In this document: piece by piece, positions 1 through 64,000 of the stretch
Numbering within the stretch: position 1 is the first letter of the stretch
How the letters are laid out: each line of letters begins with the position of its first letter
NCBI RefSeq assembly: GCF_003386535.1
Contig: NZ_QTTN01000001.1
Coordinates: 225,979-289,978, forward strand
Direction of reading: 5' to 3'
From: Paenibacillus taihuensis
Lineage (GTDB): Bacteria > Bacillota > Bacilli > Paenibacillales > Paenibacillaceae
Length of the DNA stretch: 64,000 nt
Notes under the pieces: generated by a model
What the model was told of the DNA's origin: nothing
The model's input: only the letters and a program-made list of their open reading frames with translations
Databases searched by the model: none
Made by a program: the position numbers and the translations under genes

Positions 1-2
1 AG

Positions 3-1781
3 CGGCTGGAGCGGGAGCTTGTGCCGATCACGAAAGCGGGCTTCGCAGCCAACTATCTCATCTCGGCACGGCTTGTGAAGAAGTCGAATGCAGACGGCTA
101 CTTGGTTGGTTCCCGGGGCTCCGTAGGTTCATCTGTCGTAGCGACATTCCTCGGCATCTCCGAGGTTAACCCGCTTCCGGCGCATTACACCTGTCTCGAT
201 GAAGCCTGCAAGTACAGTGAGTTCTTCCTGGACGGCAGCTACCCAAGCGGATTCGACCTGCCTAATAAGGTTTGCCCGAACTGCGGCAAGCCGCTCAAGG
301 GAGAAGGGCAGGATATTCCGTTCGAGACGTTCCTTGGTTTCAAAGGCGACAAGGTTCCGGATATCGATCTTAACTTCTCCGGCGAATACCAACCGGTTGC
401 GCATAACTTTACCAAAGAAATGTTCGGTCCGGAGAACGTGTTCCGTGCAGGAACAATCGGTACGGTCGCGGAGAAGACAGCATATGGATTTGCGAAGAAA
501 TACGAAGAATCATACGGCAAAAAGTGGCGCGGGGCTGAGCTTGCTCGTCTTGCGAACGGCTGTACGGGCGTTAAGCGAAGCACCGGCCAGCATCCAGGCG
601 GTATCGTCGTAGTGCCGGATTACATCGAGGTCGAGGATGTTACTCCGGTCCAGTTCCCGGCGGATGATGTAAATGCCGAGTGGAAAACGACGCATTTTGA
701 CTATCACGCCTTCGAGGATAATCTGCTGAAGCTCGATATTCTCGGACACGATGATCCGACCATGATGCGGATGCTGCAGGATCTCACAGGTATCGATCCA
801 ACGACGATTCCGATGAACGATCCGAAGGTCATGAGCATGTTCAGCTCGACGGATGCATTGGGCGTCATGCCGGACCAGATTCGTTCCACGGTCGCGACAT
901 ATGGCGTACCGGAGATGGGTACGAAATTCGTTCGTCAGATGCTTGAAGAGACGAAGCCGCAGACGTTTGCCGATTTGCTGCAAATATCAGGCTTGTCTCA
1001 CGGAACAGGCGTATGGCTAGGCAATGCGCAGGAACTGATTAAGAACCGTACTTGCACGATTAAGACCGTTATCGGTTGTCGTGACGATATTATGCTTTTC
1101 TTAATTTATAAAGCAGGCATGGATGCGGGACTCGCGTTCAAAATTACCGAGAGCGTTCGTAAAGGCCGGGGTCTTACGCCGGAGTGGATTGAAGAGATGA
1201 AGCGCTGTAAGGTGCCGCAGTGGTACATTGATTCGTGTCTGAAGATCGAGTACATGTTCCCGAAAGCGCACGCCGCGGCTTATGTCATCTCGGCTGTGCG
1301 TACTGCATACTTCAAGCTGTATCATCCGATCCATTATTACGCGACGTACTTCTCGATTCGTGCGGAAGACTTTGACCTTGAGCTACTGTGCCAAGGCTAC
1401 GAAGCAATCGGCCGCCGATTAGCGGAAATTGAGGCAAAAGGCTTCAACGCTACGCCGAAAGAGAAGAACAGCGTCTCGCTTCTTGAGATGTCGCTCGAAA
1501 TGACGGCTCGTGGCTTCACGTTTAAGCCGGTCGATCTGTATCGTTCCGAAGCGACGCGGTTTATCGTCGACGGCACGTCGTTAATCCCGCCGTTCGGCGC
1601 AATCAGCGGTATAGGCGAGAACGCGGCGAAGAATATCGCCGCCGCTCGCGATTTCGGCGAGTTCTTGTCGATCGAAGACTTCCAACAGAAGTCGAAGGCG
1701 TCGAAGACGATCGTTGAGGTGTTGACGGGGATGGGCTGCTTCCGCGGCCTGCCGGAGTCGAACCAATTGTCGTTGTTCTAA
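3..1781 (+). CDS. polC: DNA polymerase III PolC, C-terminal part (5' truncated by window)
   Basis: Replicative DNA polymerase of low-GC Gram-positives; this is the last ~592 residues of a protein usually about 1,430 long. The reading frame is open from base 3, so the gene starts before the window. Visible are a zinc-binding cluster with cysteines encoded at 192, 207, 273 and 282, then the palm-domain PDIDLNF motif whose two aspartates (codons at 360 and 366) are known catalytic metal ligands in PolC. The fingers region and the C-terminal tail follow, ending in NQLSLF, a plausible beta-clamp-binding QLSLF motif. Followed by a terminator-like hairpin. Identification is secure from motif content and from rimP-nusA downstream. 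Confidence 0.97.
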
Positions 1782-1793
1782 TAGGTTGAGTGG

Positions 1794-1826
1794 AAACCCG
1801 GTGCTGTGGTGGCATCGGGTTTTGTG
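1794..1826 (+). terminator. Probable intrinsic terminator of polC
   Basis: AAACCCGGTGC (1794-1804) pairs with GCATCGGGTTT (1812-1822) with one G-T pair and a 7-base loop. The T-run after it is interrupted (TTTTGTGTTGTTGGG), so it may be leaky. Confidence 0.65.
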
Positions 1827-1862
1827 TTGTTGGGTTGTTTGTTTTTGTTCCGTGTGGTTCAG

Positions 1863-1931
1863 GTTCGGCGCAGGCGAACGAGTCCCGTAGGGACGATAGG
1901 TATTTGTTTTGATGGTCGAGGTACGCCGACC
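1863..1931. other. Chain of small hairpins in the polC-rimP gap
   Basis: No credible gene is seen in 1782-2393. This part holds three short perfect hairpins: GTTCG/CGAAC (1863-1867 with 1875-1879), GTCCC/GGGAC (1882-1886 with 1890-1894) and GGTCG/CGACC (1914-1918 with 1927-1931). They precede the larger structured element at 1971-2098 and may belong to the same non-coding unit. A 167-codon open frame across the region (1806-2309) has no ribosome site and no recognisable protein signature, and I take it as spurious. Confidence 0.35.
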
Positions 1932-1970
1932 AAAGACTTCCCGCGAAGCTGGCAGTCTATGCGTAGTTCA

Positions 1971-2098
1971 GGGCAGCCGGAGAGTTTACGTGCCGCCATT
2001 GAACTTGGAATGCTACCGCGGACAGCGGTTCCAATCGAAGCATTCCAAGTTCAACAGCGGCCGCAGGCGCATCCCCGAACGGAGCGGCAGCCATGCCC
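1971..2098. repeat. Structured intergenic element, copy A
   Basis: A perfect 15-bp inverted repeat, TTGAACTTGGAATGC (1999-2013) with its complement (2040-2054), encloses a small CCGC/GCGG hairpin. Outside it, beyond a CA/CA 2x2 internal loop, GCCGC (1992-1996) pairs with GCGGC (2057-2061). Further out GGGCA (1971-1975) can pair with TGCCC (2094-2098). The 3' flank CAACAGCGGCCGCAGG resembles CAACAGCGACCGAAAG of the element at 16764-16917, and the 5' flank and stem share CGCC.TTG.ACTTGGA. Orientation and function are unknown; a structured RNA, a REP-like palindrome or a non-autonomous mobile element are all possible. Confidence 0.6.
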
Positions 2099-2156
2099 AG
2101 CATCGATGCCTTCATTCCCCGCTCCTGTCAACCCCAATGCCCGCCAGCGCCCCTTA

Positions 2157-2185
2157 TTGTCACCACATCATGGTTATGGTATAAT
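2157..2185 (+). promoter_or_regulatory. Sigma-A promoter for the rimP-nusA-infB operon
   Basis: TTGTCA (2157-2162), 17-base spacer, TATAAT (2180-2185). Only one mismatch to consensus in the two boxes. It would give a ~200-nt leader before rimP. Confidence 0.75.
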
Positions 2186-2222
2186 CTTTCTGGTAATGCT
2201 GATGATACGACCTTTTCGCAGA

Positions 2223-2253
2223 AGAGTGGGGAAACCCACTCTTTACGTTTTGT
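2223..2253 (+). terminator. Attenuator-like hairpin in rimP leader
   Basis: AGAGTGGG (2223-2230) and CCCACTCT (2235-2242) form an 8-bp stem capped by a GAAA tetraloop, followed by TTACGTTTTGTC. It lies about 30 bases downstream of the expected start site and 140 bases before rimP, so it looks like an early terminator or attenuator controlling read-through into the operon. The T-run is imperfect. Confidence 0.5.
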
Positions 2254-2393
2254 CTGCACCTTTTTCGCTATACGGAATGTGGAATAACCGCATCTTGCTT
2301 GGGGCCTGAGATTCAGCTAAGAAGAATAAAATTGATCTGCCAGTAACGCCGCCTCTTGCGTGGCGACCAGCTGCAGTGGGAGGTACATCGTTT

Positions 2394-2858
2394 TTGAGCA
2401 CACCTAAGATCAAAACCGCGGTTGAGGAAATGGTAAAACCGTTCCTCGATGAGAATGGATTTGAACTCGTCGACGTTGAGTACGTGAAGGAAGGCAGCAA
2501 CTGGTTCCTTCGTGTCTATGTCGACAAACTAGAAGGCCACATCGATATCGATGAATGCGGCCGCATTAGCGAATACTTGAGTGAGAAACTTGACGAGAAT
2601 GACCCGATTTCGGATGCTTACTTCCTGGAAGTATCCTCGCCTGGTGCGGAACGTCCGCTGAAGAAGCCGGAGGATGTCCACAAATCGGTGGGCAAGCATG
2701 TGTTCGTAACGACTTACGAGCAGATTGGCGGCTTGAAGGAGTTTGAAGGTACTTTGCTTTCTTTTGACGGCGAGGAAGTTGTGGTAGAGATCGGCAAGAA
2801 GAAGCACACAATTCCTTATGCCAAAGTAGCAAGCGCCCGTTTAGCCATCATTTTCTAA
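2394..2858 (+). CDS. rimP: Ribosome maturation factor RimP
   Basis: 154-residue RimP (YlxS) needed for 30S subunit maturation in the cytoplasm. The central signature [20 protein letters not shown], the [12 protein letters not shown] helix and [12 protein letters not shown] are typical of the family; the C-terminal part is the small SH3-like barrel. The TTG at 2394 is preferred because GGGAGGT lies at 2378-2384, about nine bases upstream; the GTG at 2376 overlaps that site. First gene of the rimP-nusA-rnpM-ylxQ-infB-rbfA operon behind the promoter at 2157. Confidence 0.95.
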
Positions 2859-2920
2859 TACGAAAATGCAGGCATGATTATAACGTTAGGGAACCAGTTG
2901 AAAGGGGGAACTCATTTCCA

Positions 2921-4018
2921 ATGAGCATGGAATTTATTGAAGCACTGTCGGAAATCGAAAGAGAGAAAGGGATTAGCAAAGATATTCTGCTCGAAGCCAT
3001 CGAAGCAGCCCTCATCTCCAGCTACAAACGCAATTTTAATACCGCCCAAAACGTACGTGTAGATATTAACCGTTTTACAGGTGTTATCAAAGTATACGCA
3101 CGCAAGCAAGTCGTGGAGGACGTTCTTGACCCGCGCCTTGAAATTTCCGTGGAAGCATCCCGTGAAATCAACCCGCATTACCAGCTTGATGATATCGCAG
3201 AGATCGAAGTAACGCCTCGCGATTTCGGTCGTATTGCGGCACAAACTGCGAAGCAGGTAGTTACGCAACGTATCCGTGAAGCAGAGCGCGGTCTGATCTA
3301 CAATGCATTCATCGATAAAGAAGAAGACATTGTGAACGGGATCGTTCAGCGTCAAGACGTACGCAACCTGTTCATCGACCTTGGTAAAGTAGAAGCGGTT
3401 CTGCCGCTGACTGAACTTATGCCAACTGACAAGTTCAAACACGGTGATCGTGTGAAATCGTTCATTACCAAGGTTGAGAATACGACGAAGGGCCCGCAAA
3501 TTTTCCTTTCCCGTACGCATCCAGGCTTGCTTAAACGTCTGTTTGAGCTCGAAGTGCCTGAAATTTACGATGGCGTCGTTGAGATTCGTTCCGTCGCGCG
3601 TGAAGCGGGCTTCCGTTCGAAGATCGCCGTACATTCCCGCAATCCTGAAGTAGATCCGGTTGGATCCTGCGTCGGCCAGAAGGGGATGCGTGTACAAACG
3701 ATCGTTACTGAGCTCAAAGGCGAGAAGATCGACATCGTACGCTGGTCCGAGAGTGTTGAGGAATATGTGGCGAATGCGCTTAGCCCTTCGAAAGTAATCG
3801 AAGTTATCGTATACGAGCAAGAGAAGATGGCGCGCGTTATCGTGCCGGATTATCAATTGTCGCTTGCGATCGGCATCAAAGGCCAGAACGCTCGCCTCGC
3901 TGCGAAGCTGACAGGCTGGAAGATTGATATCAAGAGCGAGACACAGGCGGAGCAAGAATTTGGCCGTCCAAAATCGCAGGTGGGCACGATGCACCAGGAT
4001 TCCGTTTCCATCGACTAA
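2921..4018 (+). CDS. nusA: Transcription termination/antitermination factor NusA
   Basis: 365 residues, the usual Bacillota length, lacking the C-terminal acidic repeats of proteobacterial NusA. The N-terminal RNA-polymerase-binding domain (MEFIEALSEIEREKGISKDILLEAIEAAL region) is followed by an S1 domain and tandem KH domains, seen as DPVGSCVGQKGMRVQTI and the IGIKGQNARLAAKLTGW motif near the end. It binds RNA polymerase and nascent RNA and modulates pausing and termination. The start at 2921 follows a GAAAGGGGG-type site. Sits between rimP and rnpM in the conserved order. Confidence 0.97.
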   Translation: MSMEFIEALSEIEREKGISKDILLEAIEAALISSYKRNFNTAQNVRVDINRFTGVIKVYARKQVVEDVLDPRLEISVEASREINPHYQLDDIAEIEVTPRDFGRIAAQTAKQVVTQRIREAERGLIYNAFIDKEEDIVNGIVQRQDVRNLFIDLGKVEAVLPLTELMPTDKFKHGDRVKSFITKVENTTKGPQIFLSRTHPGLLKRLFELEVPEIYDGVVEIRSVAREAGFRSKIAVHSRNPEVDPVGSCVGQKGMRVQTIVTELKGEKIDIVRWSESVEEYVANALSPSKVIEVIVYEQEKMARVIVPDYQLSLAIGIKGQNARLAAKLTGWKIDIKSETQAEQEFGRPKSQVGTMHQDSVSID

Positions 4019-4051
4019 TTTTGGGATAGCCGTGTTCAGGGGGGATGCAGG

Positions 4052-4372
4052 GTGAGACCGAGAAAAATACCACTGCGCAAATGTGTGGCCTGCCAGGAGA
4101 TGAAGCCGAAGAAGGAATTGATTCGTGTCGTTCGAACGCCGGACGAAGCGGTATTGATTGACTTGACTGGCAAAAAAGCCGGCCGTGGCGCATATATGTG
4201 CGGCAAAGTGTCCTGCTTCAAGCTTGCAAAGAAGAGCAAAGCGCTGGACCGTGCACTGAAACAGTCCGTCGGCACCGAAATCTATGATCAGCTGGAACAA
4301 GATTTTATAGCAGTCGAGGATGAATTTAACGCGAATAAGGATGCGATGGATGACGATGACGAAGAAGCATAA
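4052..4372 (+). CDS. rnpM: RNase P modulator RnpM (YlxR family)
   Basis: 106-residue YlxR-family protein. Family signatures are RKIPLRKCVACQEMKPKKELIRVVR near the N-terminus and GRGAYMCGKVSCFKLAKK in the middle, with conserved cysteines. The B. subtilis homologue binds RNase P RNA and modulates its activity. Start is GTG at 4052 behind GGGGGGATG. The C-terminus ends in a short acidic tail (DDDDEEA). The last codons overlap the start of ylxQ by about 20 bases, implying translational coupling. Confidence 0.93.
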   Translation: MRPRKIPLRKCVACQEMKPKKELIRVVRTPDEAVLIDLTGKKAGRGAYMCGKVSCFKLAKKSKALDRALKQSVGTEIYDQLEQDFIAVEDEFNANKDAMDDDDEEA

Positions 4373-4688
4373 AGCACTTTCCTTACTCGGCATGGCGATG
4401 CGGGCAGGCAAGCTCGTAACCGGGGACGAAACCGTACTGAAGGCGGTTCGGCAAGGAAAAGCTAAAATCGTCATAGTTGCCGCGGATGCATCAGATAATA
4501 CAAAGAAGAAGTTTCGGGACAAATGCGCCACCTATAATGTCAAGCTAATTGAAGCATTTGACCGGATTACGATCGGGGAAGCGATTGGCAAGTCGGAGCG
4601 AGTGCTGCTCGGCGTAACCGATGCAGGCTTCTCGAAGAGCATCGCACAGAGCTTAACTGAACCTTCGGAGGTGGAGTATATTGACTAA
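4350..4688 (+). CDS. ylxQ: L7Ae-family ribosomal/K-turn-binding protein YlxQ
   Basis: About 112 residues of the L7Ae/L30e fold: [39 protein letters not shown] then [33 protein letters not shown]. The family binds kink-turn RNA. The start at 4350 or 4356 (both ATG) lies in the 3' end of rnpM; AAGGATG (4337-4343) is spaced well for 4350. The 3' end overlaps infB by eight bases. Confidence 0.9.
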
Positions 4689-7600
4689 ACAGAATGAGAG
4701 CAAGGACAATAAAGATAAAACACGCGTCTATGAATACGCCAAGTCGCTCAATATGAGCAGTAAAGAAATCATTACCATTCTCAAGCGGCTCAATCTTCCT
4801 GTAAATAATCATATGAGCGTTATGGAGAATGAAATGGTCTCGAAAGTGGAAGGATTCTTCCGTGACATTAAAGCCAATGCAGCTGCGAAACGTGCGCAGG
4901 AGAGCGCAACGGTATCAGGAGCGGCAGGAGCTTCAAATAATAATAATCGTTCTTCTCAGCAAGGACAGCCAGAACGGAAGCCGCAGCAGTCTCATCATAC
5001 GAATGCATCGCAGCAATCTGGACAGGTTAACAAAAATACACAAGAAGCGCAGGGGAATATGAACACAACAAATACACAACCACCAGCAGCGAATAACGCT
5101 GCCAAACCAGCCGCAAGTCCATCATCCAATTCAGATTTAGCTGCTAATGCAGCACCAACTTCTACTACGAACACTCAACCTTCGGCGGATGCATCCAATC
5201 ATTCATCTCATCAGCAGCGCCAGCAAGGTCAAGGCCAAGGCCAAGGCCAAGGCGGCGGCTATCAAGGCAACCGTCAAGGCGGTCAAGGTGGCGGTCAGCG
5301 TCAAGGCGGCTACCAAGGCAATCGTCCGCAAGGTCAAGGCGGCGGCTACCAAGGTAACCGTCCGCAAGGTCAAGGCGGTCAAGGCGGCGGCTATCAAGGC
5401 AACCGTCCGCAAGGCCAAGGCGGTCAAGGCGGCGGCTACCAAGGAAACCGTCCGCAAGGTCAAGGCGGTCAAGGCGGCGGCTATCAAGGCAACCGTCCAC
5501 AAGGTCAAGGCGGTCAAGGCGGAGGCGGCTATCAAGGTAACCGTCCACAAGGTCAAGGCGGCCAAGGCGGAGGCGGCTATCAAGGCAACCGTCCGCAAGG
5601 TCAAGGCGGCGGCTATCAAGGCAATCGTCCGCAAGGTCAAGGCGGCCAAGGCGGCAGTCAAGGTGGAGGCGGCGGTTTCAATCGCAGCTCAGCGCCACGC
5701 CAAGATCAATCGTCGGCACCAAGAAGCAGCGGCGGCAGCAGTGCACCTGCACCACGTACGTTCGATTCAAGACCGTCCGAGGACAGACGCAGAAGCAATC
5801 CGAAAGCTGCGAACAATTCGTTCAATAGCGTAAACAAACGTTTTGACGATAACCGTACGGGCAGCAACTTCAAAAACAATCGCGGCGGCAGGAATAATAA
5901 AGGCGGCAGAGGCCAACAGCAAGAGCGCAGAGAGAAAATCGACAACACGCCGAAGAAAATTATTGTACGCGGTACAATGACGGTTGGCGATTTGGCGAAA
6001 CTGCTGCATAAGGACGCTTCCGAAGTCATTAAGAAGCTCATTATGCTTGGCGTTATGGCGACAATTAACCAAGAGGTCGATCTCGATACGGTTCAACTGA
6101 TCGCATCCGAATATGGTGTTGAAGTTGAAGTGAAGATCCCGGTTGAAGAGGATGCATTCGAGACGTTCGAGGAGAAGGACGAAGATGAAGAGCTCGAAGC
6201 TCGTCCGCCAGTTGTTACGATCATGGGTCACGTTGACCACGGTAAAACAACGCTTCTTGATGCGATCCGCCATACGAGTGTAACAAGCGGCGAAGCCGGC
6301 GGCATTACGCAGCATATCGGTGCGTACCAAGTTGAGATTAACCATAAGAAGATTACATTCCTTGATACACCAGGTCACGAAGCGTTTACGCTCATGCGTG
6401 CACGTGGTGCACAAGTTACGGATATTACGATTATCGTAGTTGCAGCGGACGACGGCGTTATGCCACAGACGGTTGAAGCCATCAACCATGCGAAAGCAGC
6501 TGGCGTGCCAATCATCGTAGCTGTGAACAAAATCGATAAGCCGGATGCAGATCCAGACCGTATCAAGCAAAGCTTGACCGAGTATGAGCTGGTACCTGAA
6601 GAGTGGGGCGGCGATACGATCTTCGTGAACGTGTCTGCGAAGCAGCGTATCAACCTCGAAGAGCTTCTCGAGATGATTCTTCTCGTTGCTGAAGTGAACG
6701 ACTACAAAGCGAACCCGAACAAACGTGCTCGCGGTACGGTCATTGAAGCCGAGCTCGACAAAGGTAAAGGTCCGGTTGCGCGCGTTCTCGTGCAGCACGG
6801 TACGCTTAAGATCGGCGACGCATTCGTTGCAGGTAACTGCTTCGGCCGTGTTCGTGCGATGGTCAACGACAAGGGCCGCAGGCTGAAAGAAGCGGGTCCA
6901 AGCACGCCAATCGAGATCACCGGTCTGACTGAGGTGCCTCAAGCGGGCGATCCGTTCCTCGTGTTCGAAGATGAGCGCAAAGCGCGTGCAATTGCTGAGC
7001 GTCGTGCAATCAAGCAGCGTCAAGCTGATCTTGGCGCGAACACGCGAGTAACGCTCGAAGATTTGTACAATCATATTAAAGAAGGCGAGATCAAAGATCT
7101 CAACGTTATCATCAAGGCGGACGTTCAAGGCTCCACTGAGGCGCTCAAAGGATCGCTTGCCAAGATTGATGTTGAAGGCGTACGCGTGAAGATCATTCAC
7201 AGCGGTGCTGGTGCGATCACGGAGTCCGACATCAACCTTGCTGCTGCATCAAGCGCAATCGTTATCGGCTTCAACGTTCGTCCTGAGCCGCAAGCACTCG
7301 CAACGGCTGAGCAAGAGAAAGTCGATATCCGTCTGCACAGCATCATTTACAACGTCATTGACGAGATCGAGCACGCAATGAAAGGCATGCTGGATCCTGT
7401 GTTCAAAGAAGTTGTTATTGGTCAAGCAGAAGTGCGGAACTTGTTCAAAGTTACGAAGGTCGGCGTTATCGCAGGCTGTATGGTAACATCCGGCAAAATT
7501 ACACGTTCGGCAAAAGCTCGCTTGATCCGCGGCGGAGTTGTGACGTTCGAAGGCGAGATCGAGTCGCTCAAACGCTACAAGGACGATGCGAAAGAAGTGG

Positions 7601-7698
7601 CACAAGGCTACGAGTGCGGTATCACGCTGGATAAGTTCAATGACCTCAAAGAAGGCGACATCATCGAAGCCTACATCTTGGAGTCAGTAGAGAGGTGA
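4681..7698 (+). CDS. infB: Translation initiation factor IF-2
   Basis: 1,005-residue GTPase that delivers initiator tRNA to the 30S subunit. The N-terminal IF2-N fold ([22 protein letters not shown]) is followed by a long low-complexity linker with nine YQGNR repeats (residues about 180-335), a second IF2-N-like segment ([17 protein letters not shown]), then the G domain with GHVDHGKT (516-523), DTPGHE (562-567) and NKID (616-619), and domains II to IV. TTG start at 4681 with GGAGGTGG upstream. It is about 290 residues longer than the short form of B. subtilis, mostly because of the linker. Confidence 0.97.
5218..5690 (+). repeat. Tandem Gly/Gln-rich coding repeats inside infB
   Basis: Nine copies of a segment encoding YQGNR (codons starting near 5259, 5309, 5346, 5391, 5436, 5481, 5528, 5577 and 5616). 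Copies three to six are spaced exactly 45 bases, then 48, 48 and 39. Third-base differences between copies show the array is not freshly duplicated. All spacings keep the frame. Confidence 0.9.
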
Positions 7699-7705
7699 TT
7701 AACCT

Positions 7706-8062
7706 ATGGCGAAAGTCCGCGTAGGACGTGTAGGTGAACAAATTAAGAAAGAATTGAGCCAGATTATCCAGACGGAGCTTAAAGATCCGCGGATTGGCTT
7801 TATTACCGTAACTGGCGTCGACTTGACGAACGATATGTCTCAGGCTCGGATTTACCTGAGCGTCCTCGGAAGCGACGAGCAGAAGGAGGAGACGCTGAAA
7901 GCACTTGCCCGCGGCAAAGGCTTCCTGCGCTCCGAGCTCGGCAAACGGATTCGGTTCCGTCACACACCTGACCTGCTGTTCAAGTTTGACAGCAGCATCG
8001 AGTACGGCAGCCGAATTGAATCGCTGCTTACCGACATTAACGGCGGGAGTGTTCAGCAATGA
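7706..8062 (+). CDS. rbfA: 30S ribosome-binding factor RbfA
   Basis: 118-residue KH-fold protein acting in late 16S/30S maturation. Diagnostic segments are [47 protein letters not shown] and [24 protein letters not shown] at 7706 follows AGAGAGGTGATTAACCT, seven bases after the infB stop. Its stop overlaps the next gene's start, so it is co-translated with nrnA. Confidence 0.96.
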
Positions 8063-9069
8063 CCGCCGGTAATGGTGCGGCGTTCTCAGCTGCGTACCTG
8101 GAACAGTTACAAGGGGCTTTGGAGTTCATTCGAGGCGGCAATCGGTTTCTTGTCGTCTCGCATGTTCAGCCTGATGGCGATGCCATCAGCTCCACAATCG
8201 TTGTTGGCTGGCTGCTTGAACAGCTTGGCAAACAAGCGGTGTTGATGAATGAAGGCAAAGTACCTGTGCGGCTTCAGTTTATGGACAGGTCGGCTTCCAT
8301 CATCAATTACAGCACGATGCAGCCAACTGAAAAGTTCGACCGCATTATCGCGATCGATTGCGCCGATTTTCGCCGGATAGGGCTTGTGAGCTCGTTATTC
8401 ACCGAGGATGCACAGCTTCTTAATATCGATCATCATCCTACTAATGATGCGTTCGGAGCGGCAAATCTGATTCGAGTCGATGCGGCAGCAACGGTTGAGA
8501 TTTTATATGATCTGATTGAGTACGGCGCGGTACCGCTCGATAAAGAAGTGGCAACCGCGATCTATACCGGTTTATTAACGGATACAGGCGGTTTCCGCTA
8601 TTCCAACACAACGCCGCGAGTGATGCATATCGCTTCACGGATGTTGGAACAAGGCGCGCCGGCTCATTTTATAGCGAACCTTCTGCTGGAGATGATGACG
8701 AAGGCACAGCTGCTTATTTTGCAGCGGGGCCTCAGCCGTCTCTTGTTCTCGGAAGATAACAAAATCGCTTCACTCTACGTGACGCACGCAGATATGGCGG
8801 AAACAGGCGCTGTCGGCGATGATCTCGAAGGTCTCGTCAATTACGCGCTTAATGTGGAAGGCGTAGAAGTGGGCATTTTGCTCAAAGAAACCGAGAATGG
8901 CGAAGTGAAAGTGAGCATGCGTTCCGCCGGCAAGGTGGACGTTTCCGCAATTGCGCAATCATTCGGAGGTGGAGGGCATGTACGTGCGGCAGGCTGCAGA
9001 GTCGTGCACGGCATTCCTGAAACCGCCACATTAGTTGTAAATGCAGTAAGAGAGGCGCTGGATAAATGA
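8059..9069 (+). CDS. nrnA: Bifunctional oligoribonuclease / pAp phosphatase NrnA
   Basis: 336-residue DHH/DHHA1 phosphoesterase that degrades nanoRNA and dephosphorylates 3'-phosphoadenosine 5'-phosphate in the known family. Metal-site motifs are HVQPDGD (H35, D39, D41), [10 protein letters not shown], the name-giving IDHHPTN and [12 protein letters not shown]; the DHHA1 substrate-binding motif [10 protein letters not shown] is near the C-terminus. ATGA overlaps with both rbfA and truB mark a tightly coupled operon. Confidence 0.95.
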
Positions 9070-9986
9070 TGGATGGCATCTTGGCGGTCTGGAAGCCAGC
9101 TGGCTGGACCTCTCATGACGTCGTTGCGAAGGTAAGACGATTAATAAAGGTGAAGCGGATTGGTCATACCGGTACGCTTGATCCAGAAGTGACGGGCGTG
9201 CTTCCGCTCTGCATCGGCAGAGCGACACGTGTCGTCGAATATGTGCAAGAGCGGCCAAAGAGCTACGAAGCGGAAATGAAATTCGGTATCGCTACGGATA
9301 CGGAAGATATGTCAGGCACTGTACTGACGGAACTTCCTTCTGTAAGCCTAACGGAAGAAGAAATCCGCCGCGTGCTCGAGGCCTTCATTGGCGAGATCGA
9401 ACAGGTACCGCCGATGTATTCCGCAGTAAAGGTCGATGGCAAGAGGCTTTATGAGCTTGCGCGAGAAGGACAAGTCGTTGAACGGAAGTCGAGAGTGGTT
9501 ACCATCCACAAGCTCGAGCTTCTGGAGATGAAGCTGGATCAGCCTCATCCGACGATTCGTTTCTCCGTAGAATGCTCGAAAGGTACATACATTCGCACAC
9601 TTTGCGTCGATATCGGACAAGCGCTTCATGTTCCAGCGGTAATGGTGAAATTGACGCGAACGATGTCAGGCGGCTTCACAGAAGCAGACTGCTACACGCT
9701 CGAAGACATTGCCAAGCTGATGGAGTCAGGAGAGCTCTCATCCAAGCTGACACCGGCCGATCAGGCGATTGATCACTTCCCGCGCGCGACGGTCAGCGAT
9801 CATAATGTGCAGCGTGCTTTTCAAGGCAAACGGATCGGATTAAGCTATTTGCTTGAGAATGAGCCGTTCGAAGCTGATTCAATCATTCGCGTATATGGGG
9901 AAGACGGCACGTTCGCCGGCTTGTTCGAGCAAGATCAAGAAACAGCTTCGCTCAAAGGTGTGAAAGTTTTCACGCCCACCGCGTAA
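9066..9986 (+). CDS. truB: tRNA pseudouridine(55) synthase TruB
   Basis: 306 residues. Makes pseudouridine 55 in the T-loop of tRNAs. The catalytic aspartate is D39 in GHTGTLDPEVTGVLPLCIGRATR; the family normally has A where E follows P here. PPMYSAVKVDGKRLYELAREG and CSKGTYIRTLCVDIG are further TruB signatures, and a PUA-like C-terminal part follows. It begins inside the nrnA stop and is followed 38 bases later by ribF. Confidence 0.96.
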   Translation: MMDGILAVWKPAGWTSHDVVAKVRRLIKVKRIGHTGTLDPEVTGVLPLCIGRATRVVEYVQERPKSYEAEMKFGIATDTEDMSGTVLTELPSVSLTEEEIRRVLEAFIGEIEQVPPMYSAVKVDGKRLYELAREGQVVERKSRVVTIHKLELLEMKLDQPHPTIRFSVECSKGTYIRTLCVDIGQALHVPAVMVKLTRTMSGGFTEADCYTLEDIAKLMESGELSSKLTPADQAIDHFPRATVSDHNVQRAFQGKRIGLSYLLENEPFEADSIIRVYGEDGTFAGLFEQDQETASLKGVKVFTPTA

Positions 9987-10024
9987 GCTTGATAGTGAAC
10001 ATCATAAAGCAGGTGTGACTGCAG

Positions 10025-10978
10025 ATGGAAATCATCTCATTACAATACCCGATTGATCAGGCGCGTGCAACACAGCATTCTGTGCCGAAAGCACTGGCGA
10101 TCGGTCATTTCGACGGCGTGCATCGCGGGCATCAGAACGTCATCCGCCGCGCGGTGGAATCGGCGAAGGCAAGCGGTCTTCAAAGCGCCGTTATGACTTT
10201 TCACCCACATCCGAAGGAAGTGCTCGGCCAGAGCGGTCAGTACGCAGTCTGCTTGACGCCGCTTGAAGACAAGGTCGAGCGTTTCCGCAGGCTGGGGGTC
10301 AATGTGGTCTATATCGTTACGTTCGATTTAACCTTTGCAGGCGTATCTCCGGAAGACTTCGTGAACGAAGTGCTTCGCCCGCTCCGTGTGAAGAAAGCCA
10401 TCGTTGGCTTTGATTTTACATTCGGTGCGAAGGGCGCAGGGAAGCCGGAAACGTTATGGGCTCTTGGAGAGCCGGACATCGAGGTGGATATTGTGGATCC
10501 TTATATGCAAAATGGCGATAAAGTAAGCAGCACGCTCATTCGAGAGGCGCTGCAGGATGGCCGTCCGGAAGCAGCGGAGCAGCTGCTCGGCGAGCCTTAT
10601 CAAGTTCGCGGTACTGTCATTCATGGGGAAGGCAGAGGGCGGACAATCGGATTCCCGACTGCCAATGTACAGCCGGAAGCAGGATTCCTCGTTCCAAGGC
10701 AAGGCGTTTACGCGATCATGGTTCACGTCGATGGCAAATGGATGCCAGGCGTGCTCAATATCGGCGTGAAGCCGACATTCCATGAGAAGCTGCCGGAGCC
10801 GGTCATGGAAGCGCATTTGTTTGATTACAGCGGAGATCTGTACGGCAAGACGATCACGATCGAATTCATCGCATTTCTGCGTACCGAGAAGAAATTCGGT
10901 TCGATCGATGAGCTCATTAGCCAGATCAAGGCAGATTCAGATAAAGCACGGTCTGTACTGACAGCCTATAATAAGTAA
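10025..10978 (+). CDS. ribF: Bifunctional riboflavin kinase / FAD synthetase
   Basis: 317 residues; converts riboflavin to FMN and FMN to FAD. N-terminal nucleotidylyltransferase motif IGHFDGVHRGHQNVI with HPHPKEVL and SSTLIREAL; C-terminal riboflavin kinase motif GRTIGFPTANV and GVLNIGVKPTF. ATG at 10025 follows CAGGTGTGACTGCAG. It ends the rimP-ribF run, with a new promoter before rpsO. Confidence 0.96.
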   Translation: MEIISLQYPIDQARATQHSVPKALAIGHFDGVHRGHQNVIRRAVESAKASGLQSAVMTFHPHPKEVLGQSGQYAVCLTPLEDKVERFRRLGVNVVYIVTFDLTFAGVSPEDFVNEVLRPLRVKKAIVGFDFTFGAKGAGKPETLWALGEPDIEVDIVDPYMQNGDKVSSTLIREALQDGRPEAAEQLLGEPYQVRGTVIHGEGRGRTIGFPTANVQPEAGFLVPRQGVYAIMVHVDGKWMPGVLNIGVKPTFHEKLPEPVMEAHLFDYSGDLYGKTITIEFIAFLRTEKKFGSIDELISQIKADSDKARSVLTAYNK

Positions 10979-10990
10979 ACAAGATCGGCA

Positions 10991-11020
10991 TTTACTTTTG
11001 GTAGGCGGTTATGCTATACT
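10991..11020 (+). promoter_or_regulatory. Probable sigma-A promoter of rpsO
   Basis: TTTACT (10991-10996), 18-base spacer, TATACT (11015-11020). It would start transcription near 11027 and give a ~120-nt leader. Confidence 0.55.
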
Positions 11021-11026
11021 CTTAAT

Positions 11027-11146
11027 GGTTGCGTACTGATACTCGTTATGGTACGGTACAACCAATAGAACCTTAGCTTGGCCAGCTCGAGTTTCACCGA
11101 CGGCGGCGAGGCTAATGGCGATTATGATAGAAGGAGGTGAATACGG
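11027..11146 (+). ncRNA. Structured rpsO leader, candidate S15 autoregulatory site
   Basis: The leader can fold: GGTT plus GTAC near 11028-11037 pairs with GTACAACC near 11055-11062, and TTAGC (about 11073) pairs with GCTAA (about 11111) around an inner CTCG/CGAG helix. Structured rpsO leaders bound by S15 are known in several Bacillota. That this one is bound by S15 is inference. Confidence 0.35.
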
Positions 11147-11416
11147 ATGGCAATTTCTCAAGAGGTTAAACACCAATTGATCGACGAGCACAAAACCCAC
11201 GCGAACGATACTGGTTCTCCAGAAGTTCAAATCGCTATCCTGACGAAAAACATCGTCAACTTGACAGATCACCTACGGACGCACAAGAAAGATCACCACT
11301 CGCGCCGCGGTCTGCTTAAGATGGTTGGTCAACGTCGTAAACTGTTGGCTTACCTGAAAAACAAAGATGTTAAACGTTACAGCGCATTGATCGAAAAACT
11401 CGGCCTTCGCCGTTAA
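11147..11416 (+). CDS. rpsO: Ribosomal protein uS15
   Basis: 89 residues, full family length. [52 protein letters not shown] is the S15 signature; it binds 16S rRNA in the platform. ATG behind AGAAGGAGGTGA, an excellent ribosome site. Own promoter and terminator suggest a separate unit, with pnp behind as in many bacteria. Confidence 0.98.
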
Positions 11417-11430
11417 TAGATGCGGGGATA

Positions 11431-11492
11431 AAAGCAACCTGGTTGTCAAGCCGCCTGGGATTCCGGGCCGGCTGCACTGGGTTGCTTTTTAT
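11431..11492 (+). terminator. Terminator after rpsO
   Basis: AAAGCAACC (11431-11439) pairs with GGTTGCTTT (11480-11488) around a GC-rich inner part, followed by TTTT. Confidence 0.8.
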
Positions 11493-11662
11493 AAATGCTT
11501 GATACATAACGATTTATGAACTGCTCCATCTTGAAAGAGGGGCTTTTCTTATAGATTTTTTTACAGCAAGAAATGGCAAGTAAGTTCACGAATGGAAACC
11601 TAAGAAGACTGACAACCGGGTACCTTGAGTGAGGTATAGCGGTTGCGGTGAGGAGGATAATT

Positions 11663-13768
11663 ATGCTGCAGCGTGTAGAAACAACTTTGGGCGGCCGCCC
11701 GCTCGTTCTGGAGACAGGCCGTCTCGCCAAGCAAGCTAATGCAGCGGTTACCGTGAAATACGGTGAGACTGTTGTACTTTGTACGGTCGTTGCATCAAAC
11801 GAACCGAAGAACCTAGACTTTTTCCCGCTGACGGTTAACTACGAAGAGCGTCTGTACGCGGTTGGTAAAATTCCAGGCGGTTTCATTAAACGTGAAGGTC
11901 GTCCGAGCGAGAAAGCGATTCTTGCAAGCCGTTTGACAGACCGTCCGATTCGTCCTTTGTTCCCGGAAGGCTTCCGGAACGAAGTGCAAATCGCGAACAT
12001 CGTCATGAGCGTAGACCAAGATTGCACGCCGGAAATCGCTGCGATGATCGGTACTTCCGCAGCATTGAGCATTTCTGATCTTCCGTTTAACGGTCCGATC
12101 GGTGGTGTTATTGTTGGCCGTATCGACGGTCAATTCATCATCAATCCGACGGTTGAGCAAGGGGCGAAGAGCGACATTTATGTTGTAGTTTCCGGGACGA
12201 AGGACGCCATTATGATGGTGGAAGCGGAAGCAAACGAAGTGTCGGAAGACGTGATGCTTGAAGCGATTATGTTCGGCCATGACGAAATCAAGCGTATCGT
12301 GGCTACGATTGAAGAACTGCAAGGTCTTGCTGCTAAGCCGAAGCTTCAAGTGAATCTGCATGCGGTTGACGCTGCGGTTAACGAAGCGGTTCGTGCTTTC
12401 GCGCAAGGACGCCTTGTTGAAGCCGTTCGTGTCGTTGAGAAACATGCAAGGCAAGAAGCGATTGACGCAGTTAATGCAGATGCCGTTGTTCACTTCGAAG
12501 CGGAGTATGCTGAAACACCTGAGCTTCTCGGCGACGTAAAAGAAGTGCTTTACGATATCGTCAAAGAAGAAGTTCGCCGCTTGATCACGCATGATAAAGT
12601 TCGTCCAGATGGACGGGCATTGTCCGAAATTCGTCCAATCGAATGTGACGTTGCTTTGCTGCCGAGAACGCACGGCACTGGCTTGTTCACGCGTGGACAA
12701 ACCCAAGCACTCAGCATTTGTACGCTTGGCGCATTGGGCGACGTGCAAATTCTGGACGGTATCGACCTGACAGAAACGAAACGCTTCATGCACCACTACA
12801 ACTTCCCGCCGTTCAGCGTAGGCGAAGCGAGACCGCTTCGTCCTCCAGGCCGTCGTGAGATCGGTCACGGTGCCCTTGGCGAGCGCGCGTTGTCGAAGGT
12901 TATCCCAAGTGAAACTGAATTCCCTTACACAATCCGTCTCGTATCGGAGGTTCTTGAATCGAACGGTTCGACGAGCCAAGCAAGTATTTGCGCAAGCACA
13001 CTTGCGATGATGGATGCAGGCGTTCCAATTAAAGCGCCGGTTGCTGGTATCGCAATGGGTCTGATCAAAGACGGCGATCACTTCTCCATCCTGTCCGATA
13101 TTCAAGGCATGGAAGATCACCTTGGCGATATGGACTTTAAAGTTGCAGGTACTCCAGCAGGTGTAACTGCAATCCAAATGGACATCAAGATCAATGGTAT
13201 CGATCGTGCGATTCTTTCGCAAGCGCTGGAGCAAGCGCGCGAAGGCCGTATGCACATTCTGGGCAAAATGAATGAAGTGATGCAAACTCCGCGTGCAAGC
13301 TTGTCGCAATACGCGCCGAAGATTGTGATCATGAAGATCCATCCGGACAAAATCCGTGACGTTATCGGCTCCGGCGGTAAGATCATCAACAAAATCATTG
13401 ATGAGACCGGCGTGAAAATCGATATCGAGCAAGACGGTACCGTGTTCATCGCGTCCTCCAACGCGGAGGCGAATGAACGCGCGAAGCAAATTATCGAAGG
13501 CATCGTCCGCGAGGTCATTGTCGGAGAGGTTTACCTCGGTACAGTTAAGCGGATCGAGAAATTCGGCTGCTTCGTTGAGATTCTGCCGGGCAAAGACGGG
13601 TTGGTTCACATCTCGCAGCTGTCGACTGAGCGCGTAGCGAAGGTCGAAGACGTGGTGAAGATCGGCGATCAAATTACAGTTAAAGTTACTGAAATTGATG
13701 CTCAAGGCCGTGTCAACCTTTCCCGCAAAGCCGTCTTGACACCTGAAGTGCCAGCACAACAATCTTAA
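11663..13768 (+). CDS. pnp: Polyribonucleotide nucleotidyltransferase (PNPase)
   Basis: About 701 residues. Phosphorolytic 3'-5' exoribonuclease. Two RNase PH domains flank an alpha-helical linker; conserved parts are FTRGQTQAL in the second core and [21 protein letters not shown]. The KH motif [17 protein letters not shown] and a C-terminal S1 domain ([29 protein letters not shown]) follow. ATG at 11663 is chosen because GAGGAGGA sits just upstream; the GTG at 11648 overlaps that site. Confidence 0.97.
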
Positions 13769-13791
13769 GCCGTACACATATAGCTCGAGAG

Positions 13792-13820
13792 GAGACAGAT
13801 GCGAATCTGTCTCTTTTTTT
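13792..13820 (+). terminator. Terminator after pnp
   Basis: GAGACAGAT (13792-13800), GCGA loop, ATCTGTCTC (13805-13813), then eight T. Textbook intrinsic terminator. Confidence 0.93.
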
Positions 13821-13888
13821 TGTGTTTTTTGCTTACTCATAATGTTGTCCGAGCCATAATAAGATGTAGGAGAAAGGTGGGACAACAT

Positions 13889-14881
13889 ATGAAGCTGAAA
13901 AAAACACTAGCGATGGCACTCGTCATGTGTGCGCTGCTGTTTACGGTGCGGTTCAACGAGCCGCTTTCCTTATATGTCGCGGCGATGAAGCATGGTGGAA
14001 GCACTTCGAACATCGAGGCGTTCGATTCAGCATCCGGACAAACGTCACTGCTCGAAACGATTAAATCCGAAGCGCAGAAGAAGCGGGTTGCGCCGATCGA
14101 CGCGACGGTAGACCGGGTATGGGAAGCCATTCCGGGCTATAACGGCCTTGAGGTTGATGTGGAGAAGACGTATCTTCTCATGAAGAATGCACCGGAAAAT
14201 GTACCGATCCGCTATGTGTATAAGGAAATTGAACCGAAGGTAAGCCTGGATTCACTCGGACGTCATCCGATCTACAAGGGCAACCCGAGCAAGCCGATGG
14301 TCGCGCTGATGATTAACGTGGCATGGGGCAATGAGTACATCCCATCGATGCTCGCGACGCTGAAGAAAGAGAATGTGAAGGCGACATTTTTTCTTGACGG
14401 ATCATGGCTGAAGAAGAATACGGATATTGCCAAGCTTATACAGGCGGATGGCCACGAAATGTCCAATCACGCGTATACACATCCAAATATGAGTCAGTTA
14501 GACCGTCGTTCTGCATATAATCAAATTGCAAAGACTGAAGCGTTGTTGCAATCCACTTTACATGTGCAAAACAAATGGTTCGCGCCGCCTTCCGGTGATT
14601 TCAACCAGATGACCGTGGATGTTGCGGCAGAGCAGGGATTGAAGACGGTTCTGTGGACGCTCGATACGGTTGATTGGAAGCATCCGCCAGCCTATTCCAT
14701 CATCCGTAAAGTGCGGTCGCGCGTGGAGCCGGGCTCGCTAATCCTTATGCATCCGACAGACTCCTCAAGCAGCGCACTCGAGGGCATTATTGCAGCGATC
14801 AAACAGAGAGGATTGAGACTCGGGACGGTTAGCGAGACGCTTTCCTCCAAAAGAGTCGCTTTAGTTGAGGCAGCACCATAA
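13889..14881 (+). CDS. ylxY: YlxY-type sporulation polysaccharide deacetylase-family protein
   Basis: 330 residues with an N-terminal signal anchor (residues about 4-30) and a NodB-homology domain, so likely on the outer membrane face. Its place between pnp and mlpA matches B. subtilis ylxY. HAYTHP (metal-binding histidines), DTVDW and LILMHPT are recognisable, but the first NodB motif TFDDG is replaced by MINVAWG and the RxPxG motif reads APPSG. The catalytic aspartate is therefore missing, and activity is doubtful. Start ATG at 13889 follows GAAAGGTGG. Confidence 0.88.
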   Translation: MKLKKTLAMALVMCALLFTVRFNEPLSLYVAAMKHGGSTSNIEAFDSASGQTSLLETIKSEAQKKRVAPIDATVDRVWEAIPGYNGLEVDVEKTYLLMKNAPENVPIRYVYKEIEPKVSLDSLGRHPIYKGNPSKPMVALMINVAWGNEYIPSMLATLKKENVKATFFLDGSWLKKNTDIAKLIQADGHEMSNHAYTHPNMSQLDRRSAYNQIAKTEALLQSTLHVQNKWFAPPSGDFNQMTVDVAAEQGLKTVLWTLDTVDWKHPPAYSIIRKVRSRVEPGSLILMHPTDSSSSALEGIIAAIKQRGLRLGTVSETLSSKRVALVEAAP

Positions 14882-14987
14882 TTTTGATATAGTGGAGACA
14901 TTGTATTTCTGCTTCTGGGCAGCACCAAAAAACAACAACTGCTCGAACGATCAAGTGGACAGCAGAAACGTGTAGGAGGAATTGCAC

Positions 14988-16253
14988 TTGAATACTTATA
15001 AATTAAGCAACGGACTGCGCGTTGTTGTGGAATATATCCCGACTTGCCGCTCCGTTTCGTTCGGCATTTGGGTAAAGACCGGTTCCCGCAACGAAACACC
15101 GGAGAATAACGGAGTATCCCATTTCATCGAGCATATGCTGTTCAAAGGAACAGAGCGTCACAGCGCCAAGGATATTGCGGATCTGTTTGACGGCATCGGC
15201 GGTAACGTAAACGCTTTTACTGCGAAAGAGTACACTTGTTATTTTGCCAAAGTGCTTGACCAGCACTTGCCGATCGCAGTGGATGCGCTTGCCGACATGT
15301 TCTTCAATTCACAGATGGATGCTGGCGAACTCGCAAAAGAAAAAAATGTCATTCTCGAAGAAATTTCGATGTACGAGGATACGCCGGATGATAAGGTGCA
15401 TGATGAGGCATCGCGTGCTGCTTATGGCGATCATCCGCTTGCTTACTCGATTCTTGGTCTGGAAGAGCGCCTGAGCGCAATGGATGGCGATTCGCTTCGT
15501 GCTTACATGAAGAGCAACTACCGCATTGATAATACAGTGATCGCAGTTGCGGGCAATGTGGAAGAGTCTTCGCTGATTGAGCTGCTGGAGAAACATTTTG
15601 GGGCATTCCGCAACACTGGCAGCGAAATTGAAGTGACGACACCGACTTTCAGCGGGCAGTACCTATTCCATAAGAAGAAAACGGAACAAAATCATATATG
15701 TATCTCCTTCCCAGGCTGTTCGATCGCTGATCCGCAGCTGTATGCGATGATTCTGCTCAACAACGCTGTCGGCGGAGGCATGAGCTCGAGATTGTTCCAA
15801 GAAATCCGCGAGAAGCGGGGACTTGCTTACTCTGTTTATTCGTACCATACTTCCTATGCAGACAGCGGCCTGTTCACGGTTTATGCGGGTACGGCGCCGA
15901 AGCAGACGAAAGAAGTGCTTGATCTGACGCTTGAACAAATGCATGATCTAGCTGTAAAAGGCTTGACTGATGCTGAGCTTCACCGCGGAAAGGAGCAGCT
16001 CAAGGGAAGCCTTATCCTTAGCTTGGAAAGCACAAGCAGCCGGATGAACCGCCTTGGCAAGAACGAGCTGATGCTTGGCCGTCATTACACGCTGGATGAA
16101 ATGCTGGAGCGTATCGATTCTGTGCAGATGGGCGATATTCAAGCCGTTACGAAGAGAATGCTGTCCGTTCCTTTCGCAGTCGCTATGGTTGGCAGCAACG
16201 ATAAAGCAGCAGCAGCACTCGGGAGGGACTCACTTGTTTCAAGTATCATTTAA
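14988..16253 (+). CDS. mlpA: M16 zinc metallopeptidase MlpA (YmxG)
   Basis: 421-residue single-unit M16 (pitrilysin/processing-peptidase-like) protein. The inverted zinc motif is H45-F-I-E48-H49 in VSHFIEHMLFKGT, with the downstream glutamate region KEKNVILEEISMYEDTPDD. RLFQEIREKRGLAYSVYSYH is the second family signature. The TTG at 14988 is chosen for its distance from AGGAGGA (14974-14980); TTG 14982 lies too close. The 3' end overlaps dut by 20 bases. Confidence 0.92.
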   Translation: MNTYKLSNGLRVVVEYIPTCRSVSFGIWVKTGSRNETPENNGVSHFIEHMLFKGTERHSAKDIADLFDGIGGNVNAFTAKEYTCYFAKVLDQHLPIAVDALADMFFNSQMDAGELAKEKNVILEEISMYEDTPDDKVHDEASRAAYGDHPLAYSILGLEERLSAMDGDSLRAYMKSNYRIDNTVIAVAGNVEESSLIELLEKHFGAFRNTGSEIEVTTPTFSGQYLFHKKKTEQNHICISFPGCSIADPQLYAMILLNNAVGGGMSSRLFQEIREKRGLAYSVYSYHTSYADSGLFTVYAGTAPKQTKEVLDLTLEQMHDLAVKGLTDAELHRGKEQLKGSLILSLESTSSRMNRLGKNELMLGRHYTLDEMLERIDSVQMGDIQAVTKRMLSVPFAVAMVGSNDKAAAALGRDSLVSSII

Positions 16254-16677
16254 GCGGTTGCCTGGCAACGAAGATTTGAAATTGCCACGCAAAATGTCAG
16301 AGCTTGCAGCCGGATTCGATCTGCAAGCAGCTGTAACCGAATCAGTTACATTGCAGCCTGGCGAGCGACAGCTTATTCCGACAGGCTTCTCCATGGCGAT
16401 GCCGGGCGAATTGGAAGCACAAATTCGCCCGCGGAGCGGGCTTGCATTCAAGCATGGCATCACATGCTTAAATTCACCAGGCACCATCGACGCCGATTAT
16501 CGCGGCGAGGTGAAGGTGCTGCTCATCAATCACGGGCAAGAGCCATTCGTAATCGAACGCGGCGAGCGCATCGCGCAGATGGTGATCCAGCTCGTCCCGG
16601 CGGTTGAAATCATCGAAGTCGACGAACTTCCGGATACCGTCCGCGGCGCAGGCGGTTTTGGTCATACAGGCGTTTAA
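16234..16677 (+). CDS. dut: Deoxyuridine 5'-triphosphate nucleotidohydrolase
   Basis: 147-residue trimeric dUTPase, hydrolysing dUTP to dUMP. All five motifs are present: AAGFDLQAA, RPRSGLA, GTIDADYRGE, RIAQMVI and the C-terminal RGAGGFGHTG. TTG at 16234 follows GGGAGGG and starts within the end of mlpA. A strong terminator follows. Confidence 0.95.
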   Translation: MFQVSFKRLPGNEDLKLPRKMSELAAGFDLQAAVTESVTLQPGERQLIPTGFSMAMPGELEAQIRPRSGLAFKHGITCLNSPGTIDADYRGEVKVLLINHGQEPFVIERGERIAQMVIQLVPAVEIIEVDELPDTVRGAGGFGHTGV

Positions 16678-16717
16678 GCAGCAATGATGAGATGAATAGG
16701 TCTTTATGAAAACGAAA

Positions 16718-16752
16718 GCGGAACAGAGGTTACACTCTGTTCCGCTTTTTTT
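16718..16752 (+). terminator. Terminator after dut
   Basis: GCGGAACAGAG (16718-16728) pairs with CTCTGTTCCGC (16735-16745), followed by seven T. Confidence 0.93.
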
Positions 16753-16763
16753 GTTCTACCTAT

Positions 16764-16917
16764 CGTTAAACCAGAGGCGGAGCAGGTTGAATGAATCTGG
16801 AGGAGCGAAAGCGTTCGCCTTTGTACTTGGATTCCCACCTTGGTGGATTGTTCATGGAATCCAAGTACAACAGCGACCGAAAGATCATTCAACATGCGCA
16901 GCGATCACGGTTTAACG
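16764..16917. repeat. Structured intergenic element, copy B
   Basis: Nested inverted repeats form a long rod: CGTTAAACC (16764-16772) with GGTTTAACG (16909-16917); GTTGAATGA (16786-16794) with TCATTCAAC (16885-16893); TCGC (16815-16818) with GCGA (16873-16876) across a CT/CA internal loop; and a perfect 15-bp stem TTGTACTTGGATTCC (16821-16835) with 16856-16870. A GCGAA/TTCGC hairpin lies in the 5' side (16805-16818). Shares layout and flanks with 1971-2098 while the helix sequences differ. Between dut and dpaA (16678-17090) I see no convincing gene; a 69-codon frame at 16706-16915 is spurious because it runs through terminator and repeat. Confidence 0.65.
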
Positions 16918-16930
16918 CATAATTCCTTTC

Positions 16931-16958
16931 ACCCTGCTCTGGGCGCATGCATAAGATG
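16931..16958 (+). promoter_or_regulatory. Weak sigma-K-like promoter before dpaA
   Basis: ACC (16931-16933), 16-base spacer, CATAAGATG (16950-16958), one mismatch to CATANNNTA. spoVF of B. subtilis is sigma-K dependent, which is why I looked here. A direct repeat GCGCATGC (16943-16950 and 16973-16980) flanks it. Confidence 0.3.
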
Positions 16959-17090
16959 GTCTATAACCAAGAGCGCATGCTGACAATCAAGCCAGTGCGC
17001 TTACTAGCGCCATCGGCTGCAGCTCGCTGTGGGCCGGGACGCTGCTTAAGTCTGCGCCAAACGGTAGCAGTGGAAAGGAAGTGATACCCT

Positions 17091-17990
17091 ATGCTGACAG
17101 GAGTTCAGGTCTTACTTCTCGGAGGTGACGCCCGGGGACTGGAGGTCATCCGGAAGCTGACCGAGCTCGACGCGCTCGTTACCGTAGCCGGCTTTGATCA
17201 GCTGCATTCCTCACTCGATGGTGCGGTCCGGGCTGAGATGAGCGATGATTTGTTTACAAGTGCGGATGCGCTTGTACTGCCTGCGGTTGGTACAGATGAT
17301 GACGGCAAGATCGTGGCCGTGTTCAGCGACAAGGAGCTTGTGCTGGCCGACGACCATGTGGCGAAGCTGCCGAAGCATTGTACCGTGTATACAGGAATGG
17401 CGAAGCCTTACTTGCGCAATTTATGCGCGAAGCATGGCATCCGTCTCGTGGAATTGTTCGACCGGGATGATGTGGCGATTTATAACTCGATTCCGACAGC
17501 TGAAGGAGCCGTCATGATGGCGATCCAGAACACGGACATCACGATTCATGGGTCTTCATGTATGGTGCTCGGCATCGGCAGAACCGGGTTTACGCTGGCA
17601 AGAACACTGCAAGGATTAGGGGCGAAAGTGAAGGTCGGCGTACGCCGCGAGGAGCATTTTGCAAGGGCATATGAGATGGGCTTCGAGCCCTTTTATCTCA
17701 AGGATCTGTTACATCATGTAAGCAATATTGACTTGCTTTTTAATACAATTCCGACTATGATAGTCACAGCGCAAATTATAGCAAATTTGCCATCGCGAGT
17801 GGTCATTATCGACCTCGCTTCCAAGCCTGGCGGAACGGATTTTCGCTTTGCTGAGAAGCGTGGAATTAAAGCCTTGCTCGCCCCCGGTCTACCTGGCATC
17901 GTCGCACCTAAAACCGCTGGACGTATCATCGCGGATTGTTTAAGTCGATTGATTATGGAAGATTCTTTGCAACGGGGGAATGGGCAATGA
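17091..17990 (+). CDS. dpaA: Dipicolinate synthase subunit A
   Basis: 299 residues (SpoVFA). With DpaB it makes dipicolinic acid from the lysine-pathway intermediate 4-hydroxy-tetrahydrodipicolinate in the mother cell. The Rossmann motif VLGIGRTGFTLARTLQGLGAKVKVGVRR and the ending APGLPGIVAPKTAGRIIADCLSRL are characteristic. ATG at 17091 follows GGAAAGGAAGTGA. It overlaps dpaB by ATGA and is followed by asd-dapG-dapA, which supply its substrate. Confidence 0.95.
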   Translation: MLTGVQVLLLGGDARGLEVIRKLTELDALVTVAGFDQLHSSLDGAVRAEMSDDLFTSADALVLPAVGTDDDGKIVAVFSDKELVLADDHVAKLPKHCTVYTGMAKPYLRNLCAKHGIRLVELFDRDDVAIYNSIPTAEGAVMMAIQNTDITIHGSSCMVLGIGRTGFTLARTLQGLGAKVKVGVRREEHFARAYEMGFEPFYLKDLLHHVSNIDLLFNTIPTMIVTAQIIANLPSRVVIIDLASKPGGTDFRFAEKRGIKALLAPGLPGIVAPKTAGRIIADCLSRLIMEDSLQRGNGQ

Positions 17991-18574
17991 AATGGCAAGG
18001 CAAAACCGTGGGCTACGCGCTCTCCGGTTCACATTGTACGTTTGCAGAAGTAATGCCAGTTATCCAGCGTTTTGTCGATGAAGGCGCGAATGTCGTACCA
18101 ATCGTGTCGCAGACGCTCATCACGACAGATACGCGTTTCGGAACAGCAGCGGAATGGCAGCGTCAATTGAGGTCGATTACAGGCAACGAAATTATATCCA
18201 CGATCGTCGATGCGGAGCCCCTGGGGCCATCTAAGCTGCTCGACGTCCTTGTTATAGCGCCTTGCACAGGCAATACAACAAGCAAACTTGCTAACGCGAT
18301 GACAGACGGTCCGGTTCTGATGGCAGCGAAATCGCAGATGCGTAATCAGCGTCCGCTCGTGCTGGCAATCTCGACGAATGACGGTCTGGGCTTGAATGCC
18401 GCGAATATTGCGAAATTACTAGTAACGAAGAATGTATATTTTGTACCATTTGGCCAAGACAATCCGATTCAGAAGCCGAACTCGCTTGTCGCGAAGATGG
18501 AGCTCGTTCCTGAAGCTTGTGAAGCGGCGCTGCAAGGCAAGCAGCTGCAGCCACTCCTTATAGAGCGTACTTAA
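17987..18574 (+). CDS. dpaB: Dipicolinate synthase subunit B
   Basis: 195-residue flavoprotein-fold subunit (SpoVFB) of dipicolinate synthase. GYALSGSHCTFAEVMPVIQRFVDEGANVVPIVSQ and IAPCTGNTTSKLANAMTDGPVLMAAKSQMRNQRPLVLAISTNDGLG are family signatures. The start at 17987 overlaps the dpaA stop, and GGGGGAATGGGC lies upstream. Only the late mother cell is expected to need it. Confidence 0.95.
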   Translation: MKWQGKTVGYALSGSHCTFAEVMPVIQRFVDEGANVVPIVSQTLITTDTRFGTAAEWQRQLRSITGNEIISTIVDAEPLGPSKLLDVLVIAPCTGNTTSKLANAMTDGPVLMAAKSQMRNQRPLVLAISTNDGLGLNAANIAKLLVTKNVYFVPFGQDNPIQKPNSLVAKMELVPEACEAALQGKQLQPLLIERT

Positions 18575-18679
18575 CGTCTAAAGAACAAAGTGCGCGCTTA
18601 TGCTAGATGAAATTGTTTGAATTCATATGCAATTGGAGCAATCCTTGACATAAGATTTCTAAGGAGGAAACAGCAGCCA

Positions 18680-19717
18680 GTGTCGCAGAAATTGTTTAAC
18701 GTCGCCGTAGTTGGGGCGACAGGCGCAGTAGGAGAACAAGTTATTGGCCTGCTCGAGAAACGGAACTTTCCGATCAATGAGCTAAAGTTGCTTTCTTCCT
18801 CACGTTCGGCCGGTACAAAAATCATGTTTAAAGGTAAAGAGCATACAGTCGAAGAAGCTACGCCAGACAGTTTCAAAGGGATCGAAATCGCCTTATTCAG
18901 TGCGGGCGGCGAGGTGTCGAAGGCACTTGCCCCCCACGCTGTCCGGCATGGGGCGGTATGCATCGATAACACGAATGCGTTCCGCATGGATCCCGAAACT
19001 CCGCTTGTCGTACCAGAAGTCAATATCGATAAAGTCTCTGAGCATAACGGGATCATCGCGAACCCGAACTGCTCGACGATCCAGATGGTAGCAGCGCTTA
19101 AGCCGCTTCAGGATCGGTATGGCATCTCCCGTATCATCGTTTCTACGTATCAAGCGGTTTCCGGAGCCGGTACTCGTGCAATCGACGAGATGCTGCGCCA
19201 AACTCGCGAAGCGCTTGATGGCGATGTCGTGAAACCTGACATTTTGCCCGTTGGCTCCTTGCCTGTGAAGCATCAAATTGCATTCAATGCGATCCCGCAA
19301 ATTGATAAGTTCCAGGATAATGGCTACACGCTCGAAGAAATGAAGATGGTTCGCGAGACGAAGAAGATTTTGGGTGATGATTCCATTGAAGTGACAGCGA
19401 CTTGCGTGCGAATCCCGGTCGTTTACGGTCACTCGGAATCGGTATACGTAGAGCTTAAGAATGATTATGAATTAGAAGATGTGAAGAAGCTCATTGCAGA
19501 AGCGCCAGGCGTTGTGCTCGTCGACGACCCGATTAATCAGCAGTACCCGCTTGCTATTGATGCAGCAGGTAAACCTGATGTGTTCGTCGGACGCGTGCGC
19601 CGCGATTTGGGCCATGCAAGGGGTCTCAACCTTTGGATCGTTTCCGATAATCTGCTTAAAGGTGCAGCATGGAATGCAGTACAGATCGCAGAATATATCG
19701 CAATTGAGATGGAATAA
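18680..19717 (+). CDS. asd: Aspartate-semialdehyde dehydrogenase
   Basis: 345 residues; reduces aspartyl phosphate to aspartate semialdehyde with NADPH. FNVAVVGATGAVGEQVI is the nucleotide-binding site and IANPNCSTIQMV holds the catalytic cysteine. GTG at 18680 is chosen because AAGGAGGAAAC lies at 18661-18671. The gene belongs to the asd-dapG-dapA run and a 105-base gap separates it from dpaB. Confidence 0.96.
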   Translation: MSQKLFNVAVVGATGAVGEQVIGLLEKRNFPINELKLLSSSRSAGTKIMFKGKEHTVEEATPDSFKGIEIALFSAGGEVSKALAPHAVRHGAVCIDNTNAFRMDPETPLVVPEVNIDKVSEHNGIIANPNCSTIQMVAALKPLQDRYGISRIIVSTYQAVSGAGTRAIDEMLRQTREALDGDVVKPDILPVGSLPVKHQIAFNAIPQIDKFQDNGYTLEEMKMVRETKKILGDDSIEVTATCVRIPVVYGHSESVYVELKNDYELEDVKKLIAEAPGVVLVDDPINQQYPLAIDAAGKPDVFVGRVRRDLGHARGLNLWIVSDNLLKGAAWNAVQIAEYIAIEME

Positions 19718-19793
19718 AGGTTCATAGCTAGAGCAGGTTGTCATCCGACGGCGATTCATTCGGTAAAATCCGATCGAATACGGAGGTTTGACA

Positions 19794-21005
19794 ATGCGAA
19801 TCCTTGTGCAAAAGTTCGGAGGCACTTCACTGTCTTCGAATGAGGCAAGAGAGCTCGTCATCGGACATATTCAGCGGGAGCGGCAACGACAGGTTGGACT
19901 AGTCGTTGTCGTCTCTGCAATGGGGAGAAAAGGCGATCCGTATGCAACGGACACGCTGCTCTCTCTCATTAGCGCACATGGCGATTCACTGCCGCCCAAA
20001 GAGCAAGACATGCTGCAAGCATGCGGCGAGATCATCTCTGCCGCTGTGATGTGCAGCTTGCTCCGCGCGGCGAACATTCCCGCGGTTGCGCTTACAGGAG
20101 GCGGCGCCGGCATTATTACGGACAGCCAATTCGGCCGCGCCCGCATCTTGGAGATCCGTACGGACGCCATCCATAAGGCGCTGAAGGACGGCAATGTCGT
20201 TATCGTTACCGGGTTCCAAGGGGTAACAGAAGCAGGGGAAATGACGACGCTCGGCAGAGGCGGCAGCGACACGTCGGCGACGGCGCTGGGAGCTGCGCTG
20301 CATGCGGAGCGGGTTGATATTTATACAGACGTAAACGGCATTCTAACAGCCGATCCACGGATCGTGAAGGATGCTCGTCCATTATCCGTCATTAGTTACG
20401 CTGAGATTGGCAATATGGCTAGACAAGGGGCGAAGGTCATTCATCCGCGAGCAGTCGAAATCGCGCAGCAGGCGCGCATTCCGCTTCGCGTTCGTTCGAC
20501 GTTCTCTCAGGAAGAAGGAACGCTTGTCACCGATACGTTCGATCCGGCGAGAACTGCAGTGCGTGATCGTCACGTTACTGGCGTCGCGCATGTGAGCGGA
20601 GTAACCCAAATTACGGTGCAAGCCCAGGATGGCCCATCCGACGTGCAGCTGCAAGTGTTTCAAGCGATGGCACGTCATCAAATTAGCGTTGACTTTATTA
20701 ATGTAAATCCAGGCGGTGCCGTCTACACGGTATTCGATCACGACGCAGACAAAGCGGTATCGGTGCTGCGTGAGATCGGTTATTCGCCTAAAGCGGTGAA
20801 CGGGTGCGCCAAGATTTCAGTCATTGGCGGGGGAATGAACGGTGTTCCCGGCATTATGGCACGGATCGTTGAAGCGTTGACAGAGCAAGGCATTCCAATC
20901 TTGCAATCGGCAGACTCCAACACCACGATTTGGGTGCTAGTCAGCGAAAGTTACATGGCAAGCGCGCTTCAAGCGCTGCATGCCAAGTTTTCATTGCACG
21001 AGTAA
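19794..21005 (+). CDS. dapG: Aspartate kinase, DAP-inhibited type
   Basis: 403 residues. Phosphorylates aspartate at the head of the lysine/DAP, methionine and threonine pathway. N-terminal kinase motif VQKFGGTSLSS and TTLGRGGSDTSATALGAAL; two C-terminal ACT domains (VSGVTQITVQAQDGPSDVQLQVFQ and AKISVIGGGMNGVPGIMARI) for allosteric control. By position next to asd and dapA it matches B. subtilis DapG, which is inhibited by meso-DAP. ATG 19794 has GGAGG at the right distance; TTG 19788 is too close. Confidence 0.95.
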   Translation: MRILVQKFGGTSLSSNEARELVIGHIQRERQRQVGLVVVVSAMGRKGDPYATDTLLSLISAHGDSLPPKEQDMLQACGEIISAAVMCSLLRAANIPAVALTGGGAGIITDSQFGRARILEIRTDAIHKALKDGNVVIVTGFQGVTEAGEMTTLGRGGSDTSATALGAALHAERVDIYTDVNGILTADPRIVKDARPLSVISYAEIGNMARQGAKVIHPRAVEIAQQARIPLRVRSTFSQEEGTLVTDTFDPARTAVRDRHVTGVAHVSGVTQITVQAQDGPSDVQLQVFQAMARHQISVDFINVNPGGAVYTVFDHDADKAVSVLREIGYSPKAVNGCAKISVIGGGMNGVPGIMARIVEALTEQGIPILQSADSNTTIWVLVSESYMASALQALHAKFSLHE

Positions 21006-21085
21006 TAGTACAGCAAGCTTACGATGCCAAAGATGATGCTTACGATTGCTTTACTTGCTTTCGTAATTTTATAGGAGGAGTCATA

Positions 21086-21949
21086 ATGGATTTCGGAAGA
21101 ATAGTTACTGCAATGGTTACCCCGTTCCACGCTGACGGGTCGATTGACTGGGAAACAACCGGTCGGTTAATGGACTATCTGATTGAGGAACAACAAACGG
21201 ACAGTATCGTCGTATCCGGTACGACTGGAGAGTCTCCAACGCTTACCGACGATGAGAAGATCGCTTTGTTTAAGTTCGCTGTAAAACACGCGGCTGGCCG
21301 CAGCAAGATCATTGCTGGCTCCGGCAGCAACGAGACGGCGCATTCGATCCATTTGACGAAAGTTGCCGAACAATGCGGCGTCGATGGCGCACTTATTGTC
21401 GTTCCTTACTATAATAAACCGACGCAAGAAGGCATTTATCAGCATTTTAAAGTCATTGCGGAAGCGACCAACCTGCCGATTATGGCGTATAATGTTCCGG
21501 GACGTACAATCGTCAGCATGTCTGCCGAGACGACGCTTCGGATCGCACAGATTCCGAACATCGTAGCGACCAAAGAATGCGCATCGCTTGAGCAAGTGAC
21601 GATGATCGCGACAGATGCACCTGCTGATTTCCGCGTATACAGCGGGGACGACAGCAGCGCATTGCCAGCTGTTGCAGTTGGCGCACACGGTATTGTCAGC
21701 GTAGCGAGCCATATTATTGGTAAAGAAATTCGCGAAATGATCACTTGCTACTTGGATGGCCAAGTACAGCAAGCGCAGAAGCTTCATGCGAAGTCCCTGC
21801 CGATCTTCCGCGGTTTGTTCGATCTGCCGAATCCAGTGCTCGTGAAAGCGGCATTGAAGGAGAAGGGGCTGCCAGTCGGCGGCGTTCGCCTCCCGCTTGT
21901 TGACGCGACGGAATCGGAAGTTGCGGCGCTGCGCAAAATATTGAACTAA
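21086..21949 (+). CDS. dapA: 4-hydroxy-tetrahydrodipicolinate synthase
   Basis: 287-residue TIM-barrel lyase; condenses pyruvate with aspartate semialdehyde. VSGTTGESPTLTDDEK, the tyrosine motif MAYNVPGRT and the Schiff-base lysine in IVATKECAS are present. ATG at 21086 follows ATAGGAGGAGTC. Last gene of the dapG-dapA run, closed by a terminator. Its product feeds both cell-wall DAP and spore dipicolinate made by dpaAB upstream. Confidence 0.96.
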   Translation: MDFGRIVTAMVTPFHADGSIDWETTGRLMDYLIEEQQTDSIVVSGTTGESPTLTDDEKIALFKFAVKHAAGRSKIIAGSGSNETAHSIHLTKVAEQCGVDGALIVVPYYNKPTQEGIYQHFKVIAEATNLPIMAYNVPGRTIVSMSAETTLRIAQIPNIVATKECASLEQVTMIATDAPADFRVYSGDDSSALPAVAVGAHGIVSVASHIIGKEIREMITCYLDGQVQQAQKLHAKSLPIFRGLFDLPNPVLVKAALKEKGLPVGGVRLPLVDATESEVAALRKILN

Positions 21950-21982
21950 TTTGTGTTTTCATTCATAGTTGCTGCATTCGCG

Positions 21983-22011
21983 AAAAACCGGTGCATTTGC
22001 ATCGGTTTTTT
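21983..22011 (+). terminator. Terminator after dapA
   Basis: AAAAACCGGTGC (21983-21994), ATTT loop, GCATCGGTTTTTT (21999-22011). Confidence 0.88.
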
Positions 22012-22038
22012 GTTTGGACTTTAGTTGTGACCGGTTAC

Positions 22039-22068
22039 TTGTTTTTCGTATTTTCAATCATGTATAAT
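22039..22068 (+). promoter_or_regulatory. Sigma-A promoter before the RNase J gene
   Basis: TTGTTT (22039-22044), 18-base spacer, TATAAT (22063-22068). Predicts a long 5' leader. Confidence 0.6.
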
Positions 22069-22314
22069 GGAGGCAAGTGACGGTGTGCGGCAAAATTTTG
22101 AAAATGGGTAACGCCAAGGGCGGCGTTCAACAGCACTAGTTATTAATTGCATGTGTTCTTGCTCCTGCGGGGGGAGTCTCAAGATACGATGCGATTTCAT
22201 GCGCGACAATGATTATTAATTATATGATGCGGACAAGCTTGCCTCGGGTTGCAGCGATCGGCTGGAACTTGGGTTTGATTTGTCTCGTAAATCGATTAGG
22301 AGGTACGGATACAC
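22069..22314 (+). other. Long untranslated leader of RNase J gene
   Basis: About 240 bases with no convincing ORF. It contains the palindrome CAAAATTTTG (22091-22100), a hairpin AACGCC/GGCGTT (22110-22115 with 22122-22127) and an AT-rich part. I see no known riboswitch. A long leader on an RNase gene would fit feedback control by RNA decay, but this is only a guess. Confidence 0.35.
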
Positions 22315-23994
22315 TTGTCTAAGAAAAACATCCAGGATAAGCTGCTTGTCTTTGCACTAGGCGGCGTTGGCGAAATCGGTAAAAACATGTACGTAATCCA
22401 GTATGGAAACGATATCGTCGTAGTTGATGCAGGTTTGAAGTTTCCGGAAGAAGATATGCTCGGAATTGATATCGTCATCCCTGACATAACGTATTTGACA
22501 GAGAATCGCGATAAAGTAAGAGGTATTCTGATTACGCACGGACACGAAGACCACATCGGCGGCTTGCCATACGTGCTGAAGCATTTGAATGTGCCAATTT
22601 ACGGCACGAAATTAACACTTGGTCTGATTGAAGGCAAATTGAAGGAAGCGGGCTTGCTCGGCGAGACGAAGCGCATCCTGATCAATGCGGATACAGAGAT
22701 CCAATTGGGCTCCATTCGCGCGTCCTTCTTCAAGACAAACCACAGTATTCCAGATTCGGTTGGCGTATGCTTGGATACACCGGAAGGCTTGGTCGTACAT
22801 ACGGGCGACTTTAAGTTTGACCACACGCCGGTTAACAACCAATATGCAGACTTGCAGCGCATGGCTGGCATCGGTGCTCGCGGCGTACTTGCGCTTCTGT
22901 CGGATTCCACGAATGCAGAGCGCGCGGGCTTCACGCCTTCGGAGAGCATGATTGGCCATGAGCTTGAAGATATTTTCCGTAAAGCAACACAACGTGTTAT
23001 CGTGGCGACTTTCGCGTCGAACGTTCACCGGATTCAGCAAGTCGTAAACGCAGCAATTGCTACGAAGCGGAAGATCGCAGTCGTTGGCCGCAGTATGGTC
23101 AATGTTGTATCGGTTGCTTCCGAGCTTGGCTACCTGAACATTCCAGAAGGCATGATCATCGAGCCGGAAGAAGTAAACAAAATGGCAGCAGACCGCGTTG
23201 CTGTCCTCTCGACAGGCAGCCAAGGCGAGCCAATGTCCGCATTGACAAGAATGGCGCGTTCGACGCACCGAAAAGTGGACATCCTGCCAGGCGACACGGT
23301 TATTATCGCGGCTACGCCGATCCCAGGCAACGAGCGTTATGTCGGCCGTACGGTGGACGAGCTGTTCCGTCTCGGCGCAAACGTTATCTATGGACCAGGC
23401 TCCGTATCCGGCGTTCACGTATCCGGTCACGGCAGCCAAGAAGAGTTGAAGCTGATGCTTAACCTCATCAGACCGAAGTACTTCATTCCAATTCACGGCG
23501 AGTACCGTATGCTGCGTCAGCATGCACTGCTTGGTGAAGCAGTTGGTATCGAGCGCGAAAACATCTTCGTTCTTGATAACGGCGACACAGTTGAATTCCA
23601 AGGCGGACAAGCACGCAAAGGCAGCAAGGTGCCAGCAGGCAACGTCTTGATCGACGGTCTTGGCGTTGGCGATGTTGGTAATATCGTTCTTCGCGATCGT
23701 AAGCTGCTTTCGCAAGACGGCATTCTTGTAGTCGTTGTCACGCTGAGCAAGCAAGACGGCGCAATTCTGTCCGGTCCAGACATCATCTCCCGCGGCTTCG
23801 TCTATGTACGTGAGTCCGAAGGATTGCTGGAAGAAGCGAACCGCATCGTAACCTCGACATTGCATAAGCTGATGAATGACAAAGTCAATGAGTGGGCTTC
23901 GCTGAAGACGAACGTGAAGGATGCGCTTGGCCGCTTCCTGTATGAGCAAACACGCCGTCGCCCAATGATTTTGCCAATCATTATGGAAGTATAA
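22315..23994 (+). CDS. rnjB: Ribonuclease J (rnjB position)
   Basis: 559-residue metallo-beta-lactamase/beta-CASP ribonuclease with endonuclease and 5'-3' exonuclease activity in the family. Gene order (after dapA, before tepA) and sequence details such as LTLGLIEGKLKEAG, SGHGSQEELKLMLNL and GNVLIDGLGVGDVGNIVLRDRKLLSQDGIL fit RNase J2. However HGHEDHIGG keeps the full HxHxDH zinc motif, which is degenerate in B. subtilis J2. TTG start at 22315 with AGGAGGT ten bases upstream. Confidence 0.93.
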   Translation: MSKKNIQDKLLVFALGGVGEIGKNMYVIQYGNDIVVVDAGLKFPEEDMLGIDIVIPDITYLTENRDKVRGILITHGHEDHIGGLPYVLKHLNVPIYGTKLTLGLIEGKLKEAGLLGETKRILINADTEIQLGSIRASFFKTNHSIPDSVGVCLDTPEGLVVHTGDFKFDHTPVNNQYADLQRMAGIGARGVLALLSDSTNAERAGFTPSESMIGHELEDIFRKATQRVIVATFASNVHRIQQVVNAAIATKRKIAVVGRSMVNVVSVASELGYLNIPEGMIIEPEEVNKMAADRVAVLSTGSQGEPMSALTRMARSTHRKVDILPGDTVIIAATPIPGNERYVGRTVDELFRLGANVIYGPGSVSGVHVSGHGSQEELKLMLNLIRPKYFIPIHGEYRMLRQHALLGEAVGIERENIFVLDNGDTVEFQGGQARKGSKVPAGNVLIDGLGVGDVGNIVLRDRKLLSQDGILVVVVTLSKQDGAILSGPDIISRGFVYVRESEGLLEEANRIVTSTLHKLMNDKVNEWASLKTNVKDALGRFLYEQTRRRPMILPIIMEV

Positions 23995-24011
23995 ATTAGC
24001 AACTCATTCAT

Positions 24012-24062
24012 AACGGTCTTCTCCAGAGGCTCACTAGCCGCCTCGAAGAGAAGGCCGTTTTT
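24012..24062 (+). terminator. Terminator after RNase J gene
   Basis: AACGGTCTTCTC (24012-24023) pairs with GAGAAGGCCGTT (24047-24058) around an inner GAGGC/GCCTC stem, then TTTTT. Confidence 0.85.
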
Positions 24063-24164
24063 GCGTTTGCGCAGGCGGGGCTTGAATAAAACTGAGGGCA
24101 AATTCCATACTATGCAGAGCCGACCATAGGCATATTGAGCAATCATTAGGAGGAGGAAAACGCG

Positions 24165-24935
24165 ATGTGGATCGAAGAGAATCAGTACATATCGGAGCAG
24201 CCGCAGCCACAGCCAGAACCGCCAGGAGGTGATCGGAAGCCGCCAAGCGCGAATCCTGTCGTAGATGCAATCAACCAGCTTGGGCAGACATCGACACCGT
24301 CATCTTCAGAATCGAATATTTTCTGTATGACGATTATTGGACAAGTGGAAGGGCATCTCGTACTGCCGCCGCAAAATAAAACGACGAAGTATGAGCATTT
24401 GATCCCTCAGCTTGTAGCAGCGGAGCAAAATTCGAAAATCGAAGGGATTATGATCGTGCTCAACACGGTTGGCGGCGATGTGGAAGCGGGGCTTGCGATC
24501 GCGGAGATGATCTCGTCGCTCACGAAGCCGACCGTTACGCTTGTTCTTGGCGGCGGTCACTCGATCGGCGTACCGATTGCGGTTGCGGGGAACAAATCTT
24601 TTATCGCGGAGAGTGCCACCATGACGATTCACCCGATCCGATTGAACGGACTCGTTATCGGTGTGCCGCAAACGTTTGAGTATTTGGACAAAATGCAGGA
24701 ACGCGTCGTAAGGTTCGTCACCTCCCACTCGAATATAACCGAAGAAAAGTTCAAGGAGCTTATGTTCAAGACCGGCGAGCTGACTCGCGATATCGGAACG
24801 ACTGTCATTGGCACCGATGCGGTGAAGCATGGTCTCATCGACGAGGTCGGAGGGATAGGCCAAGCACTGCGGCATCTCAATCTGTTTATTGACGAGCGCA
24901 AGCAAGCTGCGGTACCAGGAGGACTCACGCAATGA
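24165..24935 (+). CDS. tepA: ClpP-family serine protease TepA
   Basis: 256 residues of the ClpP/crotonase fold (translocation-enhancing protein). A Pro/Gln-rich N-terminal stretch ([13 protein letters not shown]) is followed by [22 protein letters not shown], a [11 protein letters not shown] serine motif and [12 protein letters not shown] with a histidine, matching the Ser-His arrangement of ClpP-like proteases. Start ATG behind AGGAGGAGG. In B. subtilis TepA was linked to protein export and spore small acid-soluble protein degradation. Overlaps ylzJ by ATGA. Confidence 0.92.
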
Positions 24936-25156
24936 CGATATACTCGATCATGCCGCCTGAGCTTGTGTTCGATGGAATCAACACTGAGCCAGGACCCTAT
25001 GTTTCCCTTATTGTTGGCGATGTGACATTACAGATTGAGGCTGTCTCACCAGGCGTCGGACGCATCGTTAGACTGCTTGAAGCGCCGCTTGATGCCTATT
25101 TGCGACCGGAGCTTTCACCAGGAACTCTTATCCCGTACGGGCAGCCAACAACGTAG
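24932..25156 (+). CDS. ylzJ: YlzJ-like small protein
   Basis: 74 residues resembling the YlzJ-like family found between tepA and spoIIIE in Bacillales ([28 protein letters not shown]). No signal peptide or membrane segment. Function unknown. ATGA overlap with tepA implies translational coupling. Confidence 0.85.
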
Positions 25157-25232
25157 CAATTGATACAGATTGGATAAATGTAGAACAAATGGTCGGTCGC
25201 CTATGGTATAATAAGGACCAGAGGTGACGCTT

Positions 25233-27914
25233 TTGGCTAAGAAAAAGAAGAAACGTAAAAGCTCGATCAAGACGAGCCTCAAATATGAAGTGTACGGTAT
25301 TTTGCTGATCACAGTATCCGTAATCGCACTTTCAGGAGAGGCAACGGTAGGTCGGTCGTTAACCAAGCTGTTTGGCCTCATTTTGGGCAATTTTTATTTT
25401 GTCCTTGCACTAGTTGGCATTTATGTGGGCCTTGTTGTGATGGTGAAACGAGCATGGCCTTCCGGCTGGTCGAGTCGAAAAACAGGGATATTGCTGTTCG
25501 TTCTGGCATTCACGCTGTGGAGCTCCATTACGGTCATGGATCAGAAAACCGAGCCGACTGGCGGGCTAACCGCTCCATACATACTTGCACAGCTCGGAAG
25601 CGACGTGCGCGGCGCACTATTAGGTGCACCGTCAGGCGACCAAGGAGCCGTTCCTTCGATGAGCGGCGGTTATACAGGTGCGATTGAGTACACGCTGCTC
25701 TACTGGCTATTTGGCTATTTTGGCGCAAAGTTCATTATGATTGTCATGTTCGCAATCTCGATTATGCTCATGACGGGCAAATCCTACGTGGAACTGTTGC
25801 GTGCAGCTCGTGTGCGCGGCGGACGATTGTTTTCTTTACTTTGGATGAAGATATCTGCTAGACGCAAGCCGATGGCTGCTATAAGTGCGAAGGGAGCTTC
25901 GGCTGCAGGCGGCGTTGTCATGTCGGATGATCTTGATGATGATGACGACGAAGATTACGAACAGCTTCCAAAAGCAGTGAAACCAAAGCGCAGATCGTCT
26001 TTCTTCTCGTGGTTCAATGACGTTCCGAACGCTTCGAATGCCGATGCGCATGATACAGAATGGCAGATGGAAGATGACCATTCCTCTGCAGCGTTGAAAG
26101 GCGGCAATCGTTCAGCACAGTGGCATAATGATGAAGACGATCAGGATGAGAATGGCTGGCAAGCTGGTGTGGTTGAACAGTTTAAGGAGCCTGAGGCACG
26201 AATGGGAGCTGGGGCTGGAGCGCAATCACATCTACGTTCACAGTCAGCTGCTGCTGAACCGGAATGGGAGAAAATTGCCGATACAGATGAGGATGCTGCT
26301 GTACTCGGTGATTATGTGCCGGATGATGGGCAAGAGCCGCCTTTTATGGATGAGGAGGATAATGACGACCTGGAAGATGGTTTCGATGTCGAACCGACTG
26401 TATCGAATATACCGACAAGCCCGGCTATAACGCCGGATGAAGCCGATAGCCTGGAGCGCCCGGGCAGCATCGTGAAGCCGCCATCCGAGAAACCGTACGT
26501 GCTTCCATCGCTAACGCTGCTGACGAAGCCGAGCGGAAGCGGGAAGTCCGGCGATTCCGCGGATTCGATCGAGTCGCGTCGGAAGCTGGAAGCGACGCTG
26601 GAGAGCTTCGGCGTGCGTGCCAAGGTGCTTGATGTCGTAAGAGGTCCGGCGGTTACGCGCTATGAGGTACAGCCTGCGACAGGCGTCAAAGTAAGCCGGA
26701 TCGTCAGCCTTACGGATGATATCGCGCTCGCATTGGCAGCGAAGGATATTCGGATGGAAGCACCGATTCCAGGCAAGTCTGCGATCGGTATCGAGGTACC
26801 GAACACGGAGGTATCCGTCGTCACTATGCGTGAAGTGATGGAGACGCCTTCATTCCAGAACGCCAGCTCCAAGCTGTCGATTGCGTTCGGTAGGGATATC
26901 TCCGGCCAACCGATTGTCGGTAATTTGGCGAAGATGCCCCATTTGCTGGTGGCAGGCGCGACAGGCTCTGGTAAGTCGGTTTGTATCAACGGTATCATTA
27001 CGAGCATTTTGTACAAAGCGCGCCCGGATGAAGTGAAGCTGCTTATGATCGATCCGAAGATGGTCGAGCTCAATATGTACAACGGGATACCACATCTACT
27101 AGCTCCCGTAGTAACCGATCCGAGACGGGCTTCGCTTGCACTGAAGAAGATCGTCGTCGAGATGGAGAAGCGGTATGAGCTCTTCTCCAAGTCAGCCACG
27201 CGGAACATTGAAGGCTACAATACACTAATGGCAGATAATCCTGCCGCAGTGCTTCCGTATATCGTCGTAATCGTGGACGAGCTTGCCGACCTGATGATGG
27301 TCGCAGCGAATGACGTAGAGGATTCGATCTGCCGCCTCGCGCAGATGGCGCGTGCATCAGGCATTCACTTGATCATCGCGACGCAGCGTCCTTCGGTCGA
27401 CGTTATTACGGGCGTTATCAAAGCGAATATTCCATCGCGGATCGCTTTCGGCGTATCTTCTCAGGTGGACTCGCGTACAATTCTCGACTCGGTCGGCGCT
27501 GAGAAGCTGCTTGGTCGAGGAGACATGCTGTTCCTGCCGGTAGGGATGTCGAAGCCGATTCGTGTACAAGGTGCATTCCTATCCGACCAGGAAGCTGAAG
27601 CTGTCGTTGCTTACGCGCGCGGTCAAGCTGAGGCGGAATATAAAGAAGATCTCGTTCCGGAGATCGACGATAGCGTAACCGAGAACGAGGAAGTTCTTGA
27701 TGAACTGTACGATCAAGCCGTTCGGATCGTTCTGGAAGCGAAGCAAGCGTCCGTGTCGCTGCTGCAGCGGCGGATGCGGATTGGATACACTCGTGCAGCA
27801 AGACTTATCGATCAGATGGAAGCACGCAGTGTTGTCGGTCCTTACGAGGGCAGCAAGCCGCGTGAAGTGCTGCTGTCGCTGGATCAGTACGACACAGGAA
27901 AGATTAGCTCCTGA
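25233..27914 (+). CDS. spoIIIE: DNA translocase FtsK/SpoIIIE
   Basis: About 893 residues. Pumps chromosomal DNA through the division or sporulation septum. Lysine-rich start, four predicted membrane helices in residues about 18-180, then an acidic, Ser/Asp-rich linker to about 430, the alpha-beta motor ([11 protein letters not shown]alker A near residue 575; [16 protein letters not shown]alker B) and a C-terminal gamma winged helix ([25 protein letters not shown]). TTG 25233 is preferred; GAGGTGA at 25221 is its ribosome site and includes the alternative GTG. A TATAAT box stands at 25207-25212 without a good -35. Confidence 0.96.
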
Positions 27915-27924
27915 TCCAGATTCA

Positions 27925-27955
27925 TGCATAATCATTCCCTTGATTTCTCATACTA
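27925..27955 (+). promoter_or_regulatory. Sigma-G-like forespore promoter of sleB
   Basis: TGCATA (27925-27930), 18-base spacer, CATACTA (27949-27955). This fits the sigma-F/sigma-G consensus (TGNATA, then CATACTA). B. subtilis sleB is sigma-G dependent. Confidence 0.6.
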
Positions 27956-28012
27956 GCCATATGCTTCGCTTGCTTTGCGAAACCACTTGCAAGAGAAAGG
28001 CAGATACTAGTG

Positions 28013-28798
28013 ATGAGAAATCGTTTAATAACGGTGACCATCGTCATCGTCCTTCTGTTGTTTGGCGCATTTACGATTAAGCATGCTTCCTTCGGCAAGA
28101 CAACCCAGACGTTCAGCAGTGCAATCCTCAAGGTTGGCTCTTCCGGCAGTGATGTGAGGGAGCTGCAAGGACGTCTGAAGGCGCTTGGCTTCTTCGATGG
28201 AAAAGTGGATGGCGTGTTCGGAACGAAGACGAAAAATGCAGTGACCTGGTTTCAGTGGAAGTTCGGCATGAAATCCGACGGTGTCGTTGGCGCCAAAACG
28301 AAGGTGAAGCTGTGGGAGGCTACGAAGAATTGGAAGCCGACAGCCGAGGATCTCGGCGTTAACACAGGCAGCAGCGGTGCAGGGACTCCGCCGCCTGCAA
28401 GCTCAGGTTCCACCGATCTTAGCAAGTCGAACAATCTGGGATTAAGCGCGAATGATTTGAAGCTGATGGCGAATGCCGTGTACGGCGAATCGCGCGGTGA
28501 GCCTTATATCGGTCAGGTTGCGGTAGCAGCCGTCATCCTGAACCGGGTGAAGTCGCCGAGCTTCCCGAACACAGTGTCCGGCGTTATTTTTCAACCAGGT
28601 GCATTCACGGCTGTAGCAGACGGCCAAATTTGGCTGACGCCGAATGAGAATGCGAAGAAGGCCGTACAGGATGCGATCAACGGTATGGATCCGACCGGCG
28701 GCTGTATCTACTATTTCAATCCGGAGACAGCGACTTCGAAGTGGATTTGGTCGCGTCCGCAGGTGAAAACAATCGGCAAACATATTTTCTGCATGTAG
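28013..28798 (+). CDS. sleB: Spore cortex-lytic enzyme SleB
   Basis: 261 residues. N-terminal signal or anchor helix (about residues 4-22), a peptidoglycan-binding domain (LKVGSSGSDVRELQGRLKALGFFDGKVDGVFGTKTKNAVTWFQ), a Ser/Pro-rich hinge, and the hydrolase_2/SleB catalytic domain (LMANAVYGESRGEPYIGQVAVAAVILNRV, with the glutamate of YGES). It cuts spore cortex during germination. No ypeB partner follows in this window, which differs from B. subtilis. Start could also be the adjacent GTG at 28010. Confidence 0.94.
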   Translation: MRNRLITVTIVIVLLLFGAFTIKHASFGKTTQTFSSAILKVGSSGSDVRELQGRLKALGFFDGKVDGVFGTKTKNAVTWFQWKFGMKSDGVVGAKTKVKLWEATKNWKPTAEDLGVNTGSSGAGTPPPASSGSTDLSKSNNLGLSANDLKLMANAVYGESRGEPYIGQVAVAAVILNRVKSPSFPNTVSGVIFQPGAFTAVADGQIWLTPNENAKKAVQDAINGMDPTGGCIYYFNPETATSKWIWSRPQVKTIGKHIFCM

Positions 28799-28805
28799 CA
28801 AATCC

Positions 28806-28842
28806 AGAAGCAGCCTGCATTTGACCGCAGGTTGCTTCTTCC
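28806..28842 (+). terminator. Terminator-like hairpin after sleB
   Basis: AGAAGCAGCCTGC (28806-28818) pairs with GCAGGTTGCTTCT (28827-28839); the T-run is short. Confidence 0.7.
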
Positions 28843-28929
28843 ATTTCCGATCGGGTAGAATGGAATAGAAGCTAGGAAATTGGAATATCTTGACTTTATA
28901 AACTTGAGCGGAAGGGGACAAACACAAAC

Positions 28930-30210
28930 GTGAGTAACTCTCCATTTCAACGCGGTCAGTTGAATCGAATTCGTCTGCATGTACTGCCGACACAACGTTT
29001 TAAAACCTTCTCGATTTCTTTATACGCGGGTGTGCCATTAAAGGAAGAGACCGTTACTTCGGTGGCATTAACTCCGTTTATTCTGCGCAGAGGTACGGCA
29101 TCCACACCGGAAACGATCGAGTTTCGCGAGCGGCTGGATGATCTGTACGGAGCGGGCTTTGGGTTTGATGTGTATAAGCGCGGCGACTCCCAAATTGTGC
29201 AATTCCGGATGGATGTCATTAATGACCGGTTTGTCTCGTCGAATCAGCCGCTGCTTGCACAATCATTGAAGCTTCTAGGCGAAGTATTGACAGAACCGAC
29301 ATTAGAGAACGGCAATTTGCGTTCGAAATATGTCGAGGCGGAGAAAGATACGTTGCGCAAGCGATTGGAAGCGATCATTAATGACAAAATCCGATATGCG
29401 GCAGAGCGTTGTCTAGAGGTGATGTGCGAAGATGAACCTTATCGCCTGCATCCGCTTGGCAAACTTGAAGATATCGATGGCATCACACCGGAGTCCATAA
29501 CGGCTGCATACCGTGATTGGCTGTCCAAAGCCGCATTCGACCTTTATGTCGTAGGCGATACGTCGCTGGAAGAAGTGAAAGCGCTCGTCGCCGAAGCGTT
29601 CCATCATAATGAGGGTCAACCGGCGGAATATGCACTCCCAGTCGTACGCAAGATTGTCCCTCAAGTGCGCAACGTTATCGAGCGGATGGACGTGACCCAA
29701 GGCAAGCTCAATCTGGGCCTACGGATCAATACCTCTTACGGCGATGACGATTATCCTGCAGCGCTGATGTATAACGGCATTCTCGGCGGCTACCCGCACT
29801 CGAAGCTGTTCCTGAACGTGCGGGAGAAAGCGAGTCTCGCCTATTACGCGGCATCGAGACTTGACGGACATAAAGGGATTTGCACGATTCAATCGGGGAT
29901 CGAATTCGCGAATTACGAGAAAGCGACGACAATCATTCAAGAACAGCTTGAGAGCATGCGCAGCGGTTCGTACAGTGACCTCGAGATGAATCAGACGAAA
30001 GCGATGATCGCGAACCACTTACGCGAGCTGCAGGATTCCGCGAATGAAATGATCGGCTTCGATTTCAACGCGATTCTGTCGAAGCGGGAGCGTTCGGCAC
30101 AGCAGCTGCTTGAGGAGATTCAAGCGGTAACGGCGGAGCAGATTGCGGCGATTGCGAAGAAGACCGAGCTGGATACGATCTATTTCTTGCGTGATCGGAA
30201 GGAGGGCTAA
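28930..30210 (+). CDS. ymfF: M16-family protein YmfF-type, lacks zinc motif
   Basis: 426 residues of the M16 fold. The place where HxxEH would lie reads LTPFILRRGTASTPETIEFRERLDDLYGA, so no zinc motif is present. The C-terminal-half signature YPHSKLFLNVREKASLAYYAASRLDGHKGI is retained. It therefore looks like the non-catalytic partner of the next gene, as known for paired M16B proteins. GTG start behind GAAGGGGAC. Separated from ymfH by only three bases. Confidence 0.88.
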   Translation: MSNSPFQRGQLNRIRLHVLPTQRFKTFSISLYAGVPLKEETVTSVALTPFILRRGTASTPETIEFRERLDDLYGAGFGFDVYKRGDSQIVQFRMDVINDRFVSSNQPLLAQSLKLLGEVLTEPTLENGNLRSKYVEAEKDTLRKRLEAIINDKIRYAAERCLEVMCEDEPYRLHPLGKLEDIDGITPESITAAYRDWLSKAAFDLYVVGDTSLEEVKALVAEAFHHNEGQPAEYALPVVRKIVPQVRNVIERMDVTQGKLNLGLRINTSYGDDDYPAALMYNGILGGYPHSKLFLNVREKASLAYYAASRLDGHKGICTIQSGIEFANYEKATTIIQEQLESMRSGSYSDLEMNQTKAMIANHLRELQDSANEMIGFDFNAILSKRERSAQQLLEEIQAVTAEQIAAIAKKTELDTIYFLRDRKEG

Positions 30211-30213
30211 AGG

Positions 30214-31500
30214 GTGGAAACGTTAGCTTACCCAGGCGTTCAAGAGACGCTGTATCGTGAAGTCATGCCGAATGGTCTCGAAGTCGTCGTTTTGCCGAAG
30301 CAAGGCTTCAGCAAAACCTATGCGACGTTTGCGACCAAATACGGCTCGATAGATAATCGTTTCGCAGTAGGCAATCAAGATCCGATTTCCGTACCTGACG
30401 GCATTGCCCACTTCCTGGAGCACAAAATGTTCGAGGAGCCGACAGGCGATATTTTCGCGACATTTGCCTCACAAGGCGCGTCAGCGAATGCATTCACAAG
30501 CTTCGACCGGACTGTCTATCTATTCTCGGCAACGGAACAAATCGATGCAAACCTGCGGACACTGATCGATTTTGTGCAGAACCCATACTTCACCGATGAA
30601 AATGTCGAGAAAGAGAAGGGCATCATTGAGCAAGAAATCAATATGTACCGGGACAATGCCGACTGGAGAGTCTATTTCGGCTTGATCGATGCGCTGTACC
30701 ATAAGCATCCGATTCATATTGACATTGCGGGGACAGTCGAGTCTATCTATAAAATCGACAAAGAAACGTTATACCGCTGTTACGAAACGTTCTACCATCC
30801 GTCGAACATGTTCCTCTTCGTTGTCGGCGGCGTTGAACCGGAAGCGGTCATGAAGCTGGTTCGTGAGAATCAAGCCGCGAAGAACTTTGAGCCTCAAGGG
30901 GAAATCTCCAGATTCTTCGATCCAGAACCGGCAGCCGTGAAGACTCCGCGCAAAACAATGGAGCTTCCTGTATCAATGCCGAAGTGCATGATCGGCTTCA
31001 AGGAGGACCGCGGATCCAGTAATCCCGACGAGCTGCTTCGTACAGAACTTACGACGAAGTTGATGCTTGAAGCGCTGCTTGGCTCCAGCTCCCCGATCTA
31101 TCACGCGCTGTATGATGATAATCTCATCTCCGATTCGTTCGGCCATGAATTCAACAGCAGCGAGGACTACGCGTTCTCCGTTGTCGGCGGCGAAACACGG
31201 GATCCGGATGAACTGATCCGCAGACTGCGTGAGGCGATTGAGAATGCGAAGTCGAACGGTCTCGATCAGGCTACATTTGAACGGACGAAGCGAAAAAAAA
31301 TCGGCGGATATTTGCGCATGCTCAACTCCCCTGAAGCAATAGCCGGCGAATTTACACGCTATCGGTTCCGCGGTGCGGACTTGTTTAAGCTCGTGCCTGT
31401 CTATGAGGATATTACGCTGGATGAAGCGAATGCGCGGCTGCGCAGCCATTTCGATTGGAACCGTATGGCAGTATCCATTGTAGCGAAAGAAGCGAAGTGA
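30214..31500 (+). CDS. ymfH: M16-family zinc protease YmfH-type
   Basis: 428 residues with the intact inverted zinc motif in GIAHFLEHKMFEEPTGD (HFLEH) and the downstream acidic region EKGIIEQEINMYRDN. Catalytic half of the ymfF-ymfH pair. GTG start at 30214 follows AAGGAGGG. Substrate unknown; the B. subtilis genes sit beside ymfI in the same way. Its stop overlaps the GTG of the next gene. Confidence 0.9.
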   Translation: METLAYPGVQETLYREVMPNGLEVVVLPKQGFSKTYATFATKYGSIDNRFAVGNQDPISVPDGIAHFLEHKMFEEPTGDIFATFASQGASANAFTSFDRTVYLFSATEQIDANLRTLIDFVQNPYFTDENVEKEKGIIEQEINMYRDNADWRVYFGLIDALYHKHPIHIDIAGTVESIYKIDKETLYRCYETFYHPSNMFLFVVGGVEPEAVMKLVRENQAAKNFEPQGEISRFFDPEPAAVKTPRKTMELPVSMPKCMIGFKEDRGSSNPDELLRTELTTKLMLEALLGSSSPIYHALYDDNLISDSFGHEFNSSEDYAFSVVGGETRDPDELIRRLREAIENAKSNGLDQATFERTKRKKIGGYLRMLNSPEAIAGEFTRYRFRGADLFKLVPVYEDITLDEANARLRSHFDWNRMAVSIVAKEAK

Positions 31501-32246
31501 AGACTTTAAAGGAAATGACCGTTCTTGTTACTGGGGGAAGCCGGGGGATCGGCGCAGCAATTGCGCGCCGATTCGCTTCGGAGAACATGAACGTGGTCAT
31601 TCATTATAATCAAGCGCATGAAGCGGCGAACGAAACAGCCCGCAACTGTATGCGTCTTGGCGCGGCGAACGTATTGACCGTAAATGCGGATATTCGTTCC
31701 CGCGAGCAATTGATCCGGATGCGTGAGAAACTGGATCAGCGAGGCATGATGCCGGACATTGTGGTGAACAATGCCGGCATTGCTCATTACAGCATGCTTG
31801 CCGATGTGACGGATGAAGCATGGGATGAAGTAATGGATGTAAACTTGAAGGGCATGTTCCTCTGTACGCAGTTGTTCATGCCGGGCATGATAACGCAGCG
31901 TTTCGGCCGCATCATTAACGTCTCGTCCATTTGGGGGATGTCCGGTGCCTCTTGCGAAGTGCTTTATTCCACCAGTAAAGGCGGAATGAACGCATTCACG
32001 AAAGCGTTGGCGAAGGAGCTTGCGCCATCCGGCGTCACGGTCAATGCCGTTGCACCGGGCGCGGTCGATACGGTTATGCTGGACAACCTTAACGCGGAAG
32101 AGAAGAGTGCGCTCGAGTCGGAAATTCCGCTTGGCCGCTTCGCGCAGCCGGAGGAAATTGCATCGCTCGTGTATTTCTTGTCGCTTCCCGAATCCGCTTA
32201 TATTACAGGCCAGATCATCAGTCCGAACGGCGGCTGGCTGACCTGA
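31497..32246 (+). CDS. ymfI: EF-P 5-aminopentanol modification reductase (YmfI-type SDR)
   Basis: 249-residue short-chain dehydrogenase. NAD(P)-binding TGGSRGIG (residues 12-19), NNAG, the catalytic serine in NVSSIWG and YSTSK (Y157, K161). By location and homology it is YmfI, which in B. subtilis reduces 5-aminopentanone on lysine 32 of EF-P; a plain 3-oxoacyl-ACP reductase role cannot be excluded from sequence alone. GTG 31497 overlaps the ymfH stop; ATG 31515 is the alternative. Confidence 0.82.
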   Translation: MKTLKEMTVLVTGGSRGIGAAIARRFASENMNVVIHYNQAHEAANETARNCMRLGAANVLTVNADIRSREQLIRMREKLDQRGMMPDIVVNNAGIAHYSMLADVTDEAWDEVMDVNLKGMFLCTQLFMPGMITQRFGRIINVSSIWGMSGASCEVLYSTSKGGMNAFTKALAKELAPSGVTVNAVAPGAVDTVMLDNLNAEEKSALESEIPLGRFAQPEEIASLVYFLSLPESAYITGQIISPNGGWLT

Positions 32247-32272
32247 CGGGCGGTTGTTGTATAAGAAGGGGG

Positions 32273-32321
32273 CTTTGCGCGCAAAATACGATTGTTGCCG
32301 AGTAACGGCTAACGCGCAAAG
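32273..32321 (+). promoter_or_regulatory. Leader hairpin touching the ymfJ ribosome site
   Basis: CTTTGCGCG (32273-32281) pairs perfectly with CGCGCAAAG (32313-32321); the 3' arm runs into AAAGGAGGAG, the Shine-Dalgarno of ymfJ. Confidence 0.45.
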
Positions 32322-32335
32322 GAGGAGAACATTAA

Positions 32336-32587
32336 ATGTCAACTGTCCTTTCTAATTACGACACATGGAAAAACTTCTTGAACGATCGTGTTTCACAAGC
32401 TAAGGGTATGGGCTTGAATGAAGATGCGATTGCGAATCTTGCTTATGAAATCGGCTCTTTCCTCGGTGAAAAAGTCGATCCGAAGAATGAGCAGGAACGC
32501 GCGATTAAAGAGCTATGGGATGTCGGCGATGAGTCAGAGCGCAAAACGATTGCTGGCCTTATGGTCAAGCTTGTCCAACAATCGTAA
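32336..32587 (+). CDS. ymfJ: DUF3243 protein YmfJ
   Basis: 83-residue small cytoplasmic protein of the DUF3243 family (VLSNYDTWKNFLNDRVSQAKGMGLNEDAIANLAYEIGSFLGEKVDPKN). All-helical, no membrane segment. Function unknown. ATG behind AAAGGAGGAG. Confidence 0.9.
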   Translation: MSTVLSNYDTWKNFLNDRVSQAKGMGLNEDAIANLAYEIGSFLGEKVDPKNEQERAIKELWDVGDESERKTIAGLMVKLVQQS

Positions 32588-32592
32588 ACGTT

Positions 32593-32632
32593 CATTCAGA
32601 AATTCAAGCCATGAAACGTATAATTTCTGAAT
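32593..32632. repeat. 12-bp inverted repeat after ymfJ
   Basis: CATTCAGAAATT (32593-32604) and AATTTCTGAATG (32621-32632) with a 16-base centre. A TATAAT lies across the second arm (32619-32624). Could be an extra hairpin or an operator-like site. Confidence 0.5.
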
Positions 32633-32640
32633 GATTCGGA

Positions 32641-32670
32641 AAAGCCTCCCTATAGTGGAGGCTTTTCTGT
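32641..32670 (+). terminator. Terminator after ymfJ
   Basis: AAAAGCCTCC (32641-32650), 7-base loop, GGAGGCTTTT (32658-32667). Confidence 0.85.
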
Positions 32671-32764
32671 AATGTTTTGATGAAGTTGCAGGATTTTGAC
32701 GAATATTGTAGAATAAACTTTTTAGAACCGCATTTTCCTTCTTATTCTTAAATTGAGGTGTCGT

Positions 32765-33529
32765 ATGGAGTTCAAACAGTGGTACATGGAATATAAAATA
32801 CATAAGAATCGCCCTGGTCTGCTTGGCGACATCGCTTCGCTGCTCGGGATGCTTGAAGTCAATATCTTAACGATCAACGGTGTAGAGAACCGCACGCGAG
32901 GGATGCTTCTCCAGACGAATGATGATGAGAAGATCGAAATTCTCGGCCGAATGCTGCAGAAGGTAGATAATATTACGGTATTGAAGCTGCGGGAGCCGCG
33001 GCTTGTTGATATTCTTGCCGTGCGCCACGGCCGCTATATTGAGCGTGATTCCGACGATCGCAAGACATTCCGCTTCACGCGCGATGAGCTTGGGATGCTC
33101 GTGGATTTCCTTGGCGAAGTCTTCAAACGGGAAGGCAATCAGATTATCGGACTTCGCGGAATGCCGCGTGTAGGGAAGACGGAATCGATTATCGCGGGCA
33201 GTGTATGCTCCAATAAACGATGGACGTTCGTTTCATCGACGCTTCTTCGCCAAACCGTCCGCAGTCAGCTGTCGGAAGAGGAAATGACGCCGAACAATAT
33301 TTTTATCATCGACGGTATTGTAAGCACGATAAGATCTAACGAGAAGCATCATGCACTTCTACAAGAAATTATGGCGATGCCTTCGACGAAGGTCATCGAG
33401 CATCCAGATATTTTCGTTAAAGAATCTGCCTTCGAATACAGCGATTTCGATTATATTATCGAGCTTCGCAATACGCCGGATGAAGAAATCTCATACGAGA
33501 AGTTTACGATGGGGTACGACGATTTTTAA
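32765..33529 (+). CDS. ymfK: DUF3388 protein YmfK (ACT-like plus P-loop)
   Basis: 254 residues. The N-terminal 70 residues (EYKIHKNRPGLLGDIASLLGMLEVNILTINGVENRTRGMLLQ) look like an ACT-type small-ligand domain. A Walker-A-like GMPRVGKT (residues 132-139) and a hydrophobic NNIFIIDGIVS segment suggest an NTP-binding C-terminal part. Family function unknown. ATG 32765 follows TTGAGGTG. Located between ymfJ and the rodZ-like gene as in B. subtilis. Confidence 0.85.
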   Translation: MEFKQWYMEYKIHKNRPGLLGDIASLLGMLEVNILTINGVENRTRGMLLQTNDDEKIEILGRMLQKVDNITVLKLREPRLVDILAVRHGRYIERDSDDRKTFRFTRDELGMLVDFLGEVFKREGNQIIGLRGMPRVGKTESIIAGSVCSNKRWTFVSSTLLRQTVRSQLSEEEMTPNNIFIIDGIVSTIRSNEKHHALLQEIMAMPSTKVIEHPDIFVKESAFEYSDFDYIIELRNTPDEEISYEKFTMGYDDF

Positions 33530-33546
33530 CCTAAGGAGGTGTGGTC

Positions 33547-34545
33547 TTGTCGGATTTAGGCGCTTTGCTGCGGAAAGCCAGGGAGCAGCGTAATTTGTCA
33601 CTGGATGATATCCAAGAATTAACGAAAATTCGTAAACGCTATCTAGAAGCGATTGAGGACGGCAATTATAAGGTGCTGCCTGGCTCTTTCTACGTACGCG
33701 CATTTGTAAAGAACTACTCAGAAGCAGTCGGCTTGGATGCTGAAGAGGTGCTTCGCTTATATACGAATGAAATCCCTGCTAGCGTTCCGGAACAAGTGAT
33801 AGAACCCGTTCAGCGACCGCGCCGCAGGGCACAATCTCATACATCCGATCGACTTAGCCGGTGGGGCTTCCGCGCCTTGATGTGGTCATTCCTTCTTCTA
33901 ATTGCAGTGCTAGTCTACATCTATGCCATTAAGCAGCCTAGCAAGGATAATGCGAATGCGGCCGATCAGACGAAGATGACGGATCAGACGCAGCAGCCCC
34001 CGGTAACACCTGACAAGGACACCGTTAAGAACGGTACGAACACGAATAATTCCGGCTCGAATCAGACGACGACAGATAACTCGACTGGTGATCAAGCGAG
34101 CAATGTACCGCCTGCGACGACGGATGAGCAGACGCCTCCGGTCGAACAGACACCGCCTCCGCCAACGACTACGATGGTATTGGACCGCTCAAGCGGAACG
34201 GTTGATTTCTACACCGTATCCCCGGCAGGTAAGCATACCGTTACCTTCACTGCAACTGGCCGTGTTTGGGTCGGCATAAAGAGCAAGAACCGCAGCGGTA
34301 AATATATTTACCAGAAGCAATTCGATACAACGGGCGGAACGGAAAACGTAGATATTGACGGCCCTGCTTATGTGAACGTAGGACGTGCCGATTTGGTTGA
34401 GGTGACACTCGACGGCGTCGCAATCAGTGATGGCAATAAAGCGAATCCGCGCAGGATGCAGCTGAATATGGATGAGTCCGCTGGGACGCCTGCAGGTACG
34501 CAAACTAAGACGCAGACGACGGAAACGCCGGCAACAACGCAATAG
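33547..34545 (+). CDS. rodZ: RodZ-like helix-turn-helix membrane protein (YmfM)
   Basis: 332 residues. N-terminal HTH_25 domain (LGALLRKAREQRNLSLDDIQELTKIRKRYLEAIEDGNYKVLPGSFYVRAFVKNYSEAVGL), a single membrane helix at residues about 109-128, a Thr/Asn/Gln/Pro-rich linker and a C-terminal DUF4115 beta domain outside the membrane. RodZ links MreB to cell-wall synthesis and shape. TTG 33547 is chosen because AAGGAGGT ends at 33541. Confidence 0.88.
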   Translation: MSDLGALLRKAREQRNLSLDDIQELTKIRKRYLEAIEDGNYKVLPGSFYVRAFVKNYSEAVGLDAEEVLRLYTNEIPASVPEQVIEPVQRPRRRAQSHTSDRLSRWGFRALMWSFLLLIAVLVYIYAIKQPSKDNANAADQTKMTDQTQQPPVTPDKDTVKNGTNTNNSGSNQTTTDNSTGDQASNVPPATTDEQTPPVEQTPPPPTTTMVLDRSSGTVDFYTVSPAGKHTVTFTATGRVWVGIKSKNRSGKYIYQKQFDTTGGTENVDIDGPAYVNVGRADLVEVTLDGVAISDGNKANPRRMQLNMDESAGTPAGTQTKTQTTETPATTQ

Positions 34546-34546
34546 T

Positions 34547-34590
34547 GAAAGGCATTCTTCCTGGAAATCGCAGGGATGAATGCCTTTTCT
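34547..34590 (+). terminator. Terminator after rodZ
   Basis: GAAAGGCATTC (34547-34557) pairs with GAATGCCTTTTC (34578-34589) around an inner stem. Confidence 0.75.
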
Positions 34591-34652
34591 TACGCATGAA
34601 GATGCGTTATAATACTGTGCATGAAAAAGTTGTAAAGGAGCTGCAATGAAGA

Positions 34653-35141
34653 ATGGCAGAGAACTCGTTTGATATTGTATCGAAAGTCGATATGCAAGAG
34701 CTGAACAACGCGATCACACAAGCAGAGCGTGAGATCGAGACGCGCTTTGATTTCAAGAACAGCAAGAGCAGCATTACGCTCGAGAAGGACGATATTGTTG
34801 TCGTTTCTGATGATGAGTACAAGCTGAAGAGCGTTATTGATATTTTGCAATCCAAAATGATCAAACGCGGCGTTCCGATCAAGAACATGGAGTTCGGCAA
34901 GCTGGAGGGCGCTTCCGCAGGTACGGTTAGACAGAAAATCAAGCTGAAGCAGGGCATCGAGCAGGATATTTCGAAGAAGATCAACACGCTCATCCGGGAT
35001 TCCAAGCTGAAGGTGAAGAGCCAGATTCAAGGCGATTCCATTCGTGTAACAGGCAAGAGCTTGGATGATTTGCAAGCTGTCATGGCGATGTTAAGAGGTG
35101 CAGATTTACAGATCGACCTGCAATTTACGAACTATCGTTAA
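34653..35141 (+). CDS. yajQ: YajQ-family nucleotide-binding protein (DUF520)
   Basis: 162 residues. SFDIVSKVDMQELNNAITQAEREIETRFDFKNSKSSI and RQKIKLKQGIEQDISKKINTLIRDSKLKVKSQIQGDSIRVTGKSLDDLQ are highly typical. Two ferredoxin-like domains; homologues bind cyclic di-GMP or other nucleotides. AAAGGAG lies 13 bases before the ATG. Its role in this organism is unknown. Confidence 0.92.
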   Translation: MAENSFDIVSKVDMQELNNAITQAEREIETRFDFKNSKSSITLEKDDIVVVSDDEYKLKSVIDILQSKMIKRGVPIKNMEFGKLEGASAGTVRQKIKLKQGIEQDISKKINTLIRDSKLKVKSQIQGDSIRVTGKSLDDLQAVMAMLRGADLQIDLQFTNYR

Positions 35142-35160
35142 TGATAAATATGGTACACTA

Positions 35161-35206
35161 AAGTCCCGAAATGCCGTGTTATGTGCTGGCACAAGGGGCT
35201 TTTTCC
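35161..35206 (+). terminator. Terminator after yajQ
   Basis: AAGTCCC (35161-35167) pairs with GGGGCTT (35195-35201) around an inner TGCC/GGCA stem, then TTTT. Confidence 0.7.
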
Positions 35207-35210
35207 TATT

Positions 35211-35239
35211 TTGACACTGCATATGCCTTGTATTATACT
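35211..35239 (+). promoter_or_regulatory. Strong sigma-A promoter of rimO-pgsA
   Basis: TTGACA (35211-35216), 17-base spacer, TATACT (35234-35239), directly after the yajQ terminator. Confidence 0.85.
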
Positions 35240-35276
35240 TGTTAGGATAGCTTTTCGGAGGGGTTTGGGGGATATA

Positions 35277-36605
35277 ATGACAGAACGAGTTAAAGTAGTA
35301 ACGTTAGGCTGCGAGAAAAATCTCGTGGATTCGGAGATTATGTCCGGATTAATCGATGCGCGCGGTTACCAGCTGGTAGATCAGGCGGACGACGCTACGG
35401 TTATTATTGTAAACACTTGCGGCTTTATTGATGCAGCGAAAGAGGAATCGGTCAATACGATTCTCGATATGGCTGAATTCAAACAAACGGGCCGTTTGAA
35501 GGCTCTTATTGTATCCGGCTGTTTGACGCAGCGCTACAAGAAGCAGCTTATGGAAGAAATGCCTGAGATCGACGGTATTGTTGGAACCGGCGATTTCCAC
35601 CACATTACTGATATTGTGGATGAGGCGCTTAACGGCAAACGTCCGGTCAAGGTTGGCAACCCGGCATTCGACTATGATCAGAAGCTTCCTCGTCTCGTTA
35701 CAACGCCGCGTTACACAGCCTACGTGAAGATTGCTGAAGGCTGCGATAATGCATGTACATTCTGTTCGATTCCGATTATGCGCGGCAAGTTCCGCAGCCG
35801 TTCGATCGAGTCGATTGTTGCCGAAGTGCAGCAGCTTGCGGATCAAGGCGTGAAGGAAGTCAGTCTGATTGCACAGGATTCGACGAATTACGGAACGGAC
35901 CTGTATGACAAATTCATGCTGCCGGAGCTGCTTAATCGCGTTAGCGAAGTGGAAGGCATTGCATGGGTGCGTCTGCACTATGCTTACCCTGGCTTCTTCT
36001 CGGACGAGTTGATTGAGACAATCGCGAACAACCCTAAGGTGTGTAATTACATCGATATGCCGTTGCAGCACAGCGAGGACTCCATCCTCAAACGGATGCG
36101 CCGTCCTGGTCGTCAGACAGATACGCGTGCGCTCGTACAGCGCATTCGTTCACGTATTCCGGATGTTGCGCTTCGTACATCGATTATTGTCGGCTTCCCT
36201 GGTGAGACCGAAGAGGATTTCGAGCGTCTGTGCGATTTTGTACGTGAGATGAAGTTTGACCGCCTTGGTGTGTTCACTTACTCGCCGGAAGAAGATACGC
36301 CTGCAGTTCGCTTGCCGAACGAGGTGCCGGAGGACGTGAAGGAATGGCGTTCCAACACACTGATGGAAATTCAGCGTCAAGTGTCCAAGGAGCTGAACGG
36401 CAAACATATCGGCAAAGAGATCGATGTGCTTGTTGAGCGCTATGACGGACGCAGCGATGTATATGTAGGCCGCTCGGCTTACGATGCGCCGGAGATTGAC
36501 GGTGAAGTGTTCATCTCGAAGTGCAAAGCCGCTATCGGTGAAATTCAAAGAGTGCGCATTACGCACGCTTATGAGTTTGATATGTCCGGGGAGGGACTAT
36601 CGTGA
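35277..36605 (+). CDS. rimO: Ribosomal protein S12 methylthiotransferase RimO
   Basis: 442-residue radical-SAM methylthiotransferase acting on an aspartate of S12. N-terminal UPF0004 cysteines in LGCEKN, VNTCGF and VSGCLTQRY; radical SAM cluster C156-DNA-C160-TF-C163; RimO-typical LIAQDSTNYGTDLY and LHYAYPGFF; C-terminal TRAM domain. RimO is absent from B. subtilis, so its place here is a lineage feature. ATG 35277 follows GGGGGATATA; the stop overlaps pgsA. Confidence 0.95.
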   Translation: MTERVKVVTLGCEKNLVDSEIMSGLIDARGYQLVDQADDATVIIVNTCGFIDAAKEESVNTILDMAEFKQTGRLKALIVSGCLTQRYKKQLMEEMPEIDGIVGTGDFHHITDIVDEALNGKRPVKVGNPAFDYDQKLPRLVTTPRYTAYVKIAEGCDNACTFCSIPIMRGKFRSRSIESIVAEVQQLADQGVKEVSLIAQDSTNYGTDLYDKFMLPELLNRVSEVEGIAWVRLHYAYPGFFSDELIETIANNPKVCNYIDMPLQHSEDSILKRMRRPGRQTDTRALVQRIRSRIPDVALRTSIIVGFPGETEEDFERLCDFVREMKFDRLGVFTYSPEEDTPAVRLPNEVPEDVKEWRSNTLMEIQRQVSKELNGKHIGKEIDVLVERYDGRSDVYVGRSAYDAPEIDGEVFISKCKAAIGEIQRVRITHAYEFDMSGEGLS

Positions 36606-37186
36606 ATTTAGCCAATCGTATTACACTTGCCCGCATCTTTTTGGTTCCGATCATAATGGTGCTGCTCTTAATTAATGTGGATTTGAAGCCGCTCACGATT
36701 TCCGGCTCCGATTTCTCCATTACATGGAATCAAATTTTGGCTGCGCTCGTCTTCATCATCGCAGCAAGTACAGATGGTTTAGATGGCTACATTGCACGTA
36801 AGAATAAGATTGTAACGAATCTCGGCAAGCTGCTTGATCCGCTCGCGGACAAGCTGCTTGTTGCTGCAGTTCTTATTTCGCTTGTTGAGATGTCCAAGCT
36901 TGACGCTTGGATTGCAATTGTCATCATTAGCCGCGAGTTCGCTGTTACCGGGCTGCGTCAAATTGCGCTGCTTGAAGGCACTGTTATGGCGGCGAGCAAA
37001 TGGGGCAAGTGGAAAACGGCTGTGCAAATTACGATGATTATCGCTCTACTATTGAACAATTTTCCGTTTGCATTCCTGGACATCCCGTTTGACGTGATTG
37101 CCAGCTATGCTGGGGCTCTGATCACCATTTATTCCGGAATCGATTATTTCGTCAAGAATAAGAATCTGATTCCAATTAATCAATAG
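36602..37186 (+). CDS. pgsA: CDP-diacylglycerol-glycerol-3-phosphate 3-phosphatidyltransferase
   Basis: 194-residue integral membrane enzyme, first step of phosphatidylglycerol synthesis. CDP-alcohol phosphotransferase motif DGLDGYIARKNKIVTNLGKLLDPLADK contains the needed aspartates. Several hydrophobic helices. GTG 36602 overlaps the rimO stop; GGGGAGGGAC upstream. Confidence 0.95.
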   Translation: MNLANRITLARIFLVPIIMVLLLINVDLKPLTISGSDFSITWNQILAALVFIIAASTDGLDGYIARKNKIVTNLGKLLDPLADKLLVAAVLISLVEMSKLDAWIAIVIISREFAVTGLRQIALLEGTVMAASKWGKWKTAVQITMIIALLLNNFPFAFLDIPFDVIASYAGALITIYSGIDYFVKNKNLIPINQ

Positions 37187-37209
37187 TCCTCCATTTTCCC
37201 ATTGCATAC

Positions 37210-37252
37210 AGCATCACTTCTTCTGAATAATAGAAGAGGTGGTGCTTTATTT
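37210..37252 (+). terminator. Terminator after pgsA
   Basis: AGCATCACTTCTTCT (37210-37224) pairs with AGAAGAGGTGGTGCT (37232-37246), then TTATTTG. Confidence 0.7.
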
Positions 37253-37311
37253 GCCTTATTGCTGCTATTAGCGGGATAGACGATTATCTACATAGGAATG
37301 GAGATGTTGAG

Positions 37312-38571
37312 ATGCGTGCTGAAATTATCGCGGTCGGGACGGAGCTGCTGCTTGGCCAGACTGTGAACACGAATGCGACTTATCTGTCGCAAGGGCTTGC
37401 AGAGCTTGGAATTGATGTCTACTTTCAGACGGTTGTCGGTGATAATGCCGCCCGAATTCGCCAAGCGATCGAACTCGCTCGTACAAGAGCTGATCTGATT
37501 ATCTTCACAGGCGGGCTTGGCCCGACGCAGGACGATCTCACGAAGGATGCGCTTGCCGACTATTTGAACCGCAGCATTGAACTCCATCAGCCTTCGATGG
37601 ACAAAATCGAAGAGCTCTTCAGCTCGCGCGGCATTCACATGGTGGAAAGCAATCGCAGACAGGCGCATCTTATTGAAGGAAGCGAGCCGCTGATGAATGA
37701 TGCGGGGCTGGCAGTAGGTAATGCGCTAACGGAAGATGGCACGCATTATGTGCTGCTGCCAGGCCCGCCTCGCGAGATGAAAGTGATGTTCGAAGGTCCA
37801 GCTAAAGCATGGATCCGATCAATCATGGGCGAGGAACGTAAATTGTTCTCGCGTCAGCTGATGTTCGCTGGCATTGGCGAATCCAGCTTGGAAGAGGCGC
37901 TGATTGATCTCATCGATGCGCAGACCGATCCTTCGATTGCACCGTATGCGAAGGATGGGGAAGTCGCGATCCGCATCTCAACGAAAGCGCTGGAACAAGC
38001 GGAAGCAGACTCGCGGCTAGAGGCGACCGAGCAGCAGATCAAGTCGCGTGTCGGGAAGCATCTCTATGCGCGTGAGGATATTCCGCTCGAAGAGGCGGTT
38101 ATTCGGCTCCTGCGTGCGTCTAAGCGGACGCTGGCGAGCGCTGAGAGCCTTACTGGCGGTTTGTTCGCACAGCTGCTCACGCAAATTCCTGGCAGCAGCG
38201 GAGAGTTTGCCGGCGGCGTCGTGACATACACGAACATGATGAAGCATAAGCTGCTGAGTATCCCGATGTCGCAGCTGGAGGGAACGGACGCGCCTGGGGC
38301 GGTCAGCGAATCGACCGCTGCGCTTATGGCGGAACGCGTGCGCGAGCATGCGGACAGCGACTTCGGCGTGTCGCTGACCGGTGTTGCAGGTCCGGCGGAG
38401 TCCGAAGGGAAGCCGGTCGGCCTCGTCTATTTCGGGCTTGCGGAGCGGGGCAAGCCTACGCGGGTGTTCACCGCGCATCTGAGCGGCAATCGCGGCATTA
38501 TCCGCCTGCGCGCGGCGAAGTCGATCATGTATCGGCTTTGGCAGGCGCTCTCTGGTGCAGAGATTGAGTAA
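37312..38571 (+). CDS. cinA: CinA competence/damage-inducible protein
   Basis: 419 residues. N-terminal molybdopterin-binding-like domain (IIAVGTELLLGQTVNTNATYLSQGLAELGIDVYFQTVVGDN; IFTGGLGPTQDDLTKD) and C-terminal PncC/CinA domain (TLASAESLTGGLFAQLLTQIPGSSGEFAGGVVTYTN; SLTGVAGP), which deamidates NMN in homologues. ATG 37312 after TGGAGATGTTGAG. Upstream of recA as in many Bacillota, but with its own terminator. Confidence 0.93.
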   Translation: MRAEIIAVGTELLLGQTVNTNATYLSQGLAELGIDVYFQTVVGDNAARIRQAIELARTRADLIIFTGGLGPTQDDLTKDALADYLNRSIELHQPSMDKIEELFSSRGIHMVESNRRQAHLIEGSEPLMNDAGLAVGNALTEDGTHYVLLPGPPREMKVMFEGPAKAWIRSIMGEERKLFSRQLMFAGIGESSLEEALIDLIDAQTDPSIAPYAKDGEVAIRISTKALEQAEADSRLEATEQQIKSRVGKHLYAREDIPLEEAVIRLLRASKRTLASAESLTGGLFAQLLTQIPGSSGEFAGGVVTYTNMMKHKLLSIPMSQLEGTDAPGAVSESTAALMAERVREHADSDFGVSLTGVAGPAESEGKPVGLVYFGLAERGKPTRVFTAHLSGNRGIIRLRAAKSIMYRLWQALSGAEIE

Positions 38572-38637
38572 CGCTGCAGTTTGCTAAAATATAGCTTGCC
38601 AGCTTAATTGTGATCGACTATAATCGACACTAGACGG

Positions 38638-38680
38638 AAGAACCGTGGCGAAGATTACTTTGCTGCGGTTCTTTTTTTCT
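38638..38680 (+). terminator. Terminator after cinA
   Basis: AAGAACCG (38638-38645) pairs with CGGTTCTT (38666-38673) and continues into a T-rich run. Confidence 0.85.
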
Positions 38681-38704
38681 TCTTTTTGGCCAAAAGAGAA
38701 AATA

Positions 38705-38718
38705 AGAATATATGTTCG
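38705..38718 (+). promoter_or_regulatory. LexA (DinR) SOS box before recA
   Basis: AGAATATATGTTCG matches the Bacillus SOS consensus CGAACATATGTTCG at 12 of 14 positions and lies just upstream of the recA -35 box. Confidence 0.7.
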
Positions 38719-38727
38719 TAAAAACTC

Positions 38728-38756
38728 TTGTCAAAGCGAATGAAACAAGGTATCAT
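38728..38756 (+). promoter_or_regulatory. Sigma-A promoter of recA
   Basis: TTGTCA (38728-38733), 17-base spacer, TATCAT (38751-38756). Confidence 0.7.
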
Positions 38757-38787
38757 ACAAGTATAAATAATGAAGGATGTGAGTTCG

Positions 38788-39852
38788 TTGGCAGATCGTA
38801 AAGCCGCACTCGAAATGGCGCTTCGTCAAATAGAGAAGCAATTTGGTAAGGGCTCTATTATGAAGCTCGGTGAATCTACTCATATGCAAGTTGAAACTGT
38901 ATCCAGCGGCTCGCTGGCGTTAGATATTGCACTTGGAATTGGCGGTTTCCCACGGGGCCGTATTATCGAAGTATATGGTCCGGAATCTTCCGGTAAAACA
39001 ACGGTTGCGCTGCATGCAATCGCAGAAGTTCAACGCGCAGGTGGACAAGCTGCGTTTATCGATGCCGAGCACGCGCTCGACCCATCGTACGCAAGCAAGC
39101 TTGGCGTTAACATTGACGAGTTGCTGCTATCCCAGCCGGATACAGGTGAACAAGGTCTCGAGATCGCTGAAGCGCTCGTGCGCAGCGGCGCTGTTGATAT
39201 CGTAGTCGTTGACTCCGTTGCGGCACTCGTTCCGAAGGCGGAGATCGAGGGCGATATGGGTGACTCCCACGTAGGTCTGCAAGCTCGTCTAATGTCGCAA
39301 GCGCTTCGTAAGCTGTCCGGTGCGATCAGCAAATCGAAGACGATTACAATCTTCATCAACCAGCTTCGTGAGAAAGTCGGCGTTATGTTCGGTAACCCTG
39401 AGACGACGCCAGGCGGTCGTGCACTGAAGTTCTACTCCACGGTTCGTCTTGATGTGCGCCGTATTGAGTCCGTGAAGCAAGGCAATGATATTGTCGGTAA
39501 CCGGACTCGTATTAAAGTCGTAAAGAACAAAGTAGCTCCTCCTTTCAAGCAAGCGGAAATCGATATTATGTACGGTGAGGGCATCTCGAGAGAGGGCAGC
39601 CTAGTTGATATCGGCGTTGAGATGGAGATTATCCAGAAGAGCGGCGCTTGGTTCTCTTACAACGGCGAGCGTCTCGGCCAAGGCCGTGAGAATGCGAAGC
39701 AGTTCTTGAAGGATCACAAGGATATTGCAGCCGTGATCGATAAGCAAATTCGTGAAGCAAGCAACGTTGCAGCTGCTGCGGCAGGAAATCTGCCAGTAAG
39801 CCAAGACGACGATGACGACTTCGAGGATGAATTGGACTTGGAGCTTGAATAA
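38788..39852 (+). CDS. recA: Recombinase RecA
   Basis: 354 residues. Strand-exchange protein and SOS co-protease. Walker [10 protein letters not shown] (64-72), [47 protein letters not shown]. The C-terminus is acidic ([15 protein letters not shown]). TTG 38788 gives the family-like start [19 protein letters not shown] and lies about ten bases from AAGGATGTGAG; ATG 38770 is the alternative. Confidence 0.98.
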
Positions 39853-39887
39853 ACCGATGTTGGCGTATGCCATCGATTGGTGGGATA

Positions 39888-39923
39888 AGAGAAGCACCTG
39901 CTAACAGGTGCTTCTCTATTTTT
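39888..39923 (+). terminator. Terminator after recA
   Basis: AGAGAAGCACCTG (39888-39900), CTAA loop, CAGGTGCTTCTCT (39905-39917), then ATTTTTG. Confidence 0.9.
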
Positions 39924-39955
39924 GTAGGCTCGAATGGTGAGAGGGAGGGAAGGCA

Positions 39956-40621
39956 GTGCTAGTTATTACTGGTGTGGAACAAGATCGGAAAGCAAAGCAG
40001 CGTTACCATTTGTTTGTCAATGATTCGAAGGAACCGTATATCGATGTGCACGAGGACTTGCTCATTAAGTTCCGATTGCTCAAGGGACGCGAGATCTATG
40101 CCGATGAGCTGAAGGAGATCGTGGAAGAGGACAGCAGGCACCGCGCCTACATCACGGCGCTTGCATACCTTGGGGCGAGGCAGCGGACGGAGAAGGAGAT
40201 ACTGCGTTACCTCGCAAAGAAAGAGATCGATGCCGATGCGGCAGCGAGAGCGATTGAGCGACTGACGCAGGAAGGTTTGGTAAACGATAATCTTTACGCG
40301 AACATGTACGCGTCAGAGAAGATGAGAACGCAGCTGAAGGGCAGACGCCTGCTTCAGCAGGAGCTGCGGCAGCGCGGGATCTCCAAGGATATGGCGAAGC
40401 AAGCTTCGCAGGAGCTGAGCTCGGAGTCGGAGACGGAAGTCGCGGTTCGGGCGGCCCGCAAAAAGTGGCCGTTTATAAAAGGAGAGCCGCGCGAGAGGAA
40501 GCAGAAGCTTGCTGCGTTTCTTCTGCGCCGTGGTTTTCCGATGAGTGTTGTGCGTGAAGCGGTCAAGGCTGCGGCGCAGCGAATGGAAGATGATGATGAT
40601 GGGCACATGCTTGACAATTGA
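39956..40621 (+). CDS. recX: RecA regulator RecX
   Basis: 221 residues with the RecX three-helix repeats: ALAYLGARQRTEKEILRYLAKKEIDADAAARAIERLTQEGLVNDNLYANMYASEK and LKGRRLLQQELRQRGIS. Modulates RecA filaments. GTG 39956 follows GGGAGGGA. The next promoter (-35 at 40611) overlaps its last codons. Confidence 0.9.
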   Translation: MLVITGVEQDRKAKQRYHLFVNDSKEPYIDVHEDLLIKFRLLKGREIYADELKEIVEEDSRHRAYITALAYLGARQRTEKEILRYLAKKEIDADAAARAIERLTQEGLVNDNLYANMYASEKMRTQLKGRRLLQQELRQRGISKDMAKQASQELSSESETEVAVRAARKKWPFIKGEPRERKQKLAAFLLRRGFPMSVVREAVKAAAQRMEDDDDGHMLDN

Positions 40622-40640
40622 TTTTCACAAAAGATACAAT
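40611..40640 (+). promoter_or_regulatory. Sigma-A promoter of rny
   Basis: TTGACA (40611-40616), 18-base spacer, TACAAT (40635-40640). Gives a leader of about 160 nt before rny. Confidence 0.7.
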
Positions 40641-40806
40641 AAGTTTGTATTATTCATTTCTAGAATCGATTTTCCTTCCAAAAATTGATTCGAACCGATT
40701 ATTTTCGTCAATTAGTATGTACGTATCGGGTTAAAAACCGGCTGTAAAAAAAACCAAATACTATTCCCAAGCGTTTGCTTAGGTGAGCAACGAGGAGGTG
40801 AGAAAG

Positions 40807-42348
40807 ATGCAAACAGTGGTTTGGATCCTGATCGTTCTCGTTGTTGGTGTAATTTTCTTTGGTGTCGGTTATTTTATTCGCAAATCGATCGCCGAGGCCA
40901 AAATTTCAAGCGCCGAGCAGGCTGCTAGTCAGATTATTGACAATGCAAGGAAAGAAGCCGAAGCGCTTAAGAAAGAAACGGTTCTCGAGGCGAAAGATGA
41001 AGTCCACAAGCTCCGTACCGAAGCTGAAAGAGACATTCGCGAACGTCGCAATGAGGTACAGCGTCTTGAAAGACGACTGATTCAGAAAGAAGAGTCGTTG
41101 GATAAAAAAATAGAAGCGCTGGAACGCAAAGAAGAACAAGTAGCCAACAAAGAGAAGCGGATCGAGGAAACGCAAGAACAAATCGATACCCTTTACAAGC
41201 AGCAGCTTAGTGAGCTTGAACGTATCTCGAACTTGACGATGGAGGATGCGAAGCAAATCATTCTGACGAACGTTGAGCAAGAGGTTCGCCACGAAACTGC
41301 ACAAATGATTAAAGAGATCGAGCAGCAAGCGAAGGAAGAAGCAGATAAGAAGGCACGTGATATTATCTCGCTTGCGATCCAACGTTGTGCCGCAGATCAT
41401 GTGGCTGAGACTACAGTATCTGTAGTTGCATTGCCAAATGAAGAGATGAAAGGCCGTATCATCGGACGTGAGGGCCGCAACATTCGCGCACTAGAAACGT
41501 TGACCGGTATCGATCTCATTATCGACGATACACCGGAAGCGGTCATCTTGTCTGGTTTCGATCCAATTCGTCGTGAAATCGCTCGGACATCCCTTGAGAA
41601 GCTTGTTGCAGATGGTCGTATCCATCCTGCACGTATCGAGGAAATGGTTGAGAAGTCGCGTAAAGAAGTGGACGAACGTATCCGTGAATACGGAGAGCAG
41701 GCGACGTATGAAGTTGGCGTGCATGGCTTGCATCCAGATCTCATTAAAATTTTAGGCCGTCTCAAATATCGTACAAGCTATGGTCAGAACGTGCTCAAGC
41801 ACTCCATGGAAGTCGCTTATTTGTCGGGCCTCATGGCAGCAGAGCTGGGTGAAGACATTACGCTTGCAAGACGTGCAGGATTGCTTCACGATATCGGTAA
41901 AGCGCTCGATCATGAAGTGGAAGGCTCACATGTCGAGATCGGCGTAGAGCTGGCTAAGAAGTACAAAGAGCATCCTGTTGTTATCAACAGTATCGCTTCT
42001 CACCACGGCGATTGCGAAGCAACTTCGGTTATCGCAATGCTCGTCGGCGCAGCTGATGCGTTGTCGGCGGCACGTCCAGGTGCGAGAAGAGAGACGCTCG
42101 AAACGTATATTAAACGTCTAGAGAAGCTTGAAGGCATTTCCGAATCGTTCGAAGGTGTTGAGAAATCGTACGCGATCCAAGCAGGCCGCGAGGTTCGTGT
42201 CATGGTACAACCGGAGAAGATCGACGATACCGAAGCATTCCGTCTGGCGCGTGATATTACGAAGAAGATCGAGAGTGAACTCGATTATCCGGGGCATATT
42301 AAAGTTACAGTTATCCGCGAGACGCGGGCTGTCGAATATGCGAAATAA
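40807..42348 (+). CDS. rny: Ribonuclease Y
   Basis: 513 residues. N-terminal membrane helix ([21 protein letters not shown]), a long charged coiled coil to about residue 200, a KH domain ([28 protein letters not shown], from about 217) and an HD domain with H361-D362 in [17 protein letters not shown]. Membrane-anchored endoribonuclease initiating mRNA decay. ATG 40807 has GAGGAGGTGAG upstream. Confidence 0.97.
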
Positions 42349-42365
42349 CTTTCATAGCAATAAAC

Positions 42366-42399
42366 CTAGAAAAGTGGCTGCTTGCGGCCACTTTTCTAG
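42366..42399 (+). terminator. Hairpin after rny, possible terminator
   Basis: CTAGAAAAGTGGC (42366-42378) pairs perfectly with GCCACTTTTCTAG (42387-42399). The T-run is inside the stem, so termination is uncertain. Confidence 0.55.
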
Positions 42400-42404
42400 T
42401 CTTA

Positions 42405-42447
42405 AAATATAAGGAAAGTATAGGTTGCCTATACTTTCCTTATATTT
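42405..42447. repeat. Perfect 20-bp inverted repeat, 3-base loop
   Basis: Arm 42405-42424 (begins AAATATAAGG, ends GTATAGG) is perfectly complementary to 42428-42447 with loop TTG. Lies directly after the rny hairpin and before ymdB. Confidence 0.9.
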
Positions 42448-42507
42448 CTACGCGAAGCAGAGATCGGCGACAGCCGTTCATGCTCGGATTAGAGAGGTAT
42501 GGTTCGA

Positions 42508-43302
42508 ATGAATGTATTGTTTATTGGAGATATAGTCGGCAGTGTCGGCCGCGCTGCGGTGAAGAAGGTGCTGCCTGCGCTGCAGTCCAAGTACAACCCG
42601 CATATCATTATTGCGAACGGTGAGAATGCTGCTGCAGGTCGAGGCATTACAGCGGCGATTGTGAAAGAGCTGCTTGATGCTGGCGTACACGGCATTACGA
42701 TGGGCAACCACACGTGGGACAATAAAGATATTTTTGAATGGATTGACGATCAGCACCGTATCGTTAGACCGGCGAACTATGCCGAGGGCTTGCCAGGTCA
42801 AGGCGCGACGATCATTAAGGCGAACGGCAAGGAGCTTGCCATTATGAACCTGCAAGGCCGGACGTTCCTGCCGCCAATCGATTGTCCATTCCGCAAAGCG
42901 GATGAGCTGATTACGGAGCTCCAGCAGAAGACGAAAAACATCCTCGTTGATTTTCACGCAGAAGCGACTTCGGAGAAGATTGCGATGGGCTGGTATTTGG
43001 ATGGGCGCGCATCGATTGTTCTTGGCACGCATACGCATGTCCAGACGAATGATGATACTGTTCTGCCAGGCGGTACAGCGTACATAACGGACGTTGGTAT
43101 GGTCGGTCCGAAGAATGGTGTTCTAGGTATGGAGCGCGAAGCGGTGCTTCATAAGTTTCTGACACAGCTGCCTACGCGGTTCGTCGTGGACGAGGGCGAT
43201 TGGCATTTCCACGCAATTGTGGTGGAGATCGACGATGCAACTGGCAAAGCGAAGAAAATCCAGAAAGTACGGCTTACCGAAACAGATTGGCTGCTCATGT
43301 AG
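42508..43302 (+). CDS. ymdB: YmdB-family metallophosphoesterase
   Basis: 264 residues. MNVLFIGDIVGSVGRAAV (metal aspartate D8), ANGENAAAGRGIT, MGNHTWDNKDI, DFHAEATSEK and GTHTHVQTNDD are the DUF64/YmdB motifs. The B. subtilis protein is a cyclic-nucleotide phosphodiesterase affecting biofilm and motility choice. ATG 42508 is chosen because AGAGAGG lies ten bases before; ATG 42499 is too close. Confidence 0.94.
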   Translation: MNVLFIGDIVGSVGRAAVKKVLPALQSKYNPHIIIANGENAAAGRGITAAIVKELLDAGVHGITMGNHTWDNKDIFEWIDDQHRIVRPANYAEGLPGQGATIIKANGKELAIMNLQGRTFLPPIDCPFRKADELITELQQKTKNILVDFHAEATSEKIAMGWYLDGRASIVLGTHTHVQTNDDTVLPGGTAYITDVGMVGPKNGVLGMEREAVLHKFLTQLPTRFVVDEGDWHFHAIVVEIDDATGKAKKIQKVRLTETDWLLM

Positions 43303-43315
43303 CAGCCATTTTTTT
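43288..43315 (+). terminator. Terminator overlapping the ymdB stop codon
   Basis: TGGCTGCT (43288-43295), 5-base loop, AGCAGCCA (43301-43308), then seven T. The 5' arm encodes the last residues and the TAG lies between loop and 3' arm. Confidence 0.85.
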
Positions 43316-43418
43316 ATGCACGGATGCTTATTTTGCGTTCATTCGTCAACAGTCGCATTGCTATTCTATTAAAATTCTCGCAATTCAGAAGATTTTGCTA
43401 ATGATAACGGAAATAAGA

Positions 43419-43443
43419 AGGAATTTTTTCCCCTCTATCGAAT
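43419..43443 (+). promoter_or_regulatory. Sigma-H-like promoter of spoVS
   Basis: AGGAATT (43419-43425) and CGAAT (43439-43443); from AGGAAT to GAAT the gap is 15 bases, the spacing of the classic spoVG sigma-H promoter. B. subtilis spoVS is sigma-H dependent. Confidence 0.6.
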
Positions 43444-43494
43444 ACTATCTAAATAGTGGTATTCATCCATCATTCCCGAGGAGGTATACTTTCC

Positions 43495-43755
43495 ATGGAC
43501 GTCTTAAAAGTTTCAGCAAAGTCCAATCCAAATTCTGTTGCAGGGGCGCTTGCAGGCGTATTACGCGAACGCGGCGCGGCTGAATTACAAGCAATCGGGG
43601 CTGGTGCGTTGAATCAAGCGGTTAAGGCGGTTGCGATTGCAAGAGGATTCGTCGCCCCGAGCGGTGTGGATCTCATCTGTATCCCTGCATTCACAGACAT
43701 CATGATTGACGGCGAAGACCGGACGGCTATAAAGCTGATTGTCGAACCGAGATAG
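43495..43755 (+). CDS. spoVS: Stage V sporulation protein S
   Basis: 86 residues, almost invariant family: DVLKVSAKSNPNSVAGALAGVLRERGAAELQAIGAGALNQAVKAVAIARGFVAP. Alba-like nucleic-acid-binding fold; required for spore coat and septation timing in B. subtilis. ATG 43495 follows GAGGAGG. Confidence 0.97.
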   Translation: MDVLKVSAKSNPNSVAGALAGVLRERGAAELQAIGAGALNQAVKAVAIARGFVAPSGVDLICIPAFTDIMIDGEDRTAIKLIVEPR

Positions 43756-43791
43756 AACAATAGAAGCTTAAATATGGGAGCAATCCAATCG

Positions 43792-43820
43792 ACCTGTTTA
43801 CAACGTAGGCAGGTTTTTTT
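43792..43820 (+). terminator. Terminator after spoVS
   Basis: ACCTG/CAGGT (43792-43796 with 43810-43814) plus inner TAC/GTA, followed by seven T. Confidence 0.75.
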
Positions 43821-43859
43821 GCGTTAATCTATTCTTTCTGCTAACCAAAAGGAGGCGTA

Positions 43860-44813
43860 GTGAAAATGGCTGAGCTGTATAGTGCTGATTTTCATTGTGA
43901 TGTGCTATGGAAGCTGTTGGAGAATCCATCGCTCTCGTTCGAACAGGATGTCACGAATGCGCTAGACGTGACATTGCCGAGACTGCGGCAGGCAGGCGCT
44001 GTTCTGCAGACGTTCGCCATCTATGTATCAGAGCGGATGGAGAAGTCTATGCTGCCCATTCTGAGAAGCATTGATCTGTTCCAGCGCAAGGTGCTGACGG
44101 TGCCGGAGATTACCCTCGTGCGAACTTCAGACGAGGCTGCAAAGCTGCAGGGCAGCGGCAAGATCGGGGCGATGCTGTCGCTTGAAGGGGCGGACGGGCT
44201 TAACGGCGATCTCGCAATGCTGCGCATTCTGTTTGCGCTTGGCGTCCGGGCTGTCGGACTTACCTGGAACCATGCGAACTGGGCAGCAGACGGTGTTATG
44301 GAGCCAAGAGGAGGCGGTCTGACAAAAAAAGGCCGCGCCCTAGTAGAAGAATGTAATAGATTGGGTATACTGGTTGATGTGTCTCATTTGAGCGACCGCG
44401 CATTTTGGGATGTGCTCCATCTCTCATCGAAGCCAGTCATTGCATCACATTCCAATTGCCGCGCGATTTGCCCGCATCCGCGCAACTTAGCTGATGATCA
44501 GCTGACAGCGCTGCTTGCCGCAGGAGGAATGGTTGGGGTTACTTTCGTGCCGCAATTTGTCGCCTCTCATCATCCCGTACAAATTGCTGACGTGCTGCGT
44601 CACATAGAGCGCATCTGCGAGCTAGGCGGGGCGGAGCAGCTCATGTTCGGCTCGGACTTTGACGGCATTGAAACGTACGTGGATGGACTAGCGCATCCTG
44701 GAGAGGTGGAACAGCTGCAAAAGGCGCTGTTATCGCATTATTCCGAGTCTACAGTAGCGGGCTTCTGTTCAGGAAATATGCTGCGATTTCTTGCAATGCA
44801 TCTGCCTGACTGA
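43860..44813 (+). CDS. Membrane dipeptidase family (M19) protein
   Basis: 317 residues. Binuclear zinc peptidase of the renal dipeptidase family: zinc motif DFHCDVLWKL, MLSLEGADGL, GLTWNHANWAADG, LVDVSHLSDRAFWDVLH, ASHSNCRAICPHPRNLADDQ and GSDFDGIE all fit. No signal peptide, so it is probably cytoplasmic despite the family name; likely hydrolyses dipeptides. GTG 43860 (or ATG 43866) behind AAGGAGG. Own transcription unit seems likely. Confidence 0.9.
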   Translation: MKMAELYSADFHCDVLWKLLENPSLSFEQDVTNALDVTLPRLRQAGAVLQTFAIYVSERMEKSMLPILRSIDLFQRKVLTVPEITLVRTSDEAAKLQGSGKIGAMLSLEGADGLNGDLAMLRILFALGVRAVGLTWNHANWAADGVMEPRGGGLTKKGRALVEECNRLGILVDVSHLSDRAFWDVLHLSSKPVIASHSNCRAICPHPRNLADDQLTALLAAGGMVGVTFVPQFVASHHPVQIADVLRHIERICELGGAEQLMFGSDFDGIETYVDGLAHPGEVEQLQKALLSHYSESTVAGFCSGNMLRFLAMHLPD

Positions 44814-45011
44814 ACGATCATCCGATTCCATTCTGTTTGTGATATGGATATAATCGAAAAGAACTATGCGAGAAATCCGAGATTCCTTCTTGCTTTTTAC
44901 TACTTTGAGACATAAAATTTATGTGACTGTTAATAATTTTTAATATTTTATTGTAAAGCGATGTCGAATGTCGAAAATATTGCAGGTTCATCAAAAGAGG
45001 AGATGGGCATT

Positions 45012-46745
45012 TTGATTAGTCAATTGTCTTGGAAAATCGGTGGGCAACAAGGGGAAGGCGTAGAGAGTACCGACCGTATTTTCTCGACAGCACTTAACCG
45101 TTTGGGTTACTACTTGTATGGTTACCGCCATTTCTCGTCACGTATTAAAGGCGGTCATACGAATAATAAAATTCGGATTAGCACGAAGCCGATGCTGGCG
45201 ATTTCGGATGATTTGGACATCCTCGTTGCGTTCGACCAAGAAAGTATTGATCTGAATGCACATGAGCTGCGTCCAGGCGGCGTAGTCGTTGCGGATGCGA
45301 AGTTCAATCCAACATTGCCTGAGGGCATTAACGCTCGTCTATTCCCGGTACCAATCACTTCGATCGCAGAAGAGCTTGGCACATCCCTGATGAAGAACAT
45401 GGTGGCATCCGGCGCGTCTTGGGCGCTGCTCGGCCTGCCTATCGATGTATTTAATAAAGCAGTAGAAGAAGAGTTCGGCCGTAAAGGTCCGGCAATCGTA
45501 GAGAAGAACATCGAAGCGGTTAAACGCGGCTCCGATTTCGTCCTTGAGCTTGCTGGCGGTCCGCTGGAAGAATTCCGTCTGGAGCCGGCTGACGGCAAAC
45601 AGAAGCTGTTCATGATCGGTAACGAAGCGATCGGCCTAGGCGCTGTCGCTGGCGGCTGCCGACTGATGAGCGCATATCCAATTACTCCAGCTTCGGAGAT
45701 CATGGAATACCTGATCAAGAAGCTTCCTAAATTCGGCGGCACAGTCGTTCAAACGGAAGACGAAATCGCAGCCGTAACGATGGCAATCGGTGCAAACTAT
45801 GCAGGTGTTCGTACGATGACAGCTTCTGCAGGCCCTGGTCTGTCGCTCATGATGGAAGCGATCGGTCTTGCAGGTATGACAGAAACGCCGCTCGTTATCG
45901 TAGATACGCAGCGCGGCGGTCCTTCGACAGGCTTGCCGACGAAGCAAGAGCAATCCGACTTGAACGCAATGGTATACGGTACGCACGGTGAAATTCCGAA
46001 GATCGTCATCGCGCCAGCATCGCTCGAAGATTGCTTCTACGACACGATTGAATCTTTCAACCTATCGGAGCAATACCAAGTTCCGGTTATTCTCATGACA
46101 GACCTTCAGCTCTCGCTCGGTAAGCAATCCTGCGAGCCGCTGGATCTCAATAGAGTGCCGATCAACCGCGGTAAAATCGTTCGTGACCTGCCAGAGCTCG
46201 AAGCGAATGAGTTGTTCAAGCGTTACGAGTTAACAGCAGACGGCATCTCGCCGCGTGTTATCCCTGGCGACAAGCACGGCTTGCACCACGTTACAGGCGT
46301 TGAGCATGACGAAACTGGGCGCCCATCGGAGAGCGCGATCAATCGCAAGAAGATGATGGATAAGCGTCTTAACAAGATGAACGGCATGCTCATCCGTGAT
46401 GCGGTTCGTGCAGACGCACCTCATGCGGAAGCGGACTTGCTTATCATCGGTATGGGATCGACTGGCGGTACAATCGACGAAGCGCGTCTTCGTCTTACAG
46501 ATGACGGCTTGAAGACGAACCACATTACAATCCGTCAAATTCACCCATTCCCGGCAGACCTTGTGAAGTCTTACTTGGCTGGCGCGAAGAATGTCGTCGT
46601 TCTCGAGAACAATGCGACCGGACAGCTGGCTGACCAAGTGAAGCTGCACACAGGCTACGGCGACAAAATCAAGAGCATTTTGAAATACGACGGCAATCCG
46701 TTCCTGCCTTCCGAAGTGCACAAAGCATGCAAGGAGTTGGTCTAA
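45012..46745 (+). CDS. korA: 2-oxoacid:ferredoxin oxidoreductase, alpha (fused gamma-alpha) subunit
   Basis: About 577 residues. The N-terminal gamma domain (WKIGGQQGEGVESTDRIFSTALNRLGYYLYGYRHFSSRIKGGHTNNKIR) is fused to the alpha domain (AYPITPASEIMEYL, EDEIAAVTMAIGANYAGVRTMTASAGPGLSLMMEAIGLAGMTETPLVIVDTQRGGPSTGLPTKQEQSDL). Oxidatively decarboxylates a 2-oxoacid, probably 2-oxoglutarate or pyruvate, to acyl-CoA with reduction of ferredoxin. TTG 45012 is preferred: AAGAGGAGA lies about ten bases before and the product begins like homologues; ATG 44961 has no ribosome site. Anaerobic or low-oxygen role likely. Confidence 0.92.
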   Translation: MISQLSWKIGGQQGEGVESTDRIFSTALNRLGYYLYGYRHFSSRIKGGHTNNKIRISTKPMLAISDDLDILVAFDQESIDLNAHELRPGGVVVADAKFNPTLPEGINARLFPVPITSIAEELGTSLMKNMVASGASWALLGLPIDVFNKAVEEEFGRKGPAIVEKNIEAVKRGSDFVLELAGGPLEEFRLEPADGKQKLFMIGNEAIGLGAVAGGCRLMSAYPITPASEIMEYLIKKLPKFGGTVVQTEDEIAAVTMAIGANYAGVRTMTASAGPGLSLMMEAIGLAGMTETPLVIVDTQRGGPSTGLPTKQEQSDLNAMVYGTHGEIPKIVIAPASLEDCFYDTIESFNLSEQYQVPVILMTDLQLSLGKQSCEPLDLNRVPINRGKIVRDLPELEANELFKRYELTADGISPRVIPGDKHGLHHVTGVEHDETGRPSESAINRKKMMDKRLNKMNGMLIRDAVRADAPHAEADLLIIGMGSTGGTIDEARLRLTDDGLKTNHITIRQIHPFPADLVKSYLAGAKNVVVLENNATGQLADQVKLHTGYGDKIKSILKYDGNPFLPSEVHKACKELV

Positions 46746-46746
46746 G

Positions 46747-47613
46747 ATGGCAACATTTAAAGAGTTTCGTAACAACGTAAAACCGAACTGGTGCCCAGGC
46801 TGCGGAGACTTCTCCGTACAGGCTGCAATTCAGCGTGCTGCTGCAAACGTCGGTCTTGAGCCGGAAGGATTGGCTGTTATCTCGGGTATCGGCTGCTCTG
46901 GACGTATCTCCGGTTATGTAAATGCGTACGGCTTGCACGGTATTCACGGCCGCGCGCTTCCAATCGCGCAAGGCGTGAAGCTGGCGAACCGCGAGCTGAC
47001 GGTTATCGCTTCCGGCGGTGACGGCGACGGCTTCGCAATCGGTATGGGCCACACGGTTCATGCGATTCGCCGTAACATCGACCTGACTTACATCGTTATG
47101 GATAACCAAATTTACGGTCTGACTAAAGGTCAAACATCGCCGCGTTCCGCTGAAGGCTTCAAAACGAAGTCGACGCCGGAAGGCTCGATCGAGTCCACAT
47201 TGTCGCCGCTTGAAATTGCAATGTCCGCTGGCGCAACATTCATCGCGCAATCGTTCTCCAGCGATCTGAAGCAGCTGACTTCGCTTATCGAAGCAGGTCT
47301 GAATCACAAAGGCTTCTCGCTCATCAACGTATTCAGCCCATGCGTAACGTTCAACAAAGTGAACACATACGACTGGTTCAAAGAGAACATCGTGAATCTG
47401 GATCAATTCCCGGATTACGATCCATCGAACCGCGTTGCGGCGATGAACAAGATTATGGAAACAAACGGCATGCTTACTGGCCTTATCTACCAGAACAAAG
47501 AGCGTCAATCGTACGAGTCCATGATCAGCGGCTTCAAGCCGGAAGGTCTTGCTAACCAAGACTTGTCGCTGTCTCAAGACCAGTTCGACAAGCTGCTTAC
47601 AGAATTTAAATAA
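46747..47613 (+). CDS. korB: 2-oxoacid:ferredoxin oxidoreductase, beta subunit
   Basis: 288 residues; thiamine diphosphate-binding subunit. WCPGCGDFSVQAAIQRA, ISGIGCSGRISGYVNAYGLHGIHGRALPIAQGVKLAN and the TPP motif SGGDGDGFAIGMGH...VMDNQIYGLTKGQTSPRS. One base separates it from korA. It lacks a recognisable ferredoxin-like delta subunit in the operon, so electrons likely go to a free ferredoxin. Confidence 0.94.
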   Translation: MATFKEFRNNVKPNWCPGCGDFSVQAAIQRAAANVGLEPEGLAVISGIGCSGRISGYVNAYGLHGIHGRALPIAQGVKLANRELTVIASGGDGDGFAIGMGHTVHAIRRNIDLTYIVMDNQIYGLTKGQTSPRSAEGFKTKSTPEGSIESTLSPLEIAMSAGATFIAQSFSSDLKQLTSLIEAGLNHKGFSLINVFSPCVTFNKVNTYDWFKENIVNLDQFPDYDPSNRVAAMNKIMETNGMLTGLIYQNKERQSYESMISGFKPEGLANQDLSLSQDQFDKLLTEFK

Positions 47614-47627
47614 GAAGCATAATAGTG

Positions 47628-47667
47628 AAGGCATATCGTCGCTCCATGCGAACGGTATGCCTTTCTT
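47628..47667 (+). terminator. Probable terminator after korB
   Basis: AAGGCATA (47628-47635) pairs with TATGCCTT (47656-47663), followed by TCTTAAC; weak T-run. Confidence 0.55.
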
Positions 47668-47696
47668 AACGACATGACAGAAAGGTGTTATTACAT

Positions 47697-48269
47697 ATGA
47701 AAATGGTTCCGGTTGGCGTATCTGCTAGACATATTCATCTATCGAAGGAGCACGTAGAAGCGTTGTTCGGTCAAGGCGCGGAGCTAACGGTGTTCAAGGA
47801 TCTATCGCAGCCTGGGCAATTCGCGGCGAATGAGACAGTCGAAGTCGTTGGACCGAAGGGAAACTTCGCGAAGGTGCGGATTCTCGGTCCAGCTAGAAAG
47901 CGGACGCAGCTCGAAGTGTCGCGTACCGACGCTTTCCAGTTGGGTATTAACCCGCCAGTACGTGAGTCTGGCGATATTGCCGGCTCCGCAGGCATTACGA
48001 TTAAAGGACCTGCAGGCGAAGTAACGATCGACGAAGGCGTTATTGTCGCTGCTCGTCACATTCACTTCCACACGAGTGACGCTGAACGCTGGGGCATCGC
48101 TGACAAGCAGCGGCTGACAGTGAGATTGCAAGGGGAGCGCGGCCTTGTGTTCGAGAATGTCGTTGCAAGGGTGTCGCCTGATTTTGCACTGGATATGCAT
48201 ATGGATACGGATGAAGCGAATGCAGCCGGCGCCAAGACTGGTGATCAAGCGGAGATTATCGGTTCATAG
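47697..48269 (+). CDS. pduL: Phosphate propanoyltransferase (PduL family)
   Basis: 190 residues. VPVGVSARHIHLSKEHVEALFG and the second zinc motif VIVAARHIHFHTSDAERWGI are the paired PduL signatures; transfers acyl groups between CoA and phosphate. It starts directly at the catalytic fold without an N-terminal encapsulation peptide, and no microcompartment genes are nearby, so a free cytosolic enzyme is implied. Next to korAB it could turn acyl-CoA into acyl-phosphate for substrate-level phosphorylation. ATG 47697 after GAAAGG. Confidence 0.92.
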   Translation: MKMVPVGVSARHIHLSKEHVEALFGQGAELTVFKDLSQPGQFAANETVEVVGPKGNFAKVRILGPARKRTQLEVSRTDAFQLGINPPVRESGDIAGSAGITIKGPAGEVTIDEGVIVAARHIHFHTSDAERWGIADKQRLTVRLQGERGLVFENVVARVSPDFALDMHMDTDEANAAGAKTGDQAEIIGS

Positions 48270-48275
48270 CAGTTC

Positions 48276-48316
48276 AAGAGAGGCAATTTCGCTCATATGG
48301 CGAATTGTCTCTTTTT
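48276..48316 (+). terminator. Terminator after pduL
   Basis: AGAGGCAATTTCGC pairs with GCGAATTGTCTCT (G-T tolerated), followed by six T. Confidence 0.85.
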
Positions 48317-48428
48317 TGTTACAATATTCGTCTCCTTCTGTCAGAAGCATTCTCATTCTCTTTATTATGTGATGTCGGTTTGCTATAATATTGGAATGTA
48401 CACGTAGGTTGAGGGGGCGTGAATAGTC

Positions 48429-50000
48429 GTGAAGAAAGAATCCGCAGGCAATGGGAAGGATTTCTCCAAGTACTTTGACTTCTCAGGCGCCAAAGTGCTG
48501 AAGGAAGCCGATGGCAAAACAACTTACCGGATTAACGGTCGAGATATAACGGTGAATGCTGCCCCTAATCACAAAGAAGAGAAACGCAGAGGCAAGGAAG
48601 AGATTCAAGTTCACTATGAATCTTCAATCCCTGCGGAGCTGAAGCAGCTTGGCCATGGCAAGCTCTATCACATCACGACATATGGCTGCCAAATGAACGA
48701 GCATGATACGGAAGTTATGAAAGGCATGTTCGAAGAAATGGGCTATCGGGCTACCGCAGACCGTAACCAAGCGGATGTCATTCTTCTGAACACATGTGCG
48801 ATTCGCGAGAATGCGGAAGATAAGGTGTTTGGCGAGCTTGGCCATTTGAAGCATCTGAAACTCGAGAAGCCGAATCTCATACTCGGCGTTTGCGGCTGTA
48901 TGTCCCAGGAAGAGACAGTCGTGAGCCGCATTATGCAGCGTCATAGCTTCGTTGACTTGATCTTCGGTACGCACAACATTCACAGGCTGCCCTACCTGCT
49001 GCAGGACGCGCTGTTCAGCAAAGAGATGGTCGTTGAAGTGTGGTCCAAGGAAGGCGACATTATCGAGAACTTGCCGAAGAAGCGGGAAGGCATGCGCGGC
49101 TGGGTCAACATTATGTACGGCTGCGACAAGTTCTGTACGTACTGCATCGTACCATATACACGCGGTAAAGAGCGGAGCAGACGTCCAGAGGACGTGATCG
49201 CAGAGGTCCGTGAGCTGGCGCGTCAAGGCTTCAAGGAAATTACGCTGCTCGGTCAGAACGTGAATGCATATGGCAAGGATTTTGAAGATATCACGTATCG
49301 GTTCGGTGATTTGATGGCGGATATGTCCAAGATCGACATTCCGCGCATTCGGTTCATGACGAGCCACCCGCGTGACTTCGACGATCATCTGATCGAGGTG
49401 CTAGGTACGAGAGGCAATCTGGTGGAGCATATCCATCTTCCTGTACAGTCTGGCAGCACGGAAGTGCTCAAGCGGATGAGCCGCAAGTATACGCGCGAGA
49501 TGTTCCTCGAGCTTGTCCGCAAAATCAAGCGGGCGATTCCGGACGTCGTGTTGACGTCGGACATTATCGTCGGTTTCCCAGGGGAGACGGACGAGCAGTT
49601 CGAAGAGACGCTGTCGCTCGTACGCGAAGTGGGCTTCTCATTGGCTTACACGTTCATCTACTCGCCTCGCGAAGGAACGCCAGCCGCGGATATGGAAGAT
49701 AACATTCCGCTGGACGTGAAGAAAGCGAGACTGGCTCGTCTGAACGAGCTTATCGGCGAATTGAGCCGCGAGAGCAACGAGCTGCTCCTGGGACAAGTGA
49801 TCGAAGTGCTGGTCGAGGGCCAGAGCAAGAATAACGCGAACGTGCTGTCCGGACGGACACGTACGAACAAGCTTGTGCACATGGAAGGTCCAGCAGAATG
49901 GATCGGTCAATTCATTGATGCGCAAGTGACAGAAGCGACAACCTGGTATGTGAAGGCAGAGCCTTTAACATCCATCATGAATGAAGAAGCAGTATCTTAA
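48429..50000 (+). CDS. miaB: tRNA-2-methylthio-N6-dimethylallyladenosine synthase
   Basis: 523-residue radical-SAM methylthiotransferase modifying A37 of tRNAs. A ~75-residue extension, typical of Bacillales MiaB, precedes the UPF0004 domain ([40 protein letters not shown]). Radical SAM cysteines C232, C236, C239 in [24 protein letters not shown]-terminal TRAM domain. GTG 48429 follows GAGGGGG. Coupled to ricA as in B. subtilis ymcB-ymcA. Confidence 0.95.
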
Positions 50001-50022
50001 CGACATAGAGGAGCTGGAACCA

Positions 50023-50496
50023 TTGGCAAACCACGAACATAAGCATGACCACGATCACGATCACGGTACGAGCTGCGCAGTACCGAAATTCAATACAGAA
50101 GATATCATCGTTCGCGCCGACATTATGGCGAAGACGAAAGAATTGGCAAGCATGATCTTCACATCGGAAGAGGTTCAACAGTTCCAGCGTGCCGAGAAAC
50201 AGATTAATGGCAATGAGCGCGTGCAAGGTCTGATCGCGCAAATCAAGAAGAAGCAGAAGGAAGTTGTCGCATTCGAGACTACGTTCAAGAACGCAGATAT
50301 GGTTGCGAAGATTGAGCAAGAAATCGAAGTGCTGCAGGATGAGCTGGACGGTATCCCGATCGTATCGGACTTCCAACAAAGCCAAGCAGACATCAACTAC
50401 CTGCTGCAAACAATCGTATCGGTTATTCGCGATACGGTAGCGGAGAAAATCAATGTGGAAGACGCATCGGTTGAAGATCCGGAAGAATGCATGTAA
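50023..50496 (+). CDS. ricA: RicA (YmcA) family regulator, His-rich N-terminus
   Basis: 157 residues of the YmcA/YlbF helical family (EDIIVRADIMAKTKELASMIFTSEEVQQFQRAEKQI...FQQSQADINYLLQTIVSVIRDTVAEKI). In B. subtilis RicA forms a complex with RicF and RicT that carries iron-sulfur clusters and promotes mRNA processing with RNase Y, competence and biofilm formation. Here a histidine/aspartate-rich leader (HEHKHDHDHDHG) precedes the fold, with one Cys just after it and one near the end (EECM). TTG 50023 is preferred for its GAGGAG; ATG 49981 overlaps miaB and has no site. Confidence 0.85.
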   Translation: MANHEHKHDHDHDHGTSCAVPKFNTEDIIVRADIMAKTKELASMIFTSEEVQQFQRAEKQINGNERVQGLIAQIKKKQKEVVAFETTFKNADMVAKIEQEIEVLQDELDGIPIVSDFQQSQADINYLLQTIVSVIRDTVAEKINVEDASVEDPEECM

Positions 50497-50512
50497 CTAT
50501 ATGTGTGAAAAT

Positions 50513-50550
50513 AAAACACCTGCCGATCGAAGGATGCGGCAGGTGTTTTT
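50513..50550. terminator. Bidirectional terminator between ricA and MFS gene
   Basis: AAAACACCTGCCG (50513-50525) pairs with CGGCAGGTGTTTT (50537-50549); A-run and T-run on both sides serve converging genes. Confidence 0.9.
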
Positions 50551-50553
50551 GCA

Positions 50554-51753
50554 TTAGAGATGAGCGTTGGCGCGGCGCCAGCTTAGTGCCAGGATCAATG
50601 CGATAACGGCGAAGCAGCCGCCGAGCCAGAAGCCATAGTCGCGGCCGAAGGCATCATTGATGAAGCCGGCGAGGAACGGGCCCGCGAACATGCCGACGGA
50701 GTAGATCGCCTGGTAGAAGCCCATTGCTGTCGCGCGCTTCGAAGAGGCGAAGGGCTGAATGGCGAGTCCCAGCAGCAGCGGCAGGTGCATGCCCTGCGCA
50801 AGTCCATTCAGCGCCTGCGTCGCGGCGAGCCATCCGAGCGATGGCGAGTACGCAATCGCGACGGTGAAGATGGCGCTGAGCGCATAGCCGACGGCGATGA
50901 CGTTCATGCTGCCGAAGCGAGGTGCGAGCCATCTGCCCGAGATGAGCGAGGTAAAGGCATGCGGCACCATGAAGGCAATGACAATGAGCGTCAGCTGCGT
51001 GTTAGAAGCGCCGAGCGATGTCGCTTTCAGCGGCGTGAAGCCGAACATCGTGATGAACAGCACGCAGTGCGCGAGAATCGAGAGCGTAGACACTTGCACA
51101 AGGGTTCGCGTCTTGAACACTTCCCGCAGATGCTGCATCGAAATCGGAGGTCGGCTGACGCCTTCGCGCGGCTCCTTCACGGCGAAAGCGAGCACGAGTC
51201 CGGCAAGCCCGAGGAAGATGCCCGTGGTGAAGGCAGCATTATAGCTGAATTCGCCTGCGAGCCAGCCGCTTAGCGTCATACCGATCAGTTGACCGGACAC
51301 GGTCATGAAGCTGATGTTGCTCATCGCCTTCGTGGCTTCTGACGATGCGAAGTAGGCAGCATAGAGCACGGTAAATGCAACCCATGCCGAGGCGCATACG
51401 CCGGACATCATCCGGCCTGCGAGCGGCCACAGCCAGGAGCCGGGTATTGTAAATAGCAAGCAGCTTAGTGCGCCGCTGATCATGCCTAGCATGAGGAACG
51501 GTTTGCGCTTATGCAGCTTATCGGAATACAAGCCGAGCGGGAAGCGCACAAGCATCTGGATAAAGCCGTAGCTGCCAAGCACGACACCAATCAGCACGTC
51601 GGCGTATCCTCTGCTTGTCATGAAAGGGGATAGGATCGGCACGTACACATATAGCGTCGACCAGTAGAGCAGCGTAACGACGATGAAGATGAGGTGATCC
51701 GTCCGGTTCGCGGCAATTAGCGGTTTCTCGGACGTCACAGCTGCAGTAGACAA
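50554..51753 (-). CDS. Major facilitator superfamily transporter
   Basis: About 399 residues with roughly twelve hydrophobic helices. GVVLGSYGFIQMLVRFPLGLYSDKLHKRKPFLMLG contains the MFS loop 2-3 motif (GxLxDRxGRR-like). Substrate not predictable; drug or sugar efflux are options. TTG 51753 is favoured because AAAAGGAGTGA lies ahead of it; TTG 51789 has AGGAGG almost touching. One of only two minus-strand genes, so probably an accessory insertion in the backbone. Confidence 0.85.
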   Translation of the reverse strand: MSTAAVTSEKPLIAANRTDHLIFIVVTLLYWSTLYVYVPILSPFMTSRGYADVLIGVVLGSYGFIQMLVRFPLGLYSDKLHKRKPFLMLGMISGALSCLLFTIPGSWLWPLAGRMMSGVCASAWVAFTVLYAAYFASSEATKAMSNISFMTVSGQLIGMTLSGWLAGEFSYNAAFTTGIFLGLAGLVLAFAVKEPREGVSRPPISMQHLREVFKTRTLVQVSTLSILAHCVLFITMFGFTPLKATSLGASNTQLTLIVIAFMVPHAFTSLISGRWLAPRFGSMNVIAVGYALSAIFTVAIAYSPSLGWLAATQALNGLAQGMHLPLLLGLAIQPFASSKRATAMGFYQAIYSVGMFAGPFLAGFINDAFGRDYGFWLGGCFAVIALILALSWRRANAHL

Positions 51754-51941
51754 GGAAGGGTCACTCCTTTTACGATAAAATGAGAACAATCCTCCTAACT
51801 GTATCGCATGGGACGAGGCACGGCAATATTTTTTACCGGGCAGGGGATTGTGAGGAAACTATTGCGCAGCTTCAGTCGTATAAAGGGAAGTGCGTGCAGA
51901 AGGTTGATTGAGAAGGATGTAAACCGGGAAGGAGAGCTTGG

Positions 51942-52496
51942 ATGGAGACGAGTAAAATACCGAATCAGAGCGTGAAGAGGTCTTGGGTGCGAGAGCTGAG
52001 GGATTGGTTCGTCTCGCTCGCGGTGGCGATAGTCGTAGCACTGCTCGTGCAGAACTACGCGTTTGCACAAACGGAGGTCAAGAATATATCGATGCAGAAG
52101 ACGCTCGTCGAAGGCCAGCGCCTCATTGAGGACAAGCTGAGCTATCATTTCGAGTCGCCGCACCGCGGAGATATTGTCATCATTAACGGGCCGGAGAGCG
52201 ACAAACGGCTTATTAAGCGGGTCATTGGCTTGCCAGGCGACGTGATCGACTTTACGGATGACGGACAAGTGACGATCAACGGCAAGGCGTTGAATGAACC
52301 ATACATAAAAGGACGTTCTTACTCCAATGGCTTGCCAGTGCCATATGCGGTGCCGGAGAAAACCGTGTTCGTCATGGGCGATAACCGCGAGAACAGCATG
52401 GACAGCCGTGCGATTGGACCGATCGCTTACTCGAGCGTCGAAGGTCGTGCCGTATTCAGGCTCTGGCCGCTCAATAAGTTCGGACAACTCAACTAA
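51942..52496 (+). CDS. lepB: Type I signal peptidase
   Basis: 184 residues, one N-terminal membrane helix (about 22-42). Catalytic S50 in NISMQKTL and K92 in RLIKRVIGLPGD; box E VMGDNRENSMDSRAIGPI. The usual SMxPTL has K for P here. Cleaves signal peptides on the outer membrane face; Bacillales carry several such paralogues. ATG 51942 follows GGAAGGAGAG. Confidence 0.93.
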   Translation: METSKIPNQSVKRSWVRELRDWFVSLAVAIVVALLVQNYAFAQTEVKNISMQKTLVEGQRLIEDKLSYHFESPHRGDIVIINGPESDKRLIKRVIGLPGDVIDFTDDGQVTINGKALNEPYIKGRSYSNGLPVPYAVPEKTVFVMGDNRENSMDSRAIGPIAYSSVEGRAVFRLWPLNKFGQLN

Positions 52497-52572
52497 TTGG
52501 AAGGTTATTGCATATTCATGCCTCGGATGGGGAATTCTACCTTCGCCTATATTCTGGAGGTGGAATTGAACG

Positions 52573-52917
52573 ATGAGAGCAATATGGATGACAATGGTGC
52601 TGGTCGTGCTGATGCTAAGCACGTCGGCCGTTCAAGCTGGAGCCGAACCGACGTATGCCAAGTGGGGCAGGCTTGCGATGAAGGAAACGACTAAGAAATA
52701 TCACGCCGATATCATCGACTATAAGCATGTCGGCCGGAAGGTGGAAGAAGGCGGGCTGATGTCCGAGACCTTCCGTCTGCAGCTGCGCAAAGGATCGAAG
52801 GAGTTCGAAGTGACGGTGCGCATCTGGTTCGAGCAGCAAAGCGAGCGAGTCGTGCGGATTCATTTTACGGAGGATGACAAAGCAGACGGGCTGCCGGCTG
52901 CGATGTATCAGATTTGA
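52573..52917 (+). CDS. Secreted DUF3889-family protein
   Basis: 114 residues. Signal peptide in residues 1-23 (cleavage near AQAGAEP), then [32 protein letters not shown], the DUF3889 signature. Function unknown. ATG behind CTGGAGGTGG. Follows the signal peptidase gene by 76 bases. Confidence 0.82.
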
Positions 52918-52978
52918 TTTTGAATCCTTTTGCGAGGCTGCGCCGTATGTGAGCATATACCAATTGGGAGGGATAAGC

Positions 52979-53290
52979 ATGATTTTATCAACGACACCAA
53001 CGATTGAAGGACAACCGATTCAGCAATATTACGGCGTAGTAACCGGAGAAGCGATTATGGGCGCTAACATCGTACGCGATCTGTTCGCGTCGATTACGGA
53101 TATCGTCGGCGGCCGCTCCGGCGCGTACGAGACGAAGCTGAAGGAAGCGCGGGACGTTGCGTTCAGCGAAATGTCCAGCCAAGCGTCGCGCCTCGGTGCT
53201 AATGCGATTGTCGGTATCGATATTGATTACGAAGTGGTGCGTGAAGGCATGCTGATGGTTGCCGTCAGCGGTACTGCGGTTCGCGTGTAA
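52979..53290 (+). CDS. YbjQ-family (UPF0145) protein
   Basis: 103 residues: [69 protein letters not shown] is the hallmark of the YbjQ/DUF74 family, a pentameric fold sometimes called heavy-metal-binding. Function unknown. ATG 52979 after GGGAGGGATAAGC. Confidence 0.93.
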
Positions 53291-53297
53291 TGGGATA

Positions 53298-53332
53298 AAC
53301 AGCGTCCGGGTTCGCTCGGATGCTGTTTTTTA
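53298..53332 (+). terminator. Terminator after ybjQ-like gene
   Basis: AACAGCGTCCG (53298-53308) pairs with CGGATGCTGTT (53317-53327), followed by T-run. Confidence 0.85.
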
Positions 53333-53429
53333 ATTGCACCAGAGCCGGAATATGGTGGACATCGAGAGCTCATGAAGAGTAAAATGCTACTAGCACAAGT
53401 AACTTAAGCTTGAAGGAGCGGTAACAGCA

Positions 53430-53738
53430 ATGGGAGAAATTACGGCAAGCGAGCTGGAAACCCGGCTGCGTGAAGGCGAGAAGCTGAGCGTCATTGACGT
53501 TCGCGAGCCTGACGAGTGGGAATCCGGCCATATCAAAGAAGCGATCAGCATCCCGATGTCGGTATTTATCGAGCGCCTTGGCGAGCTGAACGACATGGAA
53601 GAGCCGCTCTACCTGGTGTGCAGAAGCGGCAACCGCAGCGGCAGAGTGAGCGAATACTTAGCCACGCAAGGCTATGAAGTCGTGAATGTGCTTGGCGGCA
53701 TGCTGAGCTGGCCGGGTCAAGTTGTAACTGGCGAATAA
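53430..53738 (+). CDS. Single-domain rhodanese-like protein
   Basis: 102 residues. VIDVREPDEWESGHIKEAISIPMSVF and the active-site loop YLVCRSGNRSGRVSEYL with catalytic cysteine. Sulfurtransferase activity likely; partner unknown. ATG 53430 after GGAGCGGTAA. Confidence 0.92.
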   Translation: MGEITASELETRLREGEKLSVIDVREPDEWESGHIKEAISIPMSVFIERLGELNDMEEPLYLVCRSGNRSGRVSEYLATQGYEVVNVLGGMLSWPGQVVTGE

Positions 53739-53752
53739 GCAGGTAGAAATGG

Positions 53753-53800
53753 AAAAAGCATTTTGTTCATCCGCCAAGGGTGAGCAAGATGCTTTTTTGT
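53753..53800. terminator. Bidirectional terminator between rhodanese and lipoprotein genes
   Basis: AAAAAGCATTTTGTTCA (53753-53769) pairs with TGAGCAAGATGCTTTTTT (53781-53798). Confidence 0.85.
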
Positions 53801-53809
53801 TTGTGATGG

Positions 53810-54385
53810 TCAGTCATAACCGCCTTCAGCAGCAGGCAGTGCTTTGTATTCTTCCCTGGCAGCGACGATCTTCATGATGTCAACGCGAAGCTGCTTCAGC
53901 TTCTCCGCATCATTGGAAACCGTGCAATGCCGATCCGTCCAAGTGAGTTCGCGCGTTGCGCCGTCTATCGTTATTTTCCACGTATCTTCCCCGTATGGCG
54001 TTTGCTCGCAAGTGCTGGCACCCGGCTTGTATGGCTCGATATCGATATTCATAATTTCGATCGCTTTCATTTTCGCATAGATGTTCGCCATCTCGTCCGC
54101 TGATAAGGCGAGGTTTGCCGTCGCGGTACCTTTTACAATCAAGTCCTTCGTGACCGTATCGGTATATGTGTTGACTTCGTTCTTATTCACCTCGCCATAG
54201 CCAAACTTGACCGAGAAGTCAAACTCGCTCGGCATCGTATCTGACATGACCCAGCGTTCCGTTTTATCATCCGCCCGCGGTTTCAGCTCCGAGCCCGCTC
54301 TCTCTCCGCAGCCTGTCAGCACCAGTATTACTGCAAGCAATGCGATCTGAATTTTCAACATGTGCTTTCTCATTCGCAACGGCAT
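53810..54385 (-). CDS. Predicted lipoprotein, unknown function
   Basis: Up to 191 residues. The N-terminal hydrophobic stretch ends in the lipobox LVLTGC, so it should be anchored outside the membrane. The mature part is mixed alpha/beta with two further cysteines (ASTCEQ and DRHCTV) that could form a disulfide. No family recognised. Start is ambiguous between ATG 54385, TTG 54379 and ATG 54373 near GAAGGGGGAG. Divergent from copA. Confidence 0.8.
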   Translation of the reverse strand: MPLRMRKHMLKIQIALLAVILVLTGCGERAGSELKPRADDKTERWVMSDTMPSEFDFSVKFGYGEVNKNEVNTYTDTVTKDLIVKGTATANLALSADEMANIYAKMKAIEIMNIDIEPYKPGASTCEQTPYGEDTWKITIDGATRELTWTDRHCTVSNDAEKLKQLRVDIMKIVAAREEYKALPAAEGGYD

Positions 54386-54566
54386 TCTCCCCCTTCTATT
54401 TACTCTCAGCTACCTATTATGACGGATTTTACCATCAATTGTTGCAGAAGTTATGCGATCGAATCATGAGGCAGGCAGCCTGACCATATAGTGAAGAGTA
54501 GGACAGCTTATTGCACCCCGTGTAATATGCTTGATTGAGCTCCTAAGCTAGGAGGAATCGATAACG

Positions 54567-56789
54567 ATGCAGCAGCAAGAACTGAACGAAGGTGTCCTTG
54601 ATTTGCGCATTCAAGGCATGAGCTGCACCGCGTGCGCGACCCGAATCGAACGGGCAGTCGGCAAGCTCGCCGGCGTGACGGCGGTGTCGGTTCATTATGC
54701 AGCCAAATCGGCCTATGTCGCTTATACACCAGGGAGTATTACGCCGTCCGCCATCATGGATCGCATCGAACAGATCGGATTCCATGCCCATCCACACGGC
54801 AAAGAAGGCGGCAACTCGGAGATCGATAAACTGCGCTTGCGGGTATTCACGGCAATTGTACTTACGCTGCCGCTTCTTTGGACGATGGCGCATCACTATA
54901 GCTGGACGCAGGGCATCCCTGTGCCGTTATTTCTGCAAGAACCACTGCTGCAATTTGTGCTTGCGGCGATTGTCCAATTCTTCATCGGCATGCCGTTCTA
55001 TTTCGGCGCCTTCTATGCGCTCAGGGAACGGACGGCGAATATGGATGTGCTGGTTGCCATCGGGACAACAGCTGCTTTCGTGTACAGCTATATCTCGATG
55101 ATGTCTGGAGGGGCGCTGTATTTCGAGACGTCGGCAGTCGTCATAACGGCAGTGCTGGGCGGCAAGCTGCTTGAAGCAACGGCATCGGAGCGGGTCATTC
55201 GCGAAAATGACAGCTTTGGCGCGCTGGAAGCGAAGGAAGCGGTCGTCATTCGAGCAGGGCGAAGAGAGCGAGTGCCGCTCGTGCGCGTCAGAGCGGAGGA
55301 TCAGCTCATCGCAGCGGTGAATGAGCCGATTCCGGCGGACGGCATTATCGTGGAAGGACAATCCGCGATCGATGAATCGTTCCTCACCGGCGAGAGCGCG
55401 CTCGTGACGCGCACGGTCGGTGACCACGTCTACGCAGGGACGATCGTCCGTGGCTCGGAGCTGCGCATTCAAGTGACGGCCATTGGGCAGCAAACGATGC
55501 TGAGCCGAATCGCGGCGCTGACCAGACATGCGCAGTCGACCAAGTCGTCGATCGGCCGGCGAGTGGACCAGCTGGCCGCAATTTTTGTGCCCGTCATGAT
55601 GCTGCTGTCGCTCGGGACGCTGCTGCTCTGGCTGCTTTGGCTGGAGCCGGGCGGCTGGGGAGCGGCTTCCATGCATGCGCTTGCCGTGCTGCTCGCCGCT
55701 TGTCCATGCGCGCTCGGACTTGCCTCGCCGATCTCGCTCGTCATCGCGACGGGGAAGCTAGCAAGGCGCGGCATCGTGCTCAAGGAAGCGGGCGCGCTGG
55801 AGCGGCTCGCGCAGCTGGATACGATCGTGCTCGATAAGACCGGCACGCTGACGGAAGGCAAGCCAGCGCTCACGGAAATCTATGCGTTGAGCGGTGAGCC
55901 GAACGCGCTGCTTCGTTTGGCAGCGTCGGCGGAAGCAAGCTCGCCGCATCCGTTCGCATCTGCGATACTAGCAGCGGCACGCCGGGCCGGACTCGTGTCG
56001 CCGGAATGCTCCGCGTTTCAAGCGTTCCCAGGAAAGGGAGTCGAGGCATATGTGGACGATAAACATATTGAAATCGGTAATGCTGCGTTCGCTGCCGAGC
56101 GGGCCTGGAAAATGAGCCGTGTCATGCAAAGCTTCGTGAATCGGAAGGAAGTCGCGGGGGAGTCTGTCATCTATGTAGCGATTGACGGGGATTGTGCGGG
56201 TGCTTTTGCTTTTGCCGATCAAGTGAAGCGATCTTCTTACGAGGCTGTTCACGCGCTCGCCGGAGAGAGGCTTAACGTGCTGCTCGCGACAGGCGACCAT
56301 ATCTCGGCTGCGAACAATGTTGCCGACCAGATCGGCATTGCCGGCGTCCATGCTTCGATGCTACCTGAGCATAAAGCAGCGCTGATCCGCGAGCTGCAAA
56401 ATAACGGGCACGTCGTCGCCATGGCGGGAGACGGCTGGAACGATGCGCCTGCCCTCGCCGCTGCCGATGTCGGCATCGCCATGGGAAGCGGGACGGAAGC
56501 GGCGCTTCATGCCGGACATATGACGCTGCTGCGTGCCCGCCTTACCGGCATCTACGAAGCGCTCGTGATCAGCCGGCTTACCGTTCGCAACATCCGGCAA
56601 AATCTCGGCTTCGCGTTCGTTTACAACTCCATCATTATTCCATTTGCCGCTGTTGGCGGGATTGAGCCATGGATGGCTGGCACCGCGATGGCGCTAAGTT
56701 CTGTGTCGGTTGTCGGGAATGCGCTGCGCCTGAACGGACAGATGACACGCGCGCTCGGACGGAGGAAACATACGCTAGACAACCTATAG
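54567..56789 (+). CDS. copA: Copper-transporting P1B-type ATPase
   Basis: 740 residues. One N-terminal metal-binding domain (GMSCTACATRIERAVG), membrane helices, phosphatase TGES, the CPC transport motif in AACPCALGLASP (about residue 378), DKTGT phosphorylation site (from 423), HPFASAI nucleotide-binding motif and GDGWNDAPALAAADVGIAMGSG. CPC plus a GMxCxxC domain indicates Cu(I) export. The final transmembrane segment is followed by a short tail. ATG behind CTAGGAGGA. No copZ or csoR is next to it here. Confidence 0.94.
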   Translation: MQQQELNEGVLDLRIQGMSCTACATRIERAVGKLAGVTAVSVHYAAKSAYVAYTPGSITPSAIMDRIEQIGFHAHPHGKEGGNSEIDKLRLRVFTAIVLTLPLLWTMAHHYSWTQGIPVPLFLQEPLLQFVLAAIVQFFIGMPFYFGAFYALRERTANMDVLVAIGTTAAFVYSYISMMSGGALYFETSAVVITAVLGGKLLEATASERVIRENDSFGALEAKEAVVIRAGRRERVPLVRVRAEDQLIAAVNEPIPADGIIVEGQSAIDESFLTGESALVTRTVGDHVYAGTIVRGSELRIQVTAIGQQTMLSRIAALTRHAQSTKSSIGRRVDQLAAIFVPVMMLLSLGTLLLWLLWLEPGGWGAASMHALAVLLAACPCALGLASPISLVIATGKLARRGIVLKEAGALERLAQLDTIVLDKTGTLTEGKPALTEIYALSGEPNALLRLAASAEASSPHPFASAILAAARRAGLVSPECSAFQAFPGKGVEAYVDDKHIEIGNAAFAAERAWKMSRVMQSFVNRKEVAGESVIYVAIDGDCAGAFAFADQVKRSSYEAVHALAGERLNVLLATGDHISAANNVADQIGIAGVHASMLPEHKAALIRELQNNGHVVAMAGDGWNDAPALAAADVGIAMGSGTEAALHAGHMTLLRARLTGIYEALVISRLTVRNIRQNLGFAFVYNSIIIPFAAVGGIEPWMAGTAMALSSVSVVGNALRLNGQMTRALGRRKHTLDNL

Positions 56790-56834
56790 CCCAAGTGGTA
56801 TATTTACACAAGCACAATTGCATAGAACACGTAA

Positions 56835-57038
56835 AACAGGTGCTTTGAGATAGAGCCTAAGCTCGATATCTCTTAGCTTAATAGGGAAGTCCGGTGAAAG
56901 ACCGGCACGGACCCGCCACTGTAAGGAGCGCCAATTGCTTAGGCAATCGGCACTGGATCCATAGATGTCACTGAGCGGCCAATCGCCGCACGGGAAGACG
57001 TGGATGACAGATGCTCCAAGTCAGGAGACCTGCCTGTT
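56835..57038 (+). ncRNA. Cobalamin (B12) riboswitch
   Basis: Contains the conserved core GGGAAG.CCGGTGAAAG.CCGG.ACGG.CCCGCCACTGTAA (from about 56882) and the B12 box AGTCAGGAGACCTGCC (about 57019-57034). P1 is AACAGG (56835-56840) with CCTGTT (57033-57038). The known ligand is adenosyl- or other cobalamin. It precedes btuFCD-cobTUS. No gene is seen in 56790-57268. Confidence 0.95.
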
Positions 57039-57066
57039 TCGTAAACCATGCTGCCTACGAGGATTT

Positions 57067-57074
57067 AGGCAGGT
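57067..57074 (+). promoter_or_regulatory. Candidate switching strand of B12 riboswitch
   Basis: AGGCAGGT (57067-57074) is the exact complement of ACCTGCCT (57028-57035), the 3' half of the B12 box, and its first six bases overlap the 3' arm TAGGCAG (57066-57072) of a local hairpin with CTGCCTA (57051-57057). Mutually exclusive pairings could communicate ligand state. Confidence 0.45.
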
Positions 57075-57177
57075 GTTAGAGATTGGCCATATACGAACGT
57101 ATTTCAACGCGCGCCTAAGCTTCTTTTCAGCTTGGAGTGATGTGAAAAGTCCGTCGGCCGCTGCTTAAGCGAAGCAT

Positions 57178-57217
57178 GAGCATTTCTGACATCTGTCTGT
57201 CGGGAATGCTCTTTTTT
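57178..57217 (+). terminator. Expression-platform terminator of the B12 riboswitch
   Basis: GAGCATT (57178-57184) pairs with AATGCTC (57205-57211) with an inner GAC/GTC, followed by six T, just before btuF. Confidence 0.85.
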
Positions 57218-57268
57218 GCATTCTCGGTAGACTCAAATTAGATTGACGAAAATGGGAGAGAACGGGGA

Positions 57269-58336
57269 ATGAAAGTGAAACAAGCACAAGCAATTCGATC
57301 GAAACTACTATTTACGCTGATGGTGATGCTGCTCGTTCTGTTGACCGCGGCTTGCGGTTCCGCATCGAATTCGAATGCGAATACGAGCGGCAACAGCAGC
57401 AACGCGGCTTTCGGTAATCCTGCGCAAACGGAGCAGAATGCTTCAACCACGAACGCGGGCAATACGGGCTCGAACAATACGAATACGGCAGCTGACACTA
57501 ATGCGCAAGCGACTGTTTACCCGCTGACTGTAAAGGATGTAACCGGAACTGAGCTTACGTTCCAAAAGGCGCCGGAGCGCATTGTAACGCTGCTGCCGAG
57601 CGAGACGGAGGTCGTCTACGCCATTGGCGCGGGCTCGTCGGTTGTCGGCGTGGACGACTTCTCCAACTATCCGAAGGAAGCGGCTTCGGTCACGAGGATC
57701 GGCGGCATGGATGCGGATATCGAGAAGATTGTATCGCTGAAGCCGGAGCTCGTATTGGCATCGTACACCATGGGGCAGGCCGTGGTCGACAAGCTGCGCT
57801 CGCTAGGTATTCAAGTGTACGCAACAGATCCGAAGACTTACGATGCGGTGATGGACAAAATCAAACAAATCGGCGCGATTCTGGATAAGTCGAGTGAAGC
57901 TGAAGCCGTCGCCAAGCATATGGCTGATGTTCGCGAGCAGGTTGCGAGCGCCGTCAAAGATGCGCCGAAGCCGAATGTCTACTTGGAGTTCTCTCCAGGC
58001 TGGACGGTAGGGAAAGGCGAGTTTCTGGATGAGCTCATCACGCTCGCCGGCGGTACGAACATCGCAACGAACCAAGGGTGGTACGAGATCGATCCGGAAG
58101 CCGTTGTGAAATCGAACCCGGAAGATATCATCTATGCTTCTATGACGCTTAAAGAAGGCGAGAAAAATCCGATCCTGACGGCAATCGAAACTCGTCCCGG
58201 CTGGAGCACCATTAATGCGATCAAAAATAAGCAAGTATTCGAAGTGGACCAAGATCCGCTCACTCGAGTCGGCCCGCGCCTCGCGGAAGGGCTGCTGGAA
58301 GTAGCGAAGAAGCTGCATCCGGATCTCATTCGCTAA
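57269..58336 (+). CDS. btuF: Cobalamin ABC transporter substrate-binding lipoprotein
   Basis: 355 residues. Signal peptide with lipobox TAAC (C29), a 60-residue Ser/Asn/Thr-rich spacer, then the class III binding-protein fold (YPLTVKDVTGTELTFQKAPERIVTLLPSETEVVYAIGAGSSVVGVDDFSNYPKEA; LKPELVLAS). The fold also serves siderophores, but the B12 riboswitch and cob genes indicate cobalamin or cobinamide. One base before btuC. Confidence 0.9.
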   Translation: MKVKQAQAIRSKLLFTLMVMLLVLLTAACGSASNSNANTSGNSSNAAFGNPAQTEQNASTTNAGNTGSNNTNTAADTNAQATVYPLTVKDVTGTELTFQKAPERIVTLLPSETEVVYAIGAGSSVVGVDDFSNYPKEAASVTRIGGMDADIEKIVSLKPELVLASYTMGQAVVDKLRSLGIQVYATDPKTYDAVMDKIKQIGAILDKSSEAEAVAKHMADVREQVASAVKDAPKPNVYLEFSPGWTVGKGEFLDELITLAGGTNIATNQGWYEIDPEAVVKSNPEDIIYASMTLKEGEKNPILTAIETRPGWSTINAIKNKQVFEVDQDPLTRVGPRLAEGLLEVAKKLHPDLIR

Positions 58337-58337
58337 G

Positions 58338-59381
58338 ATGCGAGCCAAACTAGCTATTTATGGAGGAGCAGCGATGCTCCTCTTAGCTGGATCTATCGTC
58401 GTCAGTTTGTCAATCGGTTCCTCGGGCTTACCGCTCGCGGATGTATGGGGCATCCTCATTCATCAGCTGCCTTGGATGTCAGATCCGAGCAAGCAGTGGG
58501 ATGCCAGTGAAATTGCTATCGTTACACAGCTGAGATTATCGCGCGTCTTGCTCGCTGTATTCGTGGGAGCATGCCTGGCGCTTGCGGGCAGCGGCTTTCA
58601 AGGCGTGCTGCGCAACCCGCTTGCCGACCCGTTCACACTCGGCGTTGCTTCCGGCTGCTCGGTAGGCGCTGCGTTCATGATCGTATTTGGCTACACCGCT
58701 TGGATTGGCCTATGGTCGGTACCAATTGTCGCGTTCGGCACGGGATTAGTGACACTTGTTATTGTCTTCGCGCTTTCTCGCGCTCGCGGGGCGATGAACG
58801 TAGAGTCGCTTATATTGTCCGGCGTCATCGTGCAAGCTTTCTTAGGGGCAATCGTTTCATTCATGGTCTCGATGTCGCAGGGCGTTATTAATGAAGTCAT
58901 GTTCTGGCTGATGGGAAGTCTGAGCACGCGCAGCTGGGAGCATGTTCAGCTTATTATGCCTTTTGCGATTGTTGGCTCTCCGCTTATGTTTCGTTATGCG
59001 CAGCATTTGAACTTATTCGTCCTTGGCGAGCGGCATGCGGCACATCTGGGCGTAAACGTGGAGCGGACCAAGCTGATCGTGCTGCTTATTTCAACGCTGC
59101 TGACGGCGGTCGCCGTATCGATCGCAGGCGTGGTCGGCTTCGTTGGGCTTGTCGTACCGCATCTGATCCGCTTGCTGGTCGGTCCGGATTACCGGATCAT
59201 TGTGCCGCTCTCCGCAATCGGCGGCGGCATCTATCTGTTGTGGGCGGACACGCTCGCACGCACGGTGCTGAGCCCGAAAGAGATTTCGCTTGGCGTCGTT
59301 ACGGCAATTATCGGAGCGCCCTTCTTCGCCTATCTGCTCTACCGGCGCAAAGTGCAGCAAGGGGGAGGTGCGTCGGCATGA
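58338..59381 (+). CDS. btuC: Cobalamin ABC transporter permease
   Basis: 347 residues of the FecCD/BtuC permease family with about ten membrane helices. LRLSRVLLAVFVGACLALAGSGFQGVLRNPLADPFTLGVASGC and GFVGLVVPHLIRLLVGPDYRIIVPLSAIGGGIYLLWADTLART are diagnostic. Ends in an ATGA overlap with btuD. Confidence 0.94.
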   Translation: MRAKLAIYGGAAMLLLAGSIVVSLSIGSSGLPLADVWGILIHQLPWMSDPSKQWDASEIAIVTQLRLSRVLLAVFVGACLALAGSGFQGVLRNPLADPFTLGVASGCSVGAAFMIVFGYTAWIGLWSVPIVAFGTGLVTLVIVFALSRARGAMNVESLILSGVIVQAFLGAIVSFMVSMSQGVINEVMFWLMGSLSTRSWEHVQLIMPFAIVGSPLMFRYAQHLNLFVLGERHAAHLGVNVERTKLIVLLISTLLTAVAVSIAGVVGFVGLVVPHLIRLLVGPDYRIIVPLSAIGGGIYLLWADTLARTVLSPKEISLGVVTAIIGAPFFAYLLYRRKVQQGGGASA

Positions 59382-60175
59382 TCGAAGCGAAGCAGGTAGT
59401 TAAACGGATCGGAAACCGCGATATTTTGCAGGAAATCAGCTTCTCCGTAGGGATAGGCCGTATGTATGGCATTATCGGTCCGAACGGTGCCGGCAAAACA
59501 ACGCTTCTCCAGCTGCTTTCGGGCACAGATGCTCCGACCAGCGGCGAAGTTTTATTCCAAGGACAAGCGATTACGTCGATCAAGCGAAAAGACTTGGCGA
59601 AGCGGGTAGCCGTTCTCCAGCAAGGCGGAATTCCAGCGGCTGCGTTTACGGTGCGCGAAGTGGTCCAAATGGGGCGGTTTCCGTTCCAAAATTGGCTCGG
59701 CGAGGAGAGTGCGGACAGCGAGCAGCTTATCGACGATGCGATTGAAACGATGGGGCTGACCGCGCTTGCCAATCGACAGGTGGATCAGCTGAGCGGCGGC
59801 GAGCGGCAGCGTGTCGCGCTGGCGAAAGTGATGGTTCAGGAACCGGAGCTGCTGCTGTTGGATGAGCCGACTACGTATCTTGACATCGGCTATCAAGTAC
59901 AGCTGCTGGATACCGTGAAGCGGTGGCAACAGGAAAGGCAGCTTACTGTCATCGCAGTGCTGCATGATTTGAACTTGGCGGCGCATTATTGCGATGAGCT
60001 GCTCGTGCTGCAGCATGGGCGAACGGCTGCGGATGGACCGCCTTCGGCGATTATGAAGCCGGAGCTGATATTGGACGTGTTCGGTGCAAGGGCAGTTATT
60101 CTGCCTCATCCGGAGACTGGTGTGCCGCAGCTGCTGCTTGCGCCATCCGTGCCGCCGAGTGAAAGAAGATCGTAG
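59378..60175 (+). CDS. btuD: Cobalamin ABC transporter ATP-binding protein
   Basis: 265 residues. Walker A GPNGAGKTT, Q-loop LQQGG, signature LSGGERQRVALAKVM, Walker B LLLLDEPTTYLD and the H-loop VLHDLNLAAHYCDE. ATG 59378 overlaps the btuC stop; GGGGGAGGTG lies upstream. Followed 16 bases later by cobT. Confidence 0.94.
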   Translation: MIEAKQVVKRIGNRDILQEISFSVGIGRMYGIIGPNGAGKTTLLQLLSGTDAPTSGEVLFQGQAITSIKRKDLAKRVAVLQQGGIPAAAFTVREVVQMGRFPFQNWLGEESADSEQLIDDAIETMGLTALANRQVDQLSGGERQRVALAKVMVQEPELLLLDEPTTYLDIGYQVQLLDTVKRWQQERQLTVIAVLHDLNLAAHYCDELLVLQHGRTAADGPPSAIMKPELILDVFGARAVILPHPETGVPQLLLAPSVPPSERRS

Positions 60176-60191
60176 AGAGAGGGAGAGAATA

Positions 60192-61262
60192 ATGAGCCAG
60201 CAAGAACTTGAACAACGGATTATAGAAATTACAGCCAGCATTTCACCGCTATTTAGCGAAAGTATAGAGGCAGCAGAGCAGCGCTTGAACAGCTTGACGA
60301 AACCTCCTGGCAGCTTGGGCAAGCTTGAAGAGATTGCACGTCAGGTAGCTGGCATTACCGGAGAGATTGCGCCGGATCTGGCGAAGCGTGCCGTCATCGT
60401 TATGGCTGGCGATCACGGCGTATGCGAAGAGGGGATCAGCGCCTTTCCGGCAGAAGTGACGCCGCAGATGGTGATGAACTTCTTGGCTGGCGGAGCAGCT
60501 GTTAATGTACTGGCGCGAGGAGCAGGTGCCGATGTGTTCTGCGTGGACATGGGCGTTAATGCGGATCTCGCACATGATTCGTTGATCAACTGCAAGACGC
60601 GCAAAGGAACGGCGAATATGACGCGGGAAGCGGCGATGGCTCGCGAAGAAGCGCTGGCAGCAATAATCGGCGGATATGAGCTGACCGAGAAGCTATCTCG
60701 CGAGCAAGGCTATCGGATGTTCGCGACAGGCGAGATGGGGATCGGCAATACGACGGCGAGCGCAGCGCTTTGCACGGTGCTTGGTTCCATGACTCCGGAT
60801 GAGGCAGTTGGACTCGGCACGGGGATTAATGAAGAACGGCGCAAGCATAAAGTCGATGTGGTGTGCCGAGCGATCGCTTGCAATACGCCTGATGCGCGTG
60901 ATCCTCTAGATGTGCTTGCGAAAGTCGGAGGTCTGGAGATTGCGGGACTTGTTGGCGTAATTCTGGGTGCAGCAGCGAATCGCTGTCTGGTCGTCATCGA
61001 TGGATTCATCTCTTCGGCGGCGGCACTCGTTGCCGCATCCATTGCACCGGAGGCTGCAGCTTATATGATCGGATCTCATCTGTCGCAGGAGCAGGGGCAT
61101 CGCAAGTTGATGGAACAGATCGGCTTGTCGCCGATGATCCATCTCGATATGCGGCTTGGTGAAGGCACGGGCGCTGTACTCGGGTTCCATTTTATCGATG
61201 CGGCGGTACGGATTATGCGGGAAATGGCGACATTCGAAAGCGCAGGCGTTTCGCGAGGCTAA
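60192..61262 (+). CDS. cobT: Nicotinate-nucleotide-dimethylbenzimidazole phosphoribosyltransferase
   Basis: 356 residues; activates dimethylbenzimidazole to alpha-ribazole phosphate for the lower ligand of B12. LTKPPGSLGKLEEIARQVAGI, VMAGDHGVCEEGISAFP, GEMGIGNTTASAAL, and MRLGEGTGAVLGF, which holds the catalytic glutamate known in CobT. ATG 60192 after GAGGGAGAG. No cobC phosphatase is seen in the operon. Confidence 0.95.
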   Translation: MSQQELEQRIIEITASISPLFSESIEAAEQRLNSLTKPPGSLGKLEEIARQVAGITGEIAPDLAKRAVIVMAGDHGVCEEGISAFPAEVTPQMVMNFLAGGAAVNVLARGAGADVFCVDMGVNADLAHDSLINCKTRKGTANMTREAAMAREEALAAIIGGYELTEKLSREQGYRMFATGEMGIGNTTASAALCTVLGSMTPDEAVGLGTGINEERRKHKVDVVCRAIACNTPDARDPLDVLAKVGGLEIAGLVGVILGAAANRCLVVIDGFISSAAALVAASIAPEAAAYMIGSHLSQEQGHRKLMEQIGLSPMIHLDMRLGEGTGAVLGFHFIDAAVRIMREMATFESAGVSRG

Positions 61263-61306
61263 AGGTAGAGTTAAACAAGAGTTGAACATGGGCGGAGGAA
61301 GCAGCT

Positions 61307-61900
61307 GTGGCGATCTTTATAACAGGCGGAGCTCGCAGCGGGAAGAGCGGCTTCGCGGAAGCGTATGCGATGAAGCTGGCGGAGCGGGGCATCTATATTG
61401 CAACTTCGCAGAGCTGGGGCGATGAAGAGATGGAGGCGCGGACGTCGCACCATAAGCGGACTCGTGAGCAATCGGGATATGCGTGGCAGACGATAGAGGA
61501 ACCGTATGCGCTGGCGGAGCTGTTGGAACGGCTCGAGCAAGAAGCTGCTGGTGATGAGCGAGAACGGCCTGCGGTGCTCGTGGACTGCTTGACGTTATGG
61601 CTGACGAATTGGATGCTTCGATTTGATGAGGAAGATGGCGGGCAAGGGAAAAGCGACGCTGCGTTAGAAAAGGTCATTGAGCGTCTTGTAGAGGTGGTCG
61701 CAGCTTACACAGGACCGCTTCTGCTTGTAACCAATGAGGTCGGCAGCGGCATCGTACCTGCATATCCGCTCGGACGCAGATTCCGCGATGAAGCGGGAAG
61801 GATGAACCGCAAGCTGGCTGCGCGCTGCGAGCAGGCGCTGCTCGTGGTGGCTGGCATTCCGCTTGATTTGAAGGCGCATGCTTTTCAGATTGGGGAGTAG
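61307..61900 (+). CDS. cobU: Adenosylcobinamide kinase / GMP transferase
   Basis: 197 residues. P-loop GGARSGKS (residues 7-14), TSHHKRTREQ with the guanylylated histidine region, LVDCLTLWLTNWM and VTNEVGSGIVPAYPLGRRFRDEAGRMN. Phosphorylates adenosylcobinamide then forms adenosylcobinamide-GDP. GTG 61307 after GGAGGAAGC. Confidence 0.95.
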   Translation: MAIFITGGARSGKSGFAEAYAMKLAERGIYIATSQSWGDEEMEARTSHHKRTREQSGYAWQTIEEPYALAELLERLEQEAAGDERERPAVLVDCLTLWLTNWMLRFDEEDGGQGKSDAALEKVIERLVEVVAAYTGPLLLVTNEVGSGIVPAYPLGRRFRDEAGRMNRKLAARCEQALLVVAGIPLDLKAHAFQIGE

Positions 61901-61935
61901 CGACGGCTGTTTCGTTCGTTTATGGGAGGGGCAGT

Positions 61936-62754
61936 ATGGTTAAACAGGTTATTAGAGAGCAGCTTATTGCGGCAGGCACGGCCTTTCAACTGCTGACTCG
62001 GATTCCGATCCCGGCCCAGCTTCCATTCACGCCGCAAGTGCTTGCTCGAAGTGTCGTATACTATCCGCTGGCGGGGCTTGTGATCGGCAGTATCGTCACC
62101 GCGCTTGCATGGGCACTCGATGGAATCGTACCGAGCATGCCTGCAGCTGTCATTGTGTTGATCGCGCTGACTGCGTTGAGCGGCGGCTTGCATGTGGATG
62201 GTTTTATGGACACCGCCGATGGGGTGCTAAGCAATCGCCCGCGCGAGAGAATGCTCGAAATCATGAAGGACAGCCGCGTCGGTGCGATGAGCGTGCTGGC
62301 GGCGGTGCTGCTCTTTCTGTTCAAATTCTCAGCGCTGGGCACGCTGCTTGATGACGGGCTGGATTGGTCCGAGGTTGCGCCGCTGCTCGCACTTTCTTTT
62401 GGCTGGAGCCGGATGTGGATCGTTGCCGCAATGGTATTATGGCCGTTTGCAAGACCGAACGAAGGGATGGCTTCGTTGTTCCGAGAGGTTCGTGCTCCGC
62501 ATGCGGTGACTGCACTTGCTGTACAATTGGTGCTCGTTTGCGGAGTGGCCGTGATTTTTGGAGATGCGGCGGATGGGAAGTTTCTATGCGCGTTAGCTGC
62601 TCAAGCTGTAATTACGGCTATACTAGGCAGCGTCGTGTGCGGATGGCTTTCCCGCAAACTTGGAGGCTTGACGGGCGATACATATGGTGCTGTAAGTGAA
62701 TTGATTGAGGCTTGTTTGATTTTCGCTGTGATGATGATGGTTGTGGGGCACTAG
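61936..62754 (+). CDS. cobS: Adenosylcobinamide-GDP ribazoletransferase (cobalamin synthase)
   Basis: 272-residue membrane protein joining adenosylcobinamide-GDP and alpha-ribazole. AFQLLTRIPIP, YYPLAGLVIG, LSGGLHVDGFMDTADG (acidic motif) and KLGGLTGDTYGAVSELIE are conserved CobS parts. ATG 61936 after GGGAGGGG. Completes the nucleotide loop assembly set with cobT and cobU. Confidence 0.95.
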   Translation: MVKQVIREQLIAAGTAFQLLTRIPIPAQLPFTPQVLARSVVYYPLAGLVIGSIVTALAWALDGIVPSMPAAVIVLIALTALSGGLHVDGFMDTADGVLSNRPRERMLEIMKDSRVGAMSVLAAVLLFLFKFSALGTLLDDGLDWSEVAPLLALSFGWSRMWIVAAMVLWPFARPNEGMASLFREVRAPHAVTALAVQLVLVCGVAVIFGDAADGKFLCALAAQAVITAILGSVVCGWLSRKLGGLTGDTYGAVSELIEACLIFAVMMMVVGH

Positions 62755-62782
62755 CGGTATTTACGAATGGAGGCGGTCTAGC

Positions 62783-63862
62783 ATGTTGTTGATGACCGAA
62801 TTAACACGACTGCTCGGGATCAAATATCCGATTATCCAAGCGCCAATGGCGGGCGGACCGACAACGCCGGAGCTGGTAGCGGCTGTATCGAATGCAGGAG
62901 GTTTAGGCAGCCTGGGTGCGGGATACTTAACGCCGGAGCAGATTCGCAGCACGATTCGCGAGATACGGAAGCTTACGGATCGTCCCTTCGCTGTGAACCT
63001 GTTCATTCCGGGGAAGACGAATACGCCGGATGAGACGATACAGAAGATGACTGAGGTTCTTGATGGGTATCGTGAGAAGCTCGGCATAGCTGTTAGCCCT
63101 ACACTTGCAAAGTATGAAGAGAGTTTTGCGGAGCAAGTGCAGGTGATTTTGGAAGAAAATGTCCCTGTCTTTAGTTTCACCTTCGGCCTCCCATCGTCTG
63201 ACATTATGGAAGCGATGAAGCAGCGCGGAATTCTGCTCGTCGGGACTGCTACGACCGTCGAAGAAGCGGTTCAGCTGGAGTTGGCAGGCGTTCATGCGAT
63301 TGCGGCACAAGGCAGCGAAGCGGGCGGTCATCGCGGGACTTTCATGAAGAAGGCAGAGGACTCCTTGATCGGCACGATTGCGCTCGTTCCGCAAATTGCG
63401 GACCGCGTATCGATTCCCGTCATTGCTTCAGGCGGCATCATGGACGGTCGCGGACTTGTAGCGAGCCTTGTACTTGGGGCATCTGCCGTGCAGATGGGTA
63501 CTGCTTTTCTCGCTTGTCCGGAGAGCGGTGCGCATGCGGCGTTTAAACAGAGAATCATGCAGTCTGACGAGGCGTCGACGGCGATTACATATGCGTATTC
63601 CGGCAAAGCGGCGCGGGGGATTCAGACGGAGTTTATGAAAGAGCTGAAGTCCTACGAGGGAGTCATACCCGAGTATCCGATTCAAAATGCAATGACACGA
63701 GATATTCGCCAAGCGGCTGCGCGTGCGAACAATCCCGAATATATGTCGATGTGGGCAGGGCAAGGGCTGCGGCTGGCAGGAGAGCGCACCGCTGCCGGGA
63801 CGGTAGAGCTGGTGATGGAGCAGGCGGAGGCGCTTGTTGGGAAGATGAGTGGGCGAAGTTAA
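62783..63862 (+). CDS. Nitronate monooxygenase-like FMN oxidoreductase
   Basis: 359-residue TIM-barrel FMN protein of the 2-nitropropane dioxygenase/FabK superfamily. GIKYPIIQAPMAGGPTTPELVAAVSNAGGLGSLGAGY, AQGSEAGGHRGTF with the catalytic histidine of nitronate monooxygenases, and IPVIASGGIMDGRGLVASLVLGASAVQMGTAFLACPES for the phosphate-binding site. No terminator separates it from cobS (28-base gap, ATGGAGGCGG site), so it may be read from the B12-controlled transcript. FabK-type enoyl reductase is less likely. Confidence 0.88.
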   Translation: MLLMTELTRLLGIKYPIIQAPMAGGPTTPELVAAVSNAGGLGSLGAGYLTPEQIRSTIREIRKLTDRPFAVNLFIPGKTNTPDETIQKMTEVLDGYREKLGIAVSPTLAKYEESFAEQVQVILEENVPVFSFTFGLPSSDIMEAMKQRGILLVGTATTVEEAVQLELAGVHAIAAQGSEAGGHRGTFMKKAEDSLIGTIALVPQIADRVSIPVIASGGIMDGRGLVASLVLGASAVQMGTAFLACPESGAHAAFKQRIMQSDEASTAITYAYSGKAARGIQTEFMKELKSYEGVIPEYPIQNAMTRDIRQAAARANNPEYMSMWAGQGLRLAGERTAAGTVELVMEQAEALVGKMSGRS

Positions 63863-63881
63863 AATTGCGAGTTTGTGAAAT

Positions 63882-63972
63882 GTAACGAATCCTTGAAACG
63901 CTATTAAGGCTAAATGAGCCTCTCTTGATCGGAAAACGGTCGAATAGCGTTCGGAGGTTCGTTATTTTTTTT
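63882..63972 (+). terminator. Branched hairpin element with T-run at window end
   Basis: TAACGAA (63883-63889) pairs with TTCGTTA (about 63958-63964), AACGCTATT (63897-63905) with AATAGCGTT (about 63943-63951), enclosing two small hairpins (GGCT/AGCC and GATCG/CGGTC). Eight T follow. It probably ends the cob-nmo transcript, and resembles a dispersed palindromic element. Nothing further seen to 64000. Confidence 0.7.
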
Positions 63973-64000
63973 GGGCGAAAACACGGACGGGGATACACCT

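Follow-up and report, generated by a model that had tools for sequence, protein, structure and literature searches.

What are the two similar folded stretches of DNA that lie downstream of polC and of dut in Paenibacillus taihuensis: a structured non-coding RNA, copies of a palindromic repeat, or both? They lie in the window (the whole stretch of 64,000 nucleotides that was analysed), and its initial annotation proposed that changed bases with kept pairing between the two elements point to selection for structure, as in a non-coding RNA or a palindromic repeat family. We found that this proposal is supported, with further copies in related genomes and covariation among the copies both present, and that its two alternatives hold together.

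Two folded elements in the window

The 15-bp apical stem (P4), the 2x2 loop beneath it and the next helix, GCCGC/GCGGC (P3), which had been described for the polC element with counterparts in the dut element, are all present in both. The outer pairing GGGCA/TGCCC that had been proposed with them is not a pairing of the family: TGCCC (2094–2098) belongs to a further outer helix with 1948–1954, so element 1 reaches from about 1948 to 2101. Three further features emerged, namely a three-way junction, a mini-hairpin (P2) and an internal loop in which C-GNA-G faces C-GNA-G. The features, with the basis of each in brackets, are:

about 1948–2101, +, element 1, B type, whole folded unit (sequence; match to covariance model R1, E = 2.6e-11)
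1948–1954, +, element 1, P0 5' arm GCTGGCA, pairing with 2094–2101, TGCCCAGC, with one bulge (sequence; outer-arm pairing is a property of the family)
1963–1965, +, element 1, GNA loop, 5' side, C-GTA-G (sequence and family consensus)
1966–1978, +, element 1, P1 5' strand, GTTC, GGG and GCC with bulges (sequence; covaries among genomes at polC–rimP)
1979–1991, +, element 1, junction GGAGA and region of mini-hairpin P2, GTTTAC (sequence; placed by analogy with A-type copies)
1992–1996, +, element 1, P3 5' strand GCCGC, pairing with 2057–2061 (sequence; polC–rimP comparison)
1997–1998/2055–2056, +, element 1, 2x2 loop CA/CA (sequence)
1999–2013, +, element 1, P4 5' strand, pairing with 2040–2054 (sequence, folding, polC–rimP comparison)
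2040–2054, +, element 1, P4 3' strand (sequence, folding, polC–rimP comparison)
2057–2061, +, element 1, P3 3' strand GCGGC (sequence; polC–rimP comparison)
2066–2080, +, element 1, P1 3' strand (sequence; polC–rimP comparison)
2081–2083, +, element 1, GNA loop, 3' side, C-GGA-G (sequence and family consensus)
2094–2101, +, element 1, P0 3' arm (sequence)
16765–16916, +, element 2, A type, whole folded unit (sequence; R1 match G000:C1:242752-242884, E = 7.5e-33)
16765–16772, +, element 2, P0 5' arm GTTAAACC, pairing with 16909–16916, GGTTTAAC (sequence)
16786–16798, +, element 2, P1 5' strand, GTTGAATG, an A bulge and ATCT, pairing with 16882–16893 (sequence)
16805–16812, +, element 2, P2 mini-hairpin GC-GAAA-GC (sequence; outer pair in the family GC in 92 copies, AU in 15)
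16813–16818, +, element 2, P3 5' strand GTTCGC, pairing with 16873–16878 (sequence)
16819–16820/16871–16872, +, element 2, 2x2 loop (sequence)
16821–16835, +, element 2, P4 5' strand TTGTACTTGGATTCC, pairing with 16856–16870 (sequence, folding)
16856–16878, +, element 2, P4 3' strand, CA of the 2x2 loop and P3 3' strand, with the core ACAACAGCGACC (sequence and consensus)
16882–16893, +, element 2, P1 3' strand (sequence)
16909–16916, +, element 2, P0 3' arm (sequence)

Element 1 lies between polC and the promoter of the rimP-nusA genes, upstream of a promoter-like TTGTCA/TATAAT, and element 2 lies past the dut terminator and ahead of dpaA, with same-site counterparts in two relatives, G005 and G008 (gene names are those of NCBIfam). 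In P1 of element 1, GTTC (1966–1969) pairs with GAAC (2077–2080), GGG (1971–1973) with CCC near 2073–2076, and GCC (1976–1978) with GGC (2066–2068). Both folds are more stable than expected: compared to 200 dinucleotide shuffles the z-scores are −5.4 for element 1 and −6.1 for element 2, no shuffle (0 of 200) was equally good in either case, and the 150-nt windows of both elements beat every one of the 200 shuffles, whichever strand is folded. Element 1 folds better on its reverse strand (−75.4 kcal/mol, against −67.8 on the + strand), an exception to the trend in the family, and the two strands of element 2 are tied; we counted both results against the reading that we favour below.

That no known Rfam family accounts for the elements, as had been noted, was borne out. 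Among 4227 Rfam models the only match in the window to reach its gathering threshold is a Cobalamin riboswitch (56821–57051, + strand, 90.2 bits), and 18 other copy-bearing loci gave no matches. We rejected the matches seen at E-values up to 10, which score far below the thresholds of their families. Beside element 1, the interval 2154–2265 (112 nt, upstream of rimP) contains TTGTCA (2157–2162) and TATAAT (2180–2185) followed by AGAGTGGGGAAACCCACTCT, and it has a separate match, at 92–96% identity, in G007, G010, G011 and G013. This interval, a conserved rimP-nusA leader, has no Rfam match at the gathering threshold.

A large family of intergenic repeats

To find further copies in the P. taihuensis genome we used the motif CAACAGCGRYCG, and curated 19 of them. 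Covariance model R1 was built from the 10 A-type copies without long insertions, leaving out L053, the two of B type and six in which the hairpin is longer. We discarded five pattern hits (L008, L049, L050, L051 and L052) as chance matches that seem to fall within coding sequence, and excluded L025 as a half copy. A search of the whole genome with R1 found at least 23 copies with E-values of 2.6e-11 or better, including both elements of the window; this number is a lower bound, from the best 150 of 2622 candidates. The other 13 matches (E up to 10) comprise 12 weak ones on the opposite strand of the same copies and one at E = 4.9. The B-type copies in this genome are element 1 and C28:57461, neither of which was used in R1. 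Because R1 contains the dut copy but no B-type copy, its match to the polC element (E = 2.6e-11) confirms that the two are related.

The family is abundant in related genomes. R1 matches were found at E-values up to 0.01 in at least 37 of 59 genomes including P. taihuensis itself (36 of the 58 relatives), with at least 55 matches in the relative that has the most. In a sample of the class there were matches at E-values up to 1e-6 in 27 of 299 genomes, again including its own, and all 27 belong to the family of the window's species; in the 59-genome set, seven genomes from other families of the same order also have matches. The numbers per genome are lower bounds, with up to 55 places scored in each genome of the smaller set and up to 10 in the larger. 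A pattern scan of named genomes found at least 119 stretches (L153–L271), and among the matches listed all are from Paenibacillus except those in Gorillibacterium timonense, in one Paenibacillaceae metagenome-assembled genome and in 'Bacillus sp. FJAT-27264'. Tandem arrays of two to four copies are present. One set of elements came from the best-scoring places listed, not from a random sample, and one analysis step took in 100 of the 296 loci collected. Both elements of the window belong to one large intergenic repeat family of Paenibacillaceae.

From 5' to 3', the consensus consists of P0, the GNA/GNA loop, P1, the junction, P2, P3, the 2x2 loop, P4 and a variable apical loop. P0 is an outer helix whose sequence is specific to the locus, and the internal loop with the two C-GNA-G strands lies between it and P1. 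The strand of the three-way junction is GGAGAA, P2 is a mini-hairpin of two pairs, GC(GNNA)GC, with A-U in the outer position in 15 of 108 copies, P3 is G(U/G)UCGC/GCGAUC, the 2x2 loop is CU/CA, and P4 begins UUGU and ends ACAA. Conservation is highest in P3, in the loop motifs and at the base of P4: between pairs of copies, over all copies, the difference is 10% in P3 and 12% in 13 motif columns (chosen after the consensus had been seen), compared to 35% in P4 and 50% in P1. Beyond the core, the flanks pair better within a copy than between copies, and 52 of 112 pass a 5% threshold set with swapped pairs.

Compensatory change at fixed sites

Covariation among copies, on which the proposal of selection for structure had leaned, is extensive. 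In an alignment of 113 copies, 92.9% of the cells in paired columns do pair, and 864 cells are changed on both sides, compared to 211.6 after shuffling and at most 171 in slid controls. When pairs instead of cells are counted, the excess becomes small (31 of 39, against 28.4; 17 of 500 shuffles reach 31), and because the alignment was fitted to the model it leans towards the model's pairing.

Single orthologous sites gave the same picture. The spacer between argJ and argB contains an element at one orthologous site in 12 of 12 genomes of the P. pabuli/xylanexedens group; 15 of its 39 pairs are changed on both sides, and 442 cells pair, against a mean of 413 and a maximum of 421 in shuffles. 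In four of these 12 genomes the sequences cease to align within the spacer on the argJ side, and the alignment picks up again close to the element. P. pabuli has further copies between argB and argD and between argF and argG (argB, argD and argG are NCBIfam names). At argB–argD covariation is weak, with 6 of 39 pairs changed on both sides in 11 rows; 377 cells pair, where the highest shuffle has 373.

At polC–rimP, 16 of 37 pairs are changed on both sides, compared to 7.4 in shuffles, and none of 500 shuffles was as high; this alignment consists of eight B-type copies from seven genomes plus L003, a P. taihuensis copy from another site. Sequence resembling element 1 is present at this site in 9 of 18 genomes of the genus including its own (8 of the 17 others; one of these, G003, has a partial match only) and is lacking in nine. 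Eight occupied genomes were fetched (G017, although counted, is not among them), and R1 confirms eight copies in seven of them, missing G003. In G002, where the site is empty, the distance from polC to the promoter is 141 bp, compared to 396 bp in the window.

Over 23 comparisons of orthologous copies, from sets chosen among the matches listed, 163 pairs are changed: in 96 a double change keeps the pairing, 18 are a step through G.U, and 46 are broken. The outer arms, too, show covariation among the orthologous dut copies. The helices therefore change by compensation, within single orthologous sites as well as between copies, and covariation above controls, the mark of a structured RNA under selection, is found in the family as a whole, at argJ–argB and at polC–rimP. 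Because many paired letters changed together and the shape was kept, such copies are each likely to serve as an RNA signal within the surrounding messages.

The unpaired motifs are also retained. Between orthologous copies (with the inverted copy L092, described below, left out), the 13 motif columns differ in 16 of 260 cases (6.2%), against 117 of 661 (17.7%) for the columns of P1 and 104 of 638 (16.3%) for those of P4. All unpaired columns taken together differ in 150 of 768 cases (19.5%) and so are not especially conserved, which we counted against our reading; conservation of unpaired positions rests on the motif columns.

Strand, mobility and the proposed role of the fold

In paired columns G.T combinations outnumber A.C combinations by 158 to 47 over all copies, or by 132 to 47 without a P3 pair that is U.U or G.U, which indicates that one strand is favoured over the family. 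By group, the ratios are 70:23, 22:6 and 21:6 in the other groups, and 19:12 in P. taihuensis, the last counted against the favoured reading; at argJ–argB the ratio is 35 to 0. Whether RNA or DNA folding parameters are used, 90 of 113 copies fold better on the + strand. A favoured strand does not by itself separate RNA from single-stranded DNA.

The orientation of the elements relative to neighboring genes differs among clades. We counted it with a simple ORF picker whose results are approximate (for example, it gave the dut copy a minus-strand left neighbor, whereas dut itself is a plus-strand gene). For elements taken from the best-scoring places listed, same-sense and antisense placements number 16 and 1 of 20 elements in clade g6, where many copies are about 40–80 nt ahead of a start codon, 9 and 4 of 17 in clade g13, 2 and 1 in clade g32, 1 and 1 in G001, and 3 and 9 of 17 in G010, which belongs to the genus of the window's species. 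P. taihuensis itself has 4 and 5 of 23, with 11 elements between convergent genes, and in 11 of its 15 cases with a same-strand upstream gene a terminator-like site separates that gene from the element. These results, the counts of G010 and the modest excess in clade g13 speak against our reading. Named loci of the xylanexedens group, among the matches listed, have 12 and 0 of 15. All named loci except those of P. baekrokdamisoli have 57 and 18 in tandem settings among 107 (P = 7e-6, among the matches listed, with arrays and orthologous loci included unthinned), and P. baekrokdamisoli has 1 and 4 of 9. We counted the clade g6 result and the same-sense excess in the 107 named loci in favour of our reading. 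This conflict between clades is the main weakness of a simple mRNA model. Orientation relative to the replication strand, considered as a cause, was set aside, being mixed between clades (by eye, among the places listed, and with the origin assumed to be at base 1). At one orthologous site, the element L092 of G018 is inverted relative to L046, L095 and L106, which we also counted against our reading.

Mobility is clearest in P. baekrokdamisoli (G012), in which the copies sit between inverted repeats GGCTC...GAGCC. Of 19 units bounded by these terminal inverted repeats (TIRs), 10 have 8-bp target repeats with at most one mismatch, six of them exact, compared to 1 of 342 in a swapped control. 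Fifteen of the 19 contain the core, among them seven of the 10 and three of the six. These core-bearing units are short (212–226 bp), non-coding and bounded by TIRs, as in a miniature inverted-repeat transposable element (MITE), a combination found in this species only. Carried in a MITE with 8-bp target duplications, the element is mobile in P. baekrokdamisoli. GGCTC ends and 8-bp target repeats are hallmarks of the ISL3 family. We searched G012 for an ISL3 transposase and found one locus. It is interrupted by a stop, and the stretch fetched around it shows no GGCTCTAAACC-type end, which speaks against a resident ISL3 element as the mover. Different ends, resembling TATATAAGTTGAAC, are found instead in P. 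brevis, P. antibioticophila, P. roseus, P. tuaregi, P. oralis and G007, and one P. brevis unit with such ends is missing the core. Insertion of the core into pre-existing palindromes is not needed to explain the locus-specific outer helices, since the outer arms covary between orthologous dut copies. Nor, in the loci examined, did we find a gene carried inside a copy: the one right-half copy of P. taihuensis, L025, lacks a left counterpart within the 1.5 kb fetched upstream. The other four of the 19 G012 units (L278, L279, L280 and L283, 309–417 bp) form a MITE whose GGCTC ends are related to those of the core-bearing MITE, with exact 8-bp duplications in three of the four and an unrelated, strongly folding interior.

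The reading that we favour, and to which we give an even chance, is that one strand folds better into the conserved structure, that the family has moved as a MITE in at least one species, and that it is likely retained for what its transcript does as an RNA element next to genes. A structured RNA would thus have been spread by transposition and retained at some sites through selection. Its fold would work as RNA; in operons such as arg, where the element is on the sense strand between cistrons, it would form part of the message. The conserved loops GGAGAA, GNA/GNA, CU/CA and GGAA may bind a putative factor or nuclease, which would then set the processing or stability of the flanking segments. 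Its likely role lies between genes, in processing, in stability or in protein binding. Rather doubtful, in our view, is a bolder version in which the family is a new branched RNA module, possibly catalytic or a dedicated protein's docking site, that travels on unrelated miniature transposons throughout Paenibacillales and was repeatedly domesticated as a portable intercistronic control, including in three spacers of one arginine operon.

If the element were instead a selfish MITE, its fold would serve only its own movement, for example through a transposase that recognises folded DNA, and old copies would be neutral. The target duplications and TIRs of P. baekrokdamisoli, the second type of TIR in other species, the patchy presence, the tandem arrays and the clade-dependent orientation all agree with this, and a mobile palindromic element does explain the copies, the arrays and the presence or absence at particular sites. 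It does not explain that copies at fixed sites, namely argJ–argB (12 of 12 genomes) and polC–rimP, have retained both their pairing and their loop motifs: in neutral copies the motifs would be expected to decay no more slowly than other bases, yet between orthologous copies the rate of change in the motif columns is about a third of that in the helix columns, and we consider a purely selfish element unlikely. A fold that acts as single-stranded DNA or as a cruciform, such as a hairpin recognised by a protein in replication or recombination, would suit the placement outside the sense strand in the window's genus and the stability of the + strand with DNA parameters; P2 (GC-GNA/GNNA-GC) and the C-GNA-G/C-GNA-G loop also resemble motifs that we take to be stable in DNA. 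The excess of G.T over A.C at argJ–argB, however, fits wobble pairing in RNA better, and the orientation in clade g6 operons is almost uniformly sense, so that we find a DNA role quite improbable.

Compensatory changes could also arise by mutation, if hairpin-templated repair copied changes from arm to arm without selection. The arms are long and palindromic, pairing of the outer arms is specific to each locus (52 of 112 pass the swapped-pair threshold), as repair would give, and unpaired columns overall differ as often as helices between orthologous copies. Repair would not protect the loops, yet their motif columns, although chosen afterwards, differ far less than P1 and P4 do, both between orthologous copies (6.2% against 16–18%) and over all copies (12% against 35–50%). 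Symmetric repair does not predict an excess of G.T over A.C either, and this origin seems very unlikely. We give hardly any credence to an intrinsic terminator, or to a riboswitch or attenuator that would act as a gene-specific leader. The position of many clade g6 copies shortly before a start codon would suit a leader, but the 17 flanking downstream genes listed appear diverse by eye, no Rfam riboswitch matches at the elements, and at polC–rimP the element is upstream of the promoter-like sequence. The hairpin and T-run of an intrinsic terminator are rarely seen: in cases with a same-strand upstream gene, our simple scan found a terminator-like site past the element in only 1 of 15 in P. taihuensis and, among the matches listed, 6 of 75 in the named genomes.

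Dispersed palindromic repeats have, to our knowledge, mostly been regarded as mobile DNA in decay. In this family a single core retains both its pairing and its loop motifs at fixed sites across many genomes. The family also provides ready-made controls, in the same site with and without an element (polC–rimP) and in two or three copies within one arg operon, so the question whether dispersed repeats become working RNA parts is directly testable in soil bacteria.

We did not find this repeat described in the literature searched, which consisted of titles and the starts of abstracts, with most subscription papers outside it. Among the closest in kind are bcr1–bcr18, intergenic repeats of another Bacillota group, Bacillus cereus and its relatives; according to the portion of the source available, bcr1–bcr3 are MITE-like, about half of the copies are transcribed in UTRs, between cistrons or alone, and bcr10 and bcr18 have conserved secondary structure (PMC3446304). 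Judged by that partial description, the present family differs from them in having one structured core in different TIR frames in different species, with compensatory change at fixed sites. Similarly close are Correia/NEMIS, ERIC, BOX and other structured MITEs, which the accessible text portrays as small and mobile with transcripts that fold, and for which it reports RNase III cleavage or effects on transcripts (PMC10969869). Whereas that text describes a stable stem-loop, the core described here is branched, with conserved unpaired motifs that are kept while the TIRs differ. REP elements (of the REP/RAYT systems) are likewise extragenic palindromes with many copies, but in the source as available they are 20–40 bp long and end in GTAG (PMC3733652), whereas ours are about 150 nt long with several loops, and their consensus lacks a GTAG end. 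In P. baekrokdamisoli the family resembles ISL3-family MITEs in its GGCTC ends and 8-bp target repeats, and differs from them in that the stretch fetched around the one resident ISL3 transposase locus has no GGCTCTAAACC-type end, and in having other TIRs in other species.

Several copies are interrupted by, or lie beside, other palindromes. Five in P. taihuensis, L006, L007, L009, L021 and L039 (−), have a hairpin of about 50 nt, TAGGCGAAATGATTTGCGT...ACGCTAAATCATTTGCGCC, inserted in the 2x2 loop. A second palindromic repeat, AAAGCTTTCTG.AAGAAAGCTGCTTCGGAAGCATA and its variants, is nested in both orientations at the position of P2 or of the 2x2 loop in L154, L166, L187, L189, L192, L206, L208, L217, L229, L176 and L307, and related CTTCGGAAGCATACGCT repeats adjoin an array in G010. 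One copy in G012 (L277:3728-3798) is without the P3/P4 hairpin and keeps P1 and the outer arms.
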